DNA of 64,000 bases from Tenacibaculum discolor (GTDB lineage: Bacteria; Bacteroidota; Bacteroidia; Flavobacteriales; Flavobacteriaceae), in contig NZ_RCCS01000006.1 in the NCBI RefSeq assembly GCF_003664185.1, forward strand, positions 372,001 through 436,000, given 5' to 3'. This document shows positions 1-64,000 of this stretch, one piece after another; the first letter of the stretch is position 1; each line of letters begins with the position of its first letter. The translations under genes and the position numbers were made by a program. The notes beneath the pieces are model-generated. The model saw only the letters and a list, made by a program, of their open reading frames with translations, made no database searches and was not told the origin of the DNA.

Positions 1-531
1 AATCCACTCTAACAGCATTACACTTTTAGACTGTATTTTATGTTCACGTTGCACATCTACAATGTCATATATACGTTTTTTTAATCCCTTCACATACGCC
101 TCTCCTACTTCTTCCCGCTTCATAGCTTTTGCAATGGTTAATGCATTATCAAAAACGTCTTCTAAAGAGTTTGGTGTTATAGAAATTAACTCGGGAACCT
201 TAGGTAATTTATAAGCTGATTTTGCCACAGACTCCGTATCTATTTGGCAAACATCACACACATCTTGTGTAAAAACAATATCAGGTGCTATACTTTCCAA
301 AACAGGTTCATCTACATAATACAAGGTTTTTCCTTCCGCCTTTGTTTTTGAAAAAATAGCCGTTATTTCTTTACTCGTTAGCACTTTTCCTTCCAACTTA
401 TATCGAACAGCCACTTCTTTTTCTTTTAAAGCCACTTCAGGACACTCAAAAGTAATTCCGTTTAAATAATCTTGTAAGCCCATATCATAAATCATCTGAG
501 TTACTGCTGGCATAAAAGAAGATACTGTCAT
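1..531 (-). CDS. Cobalamin/iron ABC-type substrate-binding protein (BtuF-like), partial
   Basis: About 177 codons are visible; the C-terminal end lies beyond the window. The protein starts MTVSSFMPAVTQMIYDMG and continues with the TroA/BtuF-type pattern: a segment LESIAPDIVFTQDVCDVCQ corresponding to the 'P-D-L-V' element that ends the first lobe, followed by helices and a long linker helix. Family members bind corrinoids or ferric chelates. No signal peptide is visible and no ATG lies further upstream in frame (a TAA comes first), so this copy may act in the cytoplasm or be exported by another route. It is divergent from the cobU operon that begins 102 bases away, which supports a corrinoid role. 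The substrate is inferred from context. Confidence 0.75.
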   Translation of the reverse strand, partial: MTVSSFMPAVTQMIYDMGLQDYLNGITFECPEVALKEKEVAVRYKLEGKVLTSKEITAIFSKTKAEGKTLYYVDEPVLESIAPDIVFTQDVCDVCQIDTESVAKSAYKLPKVPELISITPNSLEDVFDNALTIAKAMKREEVGEAYVKGLKKRIYDIVDVQREHKIQSKSVMLLEWI

Positions 532-632
532 AATTCGTAGTTTTAGTTCAGCAAAAATAAACAGTTCTCTATTTTAATTTGTTTTTTATTAAAAATCTTT
601 CCAATCTTTGTGTCAAAATAAAATGCGATTTC

Positions 633-1136
633 ATGATATATTATATCTCAGGAGGTGAACGTTCAGGTAAAAGTAGCTATGCACAAAAACTAGCAGAATC
701 TTTATCTGAAACCCCTATTTACCTAGCGACTTCTCGTATTTGGGATGAAGATTTTAAACAAAGAGTTGACAGGCATATTTCTGATAGAGATGAACGTTGG
801 ACCACTGTTGAAGAAGAAAAATGGTTAAGTAAAGTAATTTCTGAAAAACAAACTGTGGTTATCGATTGTGTTACATTGTGGCTAACAAACTTCTTTGTAG
901 ATACAAAATATGATATTGAAAAAGCACTAGAAATCGCCAAAGAAGAAATAAACAAATTGGTTAAAATTGACGCCAATATTATCATCATTTCTAATGAAAT
1001 TGGTATGGGGTTACATGCTAATTCTGAGTCTGGAAGAAAGTTTACACAACTACAAGGTTGGACGAATCAACACATAGCAAAATTGGCTGACAAAGCTACT
1101 TTTATGGTATCTGGACTTCCATTAACTTTAAAATAA
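633..1136 (+). CDS. cobU: Adenosylcobinamide kinase / adenosylcobinamide-phosphate guanylyltransferase
   Basis: Bifunctional enzyme that phosphorylates adenosylcobinamide and then transfers GMP to give adenosylcobinamide-GDP, in the nucleotide-loop stage of B12 assembly. The P-loop GGERSGKS sits at residues 6-13, and the NEIGMGLHA and ESGRKF segments typical of CobU follow. I start at the ATG at 633 (167 aa, normal family length); an upstream TTG at 579 would add 18 residues that do not resemble the family. The gene opens a tight cobU-cobT-cobS-cobC operon, with 3 bases to cobT. Confidence 0.95.
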   Translation: MIYYISGGERSGKSSYAQKLAESLSETPIYLATSRIWDEDFKQRVDRHISDRDERWTTVEEEKWLSKVISEKQTVVIDCVTLWLTNFFVDTKYDIEKALEIAKEEINKLVKIDANIIIISNEIGMGLHANSESGRKFTQLQGWTNQHIAKLADKATFMVSGLPLTLK

Positions 1137-1139
1137 CAC

Positions 1140-2177
1140 ATGACAACAACTATAACTCCTCTATCAAAAGAACTACAAAACGAACTTCAAGAAGAAATTA
1201 ACTTTAAAACCAAACCTATTGGTGCTTTAGGCGGTTTAGAAAAAATTGCTTTACAAATTGGTTTAATTCAAAATACAACTACTCCTGTACTGTCAAAGCC
1301 TACTATTATGGTTTTTGCAGGAGATCATGGAATTGCGACCACAGGAAAAGTGAGTCCATATCCACAAGAGGTTACGCAACAAATGGTGTTTAACTTTTTG
1401 CAAGGAGGTGCTGCCATCAATGTTTTTTGTAAACAAAATAATATTCTTTTAAATATTGTAGATGCTGGTGTAAATACTGATTTTGAAGCACATCCTCAAC
1501 TTACCGATGCTAAAGTAGCTAAAGGAACTCAAGATTATAGTACTACTAAAGCCATGACGCTAGAACACTGTCAAGAAGCTCTGGAAAAAGGGAGAAAATT
1601 GGTAAGAAAAGTATATAGTGAAGGTTCCAATATTATTGGTTTTGGCGAAATGGGAATTAGCAATACTTCATCTGGAGCTTTATTAATGAGTTATTTTACC
1701 AATACACCTATTGAAAAATGTGTTGGTAGAGGTACTGGAGTTGATGATAAAGGACTACAAACAAAAATCGACACATTACGTGAGGTTTATAAGTTACATG
1801 CCGATTCTATTTCAACACCTATGGAAGCCCTAACTGCTTTTGGCGGATTTGAAATTGTAATGATGTGTGGTGCTATGTTAGAAGCCGCTTCTTTAAAAAT
1901 GACCTTACTTATTGATGGTTTTATTGTTACTTCTGCCCTATTAGCAGCTCATGCAATGAATTCTAATATTCTAGACTATTGCATTTTCTGTCATAATTCA
2001 GGAGAACAAGGTCATCAAAAAATGTTAGAATTTTTAAATGCTGAACCGCTTTTAAATTTAGGTTTACGTTTAGGTGAAGGTACAGGTTGTGCAGTTGCAT
2101 TTCCTATTATTCAATCGAGTGTAAACTTTTTAAACGAAATGGCTACTTTTAAAAGTGCCAATGTTAGCGAGGCCTAG
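1140..2177 (+). CDS. cobT: Nicotinate-nucleotide--dimethylbenzimidazole phosphoribosyltransferase
   Basis: Makes alpha-ribazole phosphate from nicotinate mononucleotide and 5,6-dimethylbenzimidazole, the lower-ligand arm of B12. The 345-aa length is normal. Characteristic segments are FAGDHGIATTGKVSPYP near residue 60, GEMGISNTSSGA near residue 175, and the C-terminal RLGEGTGCAVAFP, whose glutamate is the catalytic base in the family. The gene starts 3 bases after cobU and ends 2 bases before cobS, so it is translated from the same message. Confidence 0.96.
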   Translation: MTTTITPLSKELQNELQEEINFKTKPIGALGGLEKIALQIGLIQNTTTPVLSKPTIMVFAGDHGIATTGKVSPYPQEVTQQMVFNFLQGGAAINVFCKQNNILLNIVDAGVNTDFEAHPQLTDAKVAKGTQDYSTTKAMTLEHCQEALEKGRKLVRKVYSEGSNIIGFGEMGISNTSSGALLMSYFTNTPIEKCVGRGTGVDDKGLQTKIDTLREVYKLHADSISTPMEALTAFGGFEIVMMCGAMLEAASLKMTLLIDGFIVTSALLAAHAMNSNILDYCIFCHNSGEQGHQKMLEFLNAEPLLNLGLRLGEGTGCAVAFPIIQSSVNFLNEMATFKSANVSEA

Positions 2178-2179
2178 TT

Positions 2180-2950
2180 ATGATAAAAAGACAAATCCAT
2201 TATTTTTTAACTGCTGTATTATTTTTCACACGAATTCCGTGTCCTAAATGGGTAAATCATTCTCCTGAAATACTCAATAAGAGCAGTCGTTATTTTTCTT
2301 TAGTAGGAATTGTAGTTGGAAGCATTGCTGCACTCGCCTATTTCGCTTCCGCTTATATTTTTTCTACAGATATTGCTATTGTAATCAGCATGATTAGTTC
2401 TATTTGGATTACAGGGGCTTTTCATGAAGATGGATTTGCCGATGTATGCGATGGTTTTGGTGGTGGATGGACCAAAGAAAAGATTTTAACCATCATGAAA
2501 GATTCCAGACTTGGAACTTTTGGAGTTAGTGGTTTGGTCTTTATCCTAGCTATAAAGTTTTTAGCTCTATATCATTTACAAAGCCTATCCGTTAATTTAA
2601 TTTTAGTAATTATCTCAGGGCACAGTATTAGCCGATTTATTGCAACTATAATGTTATATACACATGAATATGTAAGAGATATTGACAGCTCTAAAATAAA
2701 GCCAACAACCAAACAAATGAGTGGTAAATCGCTACTCATATCAGCTATTTTTGGAATAGTTCCCTTATTTTTCTTTCAAAAGCCAATGATATTTTTGGTG
2801 TTGCTCCCATTACTACTTATCTATTTGTATATGGGGCATTTCTTTAAAAAATGGATTGGAGGTCAAACAGGAGATTGTGCGGGTGCTTTGCAACAAGTAG
2901 CTGAAATTGTTTTTTATCTAAGTCTACTCGCTTTATGGAAGTTATTTTAG
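2180..2950 (+). CDS. cobS: Adenosylcobinamide-GDP ribazoletransferase (cobalamin synthase)
   Basis: Integral membrane enzyme that joins adenosylcobinamide-GDP and alpha-ribazole (phosphate) to complete cobalamin. It has 256 aa with several hydrophobic membrane segments. The conserved acidic region HEDGFADVCDGFGGGW near residue 80 is the metal/substrate-binding signature of CobS, and GGQTGDCAGALQQ near residue 230 is the second conserved motif. Its 3' end overlaps the start of cobC by 16 bases, indicating translational coupling. Confidence 0.96.
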   Translation: MIKRQIHYFLTAVLFFTRIPCPKWVNHSPEILNKSSRYFSLVGIVVGSIAALAYFASAYIFSTDIAIVISMISSIWITGAFHEDGFADVCDGFGGGWTKEKILTIMKDSRLGTFGVSGLVFILAIKFLALYHLQSLSVNLILVIISGHSISRFIATIMLYTHEYVRDIDSSKIKPTTKQMSGKSLLISAIFGIVPLFFFQKPMIFLVLLPLLLIYLYMGHFFKKWIGGQTGDCAGALQQVAEIVFYLSLLALWKLF

Positions 2951-3462
2951 TACGACATACCACTCCAAATATCGCCAAAGGAATATGCTATGGTCAAGCT
3001 GATATTGGGGTAACAACTACTTTTGAAGAAGAAGTGAGTACTATTCTAAAAAAAGTTCCTGTTAACGATACCGATATAACATATTACAGCAGTCCCTTAC
3101 AACGTTGTAAACTTTTAGCTGAAAAACTTTCATCTACAATAATTTTTGACGATCGACTGAAAGAACTTGATTTTGGTGATTGGGAGCTCCAAAAATGGAA
3201 TGATATTGATAAAAAGGAACTCGATATTTGGATGAAAGACTTTGTAAAAACTCCTGCTAAAAATGGAGAGTCTTATATCGATTTACACAACAGAGCCACC
3301 GATTTTTTAACCGAATTAAAAGCCAAAAACCTCCAAAAAGTAGTGCTTGTTACCCATGCGGGAGTAATGAGGAGTCTTTGGGCTTATACAAACAATATTC
3401 CGTTGGAAAAATCATTTGAATTAAAACTAAACTACGGAGATACACTAACCTTCCACTTATAA
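2935..3462 (+). CDS. cobC: Alpha-ribazole phosphatase (histidine phosphatase family)
   Basis: Removes phosphate from alpha-ribazole-5'-phosphate or adenosylcobalamin-5'-phosphate. The 175-aa protein carries the RHG-type phosphohistidine motif as VRHTTPN (R7, H8), then SSPLQRC, the acidic LKELDFGDWE segment, and the second catalytic histidine in VTHAGVMRS. Its position as the last cob gene, overlapping cobS, supports CobC rather than a general phosphoglycerate mutase. Confidence 0.9.
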   Translation: MEVILVRHTTPNIAKGICYGQADIGVTTTFEEEVSTILKKVPVNDTDITYYSSPLQRCKLLAEKLSSTIIFDDRLKELDFGDWELQKWNDIDKKELDIWMKDFVKTPAKNGESYIDLHNRATDFLTELKAKNLQKVVLVTHAGVMRSLWAYTNNIPLEKSFELKLNYGDTLTFHL

Positions 3463-3474
3463 AAATAGAGTACT

Positions 3475-4587
3475 ATGAAACGTTATTTACTTATTTTTTC
3501 TTTATTACTTCTGTTCACACAGTGTAAGCAAGAAACTAAAAAAACTACTGAAAAGAAAACCTCACAAAGCACTGTAAAATATGCCAAAGGCTTTGATATC
3601 ATTTCAGAAAACGGAGCAAAAAAATTAATCATAAAAAAAGCTTTTCAAAGCTCGCACGAATATTTTTCTTACACCCTTTCCAACAAAACCAACCTTTCTA
3701 AAAATGAAATTAAAGTTCCTGTAGAAAAAATGGTAATTACCAGTACTACGCATGTTCCAATGTTGGAACTTTTGAATGCTGAAAACACTATTGTTGGTTT
3801 TCCGCATACCAAATATGTTTCTTCAAAAAGAACAAGAAATAGAATTGACGAAGGTTTTATTGTTGAATTAGGCTTGGAACAAGACATGAATACTGAAAAG
3901 TTGATTGATATTGAACCTGAATTAGTTGTTGGTTTTGCCCTACATCCAAATACTAAACTATACCAAAACATCAAAAAAACAGGGATTCCTGTAATTTTTA
4001 ATGGAGATTGGCTAGAAGAAACTCCTTTAGGAAGAGCTGAATGGATTAAATTTTTCGGGGCTTTATACGGAAAAGAGAAGGAAGCTGATAGCATTTTTAC
4101 CAACATAGAAACAGAATACTTAAAAGCTAAAGAAATTGCTAAAAACAGTGCTAAACAGCCTACTATTTTATCTGGAAGTATGTTTAAAGATGTTTGGAAT
4201 GTTCCTGCGGGTGAAAGTTTTATTGCGACGTTTTACAACGATGCGAACTTAAACTACTTGTGGAAAGAAACCAAAGGAACGGGTAGCTTACCACTAAGTT
4301 TTGAAAGTGTATTGGAAAAAGGACAACATGCTGATTTTTGGTTTAACTGTGGCTTGTATGCTACCAAAGAACAGTTAACTACTGCAAATATTCATTACAA
4401 AGAATTTGATGCGTTTACCAATAATAAAATATTTTCTATCGGACATAACAAAGGAGAAACTGGTGGTTTAATTTACTTTGAACTCTCTCCTGTACGACCA
4501 GATTTGGTGTTAAAAGATTTAATAAAAATTACGCACCCTAATTTGTTGCCAGAATATGAATTAACTTTTTATAAAGAGGTGGAGTAA
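3475..4587 (+). CDS. ABC transporter substrate-binding lipoprotein (cobalamin/siderophore type)
   Basis: A 370-aa lipoprotein: the signal MKRYLLIFSLLLLFTQC ends in a lipobox cysteine at residue 17. The body is a two-lobed TroA-like binding protein (ITSTTHVPMLELLNAENTIVGFP at the start of lobe 1, then DIEPELVVGF). It begins 12 bases after cobC and is probably co-transcribed with the cob genes, so a corrinoid ligand is the best guess; an iron-siderophore ligand is possible because the fold is shared. The partner permease and ATPase are not in this window. Confidence 0.85.
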   Translation: MKRYLLIFSLLLLFTQCKQETKKTTEKKTSQSTVKYAKGFDIISENGAKKLIIKKAFQSSHEYFSYTLSNKTNLSKNEIKVPVEKMVITSTTHVPMLELLNAENTIVGFPHTKYVSSKRTRNRIDEGFIVELGLEQDMNTEKLIDIEPELVVGFALHPNTKLYQNIKKTGIPVIFNGDWLEETPLGRAEWIKFFGALYGKEKEADSIFTNIETEYLKAKEIAKNSAKQPTILSGSMFKDVWNVPAGESFIATFYNDANLNYLWKETKGTGSLPLSFESVLEKGQHADFWFNCGLYATKEQLTTANIHYKEFDAFTNNKIFSIGHNKGETGGLIYFELSPVRPDLVLKDLIKITHPNLLPEYELTFYKEVE

Positions 4588-4695
4588 ACTTAGATTGGTT
4601 CTTAACCTTTAAACTAGTAACTTAGCTATCAATAGATATAAGTGTTTATAATTAACTCATGTATCTAATCATGTTCGTATAATAAAAAGAATGAA

Positions 4696-5616
4696 TTGAT
4701 AGAAGAGTTGAAATATTGGTTTACTGAACATCCTATTCTACTAAGTATCTTTAAATACTTAGTATGGATTATATTGATTTTATCAATTATTGCGTGGGCA
4801 AGAAGGCTATTAAAAAAGCGACTACCAGACAATTCTCTAAGATATAAATCGCAAAAAGGAATTGAAATTATCGGTTACTTTTTCGCCATCCTAATTACTA
4901 TTACATATTTCACGGGTAACATTAAAGATTTTGGTCTTGCCATTGGGCTCCTCACAGCCGGTATAACAATTACTTTACAGGAGTTGTTTCTTAGCATTGC
5001 TGGTTCATTTTATATTTTTTTTGTACATGTATACAAACCTGGTGACAGAATTGAAATCAATGGAATTAAAGGCGATGTGATTGATATTGATAGTATTTAC
5101 ACAACAATGATGGAAATCGGTCAATGGGTTTCAAGTGATAACTACAGTGGTCGAATAGTCAAGCTAAGTAATGCTTTTGTATTTAAAGGCCCTGTTTATA
5201 ATTATTCTCAAGATTTTCCCTTTGTGTGGGATGAATTCAATTTACCTATTCGTTACGGCTCTGATATTGAAATGGTAAAGAAAATTATAATTTCTGTTGC
5301 TCAAGAATATCTATCGGAATATGTTAATGCTTCGATTTCTGATTGGAAAGATGTAGTTGACAAATATTATATAGAAGATGCACAAGTTGATCCAACTCTT
5401 GCTATTACTCTAACTGACAATTGGATTCAGTTTAACTTAAGATATATTGTTGATTACAAGAAAAGAAGATTTACTAAACATATTCTGAACGACGAGATTG
5501 GAAAGAAAATTCAACAAACTAATGGTAAAGTTATTCTAGCTTCCACGACATTTGAAATTGTAAAAATCCCTACGGTAAACTTTGAAGGAGAAAAAACAAC
5601 ACAAAGCAAAAAATAA
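4696..5616 (+). CDS. Small-conductance mechanosensitive ion channel (MscS family)
   Basis: A 306-aa membrane protein. Two or three N-terminal membrane spans (about residues 13-33 and 55-75) are followed by the pore-lining third helix (LAIGLLTAGITITLQELFLSIAGSFYIF) and the beta domain starting YKPGDRIEINGIKGDVIDID, which is the conserved MscS element. The C-terminal alpha/beta vestibule follows. The only available start in frame is TTG at 4696, because a stop precedes it and no ATG occurs near the N-terminus; an out-of-frame ATG sits five bases upstream. The likely role is release of solutes on osmotic downshock. Confidence 0.9.
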   Translation: MIEELKYWFTEHPILLSIFKYLVWIILILSIIAWARRLLKKRLPDNSLRYKSQKGIEIIGYFFAILITITYFTGNIKDFGLAIGLLTAGITITLQELFLSIAGSFYIFFVHVYKPGDRIEINGIKGDVIDIDSIYTTMMEIGQWVSSDNYSGRIVKLSNAFVFKGPVYNYSQDFPFVWDEFNLPIRYGSDIEMVKKIIISVAQEYLSEYVNASISDWKDVVDKYYIEDAQVDPTLAITLTDNWIQFNLRYIVDYKKRRFTKHILNDEIGKKIQQTNGKVILASTTFEIVKIPTVNFEGEKTTQSKK

Positions 5617-5642
5617 ACTGTTTTATCTAACCTGCTGTGAGA

Positions 5643-6251
5643 CTACCTCACAATCGTTCTAAACGTTAAGTTTACTCGTGGTCGGTGGACTTTTTTTGTA
5701 GGCGGTAATCGGTGTAACCAATGGGTTTGGGTTTCATCTTTCATTACTAATAACGAACCATGTTCCAATACTTTATACACCGTTTCTTTGGTCTGTTTGT
5801 GTTTAAAACCAAAGCGTCTTTCTGCTCCAAAACTCAACGAGGCAATCGCTCCATTCTTTTTTAAGTCTTTTTCTCCGTCACTATGCCACGCCATTCCTTC
5901 AGAACCATCGTGGTATAAATTCAATAAACAAGAATTATACGTTTCACCAGTTTCCTTTTCAACTAACTCTTTTAACGTTAACAATTCTTTCGTAAACGGT
6001 AAAGCTGTTTTTGTAATGTTGGAATAGGAATATTCAAAAGGTTGTTCGGCATACCAAGCTACTTTTCGTTTGGTTACCATTCGTTTTCCAAAAATAATTG
6101 CTTCGTCGTTACGCCATTCAATAGAGTTTAATAAAGCCTCATAATAATTGTCTGCCTCCACTTTTGGTAAAACAATACCGTAGTAATTTACTGTTCCGTC
6201 TTTTGGAAGTAAGTTTTTAGGAACATCATCAAATTGTGAGAATAAATCCAT
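5643..6251 (-). CDS. alkB: AlkB-like 2OG-Fe(II) dioxygenase
   Basis: 202 aa, the size of small bacterial and eukaryotic AlkB/ALKBH homologues. Visible features are the substrate-side NLYHDGSEGMAWHSD with iron ligands H123 and D125, the third ligand H180 in THWLHRLP, and the 2-oxoglutarate-binding arginines in RPRVNLTFR. The family repairs alkylated bases in DNA or RNA by oxidative demethylation. It stands alone, convergent with the mscS gene 26 bases away. Confidence 0.9.
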   Translation of the reverse strand: MDLFSQFDDVPKNLLPKDGTVNYYGIVLPKVEADNYYEALLNSIEWRNDEAIIFGKRMVTKRKVAWYAEQPFEYSYSNITKTALPFTKELLTLKELVEKETGETYNSCLLNLYHDGSEGMAWHSDGEKDLKKNGAIASLSFGAERRFGFKHKQTKETVYKVLEHGSLLVMKDETQTHWLHRLPPTKKVHRPRVNLTFRTIVR

Positions 6252-6267
6252 CGTTATAAAATTAAAA

Positions 6268-6292
6268 AACTCCTGTAGATTACAGGAGCTTT
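6268..6292 (-). terminator. Rho-independent terminator for the gene at 6299-7495
   Basis: On the minus strand, CTCCTGTA pairs with TACAGGAG (6281-6288 with 6270-6277) around a 3-base loop, followed by a T-rich run. It lies directly after the stop codon of the lipoprotein gene, just before alkB. Confidence 0.8.
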
Positions 6293-6298
6293 AGTACT

Positions 6299-7495
6299 TT
6301 AATTTCTAAACTTATTTCGTGTGATAATATGTTTGAGTTTCTGTTTTAAATCAGTCCCTGTATCGTACACCATTTGCTCATTAGAAGGAAATTCTACCGA
6401 TGTTTCATCAAGTAATTCTATAAACGACTTATCCAACGCTCTTCTGTCTCCATCATAATCAGCATAAATGTGTTCAAAAACAAACTCACTTTGTATAGGA
6501 AATCGTTGTAGTAACTGATTTGTTCTATTGTCAATATATTTTACAACTCCCGTAACTTTACTACTCTTAAATTGTGTAAACTGATAAAATTTACAACGTA
6601 TTCTTTTAAACTTATCTACTTTTATTTTATTTCCTAAACTATCTTTTACATAGTTCCCGTTGTTATCTTTTAAATACTTAAACCCATCTTTTATGCGTCT
6701 TTCTTTAATAACTTCCTTTTCATGAACTTGTTCAGGAGAAATTATAATATCTCTAAAATCTAACTCTAAATCAAAGTCATATCGAATATTTCTATCCCTT
6801 TTAGCATGATACTGTGTCCATAAATCATTTAATCCGTAAGTATCAATCGCTAACAAATCTCTTTCTAATCTTCTAGGAATTATTTGATCTGTTCTATTTC
6901 TAACGGAAACATGTACATAATCAATTCCTTTAGCATGTGCCTCTTCTATTAAGTTTCTTGTATCTCTATAATTAGGACTAATTTTATTTAAGTGTCTTAA
7001 CTCATCAAAAGCTCTTCTGTAGTTAATTTTATTTCGGTCTCCTTCATTTAACAGGGCTACACCATTTTCGTATAAATAACCTGCATAGTTTTCTTTTGCT
7101 GTAAGAATTCTGTCAGTATAATTAACAAGTTTAAATTTAGCATTTCTACCTGAAGATAAAATTCGTAATGGTAATAATGGCTTTATTCTTTCTTGTCTGT
7201 TTTTAAGACGTTGATATAAAGTATAGATTGTTTCAAAGTTTTCAGGATTTTGCTCTTTTTCTAAAAAAGAAATTCTATCTAAATCTCTATCCGTTGCTTT
7301 TCTAAAGGCTTCCTGAAGCATCAACACATGCGGCTGATTCTTTTCTTTGGCTTTGTTTTTGGCTAACTTTTCAATAGATAAAGAAATGGCCTTATCATAA
7401 TTACCCGAATTAAGCGCTTTTTCAGTAGTTTTTACACTACTACAAGATGTTAATACTAGTACTGATAAAATAAGTAGTAAAGTAGTTTTTCTCAT
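6299..7495 (-). CDS. Conserved lipoprotein of unknown function with TPR-like N-terminal half
   Basis: 398 aa from the ATG at 7495; a TTG six codons upstream is less likely because the lipoprotein signal (MRKTTLLLILSVLVLTSC) begins at the ATG. After the lipobox, residues 20-180 read as paired helices (EKALNSGNYDKAISLSIEKL, GVALLNEGDRNKINYRRAFDEL) suggestive of tetratricopeptide repeats. The C-terminal half is beta-rich and not recognised. I assign no function beyond an envelope-anchored protein. It has its own terminator. Confidence 0.75.
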   Translation of the reverse strand: MRKTTLLLILSVLVLTSCSSVKTTEKALNSGNYDKAISLSIEKLAKNKAKEKNQPHVLMLQEAFRKATDRDLDRISFLEKEQNPENFETIYTLYQRLKNRQERIKPLLPLRILSSGRNAKFKLVNYTDRILTAKENYAGYLYENGVALLNEGDRNKINYRRAFDELRHLNKISPNYRDTRNLIEEAHAKGIDYVHVSVRNRTDQIIPRRLERDLLAIDTYGLNDLWTQYHAKRDRNIRYDFDLELDFRDIIISPEQVHEKEVIKERRIKDGFKYLKDNNGNYVKDSLGNKIKVDKFKRIRCKFYQFTQFKSSKVTGVVKYIDNRTNQLLQRFPIQSEFVFEHIYADYDGDRRALDKSFIELLDETSVEFPSNEQMVYDTGTDLKQKLKHIITRNKFRN

Positions 7496-7579
7496 AAAGT
7501 TTAAGTTTCGCAAGAAAATTCAATTATTGTGCCAAAACTAAGTATTCTTTTTAACTTAAACTTTATGAAATCACACTAT

Positions 7580-10027
7580 TTATTCAAGAAGTTTCGCCAT
7601 CGCTATTTGAATAATTTTAAGATGCTTTTCTTTATTTGATGGCTTGTTAGTTTTTTGCATTTGTGCCATTTGACGTAACAAGTTTACTCCAACCTGATCA
7701 AAGTTATATTGTTTGTACTGAAGTCCTTTAGCTACAATATCGTCTGATAAATTTTGAATAGCCTCTGTATTATTACTTTTTCCAATTTTATCAAATGCTT
7801 TTTTATACAATGACTGTATTTTCTTGTTTGGACTTAAGAACATTCCAGACATTACATTACTTGCAATAAAACTTAGCTCTTCATCATCATTTTCTTCTAA
7901 GTATATACGAGTTAATGGTGTTGCTATAATTTTCTTTACTGCTAATGGTAAGGTCTTTGATTTTTGTATAGCCAGTTGCTTATCGATATAGTACATTCCT
8001 ACTAACGACTTTCCTAATACTGAATACGATTTACTTTGTAAACCTTTTTCAAATACTGATTTTAATGCAGGATCTGTTAACTTTCCTAACGTTTCAATTG
8101 CAGCTGCTTGTACTAAGGTCTTTTTATCGTTCTGAGCTATTCTCATAATTTGATCAATCACATTCTTTTTTGAATACTTATTGATTAAATTAATGTTCTC
8201 CAACGCTAAAATTCTGATTTTGTAAAAATCATTATCTAAAGCTTCTGCAACAGCATTAAACGCTTTTTTATCATCTTGATGTTTTGCTACTTCTAGCAAA
8301 GCTTCTCTTTTATGCACGTAGTTTTCAGCATATTTTAGTTGATGAATATAATCACTCAATACTTTATTCTCATTAATATCACACAACAACACTCCATCTG
8401 CATTTACTTGAATTAAATCTGGTTGTTTAGTAAAAGGAAAGGTAAATGAAGCATCTCTACCTTCTACAAACACAGTATGACGTGTACGCTTATTTCCTTC
8501 AAAAACATCAATAGCAAACGGAAATTTAAATTCTTCCATTTGAGATTGAATAATATTCACCGTTACTGTTTTTCTTAGTTCATTAAAATCATAAGAAATT
8601 GACAACTTCGGGTGTCCGTTATTAAAATACCACTGATTGAAAAACCAGTTTAAGTCTTTTCCACTTACTTTTTCAAATGCTAAACGTAATTGATGCGCTT
8701 CTCCTGTTCCGTATTTATTATCTGTTAAATAGGTGTTTAATCCTTCATAAAAAGCATCGTCACCTAAATAATTACGTAACATGTGTAAAATAGCCCCTCC
8801 TTTGTTATAGCTAACCGCATCAAACATATCTTCTTTATCATCATAATAAAAACGAACTAAATGTTTGTCAAAGTTTTGACCGTTTTTATAACCTTCAATA
8901 TCTTCAAACAGATGCGCATCTGCCTCATCTTTTCCATATTTATGCTCTAACCATAAATACTCGCTGTAATTAGCAAAACTTTCATTTACGGTTAGGTTAC
9001 TCCAACTTTCGGCAGTTACCAAATCTCCAAACCAATGATGAAAAGCTTCATGTGCAATGGTATTTTCTTGTACATTTTCATCAATTAATTGCCCTGGTGT
9101 TTGGTAGGCTCTTTCCCCATGAATTACAGCCGTAGTATTCTCCATTGCTCCACTTACATAATCACGTCCTACAATTTGAGCATATTTATTCCACGGGTAT
9201 TCTATTCCAGTAATCTTTGAAAAGAAAGCCAACATTTCTGGTGTATTACCAAAAATATCTTTTGCATACGGAGCATACTCCTTCTCTATATAATAATCTA
9301 CAGGAATATCTTTGTATTTATCTTTGATTACTTCATACTCTCCTACTCCCATAAAAAATAAATACGGAGCGTGTTTTTGAGTAAAATTCCAATAATCAGT
9401 ACGAGTTCCATTAGCGTTGGTAGTTTGCTTTTCTAATTTCCCGTTAGAAAGTGTTACATACTTTTGTGGAACAGTCATATAAATTTCTTGTGATGTCTTT
9501 TGGTTTGGAGCATCAATCGTTGGAAACCAACAACTACTTGCTTCAGTTTCTCCTTGCGTCCAAATTTGGGTTGGTTTGTTTTTATCAAAACCTGTTGGAT
9601 TGATAAAGTACAATCCTTTTGCAGATGTAATAGCAGCACTTCCTTTTTGTTTTACTCTTTCTGGTCGGGCTGTATACTTAATATATAATGTAAACTCTTC
9701 GTTTCGCTTATATGCACGAGGTAAGTTGATGATTAACTCATAATCATCGTAATTATACTCTAGTGGTTGATTATTCATCGTTACTTTATGAATAACCATT
9801 GCTTTAGCATCTAACGTTACCTTATCTGTTTCATAAAAATGTGGTGTTAAGGTTACCCACTCTTCTCCGTTCATTTCTTTTTCTTGAAAGTTAAAGTCTA
9901 CTTTTAACTTCGTATGAACTAAATTATGAACTTTATCTCTTTCAGCTCTATAGACTTTATTTGATTGAGAAAATAGGGTTGCTGTAAAGAAAACAGCGAT
10001 AAAAACAAGGAGTTTGTTAAATTTCAT
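7580..10027 (-). CDS. M1 family zinc aminopeptidase with C-terminal HEAT-like repeats
   Basis: 815 aa with a signal peptide (MKFNKLLVFIAVFFTATLFSQ). The exopeptidase motif GAMENTTAV precedes the zinc site HEAFHHWFG (H326, E327, H330), and the third ligand E349 is in NESFANY, the exact HEXXH-X18-E spacing of M1 enzymes. The last roughly 250 residues are alpha-helical with HEAT-like pairs. It removes N-terminal residues from peptides, probably in the periplasm or outside the cell. The ATG at 10027 gives a clean signal peptide; the TTG start at 10048 does not. Confidence 0.95.
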   Translation of the reverse strand: MKFNKLLVFIAVFFTATLFSQSNKVYRAERDKVHNLVHTKLKVDFNFQEKEMNGEEWVTLTPHFYETDKVTLDAKAMVIHKVTMNNQPLEYNYDDYELIINLPRAYKRNEEFTLYIKYTARPERVKQKGSAAITSAKGLYFINPTGFDKNKPTQIWTQGETEASSCWFPTIDAPNQKTSQEIYMTVPQKYVTLSNGKLEKQTTNANGTRTDYWNFTQKHAPYLFFMGVGEYEVIKDKYKDIPVDYYIEKEYAPYAKDIFGNTPEMLAFFSKITGIEYPWNKYAQIVGRDYVSGAMENTTAVIHGERAYQTPGQLIDENVQENTIAHEAFHHWFGDLVTAESWSNLTVNESFANYSEYLWLEHKYGKDEADAHLFEDIEGYKNGQNFDKHLVRFYYDDKEDMFDAVSYNKGGAILHMLRNYLGDDAFYEGLNTYLTDNKYGTGEAHQLRLAFEKVSGKDLNWFFNQWYFNNGHPKLSISYDFNELRKTVTVNIIQSQMEEFKFPFAIDVFEGNKRTRHTVFVEGRDASFTFPFTKQPDLIQVNADGVLLCDINENKVLSDYIHQLKYAENYVHKREALLEVAKHQDDKKAFNAVAEALDNDFYKIRILALENINLINKYSKKNVIDQIMRIAQNDKKTLVQAAAIETLGKLTDPALKSVFEKGLQSKSYSVLGKSLVGMYYIDKQLAIQKSKTLPLAVKKIIATPLTRIYLEENDDEELSFIASNVMSGMFLSPNKKIQSLYKKAFDKIGKSNNTEAIQNLSDDIVAKGLQYKQYNFDQVGVNLLRQMAQMQKTNKPSNKEKHLKIIQIAMAKLLE

Positions 10028-10097
10028 ATGTTTTTGTTTAGAGTTCAAAAATATGAAATTCTATTGGGAGGCTTGTTAATGAGCCGTTAAAAAGAAA

Positions 10098-10122
10098 AAG
10101 CCACCAGATAATCTGATGGCTT
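10098..10122 (-). terminator. Rho-independent terminator downstream of the ECF sigma / DUF4252 operon
   Basis: On the minus strand GCCATCAGA pairs with TCTGGTGGC (10112-10120 with 10100-10108, one G-U pair) around a 3-base loop, followed by a T-rich run. It ends the minus-strand operon 12286-10146. Confidence 0.8.
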
Positions 10123-10145
10123 CTTTACATTTTCAATACTAATTT

Positions 10146-10706
10146 TTATTCTGTTTCTTCTGATGAGCGGTGCTTTTCGTCAAAAATCATTTTAAATTGC
10201 TTTAAATCTAAATTTCCTGCATCCATCTTAGCTTTTTGCATCATTTGCATAATCTTTCCTACATTCATGTTTTCTCCTAGAACACGAGCAACTCCCACTC
10301 CCATTTCTTTACCATAACCAAAAGCTACGATTTCGTCAATAGCATCAGCATCTCCAGAATAGTAGATTGCTGCATTAGCTCCATCTTTTTTGAATTTCAT
10401 TAATTCTTTATAGCTCGACTTTTTAAAGATAGATTTCAACTTTTCTTTTTCTGCCTCATAACTAGCTTCATCTAAATTCTTATAAGGAACTCCAGTTATA
10501 TTTATTTTTTTAATGCTATTGTACGCTTCTTTATCTTGTTCAGAAGCTTTATCCATGCTTAATTGTAATACACTTGCAGGAACATCAAAGGTTATAAAAC
10601 CTTCTTTTTCTTGGCTTTCTACCAAGTAACTTTGTAACGATTCTGTTTTACAAGAAACTGTTACAAACGCTACTAGTAACATTGAGTATATAAATAGTTT
10701 TTTCAT
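10146..10706 (-). CDS. DUF4252 lipoprotein
   Basis: 186 aa with a lipobox (MKKLFIYSMLLVAFVTVSC). The body matches the DUF4252 pattern seen in Bacteroidota: a short helical N-terminus, a segment of the type YKELMKFKKDG, then a C-terminal helical end. It is the last gene of an operon with a sigma factor, a membrane protein and a second DUF4252 protein. The function is unknown; the arrangement suggests an envelope target or partner of the sigma/anti-sigma pair. Confidence 0.8.
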   Translation of the reverse strand: MKKLFIYSMLLVAFVTVSCKTESLQSYLVESQEKEGFITFDVPASVLQLSMDKASEQDKEAYNSIKKINITGVPYKNLDEASYEAEKEKLKSIFKKSSYKELMKFKKDGANAAIYYSGDADAIDEIVAFGYGKEMGVGVARVLGENMNVGKIMQMMQKAKMDAGNLDLKQFKMIFDEKHRSSEETE

Positions 10707-10763
10707 TATTGTTAGTTTTTGATTAAAAGCAGCGTTAACGAATTAACGCTGCCTTATTTGTTT

Positions 10764-11279
10764 TTATTTGTTCTTCTTTCCGTCTTTAGAAAACGTCTCT
10801 GCTAATTTTGACATTTTATTGATGTCGATATTACCAGTTAATGAAACTATTACAGATTCTGATGAACCACCATTAGAGTTTTTGTCTTTTACAAACATTA
10901 ATACTTCACTTACAAAGTCTTTGTTTTTAGTAGACTTTACATAGATTTTAACACGAGAATCTTTATCTTTTACACGCATTAACTCTATTAAATTACTCTT
11001 TTTAATGGCAGATTTTACCATGCTTTCCATTTGAGCAGATACTTTTGCACTTTCAGTTGAAAATACCTTTAATTCTTGTAAGTCTTGAATCATTTTAAAA
11101 ACTTCCATCGCTTCATTGTCTTCTGATTCTACTTTGAATTTAGATAAAATCTCAAAAGCATCTTTATTTACTACCACAGATGATACCTCATCTAGGTCTT
11201 CTAATTTATCGAACATTGATTGTCCGAAACTAACATTAGCTATAAATACGAATGCGAATAATAATATTACTTTTTTCAT
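10764..11279 (-). CDS. DUF4252 secreted protein
   Basis: 171 aa with a cleavable signal peptide (MKKVILLFAFVFIANVSFGQ), no lipobox. The pattern SMFDKLEDLDEVSSVVVNKDAFEIL is typical of DUF4252. It is a distant paralogue of the next gene downstream, 57 bases away, and probably belongs to the same transcript as the sigma factor. Confidence 0.8.
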   Translation of the reverse strand: MKKVILLFAFVFIANVSFGQSMFDKLEDLDEVSSVVVNKDAFEILSKFKVESEDNEAMEVFKMIQDLQELKVFSTESAKVSAQMESMVKSAIKKSNLIELMRVKDKDSRVKIYVKSTKNKDFVSEVLMFVKDKNSNGGSSESVIVSLTGNIDINKMSKLAETFSKDGKKNK

Positions 11280-11319
11280 GATTTTCTTGGTTTATAAGTA
11301 CTTGGTTTTACTTTCTTAA

Positions 11320-11790
11320 TTAATTTACTGTGTTTATTACTTTGTTTACTGTTTCTTCATAGGTTTCTAAGTGTTCAATAGCATCACTTCCTTTTTTTAG
11401 GTTGTTTGAAACTGCATATAATGCATCGTTTCCTTTGTTTAAATTGACTGAAACTAGTTGCAACGCTTCTTTAATTTGTGCAAACTGTTTACGCTGTTGA
11501 TACTTTTTGTACTCTTCATTACCCATGAATACACTAAATAGTAAGACTACTGACGCTGCTACCGATAACCATTTCCAGTTCTTCTTAGTTTTCTCAGGTT
11601 TTAACTGAATGGTTTTGGTAAAGGTTTCGTCTTTACTTTGTTTAAAATAACCAAACATCATACTATACTCTTGCAAATGAGGTGCCACATTACTTGATGT
11701 AAAATACTCTTGTAGTGCTTGTTCCTCTTGCAAAGTTGTTTCTGCGTCTAGGTATTTATTTAATAACTTCTCTATGTTAGCTAACTCCAT
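11320..11790 (-). CDS. Single-span membrane protein, probable anti-sigma factor
   Basis: 156 aa. The N-terminal 70 residues are helical and hydrophilic (MELANIEKLLNKYLDAETTLQEE, like a zinc-finger-less anti-sigma domain), one membrane helix lies at about residues 73-90 (WLSVAASVVLLFSVFMG), and the C-terminal tail is predicted outside. The start overlaps the sigma gene by 14 bases, the classic coupling of ECF sigma factors and their anti-sigma partners. The anti-sigma role is inferred from topology and context; there is no clear zinc-binding HxxxCxxC motif. Confidence 0.7.
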   Translation of the reverse strand: MELANIEKLLNKYLDAETTLQEEQALQEYFTSSNVAPHLQEYSMMFGYFKQSKDETFTKTIQLKPEKTKKNWKWLSVAASVVLLFSVFMGNEEYKKYQQRKQFAQIKEALQLVSVNLNKGNDALYAVSNNLKKGSDAIEHLETYEETVNKVINTVN

Positions 11791-12286
11791 AGTTATGTTT
11801 TTTTATGAGTTCTTCTCTTATTGTTTTTCTTGCTCTTGATAACGCTACTCTAACAGCGGTAGGTTTCATATCTACCATTTTACATATTTCATCAAAATCA
11901 TATTGCTCTATATCTCGTAGCTGAATGATTATTTTTTGCTGTTCTGGTAATTTTTCAATGAGCTGATGTACTTGGTTTACACTGTCGTTATGTTCTACTT
12001 TCTTTTCTAGCGATGTGTCTTTTTCTTTATAATTGCTATGAACCAATGTTAAATTACTTGCCTGTTTCGATTTTAATCGATCATAACAATAATTCTTTGT
12101 CATTGTCATTGCAAACGCCTCTATATTCTTATAATTAGACAGTTTTTCTCGATTTCTCCACAATTTAAAATACAATTCTTGCGTCGCATCCTCAGCTTCT
12201 TCTGTAGAAACCAACAATCTTTTCGCTAAACGAAAGACTTTGTCTTTAAATGGTAATACAACTTTTAAAAAGTCCGATTGGTTCAT
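11777..12286 (-). CDS. ECF-type RNA polymerase sigma factor
   Basis: 169 aa, the normal size of an ECF sigma factor. Region 2 is visible at residues 9-80 (KVVLPFKDKVFRLAKRLL, ATQELYFKLWRN) and region 4 at residues 110-165 (LPEQQKIIIQLRDIE, helix-turn-helix up to VRVALSRARKTIREEL). It heads the operon sigma, anti-sigma-like protein, DUF4252, DUF4252. The 158-base gap to the divergent protease gene should hold its promoter. Confidence 0.92.
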   Translation of the reverse strand: MNQSDFLKVVLPFKDKVFRLAKRLLVSTEEAEDATQELYFKLWRNREKLSNYKNIEAFAMTMTKNYCYDRLKSKQASNLTLVHSNYKEKDTSLEKKVEHNDSVNQVHQLIEKLPEQQKIIIQLRDIEQYDFDEICKMVDMKPTAVRVALSRARKTIREELIKKHNYGVS

Positions 12287-12444
12287 GGTTTGGTTAATTA
12301 GTTCTGTAAGCCTATTAAAACGTTTGCGTCTTATTTAACAGGTTTACATATCTACGACGACGCAGTTTCAAGTTTGTTACATCAATAATAAAAAAAATAA
12401 TATTATTCAGTAAATTGCGTTGTTGTTAGAACTAATATACTCTT

Positions 12445-13893
12445 ATGAAATTACTTAAAGTATCCCTTATCGTCTTATTTTCAATAATACTTGTTTCATG
12501 TAGTGAAAAAGATGATGCACCAAAAAATATAGAAGTTCAAAATTTTGTTTGGAAAGGTTTAAACGCCTACTACCTATGGCAAGATTTAGTTCCTGATTTA
12601 GCAGATAGACGTTTTAGTAAAGATAATGAATTGTATAGTTATTTATCGAGCTATGACGACCCCGCTAATTTATTTTACAGTTTATTATACATGGATAATG
12701 AATACCCTAAAAATCCTAACAGAACGTATTCTTGGATTGTAGACGACTATATTGCTTTAGAAGAAGCTTTTGCTGGTACACGCTTAACAAGTGGTATGAA
12801 ACTAGAAGGAGCTGACTATGCAAATGGTTCTGGAGGTTATTATATATATGTATATGATGTTGTAACTGGTTCTGATGCCGATGCACAAGGAGTTACTCGT
12901 GGTATGATTATTACCGAGATTAACGGAACAACTATAACCAGAGATAATGTAAATGATTTATTAGACAATGATACATTTACTATTCATTTAGCTGATTATA
13001 ATGGCGGAAATCCAGTTAGTAACGGAACAACTATTACAGTTACGAAATCTCAAGTAACAGAAACCCCTGTAAAAGTTACCAATGTAATTACTAATGGTAG
13101 CCATACCATAGGGTATTTAATGTATAATCAATTCTCTAGAAATTTTGACGGAGAGTTAAATGCTGCCTTTGCTCAGTTTCAATCAGCTGGTCTTACCGAC
13201 TTAATCATCGATTTACGTTATAATGGTGGTGGATCTGTACAAACTGCAACTTATTTAGGAAGTATGATTACAGGACAATTCCCTGGCGATTTGTTTGCTA
13301 AACAAGTATGGAACCATAAAGTGATGGAAGTAACAAATCCTGATTTATTGATTAATAACTTTACAGATCAAATTTTAAATAAAGACCAACAAGGAAATGT
13401 GGTGTTAGATGAAGCTATTAATAGCTTAAACCTAACCACTGTATATTTTATAGTATCTGGTGATTCTGCCTCTGCTTCTGAACTGGTTATCAACTCGCTT
13501 AAACCTTATATTGATGTAAAGCTAGTAGGAACACAAACGTACGGAAAACATGTAGGTTCTATAACTTTATACGATTCTGATGATTATACCCGTAATGGTG
13601 ACAACTTAAAGAGTCATACTTGGGCAATGCAACCTATTGTATTAGAAATTCAAAATGTTGATGGTGAAAACGCTCCTGAAGGATTTACACCTGAAGTTAT
13701 TATAGATGAGGATCCGGGTAATTTAGGCATTTTAGGAGATCCTAACGAGCCTTTATTACAAAGAACTATTCAATACATTACTACGGGTGCAAAAGGAGTA
13801 CCTACCATGAAAAAAGGAGTTCAATTCTCTCCATCATGGAATTCAAACATGATGCGCCCTGATTATAACAATATGTATGTGGAGTTGAAGTAG
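12445..13893 (+). CDS. S41 (tail-specific/CtpA-like) family peptidase, lipoprotein
   Basis: 482 aa with a lipobox (MKLLKVSLIVLFSIILVSC). An N-terminal helical domain is followed by a PDZ-like domain near residues 105-215 (YVYDVVTGSDADAQGVTRGMI) and the S41 core: LIIDLRYNGGGSVQTA near residue 255 and the nucleophile motif SGDSASASELV at residues 338-347. The family cleaves unfolded or C-terminally tagged envelope proteins or imported peptides. It is divergent from the ECF sigma factor, but nothing ties it to that operon. Confidence 0.92.
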   Translation: MKLLKVSLIVLFSIILVSCSEKDDAPKNIEVQNFVWKGLNAYYLWQDLVPDLADRRFSKDNELYSYLSSYDDPANLFYSLLYMDNEYPKNPNRTYSWIVDDYIALEEAFAGTRLTSGMKLEGADYANGSGGYYIYVYDVVTGSDADAQGVTRGMIITEINGTTITRDNVNDLLDNDTFTIHLADYNGGNPVSNGTTITVTKSQVTETPVKVTNVITNGSHTIGYLMYNQFSRNFDGELNAAFAQFQSAGLTDLIIDLRYNGGGSVQTATYLGSMITGQFPGDLFAKQVWNHKVMEVTNPDLLINNFTDQILNKDQQGNVVLDEAINSLNLTTVYFIVSGDSASASELVINSLKPYIDVKLVGTQTYGKHVGSITLYDSDDYTRNGDNLKSHTWAMQPIVLEIQNVDGENAPEGFTPEVIIDEDPGNLGILGDPNEPLLQRTIQYITTGAKGVPTMKKGVQFSPSWNSNMMRPDYNNMYVELK

Positions 13894-13915
13894 AGAACTA
13901 AACGATATAAAATAA

Positions 13916-13946
13916 AATCCAGCTGAGTAAGCTGGATTTTTTTTAT
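13916..13946. terminator. Bidirectional rho-independent terminator
   Basis: AATCCAGCT (13916-13924) pairs with AGCTGGATT (13930-13938) around GAGTA. T runs follow on the plus strand and, via TTTTATTTTAT, on the minus strand. It separates two convergent genes. Confidence 0.85.
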
Positions 13947-14839
13947 TACAACAAACTCATTTGTTGGTTATTCTCTTCATTAGGAATCTTTAAGTCAACT
14001 CCTAACTCCTTGTTTAGCTTTTTTATAAAGTAAGCTGCTAATAATGGTGATTCTACTTCTAAATTTTGATGTATAAAAAAGTGAATATTTTCTAAGCCTA
14101 AATCATTCCATTCTTTTAAACGAACCACCCAATCATCCAAACGCGCATAATCAGACGGGTGATTTGCTCCAACATAACGAACAAAAGCTTCGTTATTCGT
14201 TAAGCGCATATGCATCATATCTCTTCTACCTGCTGTATCTACTAACACATTGGCTATGTTATATTCTTCAAACAACTGTGTAAACTCATCAAATACCGTT
14301 GTATCTTCAAACCAATCTGGGTGACGAACTTCAATAGCTAATGGTATACCTTTAGGCCAGCTCACTACAAAGTTTTGTAATCTGTCAAAGTTTTTATTTC
14401 CAAAATTAGCGTGTAACTGTAAAAAAATGGTGCCTAACTTTTCTTGTAAATGCGAGGCATTATCTAAATAAACATTTACCGCATCTTGTACACCCTGTAA
14501 ACGCTTCCAGTGGCTTATCTCCTGCCCTAGTTTAGGAAAGAATTTAAAGTTTTTAGGAGTTTTAGCTTTCCACTTTTCAAACTGTTCTGCAGGAAACTGT
14601 CGGTAAAAAGTAGCATTGAGCTCTATTGAGTTAAACTGCTTTGAATAATATTCCAATTCATCTTTAGTACCTCTTGGATAAAACCCTTTTAAATCAGCTT
14701 TATTCCATTTTGCACAACCCACATACACCTTAGGTGTACCACTTTTTTCAAAGGAACTTAATAGCTCTATTGTTTTAGGGTGTGTTTCTGGTAATGTAAA
14801 ATCTATTAACTCTGGGTGTTCTACTTTTCCAAACTTCAT
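13946..14839 (-). CDS. DUF72 (YecE-like) family protein
   Basis: 297 aa. The N-terminal core reads VYVGCAKWNKADLKGFYPRGTKDELEYYSKQFNSIELNATFYRQFP, the typical DUF72 TIM-barrel opening, followed by FKFFPKLGQEISH and the C-terminal MRLTNNEAFVRYVG. The biochemical role of the family is not established. The start overlaps the stop of the upstream patatin-like gene by 4 bases (ATGA), so the two are co-translated. Confidence 0.88.
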   Translation of the reverse strand: MKFGKVEHPELIDFTLPETHPKTIELLSSFEKSGTPKVYVGCAKWNKADLKGFYPRGTKDELEYYSKQFNSIELNATFYRQFPAEQFEKWKAKTPKNFKFFPKLGQEISHWKRLQGVQDAVNVYLDNASHLQEKLGTIFLQLHANFGNKNFDRLQNFVVSWPKGIPLAIEVRHPDWFEDTTVFDEFTQLFEEYNIANVLVDTAGRRDMMHMRLTNNEAFVRYVGANHPSDYARLDDWVVRLKEWNDLGLENIHFFIHQNLEVESPLLAAYFIKKLNKELGVDLKIPNEENNQQMSLL

Positions 14840-15795
14840 ACTTCACTATTTTCAATTCCTTCCTCAATTTCCTGATTATCTACCATCTCTGGTCTAAACT
14901 CTGTCATTCTATCATCATTCAGCTTTTTCGCATATTTATGCCCCGATTTCCACCACTGCTTCATTTTTTCTTTATCAAAAACTAACGAATTAGTTGTTAA
15001 TATTGTTGGTGTATAGTATAAATTCAGCTTTACATTATGTTGTTTGGCAGATAGCTTTCCAATAGTAATATTATGTCTCTCTACATTTTCCAACATAAAA
15101 TCAAACGTATCCATCATTAATGAAAAAGGGTTTTTAGCAGGTAGTCGATTCATTTGTGTTACTTCTGTAGCTAAAATAATTGCATCAACCTCTGTAGCCC
15201 CTCTTGCTATAGCTTCACGAATAGGTATTAAACTTCCAAAACCACCATCAGCATACTGACAATGATCTTTTTCTAACAAACTCATAAAAGGCACGTAATT
15301 ACACGACCCCCAAATCCAATCACAAAAATCTTCATATTCACATTCTAAGATAGACTTGTACTCAATTTGATTAGCTGTTAAGTTAGATACCGTTACTACA
15401 ACCTCTTTATTCAGCCTTCTAATTTCATCGTACATCTCTTTAGTAACACTCTTAGTTATAAGCTTTCGTAAGTTCTTACTCTCACCAAAAGTTTTACGAC
15501 CATTTAAAAAGTTCCAAAAAGTATTTCTATGTCGTATAGAAACCACTTTTTCTCCATGTACCGATTTTATTTTAAAGGGACTGTTACTAAAAATAGCCTT
15601 TTGATCTACCGATGTATATACTTCTTTAAGTTCATCAACCATACCCAAAGCCAAATGAGAAACCATTAAACTACCTGTTGATGTTCCTAAAAGCATATCG
15701 TAATCTTTATTTTTATGATTCATTAGGTATTGTGCAACACCGCCTGCAAAGGCTCCTTTACTTCCTCCTCCTGAAATTACTAAGGCTTTTTTCAT
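14836..15795 (-). CDS. Patatin-like phospholipase
   Basis: 319 aa. The oxyanion-hole glycine motif SGGGSKGAF is at residues 8-16, the nucleophile is S39 in GTSTGSL, and the dyad aspartate is D183 in ADGGFG. The family hydrolyses acyl esters of membrane lipids. No signal peptide is present, so it is likely cytoplasmic or injected. It is the first gene of a two-gene unit with DUF72. Confidence 0.9.
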   Translation of the reverse strand: MKKALVISGGGSKGAFAGGVAQYLMNHKNKDYDMLLGTSTGSLMVSHLALGMVDELKEVYTSVDQKAIFSNSPFKIKSVHGEKVVSIRHRNTFWNFLNGRKTFGESKNLRKLITKSVTKEMYDEIRRLNKEVVVTVSNLTANQIEYKSILECEYEDFCDWIWGSCNYVPFMSLLEKDHCQYADGGFGSLIPIREAIARGATEVDAIILATEVTQMNRLPAKNPFSLMMDTFDFMLENVERHNITIGKLSAKQHNVKLNLYYTPTILTTNSLVFDKEKMKQWWKSGHKYAKKLNDDRMTEFRPEMVDNQEIEEGIENSEV

Positions 15796-15945
15796 TGATT
15801 TAAGTTTGGTTTTCCTATTTTTAGTTCTGTAAAAATATCAAAAAAATAGAACCAACATATTTAAAGTAAACTTTCTCTACATGTTTAATGATTATTTTAA
15901 ATTCCTTAGGTTCACTTTTCCAATTAAAACAACTAAAACAAACAC

Positions 15946-16992
15946 ATGAAACGATTAGCATTCCTTTTTTTACTCTCTTTTACAATACTATCTTGTAAAC
16001 AAGAAAAGAAAGCTCCTAGAACTTTTGATACTATTAAAATTACTGAATTTAAACAAGACAGCACCAGTATTAGAGCCATACTAGCTATTAGTAATGATGA
16101 ATTGATTTTTGCAGGCTCTAATGGAGATATTACAACAACAAAAGATGGTGGTAGAACATGGCAAACACAAACTTTAAAGTATAATGATACTATTATACCA
16201 CACTTTAGAAGCATTGCCAAAAATGGTAAAAATATATTTGCCTTATCGGTAGCAAACCCAGCCTTATTATATAAAGGAAGTGAAAATAAGTATGAATTAG
16301 TATATACTGAAGAACACGAAAAGGTTTTTTACGACTGCATGGAGTTCTTTGCTGACGGGAAGCATGGTATTGCCGTTGGTGACCCTACAGAAGATTGTCC
16401 GTCTGTTATTCTTACCTTAAACGGAGGAAACACTTGGACAAAACTACCTTGCTCTCAACTACCTACTTTTGAAGAAGGAGAAGCCTTCTTTGCTGCTAGT
16501 AATACCAATATTGCTATTGTAAACAATACTGTATGGATAGGTTCTGGAGGAGCCAAAGCACGTATTTTAAAATCTACCGACTTTGGAAACACTTGGGAGA
16601 TTTTTGATACACCAATTGTACAGGGTGACGGACCACAAGGAATTTACTCTATTGATTTTTATGATGAAAACCATGGAATTGCTATTGGAGGAAACTATTC
16701 GAAGCCAGAAGACAATAACGCTAATAAAGCAATTACTACCGATGGTGGTAAAACATGGACCCTTGTGGCTAATAATATGAATCCTAATTACAAAAGCTGC
16801 GTACAGTACGTACCTAACACAAACGGAAAAGAAGTTTTTGCTGTTGGAAAAACTGGTGTTTCATTTTCTAACGATGATGGACATACTTGGAAACAAATAA
16901 GCAAGGAAAGCTACTATGCTATTCAGTTTATTGACAGCAACACAGCTTGGTTATCTGGTCATGAAAAGATTGGAAAGCTAGTTCTTAACTAA
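15946..16992 (+). CDS. Asp-box (BNR/YCF48-like) beta-propeller lipoprotein
   Basis: 348 aa with a lipobox (MKRLAFLFLLSFTILSC). At least five Asp-box repeats are visible: DGGRTWQ, NGGNTWTKL, FGNTWEIFD, DGGKTWTLV and DDGHTWKQI, the turn signature of sialidase and YCF48-type propellers. The rest fits a six- or seven-bladed propeller. No sialidase catalytic residues are evident, so a structural or assembly role is more likely than an enzymatic one. Confidence 0.82.
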   Translation: MKRLAFLFLLSFTILSCKQEKKAPRTFDTIKITEFKQDSTSIRAILAISNDELIFAGSNGDITTTKDGGRTWQTQTLKYNDTIIPHFRSIAKNGKNIFALSVANPALLYKGSENKYELVYTEEHEKVFYDCMEFFADGKHGIAVGDPTEDCPSVILTLNGGNTWTKLPCSQLPTFEEGEAFFAASNTNIAIVNNTVWIGSGGAKARILKSTDFGNTWEIFDTPIVQGDGPQGIYSIDFYDENHGIAIGGNYSKPEDNNANKAITTDGGKTWTLVANNMNPNYKSCVQYVPNTNGKEVFAVGKTGVSFSNDDGHTWKQISKESYYAIQFIDSNTAWLSGHEKIGKLVLN

Positions 16993-17170
16993 ACTATCTT
17001 AGGGCAAATAAACAAAGAACTATAAGAAAACCCATTTTAAGTCTATTAGGTAAGCCTTGGTGGATTAAATCCTTGGCTATCACCCTGTGATTAATTCTTA
17101 ATGTTTTGTTAAAAGGAATTATTTTCCTTTTTAACTCTATATTTTTATGAGCTAATCAACTCAATTTTAA

Positions 17171-20116
17171 ATGAAAAAAATACTATTCTTACTCTTATCC
17201 TTGTGTATTAGTACTTCTTTTGCACAAGAATACTTTCCTACCAATACAGGAGTAAAGTCATCCAAAAACAAGGTGTATGCTTTTACCAATGCTACCATTT
17301 ATGTTACTCCTAGTCAAGTAGTAAAAAAAGGAACACTACTTATTAAAGACGGAAAAGTTGTTTCTGTAGGCAAATCGGTTAACATACCTAACGAAGCACA
17401 AGTAATTAACTTAGATGGGAAATCTATTTATCCTTCTTTTGTAGATGCTTATTCAACCTTTGGAATTGCAAAACCTAAACGTGAAAGTGGTCGTGGTAAA
17501 AGACCACAATACGATGCTGGTAGAAAAGGATATTACTGGAACGATCATATTCGTCCTGATGTAGACGCTTCTGCTGAGTTTAACTTTGATGCTAAAAAAG
17601 CTAAAGAATTATTGTCTTTAGGTTTTGGTGCTGTTAATACACATTTAGAAGATGGTATAATGCAAGGTAACGGAGTTTTAGTTGCTTTAAACCCTAATAG
17701 TTCTGATGCTTACAGAATATTAGACAAACAATCAGGAAACTACCTATCCTTTTCTAAAAGTGCTAAATCACGTCAAAGCTACCCTACTTCACGCATGGGA
17801 GCTATGGCACTATTACGTCAAACTTATTTAGATGCCGATTGGTATGCTAAAGGAAATGCAAAAAATACCGATTTAGCTTTAGAAGCCTTAAATAATAAAA
17901 AAGAGTTACCACAAATATTTAATGCTGGTGGATACTTAGACAATATACGTGCCGACAAAGTTGGTGATGAGTTTGGAATTCAATATACCATTGTAGGTGG
18001 AGGAAATGAATATGAAAGAATCAAAGATATTAAAGCAACCAATGCTACTTATATTCTTCCTATTAATTTTAGAAAGGCATATGATGTATCTAACCCTTTC
18101 TTAACAGATAAAATTGCGTTGAGTGATATGCGCTCTTGGAATCAAGAACCAGCAAATCCTTCAATTTTAGCAAAAAACAATGTTCCTTTTGCTTTAACTA
18201 CCTATAAATTAAAGAAAGTAAAAGAGTTTAATAGCAATCTTCAAAAAGCTATTACTTACGGATTAGATAAAACCACTGCCTTAAAAGCGTTAACTACAGT
18301 ACCTGCTCAAATTTTAAAAAATGACAAAGTTGGTAACTTAAAAGCAGGTAGCTATGCTAACTTTTTAATTACCTCTGGTGATATTTTTGATAAGCAAACT
18401 ACTTTATATGAAAACTGGGTACAAGGTGATAAAAACACCATTAACTCAATGGATATTAAAGACATTACAGGTAAGTACACATTAACAGTTAACGGGAAAT
18501 CGTACGATATGACGATTACTGGTAAAGGTGCTAAACAAACAGTTGCTTTAAAAAGTGGTGAAACAAAAATAAATAGTAAATCTTCTTTTAGTAACGATTG
18601 GTTGCATATAACTTTTAAAGATGGTGACAACTATACTCGCTTAACAGCATTTGTAAAAAACAAACAACAAATTACAGGTACTGCTACCGATAATAACGGA
18701 AACGAAAGTTCTTGGAGTGCTACCTTTACAGGAAAAGCTGATGCTAAAAAGAAAGACAATAATAAAAAAGACAATACTCCTGAAGTCGTTGCTATTTCAT
18801 ATCCAAACATCGGATTAGGAAACTCTACAGTACCACAAAAGGAAACTATTTTAATTAAAAATGCTACGGTATGGACTTCAGAAAACAACGAAGTACTAAA
18901 CAATACCGATGTATTAATTAAAGATGGTAAAATAGCCAAAATAGGCACCAACCTATCTTCAAGAGGTGCAAAAGTTATAGACGGAACTGGTAAGTATGTA
19001 ACCGCAGGTATTATTGATGAACATTCACATATTGCTACTTCAGCAGTAAACGAATCTGGTCATAATTCAACGGCTGAGGTTACTATTGAAGACGTTATCA
19101 ACCCTAACGACGTAAATATTTACAGAAACATTGCAGGTGGTGTTACTTCTATTCAAGTATTACATGGTTCTGCCAATCCAATTGGTGGACGTTCAGCAAT
19201 TATCAAACTAAAATGGGGAGAAAATGCTGACGGAATGTTATACAACAATACTCCTAAGTTTATCAAATTTGCCTTAGGTGAAAACGTAAAACAATCTAAC
19301 TGGGGAGATTTAAATACCATTCGTTTCCCTCAAACCCGTATGGGAGTTGAACAAGTATATATTGACTACTTCCAGAGAGCGAAAGAATACGATACTAAAA
19401 AGAAAAGCGGACAGCCATACCGTAAAGATATTGAGTTAGAAACTTTAGCAGAAATTATTAATAAAGAACGTTTTATTTCTTGTCACTCATACGTACAATC
19501 AGAAATTAATATGTTGATGAAGGTTGCAGAACAATTCAACTTTAACATTAATACGTTTACACACATTTTAGAAGGATACAAACTAGCCGATAAAATGAAA
19601 GAACACGGAGTTGGTGGTTCTACTTTTGCTGACTGGTGGGCTTATAAGTACGAGGTTAACGACGCTATACCATACAACGCTGCTATTATGCACAACCAAG
19701 GTGTTACCGTTGCTATTAATTCTGATGATGCAGAAATGTCTCGTAGACTGAATCAAGAAGCTGCTAAATTAATTAAATACGGAGGTTTAAGCGAACAAGA
19801 AGCTTGGGCTACAGTAACTATCAATCCTGCAAAACTATTACACTTAAACGACCGTACAGGAAGTATTAAAGTAGGTAAAGATGCCGATGTAGTTGTATGG
19901 AGCGGAAATCCACTTTCAGTATATTCTAAAGCAGAAAAAACAATTATTGACGGAGCTGTTTATTTTGATATTGAAAAAGACTTAGAAAAGCGTAAAGCTA
20001 TTAAAGCAGAGCGTGCTAAGTTAATTAACATGATGTTACAAGAGAAGATTAAGGGAGGTAAAACACAAGCTCCTAAAAAGAAAACTCAGAAATTATTTCA
20101 CTGTGATACAGAATAA
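17171..20116 (+). CDS. Double-domain amidohydrolase family protein, exported
   Basis: 981 aa with a signal peptide (MKKILFLLLSLCISTSFAQ). It contains two amidohydrolase-like modules. The first (residues about 25-410) has the fold pattern but lacks the HxH metal motif: it reads YPSFVDAYSTFG where active enzymes have HxH. A beta-rich insert follows (about 425-530). The second (about 560-960) keeps metal ligands: DEHSHIATSA, SCHSYVQSE, THILEGYK and NSDDAEMS. The enzyme therefore probably has one active and one structural barrel. The substrate is unknown; imidazolonepropionase/prolidase-like cyclic amides or peptides are typical. The gene for a related protein follows 86 bases downstream. Confidence 0.88.
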   Translation: MKKILFLLLSLCISTSFAQEYFPTNTGVKSSKNKVYAFTNATIYVTPSQVVKKGTLLIKDGKVVSVGKSVNIPNEAQVINLDGKSIYPSFVDAYSTFGIAKPKRESGRGKRPQYDAGRKGYYWNDHIRPDVDASAEFNFDAKKAKELLSLGFGAVNTHLEDGIMQGNGVLVALNPNSSDAYRILDKQSGNYLSFSKSAKSRQSYPTSRMGAMALLRQTYLDADWYAKGNAKNTDLALEALNNKKELPQIFNAGGYLDNIRADKVGDEFGIQYTIVGGGNEYERIKDIKATNATYILPINFRKAYDVSNPFLTDKIALSDMRSWNQEPANPSILAKNNVPFALTTYKLKKVKEFNSNLQKAITYGLDKTTALKALTTVPAQILKNDKVGNLKAGSYANFLITSGDIFDKQTTLYENWVQGDKNTINSMDIKDITGKYTLTVNGKSYDMTITGKGAKQTVALKSGETKINSKSSFSNDWLHITFKDGDNYTRLTAFVKNKQQITGTATDNNGNESSWSATFTGKADAKKKDNNKKDNTPEVVAISYPNIGLGNSTVPQKETILIKNATVWTSENNEVLNNTDVLIKDGKIAKIGTNLSSRGAKVIDGTGKYVTAGIIDEHSHIATSAVNESGHNSTAEVTIEDVINPNDVNIYRNIAGGVTSIQVLHGSANPIGGRSAIIKLKWGENADGMLYNNTPKFIKFALGENVKQSNWGDLNTIRFPQTRMGVEQVYIDYFQRAKEYDTKKKSGQPYRKDIELETLAEIINKERFISCHSYVQSEINMLMKVAEQFNFNINTFTHILEGYKLADKMKEHGVGGSTFADWWAYKYEVNDAIPYNAAIMHNQGVTVAINSDDAEMSRRLNQEAAKLIKYGGLSEQEAWATVTINPAKLLHLNDRTGSIKVGKDADVVVWSGNPLSVYSKAEKTIIDGAVYFDIEKDLEKRKAIKAERAKLINMMLQEKIKGGKTQAPKKKTQKLFHCDTE

Positions 20117-20202
20117 TCCTCACAGAGAAATTTAGTAAGATTAACTACTGTTTGTTTTAACAAACTACTAAGTATAAACTAATAGTAACAAAAATTTAAA
20201 AC

Positions 20203-21501
20203 GTGAAAATTAAATATATATATAACATATTATGCTTCTTATTTATAGGAAACATAATGGCGCAACAAACACCAGCACCCAAGCAAACCGAAGCTTATAG
20301 TATTGAAGGTGCCACAGCACACTTAGGAAACGGAAAAGTGATTGAGAACTCTTTAATTATGTTCTCTAACGGAAAAATTGAATTTGTAGGAAGTGCTAAT
20401 ATGAGAATTGCCCGTATGGGAACTGTTATTAATGCCAAAGGAAAACACGTATATCCAGGATTCATTGCAGCAAACACCTCTTTAGGTTTAGCTGAAATTG
20501 ATGCTGTTCGTGCAACGAGAGATTTTGATGAGGTAGGTTCTATGCTACCACACATTCGTAGTATTATTGCTTATAATGCAGAAAGTAAAGTGGTAGAAAC
20601 CATGCGTCCTAACGGAGTATTAATGGCGCAAATTACCCCACGTGGTGGTGTTATTTCTGGTACCTCTTCGGTAGTACAATTAGATGCTTGGAACTGGGAA
20701 GATGCTACTATTAAAACCGATGATGGTGTTCACATGAACTGGCCTCAGGTATTCTCGAGAGGTCGTTGGTGGATGGGTGAAGATCCTGGATTAAAGCCTA
20801 ACAAAAACTATCAAAAAAGCATTGATAAGCTTAAAGAATTTTTCGCCAATGCAAAAAGCTACCTAGCAGGTAACAAAACACCTAAAAACTTACCATACGA
20901 AGCTTTACAAGGAGTTTTAAATGGTTCGCAAAGAATGTTTGTACACGTATCGGGTGAAAAAGGAATTACTGATGCTGTAAATATTTGTAAAGAATTAGGC
21001 GTTAAAAACATTGTTATTGTTCGCGGACAAGAGGCTGAAAAAGTTGCTGACTTATTAAAAGCAAACAATGTACCTGTTATTTTAGAACGTGCTCACCGCT
21101 TGCCTAATGGTGAAGATGCAGATTATGACAGACCATTTAGAGCGGCTAAGATATTAACCGATGCTGGTATTTTAGTTGGGTTAGGTATGGAAGGAGATAT
21201 GGAACGTATGAGTACACGTAATTTGCCTTTTTATGCAGGAACTTACGCTGCTTACGGATTAGGTAAAGAAAAAGCCTTACAATTAATTACCCAAAACAAT
21301 GCTAAAATCTTAGACGTTGATGACAACGTAGGTACTTTAGAAGTTGGTAAAGACGCTACCCTATTTATTTCTGAAGGTGATGCGTTAGATATGCGTACTA
21401 ACATTTTAACAGCTGCTTTTATACAAGGAAGAAAAATTAGCCTAGAATCGCATCAAACAAAATTATGGAAGCGTTATGCTAATAAATATAAAAATCAATA
21501 A
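20203..21501 (+). CDS. Amidohydrolase family protein, degenerate metal site, exported
   Basis: 432 aa with a GTG start and a signal peptide (MKIKYIYNILCFLFIGNIMAQ). It matches the amidohydrolase composite domain (AYSIEGATAHLGNGKVIENSLIM, then HVYPGFIAANTSLGLAEID) but again lacks HxH. It resembles the inactive half of the gene upstream, and the two are almost certainly one operon. It may pair with the upstream enzyme as a non-catalytic subunit; that is inference. Confidence 0.85.
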   Translation: MKIKYIYNILCFLFIGNIMAQQTPAPKQTEAYSIEGATAHLGNGKVIENSLIMFSNGKIEFVGSANMRIARMGTVINAKGKHVYPGFIAANTSLGLAEIDAVRATRDFDEVGSMLPHIRSIIAYNAESKVVETMRPNGVLMAQITPRGGVISGTSSVVQLDAWNWEDATIKTDDGVHMNWPQVFSRGRWWMGEDPGLKPNKNYQKSIDKLKEFFANAKSYLAGNKTPKNLPYEALQGVLNGSQRMFVHVSGEKGITDAVNICKELGVKNIVIVRGQEAEKVADLLKANNVPVILERAHRLPNGEDADYDRPFRAAKILTDAGILVGLGMEGDMERMSTRNLPFYAGTYAAYGLGKEKALQLITQNNAKILDVDDNVGTLEVGKDATLFISEGDALDMRTNILTAAFIQGRKISLESHQTKLWKRYANKYKNQ

Positions 21502-21548
21502 ACACCATCCTTAACGAATGAGATAGAAAATCTCATTACTAGAACTTA

Positions 21549-21583
21549 AAAACATCATTCCGTAAAAAGAATGATGTTTTTTT
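21549..21583 (+). terminator. Rho-independent terminator after the amidohydrolase operon
   Basis: AAACATCATTC pairs with GAATGATGTTT around CGTAAAAA, followed by a run of Ts. It closes the operon 17171-21501. Confidence 0.85.
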
Positions 21584-21600
21584 ATACACGAATAATAAGC

Positions 21601-21840
21601 ATGCGCTACTGTATGGTAACTTCATACACCACTGTATTATAACACCATACAGTAGTGTCGGGTGACTTCATACACTACTGTATGAAGCTTAATACAAACT
21701 AGTACACCCCATATTTTGGTTTTGTTTGAAGATTCAAACAGTAGCATCTGGTGTTAAACAACAGTGGTGTTTGGTGTTGGGCAACAGTACTGTTGTTTTG
21801 CCTAACAACAGCAATAGTTAGTAATTATTCTTTTAGTAAG
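21601..21840. repeat. Palindrome-rich intergenic region built on ACTGTA/TACAGT cores
   Basis: No gene is visible. The stretch holds a nested set of perfect inverted repeats: CTACTGTATGGT (21606-21617) with ACCATACAGTAG (21644-21655); CTTCATACA (21666-21674) with TGTATGAAG (21679-21687), loop CTAC; GTTTGAA (21724-21730) with TTCAAAC (21733-21739); and the 14-base palindrome CAACAGTACTGTTG (21782-21795). Related short words (TACACCACTGTA, ACAGTGGTGTT) lie between. The function is not known. Confidence 0.7.
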
Positions 21841-21867
21841 ATGGTATTTTATTATAAAACAGAATAG

Positions 21868-21875
21868 TACTTTTG
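21868..21875 (+). promoter_or_regulatory. Bacteroidota -7 promoter element for the rRNA methyltransferase gene
   Basis: TACTTTTG fits the Bacteroidota -7 consensus TAnnTTTG and lies about 20 bases before the ATG at 21895. The -33 TTTG is not clear, so this is a moderate call. Confidence 0.45.
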
Positions 21876-21894
21876 TATTTAGATATCATAGCAG

Positions 21895-22692
21895 ATGAAA
21901 CAGATTAGTAGTACACAAAACGCCTATATAAAAGAGCTTTTAAAGCTTCAAGAAAAATCTAGAGAACGTAAGAAGAAAGGATTGTTTTTAGTAGAAGGAC
22001 AACGCGAAATTTCGTTAGTTGTTAAAGGAGGTTATGAAATAGACACCCTGCTGTTTGTAGCTGATATGTTTACCAAAGAAAGTGTAAACAAAATTCTAAA
22101 TAAGGCTGCTAATTGTATTGAGATAACAAAAGAGGTATACCAAAAGCTAGCCTATCGTGATACTACCGAGGGTATTATAGCTGTAGTAAAAGCTAAAAAC
22201 TTCGATTTAGAAGCTATTGAATTCAACACCACTACCCCACTCGTTTTGGTTATGGAAGGTATTGAAAAACCAGGGAATATTGGTGCTATGCTACGTACCG
22301 CCGATGCTGCTAATGTGGATGCTGTTTTTATTGCCAACCCTAAAACGGATTTATTCAATCCTAATATCATACGTTCTAGTGTGGGTTGTGTATTTACCAA
22401 TCAGATAGCTACAGGCACTTCTGAAGACATTATAGCGTACTTACAGGAGCACAACATTAATATTTACAGTGCTACCCTACAAAATTCAAACGAATACCAT
22501 AAAAACGATTATACAAAAGCTACTGCTTTGGTAGTGGGTACGGAAGCTACAGGATTAACGCAAGTTTGGCGAGACAAAGCTACTCAGAATATCAACATCC
22601 CAATGCAAGGAGAAATAGATTCTATGAATGTATCGGTTGCCGCAGCTATCTTAACTTTTGAAGCGAAGCGTCAGCGTAATTTTGTACAATAA
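21895..22692 (+). CDS. SpoU/TrmH-family RNA 2'-O-methyltransferase
   Basis: 265 aa. The N-terminal substrate-binding domain (KQISSTQNAYIKELLKLQEKSRERKKKGLFLVEGQREI) is typical of 23S rRNA methylases of this family. The C-terminal knotted SPOUT domain has its three motifs: EKPGNIGAMLRTADAA, VVGTEATGL and INIPMQGEIDSMNVSVAAAI. The exact RNA site (RlmB-like or TsnR-like) cannot be read from the sequence. Confidence 0.9.
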   Translation: MKQISSTQNAYIKELLKLQEKSRERKKKGLFLVEGQREISLVVKGGYEIDTLLFVADMFTKESVNKILNKAANCIEITKEVYQKLAYRDTTEGIIAVVKAKNFDLEAIEFNTTTPLVLVMEGIEKPGNIGAMLRTADAANVDAVFIANPKTDLFNPNIIRSSVGCVFTNQIATGTSEDIIAYLQEHNINIYSATLQNSNEYHKNDYTKATALVVGTEATGLTQVWRDKATQNINIPMQGEIDSMNVSVAAAILTFEAKRQRNFVQ

Positions 22693-22808
22693 GCTTACTT
22701 ATCAATATTAAAAAACATCTTTTTAACCGTACATTTTTGTGCGGTTTTTTATTTTGTTTTATCTTGGCTTGCGCTAATAAAAAAGAATAAAATTGCTATA
22801 GATTTCCT
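22690..22808 (+). repeat. Dispersed terminator-bearing intergenic repeat, copy 1
   Basis: Contains the hairpin ACCGTACA (22726-22733) / TGTGCGGT (22738-22745) followed by T6, then a conserved tail (ATTTTGTTTTATCTTGGCT, CGCTAATAAAAA, AATTGCTA). The same block recurs at 49342-49470 and 53345-53475 and in reduced form at 59405-59475. Here it also ends the methyltransferase transcript. Confidence 0.85.
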
Positions 22809-22919
22809 TTTTTTTTCCAAAACAAGTAAGCTTAGCAATAAATATAAAAGAACAGTAAAGGTACGCTTATACCTCCACTTTTGGCTGTATAACAATGTAT
22901 TTTACATCTATATAAACAA

Positions 22920-23681
22920 GTTGTGTGTAATTATGAAAAAACTGCTCGCAATATTAATAATATTGAATTTATTTTCTTGTAGTTCTGAATATGAAAAACG
23001 GGAAGATAAAGTTTATTATAAATTTTGGAGTTTTGGACAAGGAGGCTGGAATGAAAAAGTTGTCACAAATGCCGACTTAAAATCTTTCTCTGAAATTAAA
23101 TCCGATGATAACCTTTATGGAAAGGACAAATTCAATGTTTATTATGAAAACAAAATTATTCCAGGTGCCGATCCTAATACATTCAAGCATTTAAAAAGAG
23201 GTTATGCAATTGACAAAAATCGAGCTTATTACTATAATGATTCTATAGCAAATTCGAGCCCAAAAGAATTTGAAATAATTGACGGATATTACTCTAAAGA
23301 TTGGAAAAACGTATTTTACACTGATAAATCTTTGAATGTATGCTCTGTGAACGACTTCTCTTTTGTCTATGAAAATGAGGAAAGTTTTTTAGGACGTTGG
23401 AGTACTGATGGATGTTATTACTATTTCAACAATTACAAAATACCTTCAAATGATTACGGAAATATAGAACTATTCAAAGGAAGTGATGGAATTGCAAAAG
23501 ACTCTGAATTTATATATAACAAAGACAAAAAATATGTTCTGCCTTACGAGCGAATGGTCTTTATAAAAGAAAAAGGAATTATGATAAAAGACACGATTGA
23601 CATAAAAACATTTACCGTTGAAAATTATATCTGTAGAGATAAATTTGGACGAATAAATTGAATTTAAAAACTACACACAAC
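22920..23681. repeat. Inverted-repeat-bounded single-gene cassette around the DKNYY gene
   Basis: GTTGTGTGTA (22920-22929) directly before the start codon is the exact reverse complement of TACACACAAC (23672-23681), which lies 10 bases after the stop. The right arm is followed by AAAGTATAA and then ACGGCGGAT. The same architecture with a different arm sequence bounds the gene at 45969-46517. Confidence 0.75.
22933..23661 (+). CDS. DKNYY-family lipoprotein
   Basis: 242 aa from the ATG at 22933; the TTG four codons upstream is not needed. The lipobox is at MKKLLAILIILNLFSC. The body has repeated tyrosine-rich units (GKDKFNVYYENKIIPGADPNTFKHL, AIDKNRAYYYND, SKDWKNVFYTD), each ending with a D-x-x-x-V/A-Y-Y turn, as in the DKNYY family of surface proteins. 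The function is unknown. A larger relative is at 56742-57908. It sits inside an inverted-repeat cassette, which suggests acquisition by transfer. Confidence 0.8.
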   Translation: MKKLLAILIILNLFSCSSEYEKREDKVYYKFWSFGQGGWNEKVVTNADLKSFSEIKSDDNLYGKDKFNVYYENKIIPGADPNTFKHLKRGYAIDKNRAYYYNDSIANSSPKEFEIIDGYYSKDWKNVFYTDKSLNVCSVNDFSFVYENEESFLGRWSTDGCYYYFNNYKIPSNDYGNIELFKGSDGIAKDSEFIYNKDKKYVLPYERMVFIKEKGIMIKDTIDIKTFTVENYICRDKFGRIN

Positions 23682-23797
23682 AAAGTATAACCGCAATTAC
23701 GGCGGATAGGACAATTAGATTCTTAAAATACTAAATAACAATACATTAAAAAAATAAGGGTAATCAAAAAGGGAAAGTTACAGCCTATATAAAAAAT

Positions 23798-23822
23798 AAA
23801 AACTTCTTTTATAAGTTTTTTA
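23798..23822. terminator. Bidirectional terminator between convergent genes
   Basis: AAAAACTT (23798-23805) pairs with AAGTTTTT (23813-23820), with T or A runs on either side. It lies between the DKNYY gene and the minus-strand gene ending at 23820. Confidence 0.6.
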
Positions 23823-24404
23823 AAAAATAAGTTGTTGAATCTTCCAAACTTTTTTCTTTTTATTATAACTATGTAAGATTAAAAAAGCTTTTTCTTCTTC
23901 TGTAATGGAGTGTCGTTTAATATCTTTTAAGCCCTTGCCTATAAAATCATAATAATCTTCTTGTGTCAATTCGCTTATAGGTACATACAATACAATAGAC
24001 CCTCTACAGATGCTCTGTTTACTTGTTCCAATATTTTCATTAGCAAAATAATAAAGTGTCGTATCATTATTACTACCTTCCTGATAAAAATACTCAAACA
24101 TACTTACAGTATATGGTTTTGGAGTTGATATATTAAGGTATCTTGTAGCTTCAACTATTCTATTAATACCTTTATGTAATTCTATCTCTAATTCATCATT
24201 AAAATGTATAATATTTCCTACTTTGTTCTTTATACAATACGATGGGTTTAAAATATTCTTAGAAACACTATTCCACACACAATTTCTCAAAGTATTTAGA
24301 ATATGAAATTCATATTTATGATTAGATTTACTTATTCCTTTTACATTTACCATTATTGTTGGTTCAAGTATTTTTTCTATAGTTTTATCTATGTTCTTTT
24401 TCAT
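23820..24404 (-). CDS. Hypothetical protein, possible accessory or immunity protein of the type VI island
   Basis: 194 aa with no signal peptide and no recognised domain. It is hydrophilic and mixed alpha/beta, with VSMFEYFYQEGSNNDTTLYYFANENIG in the centre and a basic C-terminus. It follows the lipoprotein at 24520 and the TssD-metalloprotease gene on the same strand (115 bases from the lipoprotein gene). Position alone suggests a cytoplasmic partner of that module; the sequence gives no direct support. Confidence 0.6.
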   Translation of the reverse strand: MKKNIDKTIEKILEPTIMVNVKGISKSNHKYEFHILNTLRNCVWNSVSKNILNPSYCIKNKVGNIIHFNDELEIELHKGINRIVEATRYLNISTPKPYTVSMFEYFYQEGSNNDTTLYYFANENIGTSKQSICRGSIVLYVPISELTQEDYYDFIGKGLKDIKRHSITEEEKAFLILHSYNKKKKVWKIQQLIF

Positions 24405-24519
24405 TGATTTTTTTAAGGTTCTGTGTTCAACATCTAATCATTATCAAACATTAGCTGTAACATATAAATAGCACATTTTAGTTTAAATTAAGGGGCAATT
24501 CTTTTTAACAATACAATTA

Positions 24520-25191
24520 TTAATCATAAGAGGTTGTAATTTTTGTAGTTCTTAAAAATTTACCAGTAACTCCATCTATTCTATATACCTTAACGTCTTT
24601 TAATTCGTATTCTTCATTTCCATCTAACGTAACTTGCCACTCAGGTTTTGCATTAGGAAACTCATTTAAATTATTATGAGATAAATTAAACCCAGTTATT
24701 TCATATTTTTCAATTTCTTTTTTTGCTATTTTTTTTACTATAGCAATAGCCTCTGCCCAACAAATATTATAACCTTTTTCGTAGTCGATTACTTTAGTAA
24801 TATTCCCTTGGTTATCGTAGTGAGTTTCTTTATAAACATTTGAATTACCATTTAAATATTGAAATTTGACTCTACTTAAATACCCTTCAGGATTATACCT
24901 TAGCCATTTTTCAATTTTTATTTGTTTGTTTGTTTGTTTGTTTGTTATATAGCCTTTCTTTTCCCATCTTATATATCTTTTATTTACAATAGAGTTATTT
25001 AAAACAGTTATAGTACCTATAGGATTTTTTTCATTATAATACTTATCTACTTTTATTTTCATTTCTTCTTTAGAAATCTTAAAAACGGGGTCGTTATAGT
25101 AACAAGTGTCATCATCTGTCAAATATTCTCTAGGGACAGAAGAACACTTAGCAAATAAAACAAGTGTGAAAAATATTAAAAAGTAACGCAT
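24520..25191 (-). CDS. Lipoprotein, candidate immunity protein of the TssD-metalloprotease effector
   Basis: 223 aa. The lipobox signal is MRYFLIFFTLVLFAKC. The middle has MORN-like turns (ETHYDNQGNITKVIDYEKG) and the C-terminus has a PepSY-like pattern (KPEWQVTLDGNEEYELKDVKVYRIDGVTGKFLRT). It begins one base after the stop of the metalloprotease gene on the same strand, the standard position of an immunity gene, and a periplasmic lipoprotein suits a protease delivered to the periplasm. The gene contains a (CAAA)6 tract (24921-24944) encoding TNKQTNK, which could change the reading frame. The immunity role is inference. Confidence 0.65.
   Translation of the reverse strand: MRYFLIFFTLVLFAKCSSVPREYLTDDDTCYYNDPVFKISKEEMKIKVDKYYNEKNPIGTITVLNNSIVNKRYIRWEKKGYITNKQTNKQIKIEKWLRYNPEGYLSRVKFQYLNGNSNVYKETHYDNQGNITKVIDYEKGYNICWAEAIAIVKKIAKKEIEKYEITGFNLSHNNLNEFPNAKPEWQVTLDGNEEYELKDVKVYRIDGVTGKFLRTTKITTSYD
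24921..24944 (-). repeat. Tetranucleotide tract (CAAA)6 inside a coding region
   Basis: Plus strand TTTG repeated six times. Gain or loss of one unit would shift the reading frame of the lipoprotein gene 25191-24520 at about residue 85. Confidence 0.9.
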
Positions 25192-25192
25192 C

Positions 25193-26803
25193 TTATTTTA
25201 GTTTAGAATATTGGTGTAATTTTTTCCATTGCCATTTATAGGTATGTCTTTTGTCATTTTTATAGTCCATATAATTATCAGTTTTATTGTCTTTAAATTG
25301 ATGTTTAGCTCTTTTAGTCTTATCAACCTTACCCTCATTAAAAGTATGTCTTAGACCTAAAGCGTGCATTACTTCGTGTATAATATTCTCTGTAGCTATT
25401 TTACCATCTGGATCTAAGACTAAATAAGCTATTCCTTCATTTGTAGGTGATATACCTCCTGATGTGTCATAGGTACCATCTGATTTAATATCTTTTTCAT
25501 TAACACATTTTTGATTGATAAAGTACACTGTTATTTTATTTATATCTCGATTACTATGTGTTTCATTAATGTAATGTAAAACAACATGTTTTCTACTTCT
25601 TTCAATATAGTTGCCTATTTTATTATCAAAATGTGTTTTCAAGAAACCATGTTTTTTTAGCTTTTGCGAATATTCAGTAAAATCTAATACCTTAGGGCTA
25701 TTATTTGTAATAGTAACATCAATCAAAGCGGGGTTTAATCCTTTTTTTAGAGAATCTTCTAGTTTTTGTTTATCAACTTTATTCTCAAGAGCTCCTTTAT
25801 CAGTATCATTACCTTGAATTTCCACAAAGTACCACTCTAGGTCTATAGTTTTGGGTTTAGGGTAGTATATATTAAGAGCACCAACGGTTAATTTATCATC
25901 CGCTTTTATAAGGATTTGCGCTGGGGTTACATTGTTATTTTTACATGTAACTTTTACCTCTTTTACGCCTTTTAAATTTTTAGGTTCAAAACTAAAGTCT
26001 GGGTGTTCTTCAAAAGCTATGCTCTCATATTGTTTAGCCTTCTTTTTAGTATCCCAATCTAGTTTTAATTCTACTGTTTGGTTTTTTCTTATACTTATCC
26101 AATTTGGTATATACTCTTCATCTAAAATTTTTTCTGAAAGAGGTTTGTATTCTTTCTTTAATTTTTCATAACCCGATATTACTATAGTTTCTTTAGGAAT
26201 GCTATCAAAACCAAAAATTCCGTCTTTTATATCACGGCTTCTAGCAGCCTCTACCATTATTTTAAAAGGCTTTTTTTCTTTTTGAGTTTCTTTATTTTCT
26301 TTCGCTTTATAAGGCATTTCTTTTATAGGCGGTATAAAACTTTCTTGCCAAGGTTTTATATGACGTGTTGGGCTTTTTTTACGCCAATCGGTACTATTAT
26401 TAAAAAAGCGATAATCTTGCATTGCAGGCGATATGGTTAAGATAACCTTAGCACCTTCTTGGTTATCAAAAGTCTCATCGTAATTGATAAGTACACCATC
26501 TTGAAAGTTGTATTGGAATAGTTCTACTCCACCAAAATCATCTTCATAAAAAACTACTTTACCATCTCTTAATTGATAACGATTAAAAGGATAACGTATT
26601 TTTTTATTGTCATTTCTATTAGCTAAAATCCATTCAATAAAGGCGTCATCGTACATTTCTGGTTTAAAAGCAACCGTAAAAGTTCCTCCCATTAAGGCAG
26701 AGGTAGGTTTACCATTCCAGTCAGTAAGTCTATTATAATCTAAGTTGGTAGAAAGTAATTCTCGTTCCTCCCCACATACAAAAAGTTTAGCTTTTATATT
26801 CAT
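25193..26803 (-). CDS. Evolved TssD (Hcp-like) type VI tube protein with C-terminal metzincin-like metalloprotease
   Basis: 536 aa from the ATG at 26803. Residues 1-150 match Bacteroidota TssD tube proteins (MNIKAKLFVCGEERELL, SALMGGTFTVAFKPE, AKVILTISPAMQDYRFF, ending in the W-x-K segment). A middle part (about 190-330) looks like Ig-type beta domains. The C-terminal part has HEVMHALGLRH at 476-486, the HEXXHXXGXXH zinc signature of metzincins, and a Met-turn-like NYMDY with M512. So the protein would build into the tube and carry a protease. No signal peptide is present, as expected for a type VI cargo. The divergent module at 27111 is the companion effector. Confidence 0.85.
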   Translation of the reverse strand: MNIKAKLFVCGEERELLSTNLDYNRLTDWNGKPTSALMGGTFTVAFKPEMYDDAFIEWILANRNDNKKIRYPFNRYQLRDGKVVFYEDDFGGVELFQYNFQDGVLINYDETFDNQEGAKVILTISPAMQDYRFFNNSTDWRKKSPTRHIKPWQESFIPPIKEMPYKAKENKETQKEKKPFKIMVEAARSRDIKDGIFGFDSIPKETIVISGYEKLKKEYKPLSEKILDEEYIPNWISIRKNQTVELKLDWDTKKKAKQYESIAFEEHPDFSFEPKNLKGVKEVKVTCKNNNVTPAQILIKADDKLTVGALNIYYPKPKTIDLEWYFVEIQGNDTDKGALENKVDKQKLEDSLKKGLNPALIDVTITNNSPKVLDFTEYSQKLKKHGFLKTHFDNKIGNYIERSRKHVVLHYINETHSNRDINKITVYFINQKCVNEKDIKSDGTYDTSGGISPTNEGIAYLVLDPDGKIATENIIHEVMHALGLRHTFNEGKVDKTKRAKHQFKDNKTDNYMDYKNDKRHTYKWQWKKLHQYSKLK

Positions 26804-27110
26804 AGTTTTTTTGCCCCTAAAGATATAAAAACATTTAAAAAACAAGTAATTAGTTTTTTGAATTTTAAACTATTTACCTTAAAATACCGTGTTGTATCAA
26901 CAACCAAATTATAATTATACAACAACCTTTAATAGTTTAACCAGTTTCTAGTTCAGGGCAAAATTTTAATACACAAATTCTTAAAGTTTAATTTAATTAC
27001 CTTTTTTGCTATATTAGCTAGCACTAAATTAAAACATTAAAAATTGCAAAAAAGCCTGCCTATACCACCTTTGTGGTTATATGGCAATAGGCAAAAAAAC
27101 AAAAAAAACT
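26804..27110. promoter_or_regulatory. Divergent control region between two type VI effector modules
   Basis: About 300 AT-rich bases with no gene. It must hold the promoters of both TssD genes, but I cannot point to a clear TAnnTTTG pair. It contains GTTGTAT (26891-26897) facing ATACAAC (26917-26923), similar in form to the cassette arms elsewhere, and an imperfect hairpin (TATACCAC/GTGGTTATA, 27061-27081) before the ATG at 27081. Confidence 0.4.
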
Positions 27111-27821
27111 ATGGCATTTGTAACAAAATTACTAATAGAACAAAGAGAAATAGAGGTTATATCATATCAATTTGGGTTCAAAAAAAATACAGAAGAACAA
27201 AACAAACCAATTTCTTCAACTAGCTTTAATGGGCTTGAAATAGAAATTGAATCTACCGAAAACACGTACTTTGAAGAATGGATGAATAGTGAGAAATCGA
27301 AAGATAAAATTGAACTACAAATTTTCTATCCTTATTTGGAAGGTGGTTCTAAAATTATGACTTTTTTCGACTGCTATCTTATAGGTTTTCATACAGATTT
27401 TTCTTCCAACAATACCGAACCAATGAAAGATAGATTGAGAATAACTTGTGGAGGTGTTAAAGCACCTTATTCACAAATCGAATACTCTACCTCATGGAGA
27501 AAAACGTTATCTCCAAAAAACGAATATAAAAGTACAACCCCTATTGTAGAGTATAAACAAGATGGCACTAAAAAACTATTAAATTACTTCATTACAGATA
27601 CTAATGATAGCATAATAGATAATTATAAAGAAAATGATATTATTTTTTTAAATATTAAAACCAAAAATAGAGTTGGCGATTTTTTAACGTTAAACATAAA
27701 AGATGCAGATTATGATTTTGAATACAATGGAAAAGTTTTATCCAACGATATTTTAAAAGATATTAAAATTGTAAATGATTTGATGAAAGTTAAATTAAAG
27801 GTTGTTAAGCCTAAAAAATAA
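27111..27821 (+). CDS. TssD (Hcp-like) type VI tube/carrier protein with beta-rich extension
   Basis: 236 aa from the ATG at 27111 (MAFVTKLLIEQ), which fits the usual TssD start (MAF.AKL); an in-frame ATG at 27081 would add ten lysine-rich residues. Residues 1-125 follow the TssD pattern: SSTSFNGLEIEIEST, a central FEEW, then DRLRITCGGVKAP, ending in W. TssD alone is about 130 residues, so residues 130-236 are an extra beta domain (YKENDIIFLNIKTKN, ADYDFEYNGKVLSND) likely to be a cargo adaptor. It lies four bases before the effector gene and is surely co-translated. Confidence 0.82.
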   Translation: MAFVTKLLIEQREIEVISYQFGFKKNTEEQNKPISSTSFNGLEIEIESTENTYFEEWMNSEKSKDKIELQIFYPYLEGGSKIMTFFDCYLIGFHTDFSSNNTEPMKDRLRITCGGVKAPYSQIEYSTSWRKTLSPKNEYKSTTPIVEYKQDGTKKLLNYFITDTNDSIIDNYKENDIIFLNIKTKNRVGDFLTLNIKDADYDFEYNGKVLSNDILKDIKIVNDLMKVKLKVVKPKK

Positions 27822-27825
27822 AGCT

Positions 27826-28656
27826 ATGAGAAAAACAGGATTTACTATATCATTTGAAGATGGAGAAAGAAGAACCGTACAACTACAGGCTGTTGCTGTT
27901 GAAACCAATTTAGTGTTATATGGAAGTGGGTTTTTAGAGCCTAATTCTTCTGGAGGTGGGCACGATACGGGAGATGGCTTTAAAAAAATTGCTGAAGCTA
28001 GACATAAGATAAATCAAAAAAACAACCCGAAAGCAAACAATGTAATCAAATATTGCCCTACAGATACAGAATTTTTTGAGTTCATTAATAATTCTAAAGA
28101 GATAAAAAGACTGGATGTTTACTGTCATGGTTGGCTTGATGGTATTAATTTAGGAGGGTTTAAAGGAAAAAGAAAAATAAACGGTATAGAAATGGATAGT
28201 GCTAAGATAGATTGGATGGATAAAAACCAAGATAAAGGTAAGGATTTAAGAAGAGTGGAAACACGTGAAAATCTATACTTAAATAGCACAGAAAAAACTG
28301 AACTAACCAAATTACAGTCTTCTTCTTTTTCTACTAATACAGAAGTGTATTTTTGGGGATGTAACATAGGAGGGCAATTAAGCCCTAAAGGAATACATGT
28401 TGCTAATAACAACCCCTTTATTAAAGACCCAAAAATTTCCTTTGCTCATAAATTTGCCATAAAAATAGGAAAAGGAAATGTATATGTTTTAGTAGGAAAA
28501 GGAAATGCAGCTGGTTCTATGTTTAAAAGAAATTCTAAAAAAGAAAATGTTTATAGTGATGGAGAAATGATTCCTGCAAATATTTCATATAATCATGGAA
28601 ACAAAAATACTATTACAATAAAAGCAACAAAATATTTTAAAAAATTTCCTATTTAA
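27826..28656 (+). CDS. Putative type VI effector with His/Cys protease-like (CHAT/C80/DUF4347-like) domain
   Basis: 276 aa from the ATG at 27826. A strand ending in a catalytic-type histidine (LDVYCHGWLDGINLGG, H101) and a second strand ending in a cysteine (EVYFWGCNIGG, C179) match the arrangement of caspase-like clan CD proteases and DUF4347 proteins, where these two residues form the dyad. A third segment (AHKFAIKIGKGNVYVLVGKGN) resembles the following strand-helix. The first 50 residues differ and may fit the carrier. No signal peptide is seen. Genes for two lipoproteins follow directly, and decayed copies of residues 215-265 occur at 29171 and 29792. The activity is predicted from pattern only. 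Confidence 0.68.
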   Translation: MRKTGFTISFEDGERRTVQLQAVAVETNLVLYGSGFLEPNSSGGGHDTGDGFKKIAEARHKINQKNNPKANNVIKYCPTDTEFFEFINNSKEIKRLDVYCHGWLDGINLGGFKGKRKINGIEMDSAKIDWMDKNQDKGKDLRRVETRENLYLNSTEKTELTKLQSSSFSTNTEVYFWGCNIGGQLSPKGIHVANNNPFIKDPKISFAHKFAIKIGKGNVYVLVGKGNAAGSMFKRNSKKENVYSDGEMIPANISYNHGNKNTITIKATKYFKKFPI

Positions 28657-28665
28657 AAATTAATT

Positions 28666-29166
28666 ATGAATAAAAAACTTTTTTTAGTAATACTATTAAT
28701 TAATGCTTTTACTATTTCATGTTCACATAAAACACAAGTAAAAGAAAATAAATCATATTATCTTATAGTCAATAATTTAAAGAATGTAACCACTTTACCA
28801 GATGAAAACTTTTATCCAAAAGGAGATAGTATTATTGCTAAGGCTCTAGATAATTTTAAAAAAATAACACCCCAACTCATCGAGAAGATTAGTGACACAA
28901 CAAAAACCAAGTATAAATATGCAGATTCTTTTTTTTATTCAGTTGGAGATGTTGCTATTGAAATACTTTCTATAGGTGATAATGATTTTAAACTACCAAT
29001 GAGAAGCATTATTGAAAATGAATTTAAGATTCACAATAAAAATGATTCATTTGATTTGATATTTTATGATTTTTTTCATCAGAATACTCCTAAAGTTAAT
29101 TTAGAAAACAGAAAAAAATTAAAAGCTGCAACTAAAAAGTGGTATAATGAATCGATTAATAAATAA
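28666..29166 (+). CDS. Lipoprotein, candidate immunity protein 1
   Basis: 166 aa, lipobox at MNKKLFLVILLINAFTISC. The body is all-helical in appearance (YPKGDSIIAKALDNFKKITPQLIEKISDTT) and ends RKKLKAATKKWYNESINK. It is a paralogue of the protein at 29285-29791: both contain a xxFYPKGDSI / FFPKGDSI element, a VGD-A-I element and a WY-x-x-x-INK end. It lies 9 bases after the effector gene. Envelope anchoring would suit protection from a protease delivered to the periplasm. The immunity role is inferred from context. Confidence 0.7.
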   Translation: MNKKLFLVILLINAFTISCSHKTQVKENKSYYLIVNNLKNVTTLPDENFYPKGDSIIAKALDNFKKITPQLIEKISDTTKTKYKYADSFFYSVGDVAIEILSIGDNDFKLPMRSIIENEFKIHNKNDSFDLIFYDFFHQNTPKVNLENRKKLKAATKKWYNESINK

Positions 29167-29170
29167 AAAA

Positions 29171-29245
29171 AGGAAAATATTTATAAAGATGGGAAACGCT
29201 TCCTGTTAATATTTCTAAGAAAAAAATAACATAAATACAATTAAC
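29171..29245 (+). pseudogene. Decayed effector C-terminal tip, copy 1
   Basis: Directly after immunity gene 1, the sequence aligns with effector bases about 28539-28610: AAAAAAGGAAAATATTTATA against AAAAAAGAAAATGTTTATAG, then GATGGGAAACG, TTCCTG and AATATTTC shared in order. It is out of frame and too short to be coding. The effector residues represented are KKENVYSDGEMIPANIS. Confidence 0.75.
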
Positions 29246-29284
29246 ATTGATGTAATAGAATATTAAAAAACTCCCTTTATAGAT

Positions 29285-29791
29285 ATGAAGCCAATAATAT
29301 ATATTATAATTTCATCTATGATTTCTTGTTCTTCTCTTACAGCACAAAATACTAAGGACAAAACAAAATACTATGCAGATAAAGAAATTGTTAAAGACTT
29401 AAAACGTGTAACAAATTTTCCTGATGATTATTTTTTTCCTAAAGGTGATAGCATTTGTCAAAAAATATTAAGCCATGGAAAATCAATAACTCCTTTATTG
29501 ATAAATGAGATAGATAACACTTCTAATTCAGATTATATAGAAGCTGGTGTTATTCGATATAAAGTTGGAGACATAGCTATTAACCTAATAGATCATTTGT
29601 ATAATAACATTGAATTACCCATAAAAAAATTACTTTCTGATGAGTTTTTTAGTGAAGACACTAACAAATATCAATATGTAGTATTATACAATAAAGTATT
29701 TTTTTATAACTCTAAAAAAAAGAACTTGCAAAATAGAATACGTTTTAAAGAAGTTATAAAAAATTGGTATTATAAACCTATTAATAAATAA
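29285..29791 (+). CDS. Lipoprotein, candidate immunity protein 2 (paralogue)
   Basis: 168 aa. The signal MKPIIYIIISSMISC ends in a lipobox cysteine. It aligns along its whole length with the protein at 28666-29166 (KRVTNFPDDYFFPKGDSICQKIL, YKVGDIAINLIDHLYNNIELPIKKLL, KEVIKNWYYKPINK). It is separated from copy 1 by an effector remnant and followed by another, so it seems to have come with a different toxin tip. It may be an orphan immunity gene against an effector variant of other strains. Confidence 0.7.
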   Translation: MKPIIYIIISSMISCSSLTAQNTKDKTKYYADKEIVKDLKRVTNFPDDYFFPKGDSICQKILSHGKSITPLLINEIDNTSNSDYIEAGVIRYKVGDIAINLIDHLYNNIELPIKKLLSDEFFSEDTNKYQYVVLYNKVFFYNSKKKNLQNRIRFKEVIKNWYYKPINK

Positions 29792-29932
29792 AAGACAATG
29801 TAGATGCTTTTGTAGAAAAGGGTAGTCTGGCTAGTTCTGTATTAAAAAAATCAAAAGAGGAAGTTTTTATGATAGAGATGTTACCTGTAATATAGCTACT
29901 AATCACAAATGTGTAAATACTATAAGACTGAA
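29792..29932 (+). pseudogene. Decayed effector C-terminal tip, copy 2
   Basis: In frame from 29792 the translation KDNVDAFVEKGSLASSVLKK, then SKEEVFMIEMLPVI and a stop, aligns with effector residues 216-253 (KGNVYVLVGKGNAAGSMFKR, then NSKKENVY and EMIPANI). Similarity continues past the stop (ATCACAAATGTGTAAATACTATA against the effector's 3' end). There is no start codon, so it is an untranslated remnant. Confidence 0.8.
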
Positions 29933-30061
29933 TTTTGTCAATTGATTATGAGTTAATTAATTGTTTTTAGCCACTGATAAGCTACGATTTAAATATGTAA
30001 AATAGTCACGGTTTTATACATAAACATTACTACCAATTAATAAATACTTTCACACTATTAT

Positions 30062-30685
30062 CTATTTCTTTTTAACACGTAACTTCTCAACTTCCTCAAT
30101 AGTAAGACCTGTATTTTTAGCAATCAGTTCGTTATCTAACCCACTTCTTTTGAAAGCTTTGGCAATTTCTATTTTCTCATTACGTTTAGCTATTTCAGCA
30201 GCTTCTTTTTTTAGACGCTGCTCTAACACGTATTTGGGTACATATTTAGTACTTTTTTTAAGTTCATCTAGCAATCCTATATCTCCAAAACTAAGATAGC
30301 TCTTCTCAGATATTATAAGATGGTCTACCACTTCAGTATCTACAATAATGCCTACTTGTATTAAACGGTCAGAAATATCTTTGTCAGCCTCAGAAGGTTT
30401 TAATTCACCACTTGGATGGTTATGGCATAATATGATTTTAACAGCTCTTTTTTGCAACGCAAAGCTAAATACCTCCATAGGCTCTACCAAGGTTGCATTG
30501 ACAGTTCCTAAACTTATAAGTTCAATAAAAAGAATACGGTTGTTATTAGCTAAACCAATAACCCAAAAATGTTCACGGTTTTGGTCTATTTTATTATCTC
30601 TTAATAAAATGCGTTGCATAATTCCGTAAATATCATCGGAATTTAAGATTTTTATCTTCTCTTGTTCTGTCAATTTTATATCCAT
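30062..30685 (-). CDS. RadC-like JAB-domain protein
   Basis: 207 aa. The JAB/MPN metalloprotease-type motif is seen as ILCHNHPSGELKPSEADKDIS (residues about 96-116), preceded by NREHFWVIGLANNNRI. This is the C-terminal domain of RadC without its HhH part, as commonly found on Bacteroidota mobile elements and near defence genes. The C-terminus carries a charged helix and a short HTH-like end (LIAKNTGLTIEEVEKLRVKKK). The biochemical role is not settled. It is 56 bases from the tracrRNA 3' end and reads in the same direction. Confidence 0.85.
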   Translation of the reverse strand: MDIKLTEQEKIKILNSDDIYGIMQRILLRDNKIDQNREHFWVIGLANNNRILFIELISLGTVNATLVEPMEVFSFALQKRAVKIILCHNHPSGELKPSEADKDISDRLIQVGIIVDTEVVDHLIISEKSYLSFGDIGLLDELKKSTKYVPKYVLEQRLKKEAAEIAKRNEKIEIAKAFKRSGLDNELIAKNTGLTIEEVEKLRVKKK

Positions 30686-30740
30686 AGAAACAAATGTAAG
30701 ATTTTATCTCTTAATGTTTACCAATTCTAATTGTGGTAAT

Positions 30741-30827
30741 AAAAAAAGCGACAAAGTAATACCTTGCCGCTTTAAATGTTTTCACAACGGAATAATCCTT
30801 ATTGTGAATTGATTTCAAAATTGTACT
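30741..30827 (-). ncRNA. tracrRNA of the type II-C CRISPR system
   Basis: On the minus strand the anti-repeat (30826-30801, TACAATTTTGAAATCAATTC then ACAAT) is complementary to the 5' half of the CRISPR repeat, with a 1-nt bulge (AAAA against AAA). A small nexus hairpin GGATTATTCC (30799-30790) follows, and then the terminator: AGCGGCAAGG (30771-30762) pairs over ten bases with CTTTGTCGCT (30756-30747), loop TATTA, then T7. A -7-like TATATTAG lies directly upstream of the anti-repeat. The 5' end is therefore estimated near 30827. Confidence 0.88.
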
Positions 30828-31017
30828 GCTAATATACGTTTTTTTAATTTAGTCGTTTACGGATTGTCGTATATCAAATAACTTTTTTTTACTTATTTTT
30901 AAATCATTAAGTAATTCGTTTCTTAATTAAACAATTGCTGTTTTTTCCTCTTAAAAACAAAACACATATCATAAGTTCACTCTTGTGTTGTCAACTAGTA
31001 TAAAAAAGCGAAATAAA

Positions 31018-34000
31018 ATGACTAAAAAAATTTTAGGTTTAGATTTAGGTACCAATTCAATTGGTTGGGCGTTGGTAGAAGAAGCTGAAAATAATTCGGA
31101 AGAATCAAAAATTATAAAGTTAGGAGTTAGAATAACTCCTTTAACTGTTGATGAAAAAACCGACTTTGAAAGAGGACGCCCTTTAAGTACAAATACTGAA
31201 AGAACCTTAAAGCGTGGAGCAAGAAGAAACTTACAACGGTATAAGCTAAGAAGAGAAGCTTTAATTAATGAGTTAATCAATCATAATATTATCTCAAAAG
31301 AAACTCCATTAACAGAAATAGGAAAAAATACAACGCATCAAACTTTATATCTAAGAGCTAAGGCAGCAAAAGAAGGGATTGAACTAGAGGACTTTGCAAA
31401 AATATTATTAAGTATCAATAAAAAAAGAGGTTATAAAAGTAGTAGAAAAGCAAGGAATGAAGAAGAAGGGGTCGCTATTGATGGAATGTCAATAGCAAAA
31501 GAGCTTTACGAAAATAACTTAACACCAGGAGAATATGTACTAAATTTATTAGAACAAAATAAAAAATACATTCCTGATTTTTATAAATCTGATTTACATA
31601 ATGAGTTCAATAAAATATGGGAAAATCAACAGAAGTATTATTCACAAACTCTTAACGAGCCATTATATAAAAAGCTGCAAGGAAAAAACAAAAAACAAAC
31701 ATGGGCTATTTGTAAAACTCCTTTTAACTTAGTTGGAATCACACAAAAAGGAACAGCAAATGAAAAAAGGTTAGAACGTTATCAGTGGCGCACAAAGGGA
31801 TTGACTGAAAAATTAGAACTTGAACATTTAGCTATTGTCCTTCAAGAAATTAATAATGACTTGAACAAATCGAGCGATTATTTAGGCGCAATTTCTGACA
31901 GAAGTAAAGAGTTACATTTTAAAAAAATAACCGTAGGAGAATATCTTCACCAACAAATTCAAGAAAACCCACATAACTCACTAAAAAATCAAGTTTTTTA
32001 CAGGCAAGATTATATGGATGAATTTGAAAAAATATGGTCTGTACAAACACAATTTCACAAAGAACTAACGCTGCCTTTAAAAGAAAAAATTCGAGATATT
32101 ATTATTTTTTATCAACGAAAATTAAAATCACAAAAAGGACAATTAGACTTTTGTCAGTTTGAAAGTTGGGAGCAAGAGTATGTGAACGATACAACCAATA
32201 AAAAAACGAAGAGGCGCATTGGTCGTCGTGTTGTATCTAAATCATCCCCGTTATTCCAAGAGGTTAAAATTTGGCAGATACTAAACAATCTTATTTTTTC
32301 TAATAAAAACACAGGCGACCACATTGCTATTAACGATTTAGATAGAAACATAATTGATGAAATTTTCCAAGAATTAAACCTTAGAGGTGAGCATAAAGCA
32401 GCCAGTGTACTTAAGATTCTTAAAAAGCATATAGTGCTAGGAAAGCAAAGTGATTGGAAAGCTAACCACGAAAAAATTGAAGGAAATACTACTAACAAAG
32501 CACTATATGATGTTTATCAAAAAATTGCGGAGTTAGAAGGGTATGGTTTTGATTGGGAAAAGAAAACAGCAACAGCTATTAAAGAAGAGTTAAAAGCTGT
32601 TTTTTCTGAAATAGGAATAAATCAGGATATTTTAGAATTTAACGGAATACTACAGGGTAAAAAATTTGAAAATCAGGCAAGTTATCAGTTATGGCATTTG
32701 CTTTATGCATCTGAAGAAGATTTTAACAAAGTTAGTAAAGAAGACCAAATGATTTATGGGAATAATGCTGTAAGTTTAAAGAAAAAGTTAGTTTCAAAAT
32801 TTGGTTTTAAACCTGAACATGCAAAAATGTTAGCCAGTATTTCTTTTCCTCAAGACTATGGAAATTTATCAAGCAAAGCGTTAAAAAAGATTTTACCCGA
32901 ACTTCAAAAAGGATATACTTTTTCCGAAGCCTGTAAAAATGTGGGTTATAACCACTCTAATAGTTTCACAAAAGAAGAACTTGAAAATAGAGAACTCAAA
33001 GACAAACTTGAACTCATTAAAAAAAATAGTTTAAGAAACCCCGTTGTAGAAAAAATTTTAAACCAAACTGTTAACGTAGTAAATCAAATTATAGAAACCT
33101 ACGGAAAACCTGATGAAGTACGTATAGAATTAGCTAGAGAGCTTAAAAAATCAGCTGATGAACGTAGTAAAATGACTAGGAATATTACTGAGGCAACCAA
33201 AAGAAACCAAGATATAAAAAAGCTAATCATTAAAGATTTTGGTATTCCAAATCCAACCAAAAATGATGTAATTCGTTATCGTCTTTATGAAGAACTATCA
33301 AGTAACGGGTATAAAACACTGTTTACAAACAAAAAAATAAATAAAGAAGATATTTTTTCAAAAAAAATAGATATTGAACATATTATTCCTAAAGCTTTAG
33401 TATTTGATGATTCCTTTTCAAACAAAACACTCGCATATAGAGAAGTAAATTTAGAAAAGAGTAATACTACAGCTTTCGACTTTATTAACAACAGCAATCA
33501 TTCAGGAATAGAAGACTATAAATTAAGGGTTGAGAGTTTGTATAAAGACGGAAAAATATCGCCTGCAAAAAGGAAGAAATTGTTAATTTCTAAAGAAGAT
33601 ATTTCAGATGATTTTATTGAAAGAGACCTACGAAACAGTCAGTACATCGCTAAAAAAGCAAAGGCAATGTTGTTCGAGGTATTTCCTAAAGTAGTTTCTA
33701 CCACAGGAAGTATTACTGATAAATTAAGAGAAAATTGGGATTTAATCAATGTAATGAAAGAACTTAATTTACCAAAATATCGTGCTTTAGGACTCACGGA
33801 ATATGAAGAACGCTTAAATAAAGGGACTGGAAAAATAAGGAAACATGAAGTAATAAAAGATTGGACGAAAAGAAACGACCATCGTCATCATGCAATGGAC
33901 GCTTTAACAGTTGCTTTTACCACACACAACCATATTCAATACATCAACAATTTAAGTGCTAGAAAGCTTACAAATCACAAGAAGCACAAAATTATACTAA

Positions 34001-35196
34001 ATATTGAAAATTTAATTACCGAAAACAAAAAAGGCAAACGCAAGTTTAAAGCACCCATATCTAACTTTAGAACTGAAGCAAAAAAACATATTGAAGCAAT
34101 ACTTATTTCATTTAAAAACAAAAACAAAGTAGTAACTCGTAACACAAATATTACGAAAACTAAAAATAATACCTTACAAAAAAAACAATTAACTCCTAGA
34201 GGACAATTGCATAAAGAAACTGTTTATGGAAAGATTAAACGTCCCTCTAAAAAAACGATAAAACTCAATAAAAACTTTGAGGCAAGCACTGCACAGCAAA
34301 TTGTAAATCCTGTACATAAAAAAATAGTTTTAGAACACTTAAAAACATTTGACAACAACCCAACAATTGCTTTTGATAGCAAAACACTTAAAACAAATCC
34401 GCTAATATGTAAAAATAAACCTTTCAAAGAGGTTGTTTATTTTGAAGATATTTACACTATTAGAAAAGAAGTAAATCCAGAGAATTTTAAAACACAAAAA
34501 AATATAGAAAAAGTAATTGACACAAAAACAAGACAGCTTTTAAGCCAACGTTTAAAAGACCACGATAACAATGCGATAAAAGCTTTCTCTAACCTTAAGG
34601 AAAACCCCATATGGTTGCATAAAGAAAAAGGTATTTGTATAAAAAGAGTTCGTATTACAGGTGTTAGCAACGCTAAGGCATTGCATACAAAAAAAGACCA
34701 TTTAGGAAGAGAAATTCTAAGTGAACAAGGTAACAAGCAAGCAGTTGATTTTGTTAGCACAGGAAATAACCACCATATAGCTATTTATAAAGATGCTAAA
34801 GGAAATCTGCAAGAAAAAGTAATTTCTTATTATGAAGCTGTAGCAAGAGTTAATGCTAATTTACCAGTAATTGATAAAACCTTTAAACAAAAAGAGGGTT
34901 GGCAGTTTTTATTTACCATGAAACAAAATGAAATGTTTGTTTTTCCTAATGATGATTTTGATATAAATGAAATTGATTTAATGGATGAGCAAAATACTTC
35001 AAAGATTAGTCCGCATCTGTTTAGAGTACAAAGTATAACTGAAAGAGATTATTGGTTTAGAAATCATTTAGAAACAATAGTAACTAATAATTTAGATTTT
35101 ACATATAAGCGAAAAAGAACACCTAATTCTATTAAAGATATTAAAAAAGTAAGATTAAATCATCTTGGTCAAATTGTTCAAGTAGGAGAATATTAA
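31018..35196 (+). CDS. cas9: Type II-C CRISPR RNA-guided endonuclease Cas9
   Basis: 1,392 aa from the ATG at 31018 (MTKKILGLDLGTNSIGWAL); an upstream TTG-type extension is not family-like. RuvC-I has D9 in LGLDLGTNSIGWALVE. An arginine-rich bridge helix follows (TLKRGARRNLQRYKLRREAL). RuvC-II has E704 in VRIELAREL. The HNH domain has H788 in DIEHIIPKALVFDDSFSNK (with the NLEKSN asparagine later). RuvC-III has H958 and D961 in HRHHAMDAL. All nuclease residues are present, so the enzyme should be active. The length is typical of the long Bacteroidota II-C group. A hairpin with a T run (35204-35228) separates it from cas1. Confidence 0.98.
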   Translation: MTKKILGLDLGTNSIGWALVEEAENNSEESKIIKLGVRITPLTVDEKTDFERGRPLSTNTERTLKRGARRNLQRYKLRREALINELINHNIISKETPLTEIGKNTTHQTLYLRAKAAKEGIELEDFAKILLSINKKRGYKSSRKARNEEEGVAIDGMSIAKELYENNLTPGEYVLNLLEQNKKYIPDFYKSDLHNEFNKIWENQQKYYSQTLNEPLYKKLQGKNKKQTWAICKTPFNLVGITQKGTANEKRLERYQWRTKGLTEKLELEHLAIVLQEINNDLNKSSDYLGAISDRSKELHFKKITVGEYLHQQIQENPHNSLKNQVFYRQDYMDEFEKIWSVQTQFHKELTLPLKEKIRDIIIFYQRKLKSQKGQLDFCQFESWEQEYVNDTTNKKTKRRIGRRVVSKSSPLFQEVKIWQILNNLIFSNKNTGDHIAINDLDRNIIDEIFQELNLRGEHKAASVLKILKKHIVLGKQSDWKANHEKIEGNTTNKALYDVYQKIAELEGYGFDWEKKTATAIKEELKAVFSEIGINQDILEFNGILQGKKFENQASYQLWHLLYASEEDFNKVSKEDQMIYGNNAVSLKKKLVSKFGFKPEHAKMLASISFPQDYGNLSSKALKKILPELQKGYTFSEACKNVGYNHSNSFTKEELENRELKDKLELIKKNSLRNPVVEKILNQTVNVVNQIIETYGKPDEVRIELARELKKSADERSKMTRNITEATKRNQDIKKLIIKDFGIPNPTKNDVIRYRLYEELSSNGYKTLFTNKKINKEDIFSKKIDIEHIIPKALVFDDSFSNKTLAYREVNLEKSNTTAFDFINNSNHSGIEDYKLRVESLYKDGKISPAKRKKLLISKEDISDDFIERDLRNSQYIAKKAKAMLFEVFPKVVSTTGSITDKLRENWDLINVMKELNLPKYRALGLTEYEERLNKGTGKIRKHEVIKDWTKRNDHRHHAMDALTVAFTTHNHIQYINNLSARKLTNHKKHKIILNIENLITENKKGKRKFKAPISNFRTEAKKHIEAILISFKNKNKVVTRNTNITKTKNNTLQKKQLTPRGQLHKETVYGKIKRPSKKTIKLNKNFEASTAQQIVNPVHKKIVLEHLKTFDNNPTIAFDSKTLKTNPLICKNKPFKEVVYFEDIYTIRKEVNPENFKTQKNIEKVIDTKTRQLLSQRLKDHDNNAIKAFSNLKENPIWLHKEKGICIKRVRITGVSNAKALHTKKDHLGREILSEQGNKQAVDFVSTGNNHHIAIYKDAKGNLQEKVISYYEAVARVNANLPVIDKTFKQKEGWQFLFTMKQNEMFVFPNDDFDINEIDLMDEQNTSKISPHLFRVQSITERDYWFRNHLETIVTNNLDFTYKRKRTPNSIKDIKKVRLNHLGQIVQVGEY

Positions 35197-35203
35197 TTGC
35201 TAT

Positions 35204-35228
35204 AAAAGCTTCATATATGAGCTTTTTT
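35204..35228 (+). terminator. Intra-operon terminator or attenuator between cas9 and cas1
   Basis: AAAAGCT (35204-35210) pairs with AGCTTTT (35220-35226) and Ts follow. The 49-base gap holds little else. It may lower cas1-cas2 expression relative to cas9. Confidence 0.55.
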
Positions 35229-35245
35229 ATTAAAACTAAATTGTT

Positions 35246-36471
<1,226 letters not shown>

Positions 36472-36493
36472 GTTTAAAATTCTGTTGAATGCC

Positions 36494-36519
36494 AAAACCT
36501 CCCTAAAATAGGAGGTTTT
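36494..36519 (+). terminator. Terminator of the cas operon
   Basis: AAAACCTCC (36494-36502) pairs with GGAGGTTTT (36511-36519), 23 bases after the cas2 stop and just before the first repeat. The hairpin also faces minus-strand crRNA transcription leaving the array, although the T run on that strand is weaker. Confidence 0.7.
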
Positions 36520-36529
36520 AAACATTTAC

Positions 36530-39500
36530 CTTGTGATTGCTCACGTAAAAATACAATTTGAAATCAATTCACAACTGTAGAAGAATTGTTAAATGAAAAT
36601 GATTTCTTGTGATTGCTCACGTAAAAATACAATTTGAAATCAATTCACAACAAGACTGCTTTTTATCCATAAGCCTTTGTCCTTGTGATTGCTCACGTAA
36701 AAATACAATTTGAAATCAATTCACAACAAACAGGAGACATAGCAGCTTTAGAAGCTACTTGTGATTGCTCACGTAAAAATACAATTTGAAATCAATTCAC
36801 AACCAAGGCGTTGCAAATAATATTCAACAACTTCTTGTGATTGCTCACGTAAAAATACAATTTGAAATCAATTCACAACACACCTACAAAACCTCCTAAA
36901 GCTATATAACTTGTGATTGCTCACGTAAAAATACAATTTGAAATCAATTCACAACAAGCGCAGTTTTATAGGTATTTAGCGAGCGCTTGTGATTGCTCAC
37001 GTAAAAATACAATTTGAAATCAATTCACAACCTGTAAGAATGGAACTTTCAATACCAATAGCTTGTGATTGCTCACGTAAAAATACAATTTGAAATCAAT
37101 TCACAACTACTACGCACAGATAACCGCTACTGATGGTCTTGTGATTGCTCACGTAAAAATACAATTTGAAATCAATTCACAACAAAACAACAGAGATAGT
37201 GTCCTAGTAAATACTTGTGATTGCTCACGTAAAAATACAATTTGAAATCAATTCACAACATGAATTGTCTAAACACACTCAAAGAGACCCTTGTGATTGC
37301 TCACGTAAAAATACAATTTGAAATCAATTCACAACATGATAGGAAAACATCTAAGACGTAATTGTCTTGTGATTGCTCACGTAAAAATACAATTTGAAAT
37401 CAATTCACAACAGTTTCACTAAGCTCTCTATTTATTAATTCCTTGTGATTGCTCACGTAAAAATACAATTTGAAATCAATTCACAACTCAGAAGGTTTAG
37501 ATTCTTCCTCCACCTCTCTTGTGATTGCTCACGTAAAAATACAATTTGAAATCAATTCACAACTCCATAGGTTTTTTAGCTAAAAAAAGTTTTCTTGTGA
37601 TTGCTCACGTAAAAATACAATTTGAAATCAATTCACAACCGAGAACAATATCATCCTCAAAACCCCCACCTTGTGATTGCTCACGTAAAAATACAATTTG
37701 AAATCAATTCACAACTGGTACAGCTTTAGCATATCAGTACATATTCTTGTGATTGCTCACGTAAAAATACAATTTGAAATCAATTCACAACGTAACAAAA
37801 AACTTTACGCTAGGTGAGTGGCTTGTGATTGCTCACGTAAAAATACAATTTGAAATCAATTCACAACTCTGTTTTAACTGTTTTCGCTAGTTGATCTCTT
37901 GTGATTGCTCACGTAAAAATACAATTTGAAATCAATTCACAACACCTGGATTGTAGGGATAGAAAAAAAGTTACTTGTGATTGCTCACGTAAAAATACAA
38001 TTTGAAATCAATTCACAACATATATTTTTAAATGATTCAATAGCATAATCTTGTGATTGCTCACGTAAAAATACAATTTGAAATCAATTCACAACTTAAA
38101 TAACCTAGCCCTATCGGTAGAATAACTTGTGATTGCTCACGTAAAAATACAATTTGAAATCAATTCACAACTTATTCGGAATGCTAGTATCTTTTAGGTC
38201 ACTTGTGATTGCTCACGTAAAAATACAATTTGAAATCAATTCACAACCGCCGAGGATATAATAAAGAAAATTGAATTCTTGTGATTGCTCACGTAAAAAT
38301 ACAATTTGAAATCAATTCACAACATTGAGGTATTCCTTTAGCATCTCTTCTACCTTGTGATTGCTCACGTAAAAATACAATTTGAAATCAATTCACAACG
38401 AACGATATCTGCTATTAAACTGGTGTTTACTTGTGATTGCTCACGTAAAAATACAATTTGAAATCAATTCACAACGGATTTTGTTTTCACAGCTTTGCCT
38501 AGTGCCTTGTGATTGCTCACGTAAAAATACAATTTGAAATCAATTCACAACTACAAAAAAAAGGATAAACGAAAATATCTACTTGTGATTGCTCACGTAA
38601 AAATACAATTTGAAATCAATTCACAACGTGGACTTCTTGAAGTGCAAAGGTTTTGTTCTTGTGATTGCTCACGTAAAAATACAATTTGAAATCAATTCAC
38701 AACCTGTAAGGCAAGAACTTTCAATGCCTATCACTTGTGATTGCTCACGTAAAAATACAATTTGAAATCAATTCACAACATAAATGGTGATACAAATTTA
38801 GCAGTAACACTTGTGATTGCTCACGTAAAAATACAATTTGAAATCAATTCACAACATGTCAATGCAGTTCCTTTGTAAACTACATCTTGTGATTGCTCAC
38901 GTAAAAATACAATTTGAAATCAATTCACAACTATAACTGACGGAGACGCTCTTTGGCTACGCTTGTGATTGCTCACGTAAAAATACAATTTGAAATCAAT
39001 TCACAACGAAACAGTTGGTAAGTTGTTCGGTATGGGTCTTGTGATTGCTCACGTAAAAATACAATTTGAAATCAATTCACAACATGTTTGATAATGAATA
39101 TAAAAGAGCATTTCTTGTGATTGCTCACGTAAAAATACAATTTGAAATCAATTCACAACGAATGTTGGCAAGATACGGAAACTGATACACTTGTGATTGC
39201 TCACGTAAAAATACAATTTGAAATCAATTCACAACAGCTATCGTTTCCTTCTCATCTCTCTGTAACTTGTGATTGCTCACGTAAAAATACAATTTGAAAT
39301 CAATTCACAACAACTCAGTTATTAGTAACAAGAAAGTTTTACTTGTGATTGCTCACGTAAAAATACAATTTGAAATCAATTCACAACCCATTGTTGAAAT
39401 ACAATCCAACTCCTTCGCTTGTGATTGCTCACGTAAAAATACAATTTGAAATCAATTCACAACTACATCAATAGAGAAGATGTTATGGAAACTCTTGTGA

Positions 39501-40355
39501 TTGCTCACGTAAAAATACAATTTGAAATCAATTCACAACTAATCTAATAAAATATCTTCATAATCATTGCTTGTGATTGCTCACGTAAAAATACAATTTG
39601 AAATCAATTCACAACGGAGAAAAACTGTTAAAAGGCTTTGACTTACTTGTGATTGCTCACGTAAAAATACAATTTGAAATCAATTCACAACATATCAACT
39701 TATGATATACGTTTTAGATAGCTTGTGATTGCTCACGTAAAAATACAATTTGAAATCAATTCACAACTTGTATTAAAGTTTTTATTTTAGGTGAGTGCTT
39801 GTGATTGCTCACGTAAAAATACAATTTGAAATCAATTCACAACTAATGCTATAAACTCTTCAATTTCTAACGCTTGTGATTGCTCACGTAAAAATACAAT
39901 TTGAAATCAATTCACAACTAGAAGATGTATTAACAAGAAAGGAAGGTACTTGTGATTGCTCACGTAAAAATACAATTTGAAATCAATTCACAACGAAATA
40001 AGCCAGAACTTGCAAGTCATTTAACTTGTGATTGCTCACGTAAAAATACAATTTGAAATCAATTCACAACATGTTAGATTTTGATAATGCACTAGCCATT
40101 CTTGTGATTGCTCACGTAAAAATACAATTTGAAATCAATTCACAACAGTTGCGGACAAATAGCACTTAACCGAATACTTGTGATTGCTCACGTAAAAATA
40201 CAATTTGAAATCAATTCACAACATAAGAAGGTTTAATAAAAAAACAGAATACCTTGTGATTGCTCACGTAAAAATACAATTTGAAATCAATTCACAACAG
40301 ATTTTTAACAATATAGACAAAGGATTTGCTTGTGATTGCTCACGTAAAAATACAA
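36530..40355 (-). CRISPR. Type II-C CRISPR array: 50 intact 46-nt repeats, 50 spacers, one truncated repeat
   Basis: The plus-strand repeat begins CTTGTGATTGCTCACGTAAA and ends GAAATCAATTCACAAC. Repeats start at 36530, 36606, 36682 and every 76 bases, with one 75-base step at 39798-39873 (a 29-nt spacer). As far as I read them all 50 are identical. The 51st (40329-40355) keeps only the first 27 bases with no mismatch. Complementarity to the tracrRNA sets the crRNA sense as minus, the repeat then starting GTTGTGAATTGATTTC, so the array is read toward cas2. Two spacers (37032-37061 and 38704-38733) match each other at 22 of 30 positions. Confidence 0.99.
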
Positions 40356-40668
40356 ATAGACTTACAATACTATATATTCATGATTATTTTTATTATTTTA
40401 ATAGATAAAATAGTTTGGAAACAAAAAAGAGCATCCAAAACATGGATGCCCAATTCTCTTTACGCACAGCAATCTACGCCCCCCGCAATCGTCTGTACAT
40501 CTTGGTTAGTGGTTATTAACGTAAAGTTACTGAAATTTATTGTTTCTTGACTTATGATATCATGAAAAACATTAACCATATCACCTAATAATCACCTACT
40601 TAATAAACATTTGTTAATTCTTATTTTGACTATATTAGGATGATAAAGGGTTAATTTTTTATCTCTTT
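40356..40668. other. Array-to-mobile-element junction, no gene
   Basis: About 310 bases without a plausible gene. The first 70 are very AT-rich and would be upstream of the array in crRNA sense. A hairpin follows (see terminator at 40425-40449), then a more GC-rich stretch (40450-40510, CTACGCCCCCCGCAATCGTC) with no recognised RNA. The end of the integrative element should lie here, but I found no matching direct repeat on the other side. Confidence 0.5.
40425..40449 (-). terminator. Minus-strand terminator upstream of the CRISPR array
   Basis: On the minus strand GCATCCA (40449-40443) pairs with TGGATGC (40437-40431), followed by TCTTTTTTG. It would stop transcription from the mobile element before it enters the array. 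Confidence 0.7.
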
Positions 40669-40857
40669 TTACACTAAATCATACACCTCTAAAAACTGTT
40701 TAACCTCACTAGGGCGTAACTTCTTTTTATGTTTAGCTACCTCAATAGGTAAATTACGAGTATCTGCTATTATCTCATTAATAGTTACTCGCATTTCTCT
40801 TTCAGGTAAGTAATAATACTTCTCGAAAAGTTTCTTTTTACTGTAAATTACGTTCAT
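40669..40857 (-). CDS. Small hypothetical protein of the integrative element
   Basis: 62 aa, ATG start, ending 220 bases before a good minus-strand terminator. It is basic, mostly helical (FEKYYYLPEREMRVTINEIIADTRNLPIEVAKHKKKLRPSEVKQFLEVYDLV). No family is recognised; the pattern would suit a small DNA-binding or accessory protein. Coding is supported by the terminator and by its position in an otherwise minus-strand element, not by homology. Confidence 0.5.
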   Translation of the reverse strand: MNVIYSKKKLFEKYYYLPEREMRVTINEIIADTRNLPIEVAKHKKKLRPSEVKQFLEVYDLV

Positions 40858-41217
40858 TAATTATGGTTTAAATACTGTTTATAATAGTGTTACTACCATT
40901 AATAAATTAGTTATTGCGTTTTTTGCGTGTGTATGTCATGCGTTCTCCATAAAACTCATCAAAAACATCTTATTCTTACTCCTAAACAACTCCTAACAAA
41001 TTAGTTACAACTATTTAAGGAGGTGTTATTTACAATTTTGCGTAAAATTGCGTTTTCTTGCGTTTATCATTGCGCTTTTTTTTGGTCTGTATATTCTAAA
41101 ATAGCGTGTCGTCTTAAAATAGGTTTACAATTTGTTTTTAATCCTAAAATACGTTTACAGCAACTATGTAACTCTTCCTTTTTAGAGATTCTTTCATTGA
41201 TTGTTACTAACTTGCTT
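40858..41217. repeat. Intergenic region with TTGCG clusters (iteron-like)
   Basis: No gene is supported here. Two TTGCG clusters occur, at 40914-40930 and at 41037-41075. In the second the minus-strand word ACGCAA recurs with a period of about 10 bases. Matching clusters lie inside the 612-aa gene at 41385-41425 and 42533-42575 and at 43225-43265. They look like protein-binding sites of the element. Confidence 0.55.
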
Positions 41218-43056
41218 CTAAGTTCTGTTTTGATTGTTATAGTGTATCATAGTGGGCAATGCTGACAGATAGCTATGTGGTAGGTTGGTTTGCACATAGG
41301 TATATAGCTGTTTTGCCGTATAATTGCCTTTTTCATATTTCTTGATGGCTGTTGTAATTTTCTTTTGATAGGTCGCTTTGCGTTTTCTTGCGTTTTGTTG
41401 CGTTTGTCGTTGCGCTTTTTCTATTGCCTTTTGTTCCTGATACTTTACATGGGTTTTCCATACTTTGTGCAAGCCAAAAAAGCCTATTTCATGGGTTTGG
41501 GTACGTGTTTTATCAAAGTATAACGAGGGGTATAATGCGGTTACTTGTGATTTGATAAACCATTTGCGAGCAAATTCTAGTTTCCAACGGTATTCTTTGA
41601 GCTTTTGAATTAGGGTTGTCTTTTGAGTGATGTTTGTAAATAGTTCGTTGTTTAGGTAATTGATGGCTTTTTTCCATTCGCCTACATAGACATTGTGCTG
41701 TTTCCAAAGTTTTGCAGAAGTTTTGATACAATCTTGTAGTAAAATTGCCTTAAATTCTTCAGTAGTTACATTGGCGTAGAGTTCTATTTTTTGCAAATAG
41801 TCATAACGCAATCCTTTGTAATTATCATACACACCGTCTGCCAGTTCTTGCGCTAGTTCTCTATCGTCTTGTAATCGAGCTAAAAAATTATGTGTAAGCG
41901 GGCTGTTTGTACCTTGGCTTGGTTTTTCTTGTTTTAAAAAATCAGGCAACAGGGCTTTGACTGCTTCGGAAGTTTGACGCGGGCGGGTGGTTGTTTTCTT
42001 ACTTATCACTGTGGTGTTCTTGTAGAAGCCGTCCGCAGGACATATAAATTCTTCCTTTTGAAACCCTGTGTTATTTACACAGTCTTTTATTTCTTTTTCT
42101 TTTAATAAAAAGGTTCTAGTAGTATCATTATTATCTGGTAATTCTTTCCAGTTCTTCTGTTTAAAAAATTGGTTTTCAATTCTTTTGGGTTTTGGTGGGT
42201 TTCCGTCTAAAATTGTTAGAATTTCAGGGTGGAAATTAACCGTTATGGGTTTGTATTGGTTGGTATATGTATAGTTGATTAAGATGTTGGCTTCTCTAAG
42301 TCGTTTGATGTGGTTTTGCGCTGTTTTTTTGCAAATAGCAAGCCTTGGTATCTCTGCGATGGTATGTGTCGCTAATTTACGGTGGTCTATCGTTAGCTTT
42401 GGTAAGGCATTTTTTAATACACTGGTAGGGCGATTCATTTCTAAGAGATATGAATTGCGTTGTTTTAATTGGGCGATATAAAAGCCTACCAAAACATTAA
42501 ATAAAAGCTCGGTGGTGTACTTGATGGTTGGTTTGCGCTTTTTTATGATATAGTTTGCGTTTTTTTGCGCATTGAATTTTGCTACCTCTTTGTTGTAGAT
42601 AGTAGCAAATTCACTGCGGTGTTTCTTTGTAAAGTCTGCGACTTGTTGGGCTAGTGTTGGAGTGTTAGGAGCTATGACTGTTTTGTTATACTCGGCTATC
42701 GTTTTGTTATACTCTACAGCTTGCTGATTATAGCTATGTACATATTGACGGTAGTTATCCATCGTGCTTTTCATAGCACTTCTATCTAGAAAAGGATAGT
42801 TGATATAGTTGTAGTGTTTACTTATCGCTTTTTCATGCTCTTTTCCCTTTTTTAAAAGCAAATAACCATGTTGGGTATTAAATTCCTCTACGGCTTTGTT
42901 GTATTGCGTATCGTTTAGCTTATTACGCTGCGCATTGTCTTTAAATAGCTTAATGGCTAGTTGGGTGATGGCATCCAAGGTTGTGCCTTGTAAATATTCA
43001 TGTACTTTTTGATTGTACAATCCTATTTTTGTTAATGATGTATTGTTTTTTTTCAT
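41218..43056 (-). CDS. Large hypothetical protein of the integrative element with central winged-helix-like segment
   Basis: 612 aa, basic, no signal peptide. The N-terminal 180 residues are helical and rich in N and K with repeated 'Y-N-K/Q' units (SYNQQAVEYNKTIAEYNKTV). A segment near residues 225-275 (IAEIPRLAICKKTAQNHIKRLREANILINYTY) reads as a helix-turn-helix with wing. The C-terminal third is helical and very basic, with QRQTQQNARKRKATYQKK. No replication or mobilisation motif (no HUH histidines or Walker A) is clear. A replication-initiation or DNA-partner role is possible given the TTGCG repeats around and within it, but this is inference. Confidence 0.75.
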   Translation of the reverse strand: MKKNNTSLTKIGLYNQKVHEYLQGTTLDAITQLAIKLFKDNAQRNKLNDTQYNKAVEEFNTQHGYLLLKKGKEHEKAISKHYNYINYPFLDRSAMKSTMDNYRQYVHSYNQQAVEYNKTIAEYNKTVIAPNTPTLAQQVADFTKKHRSEFATIYNKEVAKFNAQKNANYIIKKRKPTIKYTTELLFNVLVGFYIAQLKQRNSYLLEMNRPTSVLKNALPKLTIDHRKLATHTIAEIPRLAICKKTAQNHIKRLREANILINYTYTNQYKPITVNFHPEILTILDGNPPKPKRIENQFFKQKNWKELPDNNDTTRTFLLKEKEIKDCVNNTGFQKEEFICPADGFYKNTTVISKKTTTRPRQTSEAVKALLPDFLKQEKPSQGTNSPLTHNFLARLQDDRELAQELADGVYDNYKGLRYDYLQKIELYANVTTEEFKAILLQDCIKTSAKLWKQHNVYVGEWKKAINYLNNELFTNITQKTTLIQKLKEYRWKLEFARKWFIKSQVTALYPSLYFDKTRTQTHEIGFFGLHKVWKTHVKYQEQKAIEKAQRQTQQNARKRKATYQKKITTAIKKYEKGNYTAKQLYTYVQTNLPHSYLSALPTMIHYNNQNRT

Positions 43057-43275
43057 ACTTTAGCTGCTTTGGGGGTGTAATTGTTCTGTTATCTAACAGA
43101 ATCTTCTCTACTCAAATACAATTTTTTTTAACGGTTAGCCTAGGGGTTAACCGTTTTTTGCTTTAAAAAAGTAACCCACAACTTGAATGTTGTGAGCTAC
43201 TTACAATAAGTGCTTACTTATCGCTGTGGTGTCTTTGCGCTTTTTGCGTTTTTTTTTGCGCTTTCTTTTTCATGG

Positions 43276-43503
43276 TTATTGTTCAAAGCTCTCCACTATC
43301 TTTTCTAAAAATTGAATTTTAGGGATATGGTATTTACCGTCTTGAAAGATTGCTTGAATGGTGTTTTTATGGATGCGGTTTTTAACCGTGTTAGGATGTA
43401 CTTTTAAATACTTTGCGCAACCATCTACAGTAAGCATGGTATCATTGGCATTAAAAATGGTTAAGGCTTTAAGGTTTACTTTTAATAAGTCTGCTTGGGT
43501 CAT
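43276..43503 (-). CDS. Helix-turn-helix (excisionase-like) DNA-binding protein
   Basis: 75 aa from the ATG at 43503; a TTG two codons earlier is not needed. The pattern MLTVDGCAKYLKVHPNTVKNRIHKNTIQAIFQDGKYHIPKIQFLEKI is the MerR/excisionase winged-HTH of tyrosine-integrase elements. It probably directs excision or controls the 612-aa gene downstream. It is divergent from the repressor gene. Confidence 0.8.
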   Translation of the reverse strand: MTQADLLKVNLKALTIFNANDTMLTVDGCAKYLKVHPNTVKNRIHKNTIQAIFQDGKYHIPKIQFLEKIVESFEQ

Positions 43504-43574
43504 ATTCAATTTTTAAATTTTTGTGCTATTTTTTATTTTTTGCTCACAAACACCAATAATCTATCGTTAATTGT

Positions 43575-43645
43575 TATATTTGTGGACAATTACGACGCAA
43601 AAATAAAATCAATTGTCAACTTTTAGAGTAAATTGTGGACAAAAT
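43575..43645. promoter_or_regulatory. Divergent promoter/operator region of the repressor
   Basis: TATATTTG (43575-43582) fits the Bacteroidota -7 element. It overlaps the first of three related sites: TTGTGGACAA (43580-43589), CAATTGTCAAC (43610-43620) and TTGTGGACAA (43633-43642). The repeated spacing next to an S24-like repressor gene suggests autoregulation. Confidence 0.6.
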
Positions 43646-43665
43646 AATTTAAATAAATTGATAAG

Positions 43666-44379
43666 ATGTTGAAAACCAGTTCGGAAATTTTACAGGAGCT
43701 ATTAGACCATTTAGGTATCAAAGCAAACCGCTTATCAGTAGAGATTGGAGACAATAGCAATTCTCGTATCTACTATGTAAGAAATGGAAGAAGTAAGATA
43801 AGCCCAAAGCTTGCCAAGGCGATTACTAATAGATATAAAGAGATTAACTATATGTATTTGCTTACAGGAGAGGGGGAACTTGTCAACAAGGATATTATGG
43901 TGAATACCAATGGGAATGTTTTTGTGGAAAAACCTGATGGTAGTTTTAACGTAACTACACGATTGATTCCTTTTGATGCCTATTCTTCTTTTTTAGAAAC
44001 CTTAGATGATGCAAATGTAATTTATGAGTGGGAGGAAGTAACTTTTAATGTAGAAAAGTACGGTCGTGGTAATTACGAAGCATTTAGGACTAAAAACGAT
44101 AGCATGAACGGTGGCGGGATAAATGATACACCTAACAGAGCTTTGGTATTGGGTAGAGAACTTGGACGCCATCATTGGATGGACGGATTCAACCCTACTT
44201 TATACGGATGGATTATTCTTTCTAAACACAATGTTTTTCACAAGGATATTATCGGACTGGATAAAGAAAAAGGGACGATTATTTGCCATAGTAGAAATAA
44301 AAGTCCCGAGTATTCAGATTTTGAGTTAGACCTTAATGAGGTGTATCAAATTTTTAAGGTAATTAAAAGAACGTTTTAA
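43666..44379 (+). CDS. Phage-type repressor, HTH plus S24/LexA-like C-terminal domain
   Basis: 237 aa. The N-terminal helix-turn-helix spans about residues 7-60 (EILQELLDHLGIKANRLSVEIG). The C-terminal half has the S24-like pattern with a serine in TKNDSMNGGGIND and beta strands ending GWIILSKHNVFHKDIIG. It would hold the element quiet and be inactivated on DNA damage. It is convergent with the integrase, overlapping it by four bases at the 3' ends. Confidence 0.8.
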   Translation: MLKTSSEILQELLDHLGIKANRLSVEIGDNSNSRIYYVRNGRSKISPKLAKAITNRYKEINYMYLLTGEGELVNKDIMVNTNGNVFVEKPDGSFNVTTRLIPFDAYSSFLETLDDANVIYEWEEVTFNVEKYGRGNYEAFRTKNDSMNGGGINDTPNRALVLGRELGRHHWMDGFNPTLYGWIILSKHNVFHKDIIGLDKEKGTIICHSRNKSPEYSDFELDLNEVYQIFKVIKRTF

Positions 44380-45674
44380 CCCCATGTTTGTTGCATAAAG
44401 TTAATAACACTTTCTTGGTTGGTCTTTTTATATTTGGTTAGGGTGTCTGCTTTTCGGATACCTGTAATTTTCATAATAATATGGTCGGGCATTCCTTTTT
44501 CTGATGATAGAGTAATAAAAGTTCGTCGTGCTGTATGAGTACCTATCATTTGCCATTTTTCTAGTTCTGCTGTGTGTTTTTTATTCCCGATTTTTGTTAG
44601 CTTCTTTACTGTAGTTGTTATTCCTGCTTCTTTGCATATTTTCTTTATTTCTGTATTAAATCTATTTTTTGAAATAACAGGAATGTTCCAATTATACTTT
44701 TCTAAAATAGTTGACAGCCTAGGGGTTAATGGTACAAAACTCTCATGGACTGTTTTTTGATTTCTTTTGATTATCATATCCCCATTTGGTGTTTTAACCA
44801 CATCGGATTTATTAAAAACCGAATAATCTGAAAAACGTTGTCCTGTATAAATACCCAATAAAAATATATCCCTAATTTGATTGTGCTCTTCTGTAGTGAG
44901 TTTTACTTTTTCTATCTTTTGAATTTCTACATCTGTCAAATGAACGGCATCTATATCGTATTTTTTTACTGTATTTTTCAACTCTTTTATTGTAAAACCA
45001 TAGTTGTCTCTAACCCAATCTAAAAAGGCTAAAAACACTTTGATATGTCTATGTAGAGTATTATCGTTATAGGTATTATTACTTTGAATTTGTGCGCCGA
45101 GTTCCTTTGCTTTTTGTTTATCGACCAAATTGATAAAGTCTCTTAGAAATCCACAATAGGTATCTATCCAATTCTCATTCAAGTCTCCAAATAAGGTTAC
45201 TTTGTTTCGATAATGGTCAAATAAAGCTATTTTTTTACTCATATTGTTGTAAAAATAGTCCCAAGCTTTCGAAGTATCTTTACGCTTCTTTTTTGACTCC
45301 ATAAAAACCTTGATAGCTTCACTTACTACATAAGGCAATTCGTCACTTTTATAATTATATTTAAACTCCTTATCAAAAACACTTCGCAATGCTGATTTGG
45401 TCAAAGGAATATTTTTTTGCTGATATTCAGAAATCGTATGCTGTAATAGCTTTTTATAGTTGTCTAAGATTAACGCGATTTGTTTATTCTTTTTTCCAAT
45501 TGCTCCTCGTTTTACTTTTGGATAACGGGTAGAAAAATCCCACTCTATTGGGTTTATTTTTTGTTTTGTACTATATTTAAAATTCTTATTGCTCGTCGGT
45601 TCATCTTTTGCATAGAAAATTAAATCGATTGCCGTTACTACTTCTCCTTTGGGTTTCTTTAAATAAAAATACAT
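44376..45674 (-). CDS. Tyrosine recombinase / site-specific integrase
   Basis: 432 aa. The N-terminal arm-binding domain and SAM-like core-binding domain (about residues 100-220) precede the catalytic domain. Visible catalytic residues are R in YTGQRFSDYS, the HxxR box in THTARRTF and the nucleophile Y415 in TLTKYKK. This is the Bacteroidota integrase type of integrative elements. Its promoter would be in the 45675-45830 stretch. Confidence 0.93.
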   Translation of the reverse strand: MYFYLKKPKGEVVTAIDLIFYAKDEPTSNKNFKYSTKQKINPIEWDFSTRYPKVKRGAIGKKNKQIALILDNYKKLLQHTISEYQQKNIPLTKSALRSVFDKEFKYNYKSDELPYVVSEAIKVFMESKKKRKDTSKAWDYFYNNMSKKIALFDHYRNKVTLFGDLNENWIDTYCGFLRDFINLVDKQKAKELGAQIQSNNTYNDNTLHRHIKVFLAFLDWVRDNYGFTIKELKNTVKKYDIDAVHLTDVEIQKIEKVKLTTEEHNQIRDIFLLGIYTGQRFSDYSVFNKSDVVKTPNGDMIIKRNQKTVHESFVPLTPRLSTILEKYNWNIPVISKNRFNTEIKKICKEAGITTTVKKLTKIGNKKHTAELEKWQMIGTHTARRTFITLSSEKGMPDHIIMKITGIRKADTLTKYKKTNQESVINFMQQTWG

Positions 45675-45944
45675 ACCTTTATTTTTTTACAAACATAACA
45701 AAAAAAGGGAAACAAACAGGGAAAGTAAAATTGTATTTAACTGTGATTTAGGGAAACAACCAAAAACAATAAAAACACATAAAACACTGATAATGTTTAC
45801 ATTTACAAACAAAACAAATAATCATAAACAACATAGCGCGAACACGGCGGATTCGACTACGTCCGAATCCACTCGGTAATTACTAATACTAGTTCTTAAA
45901 CAAAATATGTAACTTTAATCCCGTAACAACAGTTATACAAATAC
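45675..45944. other. Intergenic region with cassette-end signature
   Basis: No gene. The first 150 bases are AT-rich and repeat AAACAA words. At 45838-45875 the sequence GCGCGAACACGGCGGATTCG is followed by a hairpin, GGATTCG (45850-45856) with CGAATCC (45864-45870). The word ACGGCGGAT is shared with the end of the cassette at 23699-23707, so this looks like the right end of a lost or neighbouring cassette, or the edge of the integrative element. Confidence 0.5.
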
Positions 45945-46533
45945 GTTGTAGCACATTTAAAAAAACCTATGGCAACATACCAATTTCTAACCTTTGTACT
46001 TCCAAGAAAGTCAATTGAAAACAAATATGGCGAAATTCCAAAACAACTTGAAATGAAACACGCTGAATGGGAAAAGTATTGGAACAATTGGAATATGGAA
46101 CTGAATAAAGTACCAGAACCTGAATTTGAAGATGCGATTTCAACGAAATGGTGGAAAGGAATCCAGATTAACATTGCGGAATTAAGAAATGAAATTGACA
46201 AAATTATTCCAAGAGCTACGTGGAATAATGAAAGTTGGAAAATTGAAAACGGAGAAGTTGACCACGATTTGAGTATTGACTATAATGAAAAGGAGAATTT
46301 TATAGAAGATTTTAGATTTCGGACTGATTTAAGAGATTCGAAACTGGATTTCTTAAATTCAATGCTGGAATTATGCAACCGAAATGATTGGATTTTAATG
46401 GACGAAAACGGAAATTTAAGCGAACCAAAAATTGAAAGTTTAGCTGAATTAATTAAAGAATCTCGAGCTCACATGTTTATTACAAATCCAGAAGAATTTT
46501 ATAACACTTTAAAATAAAAAAACGTGCTACAAC
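45945..46533. repeat. Inverted-repeat-bounded single-gene cassette
   Basis: GTTGTAGCAC (45945-45954) is the exact reverse complement of GTGCTACAAC (46524-46533). The arms flank one gene only. The right arm runs into ACCGTATAA, close to the AAAGTATAA after the cassette at 23672. Confidence 0.78.
45969..46517 (+). CDS. Hypothetical protein in inverted-repeat cassette
   Basis: 182 aa, ATG start 14 bases after the left arm. It is rich in tryptophan and acidic residues (KHAEWEKYWNNWNMELNKVPEPEFED, STKWWKGIQINIAELRNEIDKIIPRATW) and has no signal or membrane segment. No known domain is recognised. It looks like a cytoplasmic, helical, all-soluble protein of the kind often found as single-gene cargo. 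Confidence 0.7.
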   Translation: MATYQFLTFVLPRKSIENKYGEIPKQLEMKHAEWEKYWNNWNMELNKVPEPEFEDAISTKWWKGIQINIAELRNEIDKIIPRATWNNESWKIENGEVDHDLSIDYNEKENFIEDFRFRTDLRDSKLDFLNSMLELCNRNDWILMDENGNLSEPKIESLAELIKESRAHMFITNPEEFYNTLK

Positions 46534-46581
46534 ACCGTATAAAATTAATTGCTAGTGCAAACCTACTATAACAAAATAAAT

Positions 46582-47190
46582 ATGAATACAGTAATTGAAA
46601 AATATATAAACGGACTTAAAAAAGCATATTTAGAAAATAATGGACAGGAGGATTGGGAGCATTTTGAAAAAGTTATACACGGTTCTGAAAAAGTAAATAT
46701 TGATAGGTTAAAACAAATTTATCCTGATATCCCAGATACTTTAATTGACTTACTTGAATACGTTGATGGAACATATTGGCGGAAATATGGAAACGAGGAA
46801 ATCTCCTTTTTTATTTTAGGTTCTGATGTTAATGAATACCCCTATTACCTATTATCTTCTAAAGAAATAGTTGAAAATCAAAGTAAAGCAAAAGAATACT
46901 ATTCAGATTATATTGAAAGAAAATACGAAGGAGTTGATATAGACGAAAAAATAACCAATAATTCGGAGGTTGTTAAGTGGCTTCACTTTTCTGATTGCAT
47001 GAATAATGGTGGAACTTCTCAATTATTTATAGATTTCAGTCCTTCTGAAAAAGGAAAAAAAGGACAAATAGTAAGGTTTTTGCACGATCCAGATGAATTC
47101 AAAGTAATAGCCGATAGCTTTGACGAGTACTTAGAAAAATTAATAAATAATGACTATAACTTTATTAATGAGGATATAATGGAGTTTTAA
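46582..47190 (+). CDS. SMI1/KNR4 (SUKH) family protein
   Basis: 202 aa from the ATG at 46582; the frame is open to a TTG at 46549 but the ATG fits the family. The SUKH pattern is visible: IDRLKQIYPDIPDTLIDLLEYVDGTYW at the start, FFILGSDVNEYPYYLLSSKEIVE in the centre, FSDCMNNGGTSQLFIDFSPS and the C-terminal FDEYLEKLIN. SUKH proteins often serve as immunity proteins against contact-dependent nuclease toxins, but no toxin gene is adjacent here, so the role is open. Confidence 0.85.
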   Translation: MNTVIEKYINGLKKAYLENNGQEDWEHFEKVIHGSEKVNIDRLKQIYPDIPDTLIDLLEYVDGTYWRKYGNEEISFFILGSDVNEYPYYLLSSKEIVENQSKAKEYYSDYIERKYEGVDIDEKITNNSEVVKWLHFSDCMNNGGTSQLFIDFSPSEKGKKGQIVRFLHDPDEFKVIADSFDEYLEKLINNDYNFINEDIMEF

Positions 47191-47292
47191 ATAACAGTAT
47201 ACAAATAATATATAAAAGCAGTAATGCGATTACTGAAGTCACAACTAACGGTTATACTAAACCGTTCCCTACAACTTAAAAATAGCTTATAA

Positions 47293-47853
47293 ATGAATGA
47301 TAAAAAGAAAATAATTGGAATTTGTGGGAGTGCCAGTCGAAACTCTGCAAACCTGACAATTCTAAAATACATAGCAGAATCCCAAAAGTCAGAATTCGAC
47401 TTTGAAATGATAGAAGATTTAACCGAATTCCCACATTTTAGAACTGAATTGACTGATAAAAATGTTCCTGAGAAAATCGTAGACTTCAGAAATAAAATAT
47501 TAAGCGCAGATGGAATTATTATTTGTACACCTGAATATGTTTTCAGCATACCAAGTAGGCTGAAAAATATTTTGGAGTGGTGTGTCTCGACAACTGTATT
47601 TTCTGATAAACCAATCGGACTAATAACTGCTTCGGCAAGTGGAGAAAAAGGACACCAAGAGTTAAAACTAATTATGGAAACTATACAGACTATATTTACC
47701 GAAGACACTACCCTATTAATAAAAGGGATAAAAAGTAAAGTTTCTAAAGAAGGAAAAATAACTGATAAAAAAACAGAAACTGAATTACAAAAACTTATTA
47801 AGTCTTTTAAAGAATTAATAAAAAAGCCAGCAAGTAACATCGTGTATAATTAA
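47293..47853 (+). CDS. NADPH-dependent FMN reductase family protein
   Basis: 186 aa. The flavodoxin-like start IIGICGSASRNSANLTILKYI carries the FMN phosphate-binding G-S-x-R-x-x-S loop, and ICTPEYVFSIPSRLKNILEW matches the second flavin-contacting motif (PEYxxSxPxxLKNxLDW). Probably a dimeric quinone, azo or chromate-type reductase. Confidence 0.92.
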   Translation: MNDKKKIIGICGSASRNSANLTILKYIAESQKSEFDFEMIEDLTEFPHFRTELTDKNVPEKIVDFRNKILSADGIIICTPEYVFSIPSRLKNILEWCVSTTVFSDKPIGLITASASGEKGHQELKLIMETIQTIFTEDTTLLIKGIKSKVSKEGKITDKKTETELQKLIKSFKELIKKPASNIVYN

Positions 47854-47956
47854 TAAATTAGTTCACACCTACTTACAAAATTTAATGCTAGCTAGTGCCA
47901 CTACTTGTCTATACAGACAGACAAAAAAATCCATAATTGAATAAATAAAACTTTAA

Positions 47957-48246
47957 ATGTTTATAATTAATCTGACTTATAAAACAGAACTAAAAAAATT
48001 GACCACTTTCTTAACGAGCATATTGAATTTCTAAATAAGCAATATGAATTAGGACATTTTATAGCTTCTGGACGAAAAATACCAAGAACGGGCGGAGTAA
48101 TATTATCAAATGTCAAATCTAAATCTGAATTGGAGAAGATTATAGAAAAAGACCCTTTCAAGAAAAATGAATTAGCAGATTATGAACTGACTGAATTTGT
48201 ACCGAGTAAAACTTGTGAAGAATTGAAATTCTTAATGGAAGAATAA
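47957..48246 (+). pseudogene. YciI-family protein gene with a one-base frameshift in an A7 tract
   Basis: Translation starts MFIINLTYKTELKK at 47957 and is broken at the A7 run 47992-47998. Adding one A restores a complete 96-aa YciI-like protein (IDHFLNEHIEFLNKQYELG, FIASGRKIPRTGGVILSN, then DPFKKNELADYELTEF with the stop at 48244). The catalytic-type H-D pair of the family would be in IDHF and KDPF. It is either a recent pseudogene, a slippage switch, or an assembly error. Confidence 0.8.
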
Positions 48247-48287
48247 AGTACGAACACACAATAAGTTTATTATATATAAAAATTACT

Positions 48288-49301
48288 ATGAAATTAATTC
48301 TAAAACCCCTCAAATGGATAGGTACATTTTTAGTTGGAATTATACTACTCTTAATAGTATCAGGAGCATGTTACCGTTTGTTTAGCTCAAAACCTGTTCC
48401 TCCTGGAAAATTAGTTGATGTCAACGGAACAAAACTTCACATAAGAGCTGAAGGTAAAAAAAACGATTTACCAACTATTATTCTTGAAGCTGGCGCCAAT
48501 AGTCATACAGATATGCTTCATTGGATTGCAGAAGGATTGAAGAAAAATATGAGAGTAATACGTTATGACAGAGAAGGAAAATGGTTTAGCGAATCAAGTA
48601 AGGATAGTATTACATCAGAATTCTATGCGCACCAATTACACGAATTACTTGAAAAAAGTGGAGAAAAACCTCCTTATATACTTATAGGTCATTCTATGGG
48701 TGGACCTTACAATCAAATATTTAGAGACCTATACCCAAATGAAGTAAAAGGAATGGTCTTCCTTGACTCTAGTCACCCTGAACAATGGGAACGACTAGCT
48801 CAAAAAGAACTGATTCCAAAAGAACAAATTAACTTCCTAAAAATTACTGCTATTATTTCAGATATGGGAATAAGAGGCATCTATAATAAAATAACTAGTC
48901 CTAAAGCTAAAAATGATGGCTTACCTAAAGACTGCCATATCCGTAACCTCAATCTTGCTTCTTATTCAGGTAAGGTTTATCACAGATATTTAAAAGAAAA
49001 CCGCATCAATAAAGATATCCTTGAGCGAGCAGGTCAGGCAAAAAGTTTAGATTCATTACCAGTTTTAGTTTTTACCGCTACTGAACAGTATAATAAACCT
49101 CAAAAAGAAAAATTTAAAAAGAATGGGATTGATACTGACAAACAAATTCAATTATGGTTAGATATACAAAAAGAACTGGCAGAACTATCTACTAATAGTA
49201 AACAATTTGTTATTGAATCAAATCATGGTACTATAATTACCAAAAAGGAAAACGCTGATATAATTAATAAAGAAATACTTTTAATGGTGGAAAAAAATTG
49301 A
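48288..49301 (+). CDS. Alpha/beta hydrolase, membrane-anchored
   Basis: 337 aa. An uncleaved or signal-type N-terminal helix (LIVSGACYRLF region) is followed by the hydrolase fold. The nucleophile elbow is GHSMGGPYNQ, the acid probably lies in LPVLVFTATEQYN and the histidine in IESNHGTII. The substrate is unknown. It lies between the YciI pseudogene and a copy of the terminator-bearing repeat. Confidence 0.88.
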   Translation: MKLILKPLKWIGTFLVGIILLLIVSGACYRLFSSKPVPPGKLVDVNGTKLHIRAEGKKNDLPTIILEAGANSHTDMLHWIAEGLKKNMRVIRYDREGKWFSESSKDSITSEFYAHQLHELLEKSGEKPPYILIGHSMGGPYNQIFRDLYPNEVKGMVFLDSSHPEQWERLAQKELIPKEQINFLKITAIISDMGIRGIYNKITSPKAKNDGLPKDCHIRNLNLASYSGKVYHRYLKENRINKDILERAGQAKSLDSLPVLVFTATEQYNKPQKEKFKKNGIDTDKQIQLWLDIQKELAELSTNSKQFVIESNHGTIITKKENADIINKEILLMVEKN

Positions 49302-49341
49302 AAAATAAAATCGTAAGTAAAATATTATATAGCCACATTAC

Positions 49342-49470
49342 AATGGATTCAAAATTCACCTATCACAGCTCAAAAACACCATTTTAACCGTACATTTTTG
49401 TACGGTTTTTTATTTTGTTTTATCTTGGCTAACGCTAATAAAAAAACAAAAATTGCTAAAAACTTCCGCT
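49342..49470 (+). repeat. Dispersed terminator-bearing intergenic repeat, copy 2
   Basis: ACCGTACA (49387-49394) pairs perfectly with TGTACGGT (49399-49406), then T6 and the conserved tail ATTTTGTTTTATCTTGGCT. Upstream, GATTCAAAATTCACCTATCA matches copy 3. It ends the hydrolase transcript. Confidence 0.88.
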
Positions 49471-49565
49471 TATCATACCATAAAAGGAATATAACAGTAA
49501 ATTTATTCTGTATATAAACTAGTAGTAGCAATACATTCTAAATTCAGGTAAGAAATAACCCACTT

Positions 49566-50474
49566 ATGAAACATATCAGCCTCCTTTTACTATTTTTATG
49601 TATAACTTTAATTGGTTGTAATAAATTAGCTAAACATAAAAGCATCTCAGTTACTCAAACAAAAGTCGAATCAATAGATTCAATAAAAACAAAAGATGTA
49701 ACATTTGAGAGTGAAGGGGTTACTTTGGCTGGTACAATTTACACCCCAAAAAAACCTCATGCTTCTGTTGTTATAGTACACGGTTCTGATAGTGTTCCGA
49801 GAATGACCAAATTCGCTGAATTATTAGCTAAAAATAACATTTTAGTATTTACTTACGATAAGCGTGGGGTTGGAGAATCAGGTGGAATTTATGCAGGGCC
49901 TGAAGTAGGCACGAACAATATTAGTACAGATAATCTTGATTTATTAGCAAAAGATGCAAGTGCAGCTGTAAATTTGATTCAACAAGAAAATAAAAGTCTG
50001 CCTATTGGTTTATTAGGTTTTAGCCAAGCAGGTTGGATAATTCCAATTGCTGCAAACAAAAATCCACTTGTAGAATTCATGGTATTGTTTAGTTGTCCTA
50101 CTATTACAACTCTTGAACAGCTCAGGTTTCAATTTTATACTAATGGAAATTCTGACTTTTGGAAAAATCATACCGAAAAGGATGCCAAACAACACACTAA
50201 AAATGATCCTGACAGATACCAATTTAAAGCTACTGACCCTCTAGATGCATTGAGCAATCTTTCAATTTCTGGTCTTTGGCTTTTTGGTGAAAAAGATATT
50301 CAGATACCTGCAAAATTGTGCATAGAAAACCTTAATAACTTAAAATCTCAGAATAAACCTTTCGAACATGTTCTATTCCCTGCATTAGGTCATAACACTG
50401 GATATTCAGCCTCTAAAGAACCATTTAACATAGCAATGAAATGGATAAAAAGAGAAGCTATAAAATTGCGCTAA
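49566..50474 (+). CDS. Alpha/beta hydrolase lipoprotein
   Basis: 302 aa, lipobox at MKHISLLLLFLCITLIGC. The fold begins DVTFESEGVTLAGTIYTPKKPHASVVIVHGSD. The nucleophile is in GLLGFSQAGWI, and the histidine is in LGHNTGYS near the C-terminus. Similar to dienelactone hydrolase or BAAT-like lipases of Bacteroidota. It is 48 bases upstream of the metallo-beta-lactamase gene and may be co-transcribed. Confidence 0.88.
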   Translation: MKHISLLLLFLCITLIGCNKLAKHKSISVTQTKVESIDSIKTKDVTFESEGVTLAGTIYTPKKPHASVVIVHGSDSVPRMTKFAELLAKNNILVFTYDKRGVGESGGIYAGPEVGTNNISTDNLDLLAKDASAAVNLIQQENKSLPIGLLGFSQAGWIIPIAANKNPLVEFMVLFSCPTITTLEQLRFQFYTNGNSDFWKNHTEKDAKQHTKNDPDRYQFKATDPLDALSNLSISGLWLFGEKDIQIPAKLCIENLNNLKSQNKPFEHVLFPALGHNTGYSASKEPFNIAMKWIKREAIKLR

Positions 50475-50522
50475 TGACAATTTGAAGAACTAAATCAAAA
50501 AAACACTAATATACATACCTAA

Positions 50523-51281
50523 ATGAAAGCTGTAATAAAAACTTTATTTATAATCTTAATTTCATTAACAGTTACAAGCTGTGACCATAAAAAAAATGAT
50601 TCTTTTAAACCTAAAGAGGTTTATAAAACTAAAAACCTAATTATCAAACAAATTTCTAAAAACTCGTTTCAACATACCTCTTTTTTACAAACTGAAAGTT
50701 TCGGAAATGTTCCTTGTAACGGTTTAATTTTTAGCTATAAGAATGAAGTTATAATTTTTGATACCCCAACAGATAACTCTACCTCAGAAGAGTTAATAAA
50801 ATGGGTAAATGAAACTCTTGACTCAAAAATTAACGCAATTATTCCAACTCATTTTCATGATGATTGTTTAGGTGGATTAAAGGCATTTCACCAACATCAA
50901 ATTCCTTCTCATTCATATTATAAAACTTTAGAGCTTGCTAAAGAAAATAATTCTGAAGTTCCACAAAACAGCTTTAAAGATTCTCTTATATTAAAAGTTG
51001 GTAATAAAGATATTATTGCAAAATATTTTGGAGAAGGACATACGAAAGATAACGTTGTTGGTTATTTCCCTTATGAAAATATTATGTTCGGAGGATGTTT
51101 AACAAAAACACTTAATGCCAGCAAAGGAAATTTAGCAGATGCCAATGTTTCAGAATGGTCTAATACTGTTGAAAAGATTAAACTAGAATACCCCAATATA
51201 AAAATTGTTGTTCCTGGACACGGAAAATATGGAGATATGAAGTTATTAGACTACACTATTAACTTATTCAAAACTGAATAA
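50523..51281 (+). CDS. Subclass B1 metallo-beta-lactamase, lipoprotein
   Basis: 252 aa, lipobox at MKAVIKTLFIILISLTVTSC (C20), so membrane-anchored as in NDM-type enzymes. The complete B1 zinc site is visible: H110, H112 and D114 in THFHDDCLGG, H173 in GEGHTKDN, C192 and the substrate-binding lysine K195 in FGGCLTK, and H233 in VPGHGKYGD. The segment KGNLADANVSEW is the B1-specific continuation. It should hydrolyse penicillins, cephalosporins and carbapenems, but the range cannot be read from sequence. Confidence 0.9.
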   Translation: MKAVIKTLFIILISLTVTSCDHKKNDSFKPKEVYKTKNLIIKQISKNSFQHTSFLQTESFGNVPCNGLIFSYKNEVIIFDTPTDNSTSEELIKWVNETLDSKINAIIPTHFHDDCLGGLKAFHQHQIPSHSYYKTLELAKENNSEVPQNSFKDSLILKVGNKDIIAKYFGEGHTKDNVVGYFPYENIMFGGCLTKTLNASKGNLADANVSEWSNTVEKIKLEYPNIKIVVPGHGKYGDMKLLDYTINLFKTE

Positions 51282-51350
51282 AAAAGGCATCAACCAATAA
51301 TATTTTTTAACAAAACTCTAAAAGTTAAATAAAAAGATTATAGTTATTTA

Positions 51351-51497
51351 ATGAACTTAATTACAAACCATCCTTTTGCTGGCCCCGTTGATAAATCCAT
51401 TTCAGATTCTTATTACTATTCAAAATCAAAAAGAAATATTTGTTATTCCCCTATGGGAAATTGGTTTGAACTGGGTAAAGAAAAAAAGGTATAAATA
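51351..51497 (+). pseudogene. Truncated duplicate of the DKNYY gene 56742-57908
   Basis: The first 23 bases and the next 104 are near-identical to 56742-56764 and 56893-56996 of the DKNYY gene. A 129-base in-frame segment (43 codons, including the membrane/lipobox region) is missing, bounded by TCCTT direct repeats in the full gene (56762-56766 and 56891-56895). After LGK the sequence diverges and stops, leaving a 48-aa reading frame that lacks a signal. Confidence 0.85.
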
Positions 51498-51663
51498 AAA
51501 TAATTATGAAATTTTAGACAAACCATTTATACTGAGCTCAAGCACTCGATTAATTATATTTAAAATAAAAATTCACTCAAATTAAAAATAAAAACAATAG
51601 TTGATGCTCTTTATGAATACTATTTTCTTACTATTAAAAAATCTTAAAATTAAAACAATTGTT

Positions 51664-53289
51664 ATGTTTAAAGTAAAATCGGTAATCATACTATGTTTAC
51701 TTTACTCTTGCTCTACTAAAGCTCAGGAAACGATTACCAAAGAAGCTGTTACAGAACTAATGGTTATAGAACAAGAAAAGTTATGTGAAGACAAAAGCAT
51801 AATCGAAAAAAAAAAAAAAGAAATAAAATCTTTTTTAGATACGATAAGTATTAATCATTTAAAGAAACAAGTTAATGAGAATTTAAATTACTACATAAAC
51901 AATGAAAGTAGTATTATTGAATCACTTAACAATCATCAAAAAGATATAAATGAAAGAATTAATAGTAACATAAAATTATACTTACCTAACGAAGAAAAAT
52001 ACACTAATAAGGAAAATATACTTTTAAAATTAGTCAACAACAACCATTTAGAATATAGAGATACTATACAAAAAGGTACTTATTTTAATCAGCTTTTTGA
52101 ACACAATAAATCTTACATTAAACCTCTAGTCATGAATAGTGGCTTCTCTACTTATAATTTTAAGAGTAAAGTAACTACCCTACCCTACTATTCTTTAAAC
52201 TCTCATTCTGAACAGAACTTGAGAATTATGAATATTTATTACCATGATGGTACTAAAAAAAACACCCCAACCCCTATCGAATCTCATTCATTCCCTTTGA
52301 ATTCTATTCCTGTAAAAAAAATGAAACATGTTGATAGTTTACAGCTAGAATTCAAAATTAATTACTTAACCAAAATTGATTCTATTCATTTTAAAAAAAA
52401 TGAAATAGAAATACAAAAAGGAGACTTTAAACTACTTAAAATGGAGAAAAATTATGTAGAATACGAAACTCCAAATGCATATTCTTCTTATATAGAAGCA
52501 TACTATTACAATGAAGAAGGAAAAGCTTTAAAAACTAAATTCAGTATCAGTAATCTATCTACAGAGACTCCTGTACAAGAGTACAATGAGACATTTAACT
52601 ATATAAAAAGTACTTCTGAATATGTAAATAGAATAACTACTAAAGAGGAAGCTTTTCTAACATTAAAATACCTAGATTTAAAAAACCATAATAATCCACA
52701 TAAAAAAACTAAGAGTAGAGTAACCTTAGAAGGAAATGTTGATTCTTTTACTTTATATATAGAAAGTAAAAGAGATACAATTACCTTTTTAACCACACTT
52801 AAAAACGGGTCATCAGTAAAAAAACTTTACCTACATAAATTAGAGGACAAGACAGAGTTTATTGACAAAGACGGAAAAATAATTACTTCAATTCCTTCTT
52901 CTGTTCACTTTTTATCACATCATACAGGCTATCATTCCGATAAATATTTTTTCACAGAAAGAACAGAAGAAAGAAACTATTATTATCTAGATCAAGACAA
53001 GCAAACTATTTCTAAACTTCCTTATTCACAAATAGAATACTTATGCTCGCCTATATTACTTGTTAAAGAAAAAGGGAAGAAAGGGTTTAAATTATTATCT
53101 GCAGAAAAAAACCTATTACTATCTGACAAAACATTTACTAATGTTTTTATTCAGCGTTATATAGGTGAAGGTATTCTAGTATATAACAGCGAAGGAAATT
53201 TTCTGCTTTATGACCAAGACAACAAATTAATTACCGAAAACACAAAAAAAGTAGATAAAATAATTCTAAAAAAATCAACAGGGTGGTAA
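51664..53289 (+). CDS. Hypothetical lipoprotein, 541 aa
   Basis: I start at the ATG at 51664 (MFKVKSVIILCLLYSC, a good lipobox signal); an ATG at 51604 and others upstream give a poor N-terminus. No known domain is recognised. The region after residue 40 is helical and charged (EKKKKEIKSFLDTISINHLKKQV), followed by beta-rich repeats (FTLYIESKRDTITFLTTLKNGSSVKKLYL; TFTNVFIQRYIGEGILVYNSEG). An A14 tract encodes EKKKKE and could shift the frame. It sits in the cassette-rich region. Confidence 0.7.
   Translation: MFKVKSVIILCLLYSCSTKAQETITKEAVTELMVIEQEKLCEDKSIIEKKKKEIKSFLDTISINHLKKQVNENLNYYINNESSIIESLNNHQKDINERINSNIKLYLPNEEKYTNKENILLKLVNNNHLEYRDTIQKGTYFNQLFEHNKSYIKPLVMNSGFSTYNFKSKVTTLPYYSLNSHSEQNLRIMNIYYHDGTKKNTPTPIESHSFPLNSIPVKKMKHVDSLQLEFKINYLTKIDSIHFKKNEIEIQKGDFKLLKMEKNYVEYETPNAYSSYIEAYYYNEEGKALKTKFSISNLSTETPVQEYNETFNYIKSTSEYVNRITTKEEAFLTLKYLDLKNHNNPHKKTKSRVTLEGNVDSFTLYIESKRDTITFLTTLKNGSSVKKLYLHKLEDKTEFIDKDGKIITSIPSSVHFLSHHTGYHSDKYFFTERTEERNYYYLDQDKQTISKLPYSQIEYLCSPILLVKEKGKKGFKLLSAEKNLLLSDKTFTNVFIQRYIGEGILVYNSEGNFLLYDQDNKLITENTKKVDKIILKKSTGW
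51806..51819 (+). repeat. A14 homopolymer inside a coding region
   Basis: Fourteen A in a row at about codon 48 of the lipoprotein gene. Such runs slip during replication; the present length keeps the frame open. Confidence 0.9.
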
Positions 53290-53344
53290 TACGTACATAA
53301 TTTGCGTGTAAAGAATTGAAAGTTTTCGTATTACTTACATAGTA

Positions 53345-53475
53345 TAGATTCAAAAATTTACTTATCAAACCTGAAAAACATTTAATTTAACCGTACATTT
53401 TTGTGCGGTTTTTTATTTTGTTTTACCTTGGCTTTCGCTTATAAAGAGAACAAAAATTGCTAAAATCTTCTACCC
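53345..53475 (+). repeat. Dispersed terminator-bearing intergenic repeat, copy 3
   Basis: ACCGTACA (53390-53397) with TGTGCGGT, then T6 and ATTTTGTTTTACCTTGGCTTTCGCTTATAAA. Closest to copy 2 (shared GATTCAAAAATT and ACAAAAATTGCTAAAA). Confidence 0.88.
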
Positions 53476-53544
53476 ATTATTTCTTTTATTGATTTTTATT
53501 CTCTGTTAAAATAAACTTTAGTACTAATAAAAATTGAAATAATA

Positions 53545-54447
53545 ATGAACTTTAAAACCTCCCTTGTTATACTTCTTAACTTAAGTTTAACCTTCTCATG
53601 TTTAGCTCAAGATAATGCCCCTATTACTCTTGAAGGAAAATGGAAAGTAGTTGATTGGACTTATATGAGCTTCGTAGGAAGAGGTCTTGATGGGAAAGAA
53701 AAACAAGAAATAGACAAAACTGTAAGTGATTTAGTTTTAGATTTTAAATTAAATCAAACTTTTTCTAGTAACAAACCTGCTTTTCAGTTTTTAGAAAACC
53801 AAAAGTTCTTTGTAAATAATTTTAGTGAAGTTGTAATAAACAACCAATATTACCCCATTTTTATTAAGAATAATACATGTTACTTTTTACTAAGTAATAT
53901 TATGCTTCAAATTAAAAAAACAGAAAATTATAAAAATTCAAAAATAAACATTGAAAAGTTTCCTAGTAAATATAATGAAATAGAAGAAAGTTTCAAGAAA
54001 GAAAAGAAAATTTCAGGAGAAGTATATAGTATTAATGATTTAGATAAACCTCCTAAATTCAAGACAGTCGAATTTGATGAAAATTGTTTAATCGATTGTC
54101 TTCTTAACTCTTTTAACTCAAACATGAAGTACTATATAGATTTTTCAAAAGTAGAAAAAGATACAAGTTATTTTATAGAGTTTACTGTAGATAATACAGG
54201 TAACATTTATAACATACATATAAAATCTAAAAACAACAAACCCAGTAATGGACTTACTATGACTGCTAAAGTAATTTATGGAACTAAAGAAAATAACAAA
54301 GAAAGTAAAAAAGGTAAAATTACTGGAATTGAAAAAAATATTATAAGCAGTATACTAGCTTTTAAAAATCAACTGATTGCTGGCAAGAAGAATAATAAAA
54401 ATGTAAATACCAAACTAAATTTAGAACTAAGGTTAATTTCAAAATAA
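53545..54447 (+). CDS. Hypothetical lipoprotein, 300 aa
   Basis: Signal and lipobox MNFKTSLVILLNLSLTFSC. The start of the mature part (LEGKWKVVDWTYMSFVGRGL) resembles lipocalin-like 'GxW' openings, followed by beta strands and a C-terminal part with DTSYFIEFTVDNTGNIYNIHIKSKN, a TonB-C-like pattern, weakly. No function is assigned. It follows repeat copy 3, with no neighbour on the same transcript for certain. Confidence 0.65.
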   Translation: MNFKTSLVILLNLSLTFSCLAQDNAPITLEGKWKVVDWTYMSFVGRGLDGKEKQEIDKTVSDLVLDFKLNQTFSSNKPAFQFLENQKFFVNNFSEVVINNQYYPIFIKNNTCYFLLSNIMLQIKKTENYKNSKINIEKFPSKYNEIEESFKKEKKISGEVYSINDLDKPPKFKTVEFDENCLIDCLLNSFNSNMKYYIDFSKVEKDTSYFIEFTVDNTGNIYNIHIKSKNNKPSNGLTMTAKVIYGTKENNKESKKGKITGIEKNIISSILAFKNQLIAGKKNNKNVNTKLNLELRLISK

Positions 54448-54527
54448 GAGCACACATATCTTCAAGTAAAATATAACCAACTTAAAATTAACACTAAACA
54501 AATACATTAGCAATAATTAAACTTTAT

Positions 54528-55024
54528 ATGAAAAAAAAAAATACCTAATTGTATTTTTAGCGTTTTTAAATGTTTCTTATATCAATAAACTAAAAGAACA
54601 TAATATTGATTATTATAAGCAAATTTTAAATCTAAAAAACATACGCTTTGACCAAATTGAGACATTACTAGTAATTGAGGAGTATATTAATGATAAGGGA
54701 TTCCAAAGTTCAGACAGAAAAGGTATAGTTGTTTATAACACAAATAACAGTGGTGGTGGAATATATACTTACTCAGTAGATTTGAAAAAGAAAAACTCAT
54801 TAGGGTTATCTGATGAATTTTACAAAACAAATATATATAGAAAAGAAAGAGACTTTATTTTTCAATTAGCTGTATCAGACTTCAAGTTTATTCATGTATT
54901 AGAAAAGATTAACCCTAATAAAGAAGGTAAATTAAATTATGTAATTTCCAGCTATGATAAAAGTAAAAATACAGGTTTTAAAATAGTCAACTTATATGAC
55001 ATAGTAATGAATGAAGAAAAATAA
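54528..55024 (+). pseudogene. Unknown secreted protein gene, out of frame at an A11 tract after the start codon
   Basis: ATG at 54528 is followed by A11 (54531-54541), giving MKKKNT and a stop. With A12 it becomes MKKKKYLIVFLAFLNVSYINKL with a clean signal-like start and runs open to the stop at 55022-55024 (about 165 aa), including NTNNSGGGIYTYSVDLKKKN. So only one A separates an 'off' from an 'on' state. The body is not a known domain. Confidence 0.75.
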
Positions 55025-55145
55025 ACAAAACTTCTGTTAATATTATCTATAAATAATTGCTACCCTAACTACTCGATTATCTTTATATTTTTTGAGTTAG
55101 TTACTTAAATAAGTATTATATATAACTTAACAATTTTAGAGAAAA

Positions 55146-56018
55146 ATGAAATTTCCATTATTTATATTATTCCTGTTATTTTCAATAACAAGTAAAGGTC
55201 AATCTAGTTATTCTGGTCATTTAGGAAAGTTCCCCATTACATTGGTTATGTACCACTATAGTGATGGAGTTTCTTTAGCTTATTATGTTTATAATAAATA
55301 TGATAACCCGATAATAATAAACGGAAACCTTAAAAATGAAGAATTAAAACTTTTAGAAAAGGATAAGAAAGGAAACACTTCTGCTACTCTTATTTTTGAA
55401 AATTTTAAAGAAAGTGATACAGAAGTTACAGGAAAATGGATTAATGCTGACTCTACAAAAACTTATCAAATTTTATTGCAAAAAGATTTTGATGTAAGTT
55501 ATGGAGACGATATAGAATGGAAAAGTAGAGAACTAATCCAGTCTAACACTACAAAAAAACACTACTTTAAAACCATAATAACTAAAGAAAAGGGAAATTT
55601 TTATGCTAGAGTTTCTGGTATAAAAATATTTGAAAAGAAAACAGATAAACTAATTCAAACTATTGAATTAGACTGCCAACTTTTTGGAATAGATAATGTA
55701 AGTATTGGTGATTATAACTTTGATGGAATTGAAGATTTTTCTGTTTTTGAAGCTAGTTATGCTGGTCCAAATACTTCCAGTATTTATATTTTAAGGACTC
55801 CTAATTCAAATAACTATTTTAAAAGTAGTTTCAGCGGTACTTCCTTAATATTCGATAATGAATCAAAGTTAATTCACGAGCACAACCAATGCTGTGCAGG
55901 AAGAATCCACATGAATGCAACTTACAAAGTGGTTAATAACGAAATGGTTTTAATTTCACAAAAATGTATTGAATATAATGACGATAAAGAAGAATTTATT
56001 GATACCAAATGTCAATAA
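55146..56018 (+). CDS. XAC2610-like secreted protein
   Basis: 290 aa with a signal peptide (MKFPLFILFLLFSITSKGQ). The N-terminal half has the 'YSGHLGKFPITLVMYHYSDG ... YVYNKYDNPIIINGNL' pattern. The C-terminal half has an FG-GAP/EF-hand-like turn in GDYNFDGIEDFSVFEASYAGPN and a CC motif in HNQCCAGR, as in XAC2610 proteins, some of which are periplasmic lysozyme inhibitors or lipoproteins tied to type VI systems in other bacteria. The function here is open. Confidence 0.7.
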   Translation: MKFPLFILFLLFSITSKGQSSYSGHLGKFPITLVMYHYSDGVSLAYYVYNKYDNPIIINGNLKNEELKLLEKDKKGNTSATLIFENFKESDTEVTGKWINADSTKTYQILLQKDFDVSYGDDIEWKSRELIQSNTTKKHYFKTIITKEKGNFYARVSGIKIFEKKTDKLIQTIELDCQLFGIDNVSIGDYNFDGIEDFSVFEASYAGPNTSSIYILRTPNSNNYFKSSFSGTSLIFDNESKLIHEHNQCCAGRIHMNATYKVVNNEMVLISQKCIEYNDDKEEFIDTKCQ

Positions 56019-56060
56019 AAAATAATAAAACAAAATCTATAAATAATTTAAACATAAGCT

Positions 56061-56659
56061 ATGAAAACAAATACTTTACTTTACTTATTATTGTTTTTTT
56101 CTTCATTTATATACTCTCAATAAATTGAAGAAGTAATATACATAAAAGAAGAAATAAATAGTGAACCCGAAGAAATAGTTACTTATTACTCGTTAAAAGA
56201 AGCTTTAAAACCCCAAAAAAAGTAAAAGCTTTGCAAATTAGAGATAAAGGTTTACACGAATTACCTAAAGAAATTAAAGAACTAGTAAACCTAGAAACTT
56301 TAAGAGTTCATCATAATAGATTAACTGAAATACCAGATTTTATTTTTTCTCTTACTAAATTAAAAGAGTTAGAAATAGGAGCTAATAACTTAGGTATCTT
56401 AACTAAAAATATTGGTAAATTAACAAACCTTGAATACTTAGGATTAAAAGCTAATGGATTAATAACCTTACCTAAATTAATTGGAAAATTGACAAAATTA
56501 AAAACACTTAATTTAGATTTTAACCCTATTACTTCATTACCAGAATCAATTAAAAACTTAAAAAAACTAGAGCGCTTTTATTTAACTGGAAATAAAATAC
56601 CTAAAAATGATATAAAAAAAATTAAAGCATTACTACCTCATTATTATAGAAGGTACTAG
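56061..56659 (+). pseudogene. Broken leucine-rich repeat protein gene
   Basis: Starts MKTNTLLYLLLFFSSFIYSQ with a TAA directly after the signal peptide. The frame then reads IEEVIYIKEEINSEPEEIVT up to KPQKK-stop, and one base is missing in the C4A7 run near 56205-56220. The next frame continues VKALQIRDKGLHELPKEIKELVNLETL with about five LRR units (LxxLxLxxNxLxxLP) and ends at 56657. Two lesions suggest a true pseudogene. Confidence 0.8.
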
Positions 56660-56741
56660 TTTAAATTACTAAACTCTTACATCTATAGATTAACTTAAAA
56701 TGAAAAAGAAAATAACAAAAGTTAAAACCTAAGTTTACTTA

Positions 56742-57908
56742 ATGAACTTAATTACAAACCATCCTTATATATCAACAATCATAATTATACTTATTTTGAA
56801 TTCTATAATTAAAAAAATTACACGAGCTAAACATTCTCCACTTGTAAAAGTATCCTTGTTTATCATGGCTATAATTAGCCAAGCCTGTAGTCCTTTTGCT
56901 GGCCCCGTTGATAAATCCATTTCAGATTCTTATTACTATTCAAAATCAAAAAGAAATATTTGTTATTCCCCTATGGGAAATTGGTTTGAACTGGGTAATA
57001 CCAAAATAAATGCAGATGTTGAGAGTTTTAAAGTTTTAGGAAGAGATTTTGGGAAAGACAAGAATCATTTATTCTTTAAAACTCATATTATAGATAATGA
57101 AGTAGATACCGCTACTTTCTATGTTGATGATGACAATTACATCTGTTTTGATAAAGACCATGTATATAGAGCTTTAAATTATTTACCTCACGACTTTACT
57201 CAAACCAACCAAGAAAAAAAGCATTTATGGAAGGTTGCGAAAGCTAATCCGAAAACATTTCAAAAAATTGATAGCGACTGGTCTAAAGACGACAAACATT
57301 ATTTTTATAATTACGTGCCTATTGATGTGGATTATAACTCTTTTACTATTTTAAATAAAAGCTTTGCTAAAGACAAAAACCAAGTATATTCTTTAAAAAA
57401 CTATGAATTGCTAGCTTCTACAATAGATCCTACTACAACAAAAAAAATCAATAGTAGATATATTACAGATAATAACAATATTTATGATTTTCAAGAATAT
57501 ATAAATGGTGAAAAGGTAGATTCTCTCACTTCTATACCTTACCAAAACATTGATAATTTAACCATATTAGAAGATAAGTTTCTACTATTTGACAATAAGG
57601 TAATGTATGATGGAACTATAATTGAAAAAGCTGATGCTTCATCATTTCAAATCATTCAATTTCCCTATTCTAAAGACAAAAATCATGTGTTCTATCACAA
57701 AGAGGTTATTGAAAAAGCTGATCCAAAGACCTTCAGTGTTTTTGAAACATCTTATTATTCAAAAGATAAAAATTATGTATTCGTTTATGGAAAACTATTA
57801 AAAGATGCTGATGTAGCTACTTTTGAACCAGTAAATAAAAAACACTCATTATTATATAAAGATAAAAATCACACCTACAGAGGTGATGAAATTGTAAGAG
57901 ACAACTAA
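56742..57908 (+). CDS. DKNYY-family lipoprotein, 388 aa
   Basis: An N-terminal membrane helix (LITNHPYISTIIIILILNSII) and a second lipobox-like ISQACSPF precede the repeats: GKDKNHLFFK, FDKDHVYRAL, SKDDKHYFYN, AKDKNQVYSL, SKDKNHVFYH, SKDKNYVFVYG and YKDKNHTYRG, the D-K-N-Y/H-x-Y signature of the family. Each unit starts with a 'FKVLGRDF / FTILNKSF' strand, which suggests a beta-repeat surface protein. A truncated copy lies at 51351-51497. Confidence 0.85.
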   Translation: MNLITNHPYISTIIIILILNSIIKKITRAKHSPLVKVSLFIMAIISQACSPFAGPVDKSISDSYYYSKSKRNICYSPMGNWFELGNTKINADVESFKVLGRDFGKDKNHLFFKTHIIDNEVDTATFYVDDDNYICFDKDHVYRALNYLPHDFTQTNQEKKHLWKVAKANPKTFQKIDSDWSKDDKHYFYNYVPIDVDYNSFTILNKSFAKDKNQVYSLKNYELLASTIDPTTTKKINSRYITDNNNIYDFQEYINGEKVDSLTSIPYQNIDNLTILEDKFLLFDNKVMYDGTIIEKADASSFQIIQFPYSKDKNHVFYHKEVIEKADPKTFSVFETSYYSKDKNYVFVYGKLLKDADVATFEPVNKKHSLLYKDKNHTYRGDEIVRDN

Positions 57909-57990
57909 AATTTAGCTTGTTATAAAATAGCTATACAACTCATAATCATTTTTTTTTGTATTTTCATTCCCAATAAAAAATTACAAAACC

Positions 57991-58830
57991 ATGAAAAACT
58001 TATTTAACTCTACCCCCCTTACAGTTTTATCTTTTTTAATATTCTTTCTATCATTTTCAGTGACTGCACAAGATAGTGCTGATACTGTTATTATGATGGA
58101 TGGAAAAGAAAGAAAAGGAAAAGTAACAGCCATTAATGATAGTGAAATTACATTCATTTTTACCGGTGAAACCTTAGAATATAAAATCAAACGAGCTGAA
58201 GTCAATAAAATTATTTTTGCCAGCGGACGAACTCAATTAATTTCTGAAAAAGCAACAAAACAAAATACTCAAAGTACCTCAAACCTTGTTATTAGAAAAG
58301 GTAAAATGGCTGTGCTACCTTTTAAAGTTATAACTAATATGGATTCAGTAGATAAAGAGGCCATTGGAAGACAAATTCAGACTGATTGTACTAATACCAT
58401 AAAGAAGGAGTCACCTATGATTGAAGTTATAGACCCTAGAATTGTTAACGCTACTTTAGCTAAAAACAATATTTCTGTTAATCAGCTTGAAACAATGTTA
58501 CCTAATGAGTTAGCTATTACACTTGGGGTTGAGCATGTAGTTTTTGGTTCTTATGATGTTGAAAACACAGGAACCAGAACCTCAGGATCTACGGTAACTA
58601 CATACAAATCAAAAAAAGACAGAACTAAGAGAAAAGGAACAGCTATTAGCTCTGGTAGCTCATCTACTTCAGACACATATGACTCTAAGATTACAATGGA
58701 TATATATAATGATAAAGGCTCTAATATTTACTCTGTTTCTCGTAAACCATTTATGGCTGGTTTAGATAAATACCATAGTACAATTAAGTATTTAATTAAA
58801 AGAGCTCCATTTGGTAGTAAGCATAAATAA
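57991..58830 (+). CDS. Conserved secreted protein of unknown function (CsgG-like core)
   Basis: 279 aa with a signal peptide (LIFFLSFSVTAQ). An early beta module (DTVIMMDGKERKGKVTAINDSEITFIF) resembles short Sm-like or KOW-like strands. The middle (KMAVLPFKVITNMDSVDKEAIGRQIQTDCTNTIKKE, IVNATLAKNNIS, ALGVEHVVFGSYDVE) follows the CsgG/DUF799-like 'lipoprotein synthase' pattern. A Ser/Thr-rich loop follows near residues 195-230. A CsgG relation is possible but weak. Confidence 0.65.
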   Translation: MKNLFNSTPLTVLSFLIFFLSFSVTAQDSADTVIMMDGKERKGKVTAINDSEITFIFTGETLEYKIKRAEVNKIIFASGRTQLISEKATKQNTQSTSNLVIRKGKMAVLPFKVITNMDSVDKEAIGRQIQTDCTNTIKKESPMIEVIDPRIVNATLAKNNISVNQLETMLPNELAITLGVEHVVFGSYDVENTGTRTSGSTVTTYKSKKDRTKRKGTAISSGSSSTSDTYDSKITMDIYNDKGSNIYSVSRKPFMAGLDKYHSTIKYLIKRAPFGSKHK

Positions 58831-58942
58831 AATAATAAGCTTTACATTAAAAGCCTCATAGGTTATACTTATACTATAAATAGCTTTTTTTATACAAAGT
58901 ATCTAAAAAATAAGTAATTTTACTTGTATAAAAAGAGCTATA

Positions 58943-59338
58943 ATGAAATACGGATATACTATACTTTATGTTAAAAACGTAAAAGAAACTATTGACTTTT
59001 ACGAAAAAGCTTTCGGTTTTACTTCAAAATTTATCACACCTGAAAATGATTATGGAGAATTAATTTCTGGAGAAACAACTATTGCTTTTGCTTCCTATGA
59101 ATTGGAAAAATCTAACTTTAAAAAAGAAACTGTAAAAGCAAATACATCTAATAAACCTTTTGGAATAGAAATGGCTTTTGTATCAGAAAATATAGAAGTC
59201 GATTTTAAAAAAGCCATTGACATGGGAGCTATTGAATTTGAACCACTCAAAGAAAAACCTTGGGGACAAAAGGTAGGTTATGTAAAAGACATTAATGGTT
59301 TCTTAATAGAAATTTGTAGCCCTATCAAAAATGAGTAA
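58943..59338 (+). CDS. VOC (glyoxalase/bleomycin-resistance) family protein
   Basis: 131 aa with the paired beta-alpha-beta-beta-beta modules of VOC: LYVKNVKETIDFYEKAFGFTSKFITPENDYGEL and VDFKKAIDMGAIEFEPLKEKPWGQKVGYVKDINGFLIEICSP. The expected E near the end (IEIC) is present. The substrate is unknown. Confidence 0.92.
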   Translation: MKYGYTILYVKNVKETIDFYEKAFGFTSKFITPENDYGELISGETTIAFASYELEKSNFKKETVKANTSNKPFGIEMAFVSENIEVDFKKAIDMGAIEFEPLKEKPWGQKVGYVKDINGFLIEICSPIKNE

Positions 59339-59404
59339 TGTTTTTTAAAAAATTGTTGTTGATTATTAAAGGACTACTTGTAGTTACTGCTCACCTTCTT
59401 ACTA

Positions 59405-59475
59405 TATCTTTTGTAGCTTTTTTATTTTATCTTGGCTACCATTGATTAAAAGAACAAAATCACAAAAAACTTCTA
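59405..59475 (+). repeat. Dispersed intergenic repeat, reduced copy 4
   Basis: Keeps GCTTTTTTATTTTATCTTGGCT, ATTAAAAGAACAAAATC and the end AAACTTCTAC but has lost the hairpin arm. It precedes a lipoprotein gene like copies 1-3. Confidence 0.65.
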
Positions 59476-59493
59476 CATAGATAATTAAAAATA

Positions 59494-60312
59494 ATGAAAA
59501 AAATTACGCTAGTATTACTACTATTAACAATAACATTTTCTTGTAAAACAGAAAAAGCAACTGAAATAATTGTTATAGGAACTCTACATAAACCAGAACC
59601 TAATTTTAATTCAGAAACACTCTTTAAAATATTAGAAGACGTAAAGCCTGATTTTATATTGCAAGAATTAGATTCTTCGTTTTTCACTTCTAATTTTAGA
59701 TACAAAAATATTTCTAATAGTAATGAAGATATGGCATCTGAAAAATATGTTAATAAGTATCCTTTAACAAAATTAAGACCTTATGAGTTTGAAGGGCGAA
59801 ATGAATATAGAATAAACATAGGCTCTCGTCCTACTGATGGCTTAACCACAAAGTTATTAGACAGTTTAAACAAAGCTAATTTATTGTCTCCTACAGAGTC
59901 TGTAATTCATAATAAATATAAAGCTCTTTTAAAACCTTTAATAGTATCAGCTTCTAAATCACCTGAAAACTTTAACAATCCTACAACAGATAGTATCTGT
60001 GCCGAAAGACAATATTATCAATATAAAATGTTACCAAAAATAACCAGTGTAAGAGATGAATTTGCTACTCGTTTTCATACGAAACCAAATGGAGAAAAAA
60101 TAAGTTACCGTGACGGATTTCAGTTAGCTTGTGATTTTTGGGATTTAAGAAATCGGACAATGGCTAAAAATATAATGCGAATTTCAGAACAAAACAAAGG
60201 AAAAAGAATTGTTGTACTATGTGGATTCATGCACAGATATTACCTTTTGAGTGAATTAAAAAAACTAACCAAAGGAAAAGATATTATCTTAAAAGAATTT
60301 TACGATTATTAA
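59494..60312 (+). CDS. Lipoprotein with TraB/TIKI-like pattern
   Basis: 272 aa, lipobox at MKKITLVLLLLTITFSC. The mature start EIIVIGTLHKPEPNFNSETLFKILEDVKPDFILQELDSS holds the 'GTxH' and 'ELD' elements seen in TIKI/TraB and erythromycin-esterase-like domains, and GFMHRYYLLSELKKL near the C-terminus is the second histidine element. The putative hydrolase role is inference. Confidence 0.7.
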   Translation: MKKITLVLLLLTITFSCKTEKATEIIVIGTLHKPEPNFNSETLFKILEDVKPDFILQELDSSFFTSNFRYKNISNSNEDMASEKYVNKYPLTKLRPYEFEGRNEYRINIGSRPTDGLTTKLLDSLNKANLLSPTESVIHNKYKALLKPLIVSASKSPENFNNPTTDSICAERQYYQYKMLPKITSVRDEFATRFHTKPNGEKISYRDGFQLACDFWDLRNRTMAKNIMRISEQNKGKRIVVLCGFMHRYYLLSELKKLTKGKDIILKEFYDY

Positions 60313-60402
60313 ATATGATTTATTAGTAATTACCAATACTCATCTGCTCTTAAATCTACTGCTATAATTAAAAAAGATCAATCACAAATAGCTAAACATT
60401 AC

Positions 60403-61245
60403 TTACCCCTGATATTCACTTGGATTTTTACCCATGTATTTTTTAAACGTTTTATTAAAATGGCTAGAGTCTGTGAAACCTATTTTCTCTGCTATTTCCC
60501 CAATACTTAAACTACTTTGCTTTAACAAACTTTCTGCCATTTTTATTTTGGTTTCCATTATATAACGTTTTAACGATATACCAGTATGTTTCTTTACAAA
60601 AACACCAACATAGTTTGGTGACAAATGAAACGTTTCTGCAATAACATCAACCTTTATGAGCTCTTTATTTTGCACATTTTGTCGTATGTATGTCAATATT
60701 AAATTTACTTTATTCTTATCATAAACATGTCCGCTGTTTTTTAATGTAGACTTTAAGTTTCTCGACAATATAATTAACAAAGCTCCAAACAATTCAGACA
60801 ATACATTACGACTATAGGTTAACGGACTATGCAATTCACTTTTTATTAAATGATAAAGCCTAAAAAGTTGCTCTTTATCTGTTTCGCAACTAATTACACT
60901 TTTAGCAACAATGTTCCGATGAAAAATTACTGCATCTAAATTCTTTCTCCAATAAGTACTTGTAGAAAATGTAGCCTTTTCTAAAAACATCTGTTCTGTA
61001 AATTTTACCACACCAAATTTTGTTGGCTCACCAATAATAAACTCATGTTCATCTTTTGGAGTTAAAAAAAACAAATCTCCTTCTTTATAATCAATAACAC
61101 TTTCGTTTAAAACATGTTTTCCACTTCCTTTTAAAACAAAAGTTAACTCAAAAAAATGGTGCTTATGTCTTGGATAGCCCCACTCCTTCTCTGCTTCAAA
61201 CTCAAATACATCTAAATTCTTAGTAATATAAAAACGTTGTGTCAT
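60403..61245 (-). CDS. AraC-family transcriptional regulator
   Basis: 280 aa from the ATG at 61245 (MTQRFYITKNLDVF); the TTG-type extension to 61287 is not needed. An N-terminal cupin-like sensor domain (HKHHFFELTFVLKGSGKHVLNESVIDYKEGDLFFLTP) is followed by two HTHs at the C-terminus (VDVIAETFHLSPNYVGVFVKKHTG; IGEIAEKIGFTDSSHFNKTFKKYMGKNPSEYQG). It is divergent from the deacetylase operon and probably regulates it. Confidence 0.93.
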   Translation of the reverse strand: MTQRFYITKNLDVFEFEAEKEWGYPRHKHHFFELTFVLKGSGKHVLNESVIDYKEGDLFFLTPKDEHEFIIGEPTKFGVVKFTEQMFLEKATFSTSTYWRKNLDAVIFHRNIVAKSVISCETDKEQLFRLYHLIKSELHSPLTYSRNVLSELFGALLIILSRNLKSTLKNSGHVYDKNKVNLILTYIRQNVQNKELIKVDVIAETFHLSPNYVGVFVKKHTGISLKRYIMETKIKMAESLLKQSSLSIGEIAEKIGFTDSSHFNKTFKKYMGKNPSEYQG

Positions 61246-61306
61246 TAAAATGCTTTTATACAAATATACAATGTATTTATACAACAATACAGCTTAAAAC
61301 AGCTAC

Positions 61307-61314
61307 TAATTTTG
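61307..61314 (+). promoter_or_regulatory. -7 element for the deacetylase operon
   Basis: TAATTTTG matches TAnnTTTG and lies 31 bases before the ATG at 61345, within the 99-base gap shared with the divergent AraC gene. Confidence 0.55.
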
Positions 61315-61344
61315 CAATCACAACAGTCAATTAAACAATATAAA

Positions 61345-62328
61345 ATGAAAAATAATAGCATTATAGCATTGGCTATCATAGCGGTAAGTTTAACATTAAA
61401 TGCTTGTAAAAAAGAGCAAAAGAATACAAGTAAAACAAGTTCTACTTCGACAAAAGCTGTAGCAAAAAAAAGCTATTGGCCTAACGGAGCACAATTAGTC
61501 ATTTCTTTTTCAATGCAGTTTGAAACAGGAGGACAACCTGAAGGAGCTGAAAGCCCTTTTTCAGGAAACCCATTACCTAAAGGAAATCCTGATTTGCCTG
61601 CTGAAAGCTGGTTTCGTTATGGAGCCAAAGAAGGAATGTGGCGAATGATGGATTTATGGGATAAACATGATATAAAAGTAACCTCTCATGTTGTAGGTGA
61701 AGCTGCAATAAAATATCCTGAAATCGCTAAGGCTATGGCCAACAAAGGACACGAAATAGCTGCTCACGGAATTGCTTGGGACGATCAATGGAATTTAAGT
61801 TACGAGGATGAACTTGCCTTTGTTAAAAAAGGAATTGACACAGTAGAAGCAATTACAGGAAAAAGAGGGCGCGGATACAATGCCAACTGGTTACGTAGAA
61901 GTCCCAACACTCTCAAAGTTTTACAAGAGCTTAGTTTTTTATACCATATTGATGATGTAAGTCGTGATGAACCTTTCATTACTAAAGTAAGAGGTAAAAA
62001 CTTTGTTGTAATGCCTTATACGCTGCGTAATAATGATATTGTAAATATTGCTGGTAAAAACTGGTCACCAGATCAATTCTTATTTCAACTTAAAACAGAA
62101 TTCGATCAACTTTATAAAGAAGGTGCCTCTAAAAGGAGAATGATGAGTGTGAGTTTACACGATAGAATTGGAGGTACTCCAGCAGTAGTTAATGTTGTAA
62201 ATCAATTTATTGAATATGCAAAACAACATGAAGGTGTAGTGTTTATGCGTAAAGATAACATTGCTAAAATGGTAATAAACGACCCTAATACACCAATTGA
62301 TAACGCCGAATTAAAATTTAACAAATAA
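61345..62328 (+). CDS. Polysaccharide deacetylase (PuuE-like) family lipoprotein
   Basis: 327 aa from the ATG at 61345; lipobox at SLTLNACKKE. The NodB-type fold is seen in VISFSMQFETGG (early strand), DIKVTSHVVGEAA, HEIAAHGIAWDDQWNLS (metal-type histidines) and YNANWLRRSPNTLKVLQELSF. The closest known patterns are allantoinase-like PuuE deacetylases, which act on small amides or sugars. It is first in an operon with SMP-30, cupin and DoxX genes. Confidence 0.88.
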   Translation: MKNNSIIALAIIAVSLTLNACKKEQKNTSKTSSTSTKAVAKKSYWPNGAQLVISFSMQFETGGQPEGAESPFSGNPLPKGNPDLPAESWFRYGAKEGMWRMMDLWDKHDIKVTSHVVGEAAIKYPEIAKAMANKGHEIAAHGIAWDDQWNLSYEDELAFVKKGIDTVEAITGKRGRGYNANWLRRSPNTLKVLQELSFLYHIDDVSRDEPFITKVRGKNFVVMPYTLRNNDIVNIAGKNWSPDQFLFQLKTEFDQLYKEGASKRRMMSVSLHDRIGGTPAVVNVVNQFIEYAKQHEGVVFMRKDNIAKMVINDPNTPIDNAELKFNK

Positions 62329-62338
62329 GAGTACTAAC

Positions 62339-63226
62339 ATGAAACATGCAATCTATTTATACCTTGTACTTAGTACACTAACAATTATTAATGCGCAAAA
62401 CAAATTACCTTTTCAATTAGAAAAAAACTGGGAACTAGAAGGTTTAAAAAATCCTGAAAGTGTAGTTTTTGATAAAACAAACCAAGTATTATATGTATCT
62501 AATGTAAACGGCGCTCCTACTAATAAAGATGGTAATGGTTTTATATCTAAAATAAGTTTAGATGGAGAAATAATAGAACTAGAGTGGCTTAAGGGATTGG
62601 ATGCTCCTAAAGGACTTACTATTCACAAAGGAAAATTATACGTTACGGATATTAATACTATTGTTGAAGTTGATATAGCGAGTAAACAAGTCCAACGATT
62701 TACAGCCAAAGATGCTACCTTCCTCAATGATATTGTTGCTGACAAAAAAGGAGACATCTATGCTTCTAACACTTTTGGATTTAGTGGTATTTACAAACTC
62801 CCAATCAAAGGAACAAGAAAAGTTGAACTATGGCTAAAAGATGACAAATTAAACATGCCTAATGGCTTATTTGTGTCAAAAAACAATCTAATAGTTGCTG
62901 GTTGGGGTATAGATTTAGATGCTAAAACATTTGCTACCAAAACACCAGGACATTTAGTTAAAATCAATTTAAAAACAAAAAAAATCAAACCCATAAGTCA
63001 GCCTTTTGGAAACTTAGATGGACTCAGCGAAACTTTACACGGTTTTTTAATTACTGACTGGTTAACAGGAAGCCTATTCTACTTAAAAAAAGGGAATGAT
63101 AAAGGACAACTTGTAATAGATTTACCTCAAGGAAGTGCTGACACGTACTTTGACAAAGCTACCAAAACGTTATACATCCCTTTAATGTTGAATCAAAAAT
63201 TATTGAAATATCACTTTAAAAAGTAA
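62339..63226 (+). CDS. SMP-30/gluconolactonase-like beta-propeller protein, secreted
   Basis: 295 aa with a signal peptide (MKHAIYLYLVLSTLTIINAQ). The six-bladed propeller pattern includes NPESVVFDKTNQVLYVSNVNG, APKGLTIHKGKLYVTD, TFLNDIVADKKGDIYASNT and MPNGLFVSKNNLIVAGWG. The metal-ligand positions E, N and D are in place in the first blades (PESV, LNDI, DGL). It may open a lactone formed by the operon's pathway. It is 10 bases after the deacetylase gene. Confidence 0.88.
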   Translation: MKHAIYLYLVLSTLTIINAQNKLPFQLEKNWELEGLKNPESVVFDKTNQVLYVSNVNGAPTNKDGNGFISKISLDGEIIELEWLKGLDAPKGLTIHKGKLYVTDINTIVEVDIASKQVQRFTAKDATFLNDIVADKKGDIYASNTFGFSGIYKLPIKGTRKVELWLKDDKLNMPNGLFVSKNNLIVAGWGIDLDAKTFATKTPGHLVKINLKTKKIKPISQPFGNLDGLSETLHGFLITDWLTGSLFYLKKGNDKGQLVIDLPQGSADTYFDKATKTLYIPLMLNQKLLKYHFKK

Positions 63227-63230
63227 CATT

Positions 63231-63698
63231 ATGAACATAAAATTAATATTCTTAGGTAGTTTCTTAACTTTTTTCGGACAAATAACTGCGCAAGAAAATA
63301 CGATATCTCTAGGTAAAAAAGTAGAAAATATTCAAGTTATAAACTTTGAATCCATGCCACATGATACCATAAGCAAAGGAATTACGCGACAATGGCTTCA
63401 TGGTGCCAAAGGGCAAATGGCCTATTTTCACTTGAAAAAAGGTGCACATATTCCAATGCACAAACACCCAAATGAGCAAATTACCTATATCCTTAAAGGA
63501 AAAGTAAAAATTAACACTATTGATAAAGGAAAAAGAAAAACCTATATCATCTCTGCTGGTCAAGTAATTGTTTTTCCAGAAAATGTTTCTCACGAGTTTT
63601 TTGCACTGGAAAACACACTTGATTTAGATGTACATGTACCAGTAAGACAAGATTGGTTGACTAATGAGCTACCAGCATATTTAAAGAAAAGTAAATAA
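63231..63698 (+). CDS. Cupin domain protein, secreted
   Basis: 155 aa with a signal peptide (MNIKLIFLGSFLTFFGQITAQ). The cupin motifs are HIPMHKHPNEQITYILKGKVKIN (motif 1: H, H, E) and GQVIVFPENVSHEFFALEN (motif 2: H). It starts 4 bases after the SMP-30 gene and is directly followed by a DoxX gene, with no gap. Confidence 0.9.
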   Translation: MNIKLIFLGSFLTFFGQITAQENTISLGKKVENIQVINFESMPHDTISKGITRQWLHGAKGQMAYFHLKKGAHIPMHKHPNEQITYILKGKVKINTIDKGKRKTYIISAGQVIVFPENVSHEFFALENTLDLDVHVPVRQDWLTNELPAYLKKSK

Positions 63699-64000
63699 AT
63701 GAAAGCCACACCTAAACAAACAGCGTATGCATTGCTACGTATTACCATGGGAATCAATTTTTTTGGACATGGATTAACAAGATTGCCAAAAATCCCTTCA
63801 TTCCGTGATTGGATGGTAAGTCAATTTCAAGAAAGTATACTTCCAGACTTTCTTTTATACACATGGGGAAGCATATTACCTTTCATAGAATTTATCATAG
63901 GTACATTATTAATTATTGGCTTATTTACTTACAGAACAGCTATTGCTGGTGCTCTTGTTATTGCCATACTTATTCTTGGTTCTTGTTTAATAGAACATTG
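63699..64000 (+). CDS. DoxX-family membrane protein, partial
   Basis: ATG immediately after the cupin stop, then MKATPKQTAYALLRITMGI with the DoxX opening (LLRITMGINFFGHGLTRLP) and at least two more spans (LPFIEFIIGTLLIIGLF, AIAGALVIAILILGSCL). About 100 codons are in the window; the C-terminus is cut off. Confidence 0.85.
   Translation, partial: MKATPKQTAYALLRITMGINFFGHGLTRLPKIPSFRDWMVSQFQESILPDFLLYTWGSILPFIEFIIGTLLIIGLFTYRTAIAGALVIAILILGSCLIEH

Follow-up and report, generated by a model that had tools for sequence, protein, structure and literature searches.

Single-gene cassettes of Tenacibaculum discolor very probably belong to an integron-like system whose integrases lack I2

Two single-gene units, called here copies A and B, lie in a window of 64,000 nt of the genome of Tenacibaculum discolor (contig NZ_RCCS01000006.1, positions 372,001 to 436,000), which is the whole stretch of DNA analysed. 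They are very probably (about 0.93) gene cassettes of an integron-type system run by an integrase without I2. The arms that flank each gene are the R' and R'' halves of the cassette's own attC site. This integron-like capture system occurs across the Flavobacteriaceae and related bacteria; it works like an integron, yet it fails one of the tests that define IntI.

Copies A and B in the window

Copy A is found beside a trmH gene, in the following arrangement.

21895..22692 (+): trmH-like rRNA methyltransferase gene (SpoU family, by Pfam), the gene that anchors the platform in this genus
22885..22919 (+): attI-like site ending ...TATATAAACAA, directly left of copy A, recognized by its likeness to the relative G442
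22920..22930 (+): left arm of copy A, R', that is GTTGTGTGTA (22920-22929) and an A at the mismatch position
22933..23661 (+): gene of copy A, encoding a putative lipoprotein with a DKNYY domain (Pfam PF13644, E 4.5e-29; reading frame)
23671..23681 (+): right arm of copy A, a C at the mismatch position and R'', that is TACACACAAC (23672-23681)
23682..23775 (+): decayed attC of copy A, with an AAA spacer and L'' GTATAACCGCAATTACGGCGGAT but no intact L'

The decayed attC starts in the same way as an intact attC of an array (AAT GTATAACCGCAATTACGGCGGATTCG...). The stretch 22885-22922 is identical at 37 of 38 nt to the sequence 3' of the intact integrase of G442, the relative whose trmH is most like that of the window. 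In the same genus, G434 carries trmH, an intact integrase, attI and a cassette in that order, and G443 carries trmH, a C-terminal remnant of the integrase, attI and the start of a cassette; in the window, 228 nt devoid of an integrase separate trmH from the attI-like site. Neither the window nor the other sampled loci of its genome yielded an integrase remnant. A cassette-type integrase is absent from that genome, whose remaining recombinases are Xer-like only. The trmH loci of the relatives and the attI match make copy A most likely the first cassette of a platform, now dead, that lies beside trmH and would have lost its integrase. Since the genome has no such enzyme, copies A and B are probably immobile and inert now.

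Near-copies of the leader of copy A precede cassettes at several other places in the genome. Nearly the same attI-like 35-mer, which in the window ends at 22919, stands before cassettes at C1:48070, C4:75820, C3:124840, C3:132107 and C7:98408 (contigs of this genome, G000). About 200 nt of leader are common to four such places, and repeats of the CATGCCGTGATATCAGCGACC type precede three of the four. In the window itself, 22711-22808 and 49371-49467 are near-identical blocks (89%) with a terminator-like hairpin, and the second block is followed, near 49519, by an attI-like relic in which TATATAAACTA reads across the joint into GTAGTAGC. Elsewhere, a large CRISPR array (36529-40360), with repeats of about 47 nt of the TTGTGATTGCTCACGTAAAAATACAATTTGAAATCAATTCACAAC type, lies near an ORF of 1403 aa (30985-35196) which probably encodes Cas9.

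The surroundings of copy B are of another kind.

45827..45947 (+): attC remnant, ending GTTATACAAATACGTT, of a cassette that once preceded copy B and is now lost (27.9 bits with covariance model R1, E 0.0011)
45945..45955 (+): left arm of copy B, R', that is GTTGTAGCAC (45945-45954) and an A
45969..46517 (+): gene of copy B, 182 aa, with no Pfam match
46523..46533 (+): right arm of copy B, a C and R'', that is GTGCTACAAC (46524-46533)
46534..46575 (+): truncated attC of copy B (ACC spacer, GTATAA...), a related type being present in the genome G242 at 2102371
46582..47190 (+): SMI1/KNR4 gene (Pfam), between attC remnants, a probable decayed cassette
47146..47266 (+): second attC remnant (...GTTATACTAAACCGTT), 5' of the FMN reductase gene (model R1, 27.3 bits, E 0.0015)
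47293..47853 (+): FMN reductase gene (Pfam), a probable decayed cassette whose arm match is lost

The two attC remnants (45827-45947 and 47146-47266) are both weak matches of the covariance model. A cassette protein of G242 is 69% identical to that of copy B and its cassette has identical arms. The left flank of copy B ends with GTTATACAAATAC directly before GTTGT, which mirrors ACAAC, ACC and GTATAA of the right flank. Copy B is a relic of a decayed array. A phage-type integrase of 432 aa (44376-45674, minus strand) is encoded 270 nt from copy B; it was rejected as a cassette integrase, as it scores 33 bits against the nearest family, and it probably belongs to another mobile element.

The arms match within a cassette

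In copies A and B the two arms are perfect complements and both right arms continue into nnnGTATAA, as the sequence-only reading of this DNA had described. A 10-nt arm pair within the window alone is weak evidence. Under the arm rule, by which a cassette starts with GTTN7A and ends with CN7AAC, the window (tested within 3.5 kb) contains 4 pairs, compared to 1.6 in shuffles. The pairs become significant through their context: in 2.3 Mb of related loci, 411 GTTN7A...CN7AAC pairs flank one gene, against 2 in each of two scrambled controls, and the genome of the window has at least six further matched cassettes outside it. These counts bear out the earlier proposal of single-gene cassettes with gene-specific matched arms, and supply the further instances whose absence had been named as an argument against it. 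The literal GTTGT/ACAAC-GTATAA pattern that had been suggested as a search key proved unsuitable: ACAACNNNGTATAA is not enriched, GTATAA being one site type only, and neither is ACAACnnnGTATAA, of which the genome has only four occurrences, two of them apparently within genes. Rfam gave no match in the window.

The match obeys a rule beyond its first ten positions. Of 47 matched cassettes, 43 have an A opposite a C at position 11 and 45 are paired again at position 12; copies A and B both follow this rule. In the array loci, the own arms match over 7 nt or more in 48 of 84 cassette intervals (over 9 or 10 nt in 47 of these), whereas shuffled pairings reach this length in 6% and linear neighbours in 6 of 98. 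Nearly all short intervals match; the long ones mostly hold missed sites. Orthologous cassettes often carry the same arms; where the arms of orthologues differ, a change on one side is in some cases compensated on the other (e.g., GTTACCACCA / GTTGCCACCA, for proteins that are 81% identical), which supports the selected pairing of the two ends that had been put forward.

The R' boxes depart from the consensus GTTRRRY, with GTTR in 406 of 416 cassettes, mostly T, G or C at position 5 and any base at position 7. The class 1 aadA2 cassette used as a control, the one clear cassette that this control yielded, has an own-arm match of 12 nt, without the conserved A opposite C at position 11. The earlier statement that the arms do not fit standard attC has to be withdrawn, as the arms are R' and R'' boxes and the class 1 cassette also matches its own arms; the sequence-only reading had missed the hairpin site, attI, the integrase and the rule for positions 11 and 12.

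Hairpin sites and arrays in related genomes

The flank pattern of copy B, with 2 mismatches allowed, matches in 2 of 149 genomes. A looser L'-R' search across the family (GTTATACN5CGTTGT) gave genomes with many copies on the same strand, which revealed arrays. In the complete genome G242, an array runs from about 2,066 to 2,107 kb and further, with single genes between elements of about 125 nt of the form AAC-n3-GTATAAC...GTTATAC-n6-GTT. The cassettes stand head to tail and are joined at GTT, each ending with CN7AAC and then a hairpin of about 100-135 nt (L''...L'). The start and the end of one cassette match, whereas those of one linear element usually do not. The array of G101 (L047, L048) contains duplicated blocks, in which cassettes with identical arms recur at a distance of about 6.8 kb, as well as a stretch of N.

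For 36 diverse elements that were aligned, the pairs of the named structure (AAC/GTT, L stem and inner stem) are formed in 88.9% of cells, compared to 76.9% after shuffling. The covariation of the hairpin is 0.288, above all 500 shuffles (mean 0.090) and above slid versions (maximum 0.099). The core of the L stem, GTATAAC, is near-invariant in this set, which was chosen by that core, and the evidence from covariation therefore comes from the inner end of the L stem and from the second stem. The elements have the imperfect palindrome R''-L''...L'-R' and the conserved structure of attC sites. With the covariance model, as many as 98 hairpin sites were counted in one genome and 440 in 0.7 Mb, the array loci having been selected for having sites. 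The stem sequences differ in other hosts, as illustrated by AAATTGGC...GCCAATTT in a tet(X) cassette.

An integrase without I2

Tyrosine recombinases adjoin the cassette arrays in relatives, but not in the genome of the window. In many loci the first cassette, whose start matches the first downstream end, begins 23-178 nt 3' of the integrase stop. A conserved attI-like site follows this stop, next to the integrase as in integrons; it has the form ...GATATAACnA or ...TATATAAACAA, each reading directly into GTT. A matched arm of 10 nt is present on the first cassette in 13 of 30 loci of relatives (0.5 expected) and in 9 of 21 further genomes (0.2 expected), and in 0 of 35 cases for more distant tyrosine recombinases. 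Integrase, attI and matched first cassette occur together in Zunongwangia mangrovi, Flavobacterium aciduliphilum, Winogradskyella ursingii and Seonamhaeicola aphaedonensis, and also in an Aquiflexum, a Rufibacter and a Cyclobacterium MAG. One MAG labelled Spirochaetota likewise has all three, but MAG labels can be wrong. Integrase and array are sometimes apart, the main array of G101 being about 30 kb or more away.

The integrase is a tyrosine recombinase of about 300-490 aa, usually with an N-terminal extension, and the nearest neighbours of its catalytic region, in sequence and in fold, are Xer and XerA. Scored with the integron-integrase model (TIGR02249, cut-off 265), the cassette integrases reach 187-228 bits, and true IntI reach 272-488 in the same scan. 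The spacing from KDR to HxxR is 57-63 residues in 33 of the enzymes and 56-66 in Xer, against 100-101 in seven IntI. All 33 enzymes measured lack I2, the patch III insert which together with a score above the TIGR02249 cut-off characterizes IntI, and in a comparison with PDB structures the residues of VchIntI that correspond to I2 stay unmatched. The I2 helix has been regarded as necessary for cassette capture and as the innovation that gave rise to integrons (PMC7790495).

Most I2-less enzymes carry an N-terminal domain of some 75 residues (model pLDDT 84.6), with a weak Foldseek likeness to YciH and XPB (damage-recognition domain) and, lower, to SMARCAL1 HARP; the fold search gave no match below E 0.001. 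In a quick tree, canonical IntI form one clade (97) and the enzymes without I2 another (60, weak support). With a group support of 60, the latter may have originated independently or may have branched off early.

Probable mobility of a tet(X) cassette and uptake of aph(3')-IVb

The tetracycline/tigecycline-inactivating gene tet(X), which has been traced to Flavobacteriaceae, forms a cassette whose own arms (GTTATGTGCC/GGCACATAAC) match perfectly in five genomes of a sister family within the same order (L290-L294; cassette from about 1483 in the orientation of the gene). The five cassettes are 96-100% identical from the initial GTTATGTGCC through the own hairpin to the final ...CCAAAC. Identity is 42-47% in the 60 nt to the left of GTT, compared to 96-100% over 1200 nt to the right; the neighbours are three different attC on the left and five different cassettes on the right, and all joints are at GTT. 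The comparison of these contexts points to a precise, GTT-bounded mobility, as in integrons. On an Acinetobacter plasmid (L285:4889-6098), tet(X3) directly follows TpnF, a truncated integrase of the I2-less family (47% identical to it over the matched stretch), and its arms match in only 7 of 10 positions.

In Riemerella anatipestifer, aph(3')-IVb inserts without homology by natural transformation, always together with 27 bp of upstream and 140 bp of attC-like downstream DNA (2026, PMC13148043). The authors of that study describe the mechanism as unknown and name no integrase, attI or matched arms (PMC13148043). Judging by the published description, this uptake resembles the system described here and would fit it.

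Proposed mechanism and alternative explanations

By analogy with integrons, an excised cassette would close into a circle, in which its own R' meets its own R'', and the two would complete a fully paired attC hairpin. This meeting would account for the match of the seven variable bases inside each cassette and for its absence between neighbours. The integrase would then recombine one strand of the folded attC with attI or with another attC at the conserved GTT, so that no longer homology would be needed. We infer the recombination and the use of folded single strands; these ideas, like those on circular intermediates, on the choice of strand and on what the A opposite C does, come from integron biology.

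As in integrons, a tyrosine integrase adjoins an attI-like site, the single-gene cassettes share one orientation and are joined at GTT, their attC sites are hairpins that have R and L boxes, and R' matches R'' within a cassette. The integrase differs in that it lacks I2 and stays below the integron-integrase cut-off, and in Flavobacteriaceae its gene mostly points to the array; the arms differ in having 7 variable bases after GTT and, at position 11, a conserved A opposite C. Superintegrons of the Vibrio type are also large sedentary arrays with tens of cassettes, but their recombinase is of another lineage, and here the site sequence varies between hosts.

The alternative that survives best, although it is unlikely, is Xer-type recombination of double strands, in which the arms would be inverted double-stranded core sites like those of dif or pdif modules. 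The catalytic region resembles Xer/XerA in its length and is closest to them in sequence and fold, but the enzymes considered here are linked to attI and cassette arrays and not to a dif site. Sites of the dif type are conserved half-sites, whereas 166 distinct arms occur among 416 cassettes: seven arm bases vary between cassettes, partner sites have little in common beyond GTT, and the L stem and inner stem covary despite sequences that differ between sites.

It is much less probable that the cassettes are ordinary integron remnants (CALINs), moved in trans by a canonical IntI with I2 or by one that has since been lost. CALINs are common in bacteria (PMC9668308), their cassette logic is alike and the canonical class 1 cassette also shows an own-arm match. 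However, no IntI above the curated cut-off was found in 25 genomes, array-rich ones included, the recombinase at attI lacks I2 in every case measured, and the class 1 control does not have the conserved A opposite C of position 11. Moreover, for Bacteroidetes proper IntegronFinder 2.0 lists one complete integron, that of Salinibacter (PMC9024848).

A pairing of the arms in mRNA, as 5'-3' closing stems or terminators which protect single-gene transcripts, is hardly credible. The arms do lie just outside the coding sequence and RNA folding would give equal covariation, but they are also the sharp borders of a mobile unit, 3' of an attI-like site. The covariation of arms and hairpins fits pairing in DNA or RNA alike; we favour DNA because of the joints at GTT and the attI context. 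Lastly, ends of an insertion sequence or small transposon would also enclose one gene between inverted arms, but this explanation is negligible, as the arms are gene-specific rather than terminal repeats in common around a transposase, the cargo is DKNYY, SMI1/KNR4, FMN reductase or unknown genes, and the units stand head to tail in arrays.

Implications of a probable integron without I2

No paper describing a cassette system without I2 was found in the literature searched. For the origin of the integron-like system, we lean towards the view that a separate lineage of Bacteroidota tyrosine recombinases built a working integron without I2, either before the appearance of I2 or independently of IntI. 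The role of I2 would be taken by another element, possibly the N-terminal domain reading the A opposite C, and within Flavobacteriales the system would have made tet(X) and other resistance genes mobile. The presence of a full integron anatomy with integrases devoid of I2 means that the necessity of I2 can be put to a direct test. A large reservoir of cassettes would escape surveys keyed to IntI with its specific domain and to standard attC sites. The system also offers a mechanism for the mobilization of tet(X) and for the homology-free uptake of resistance genes by Riemerella.
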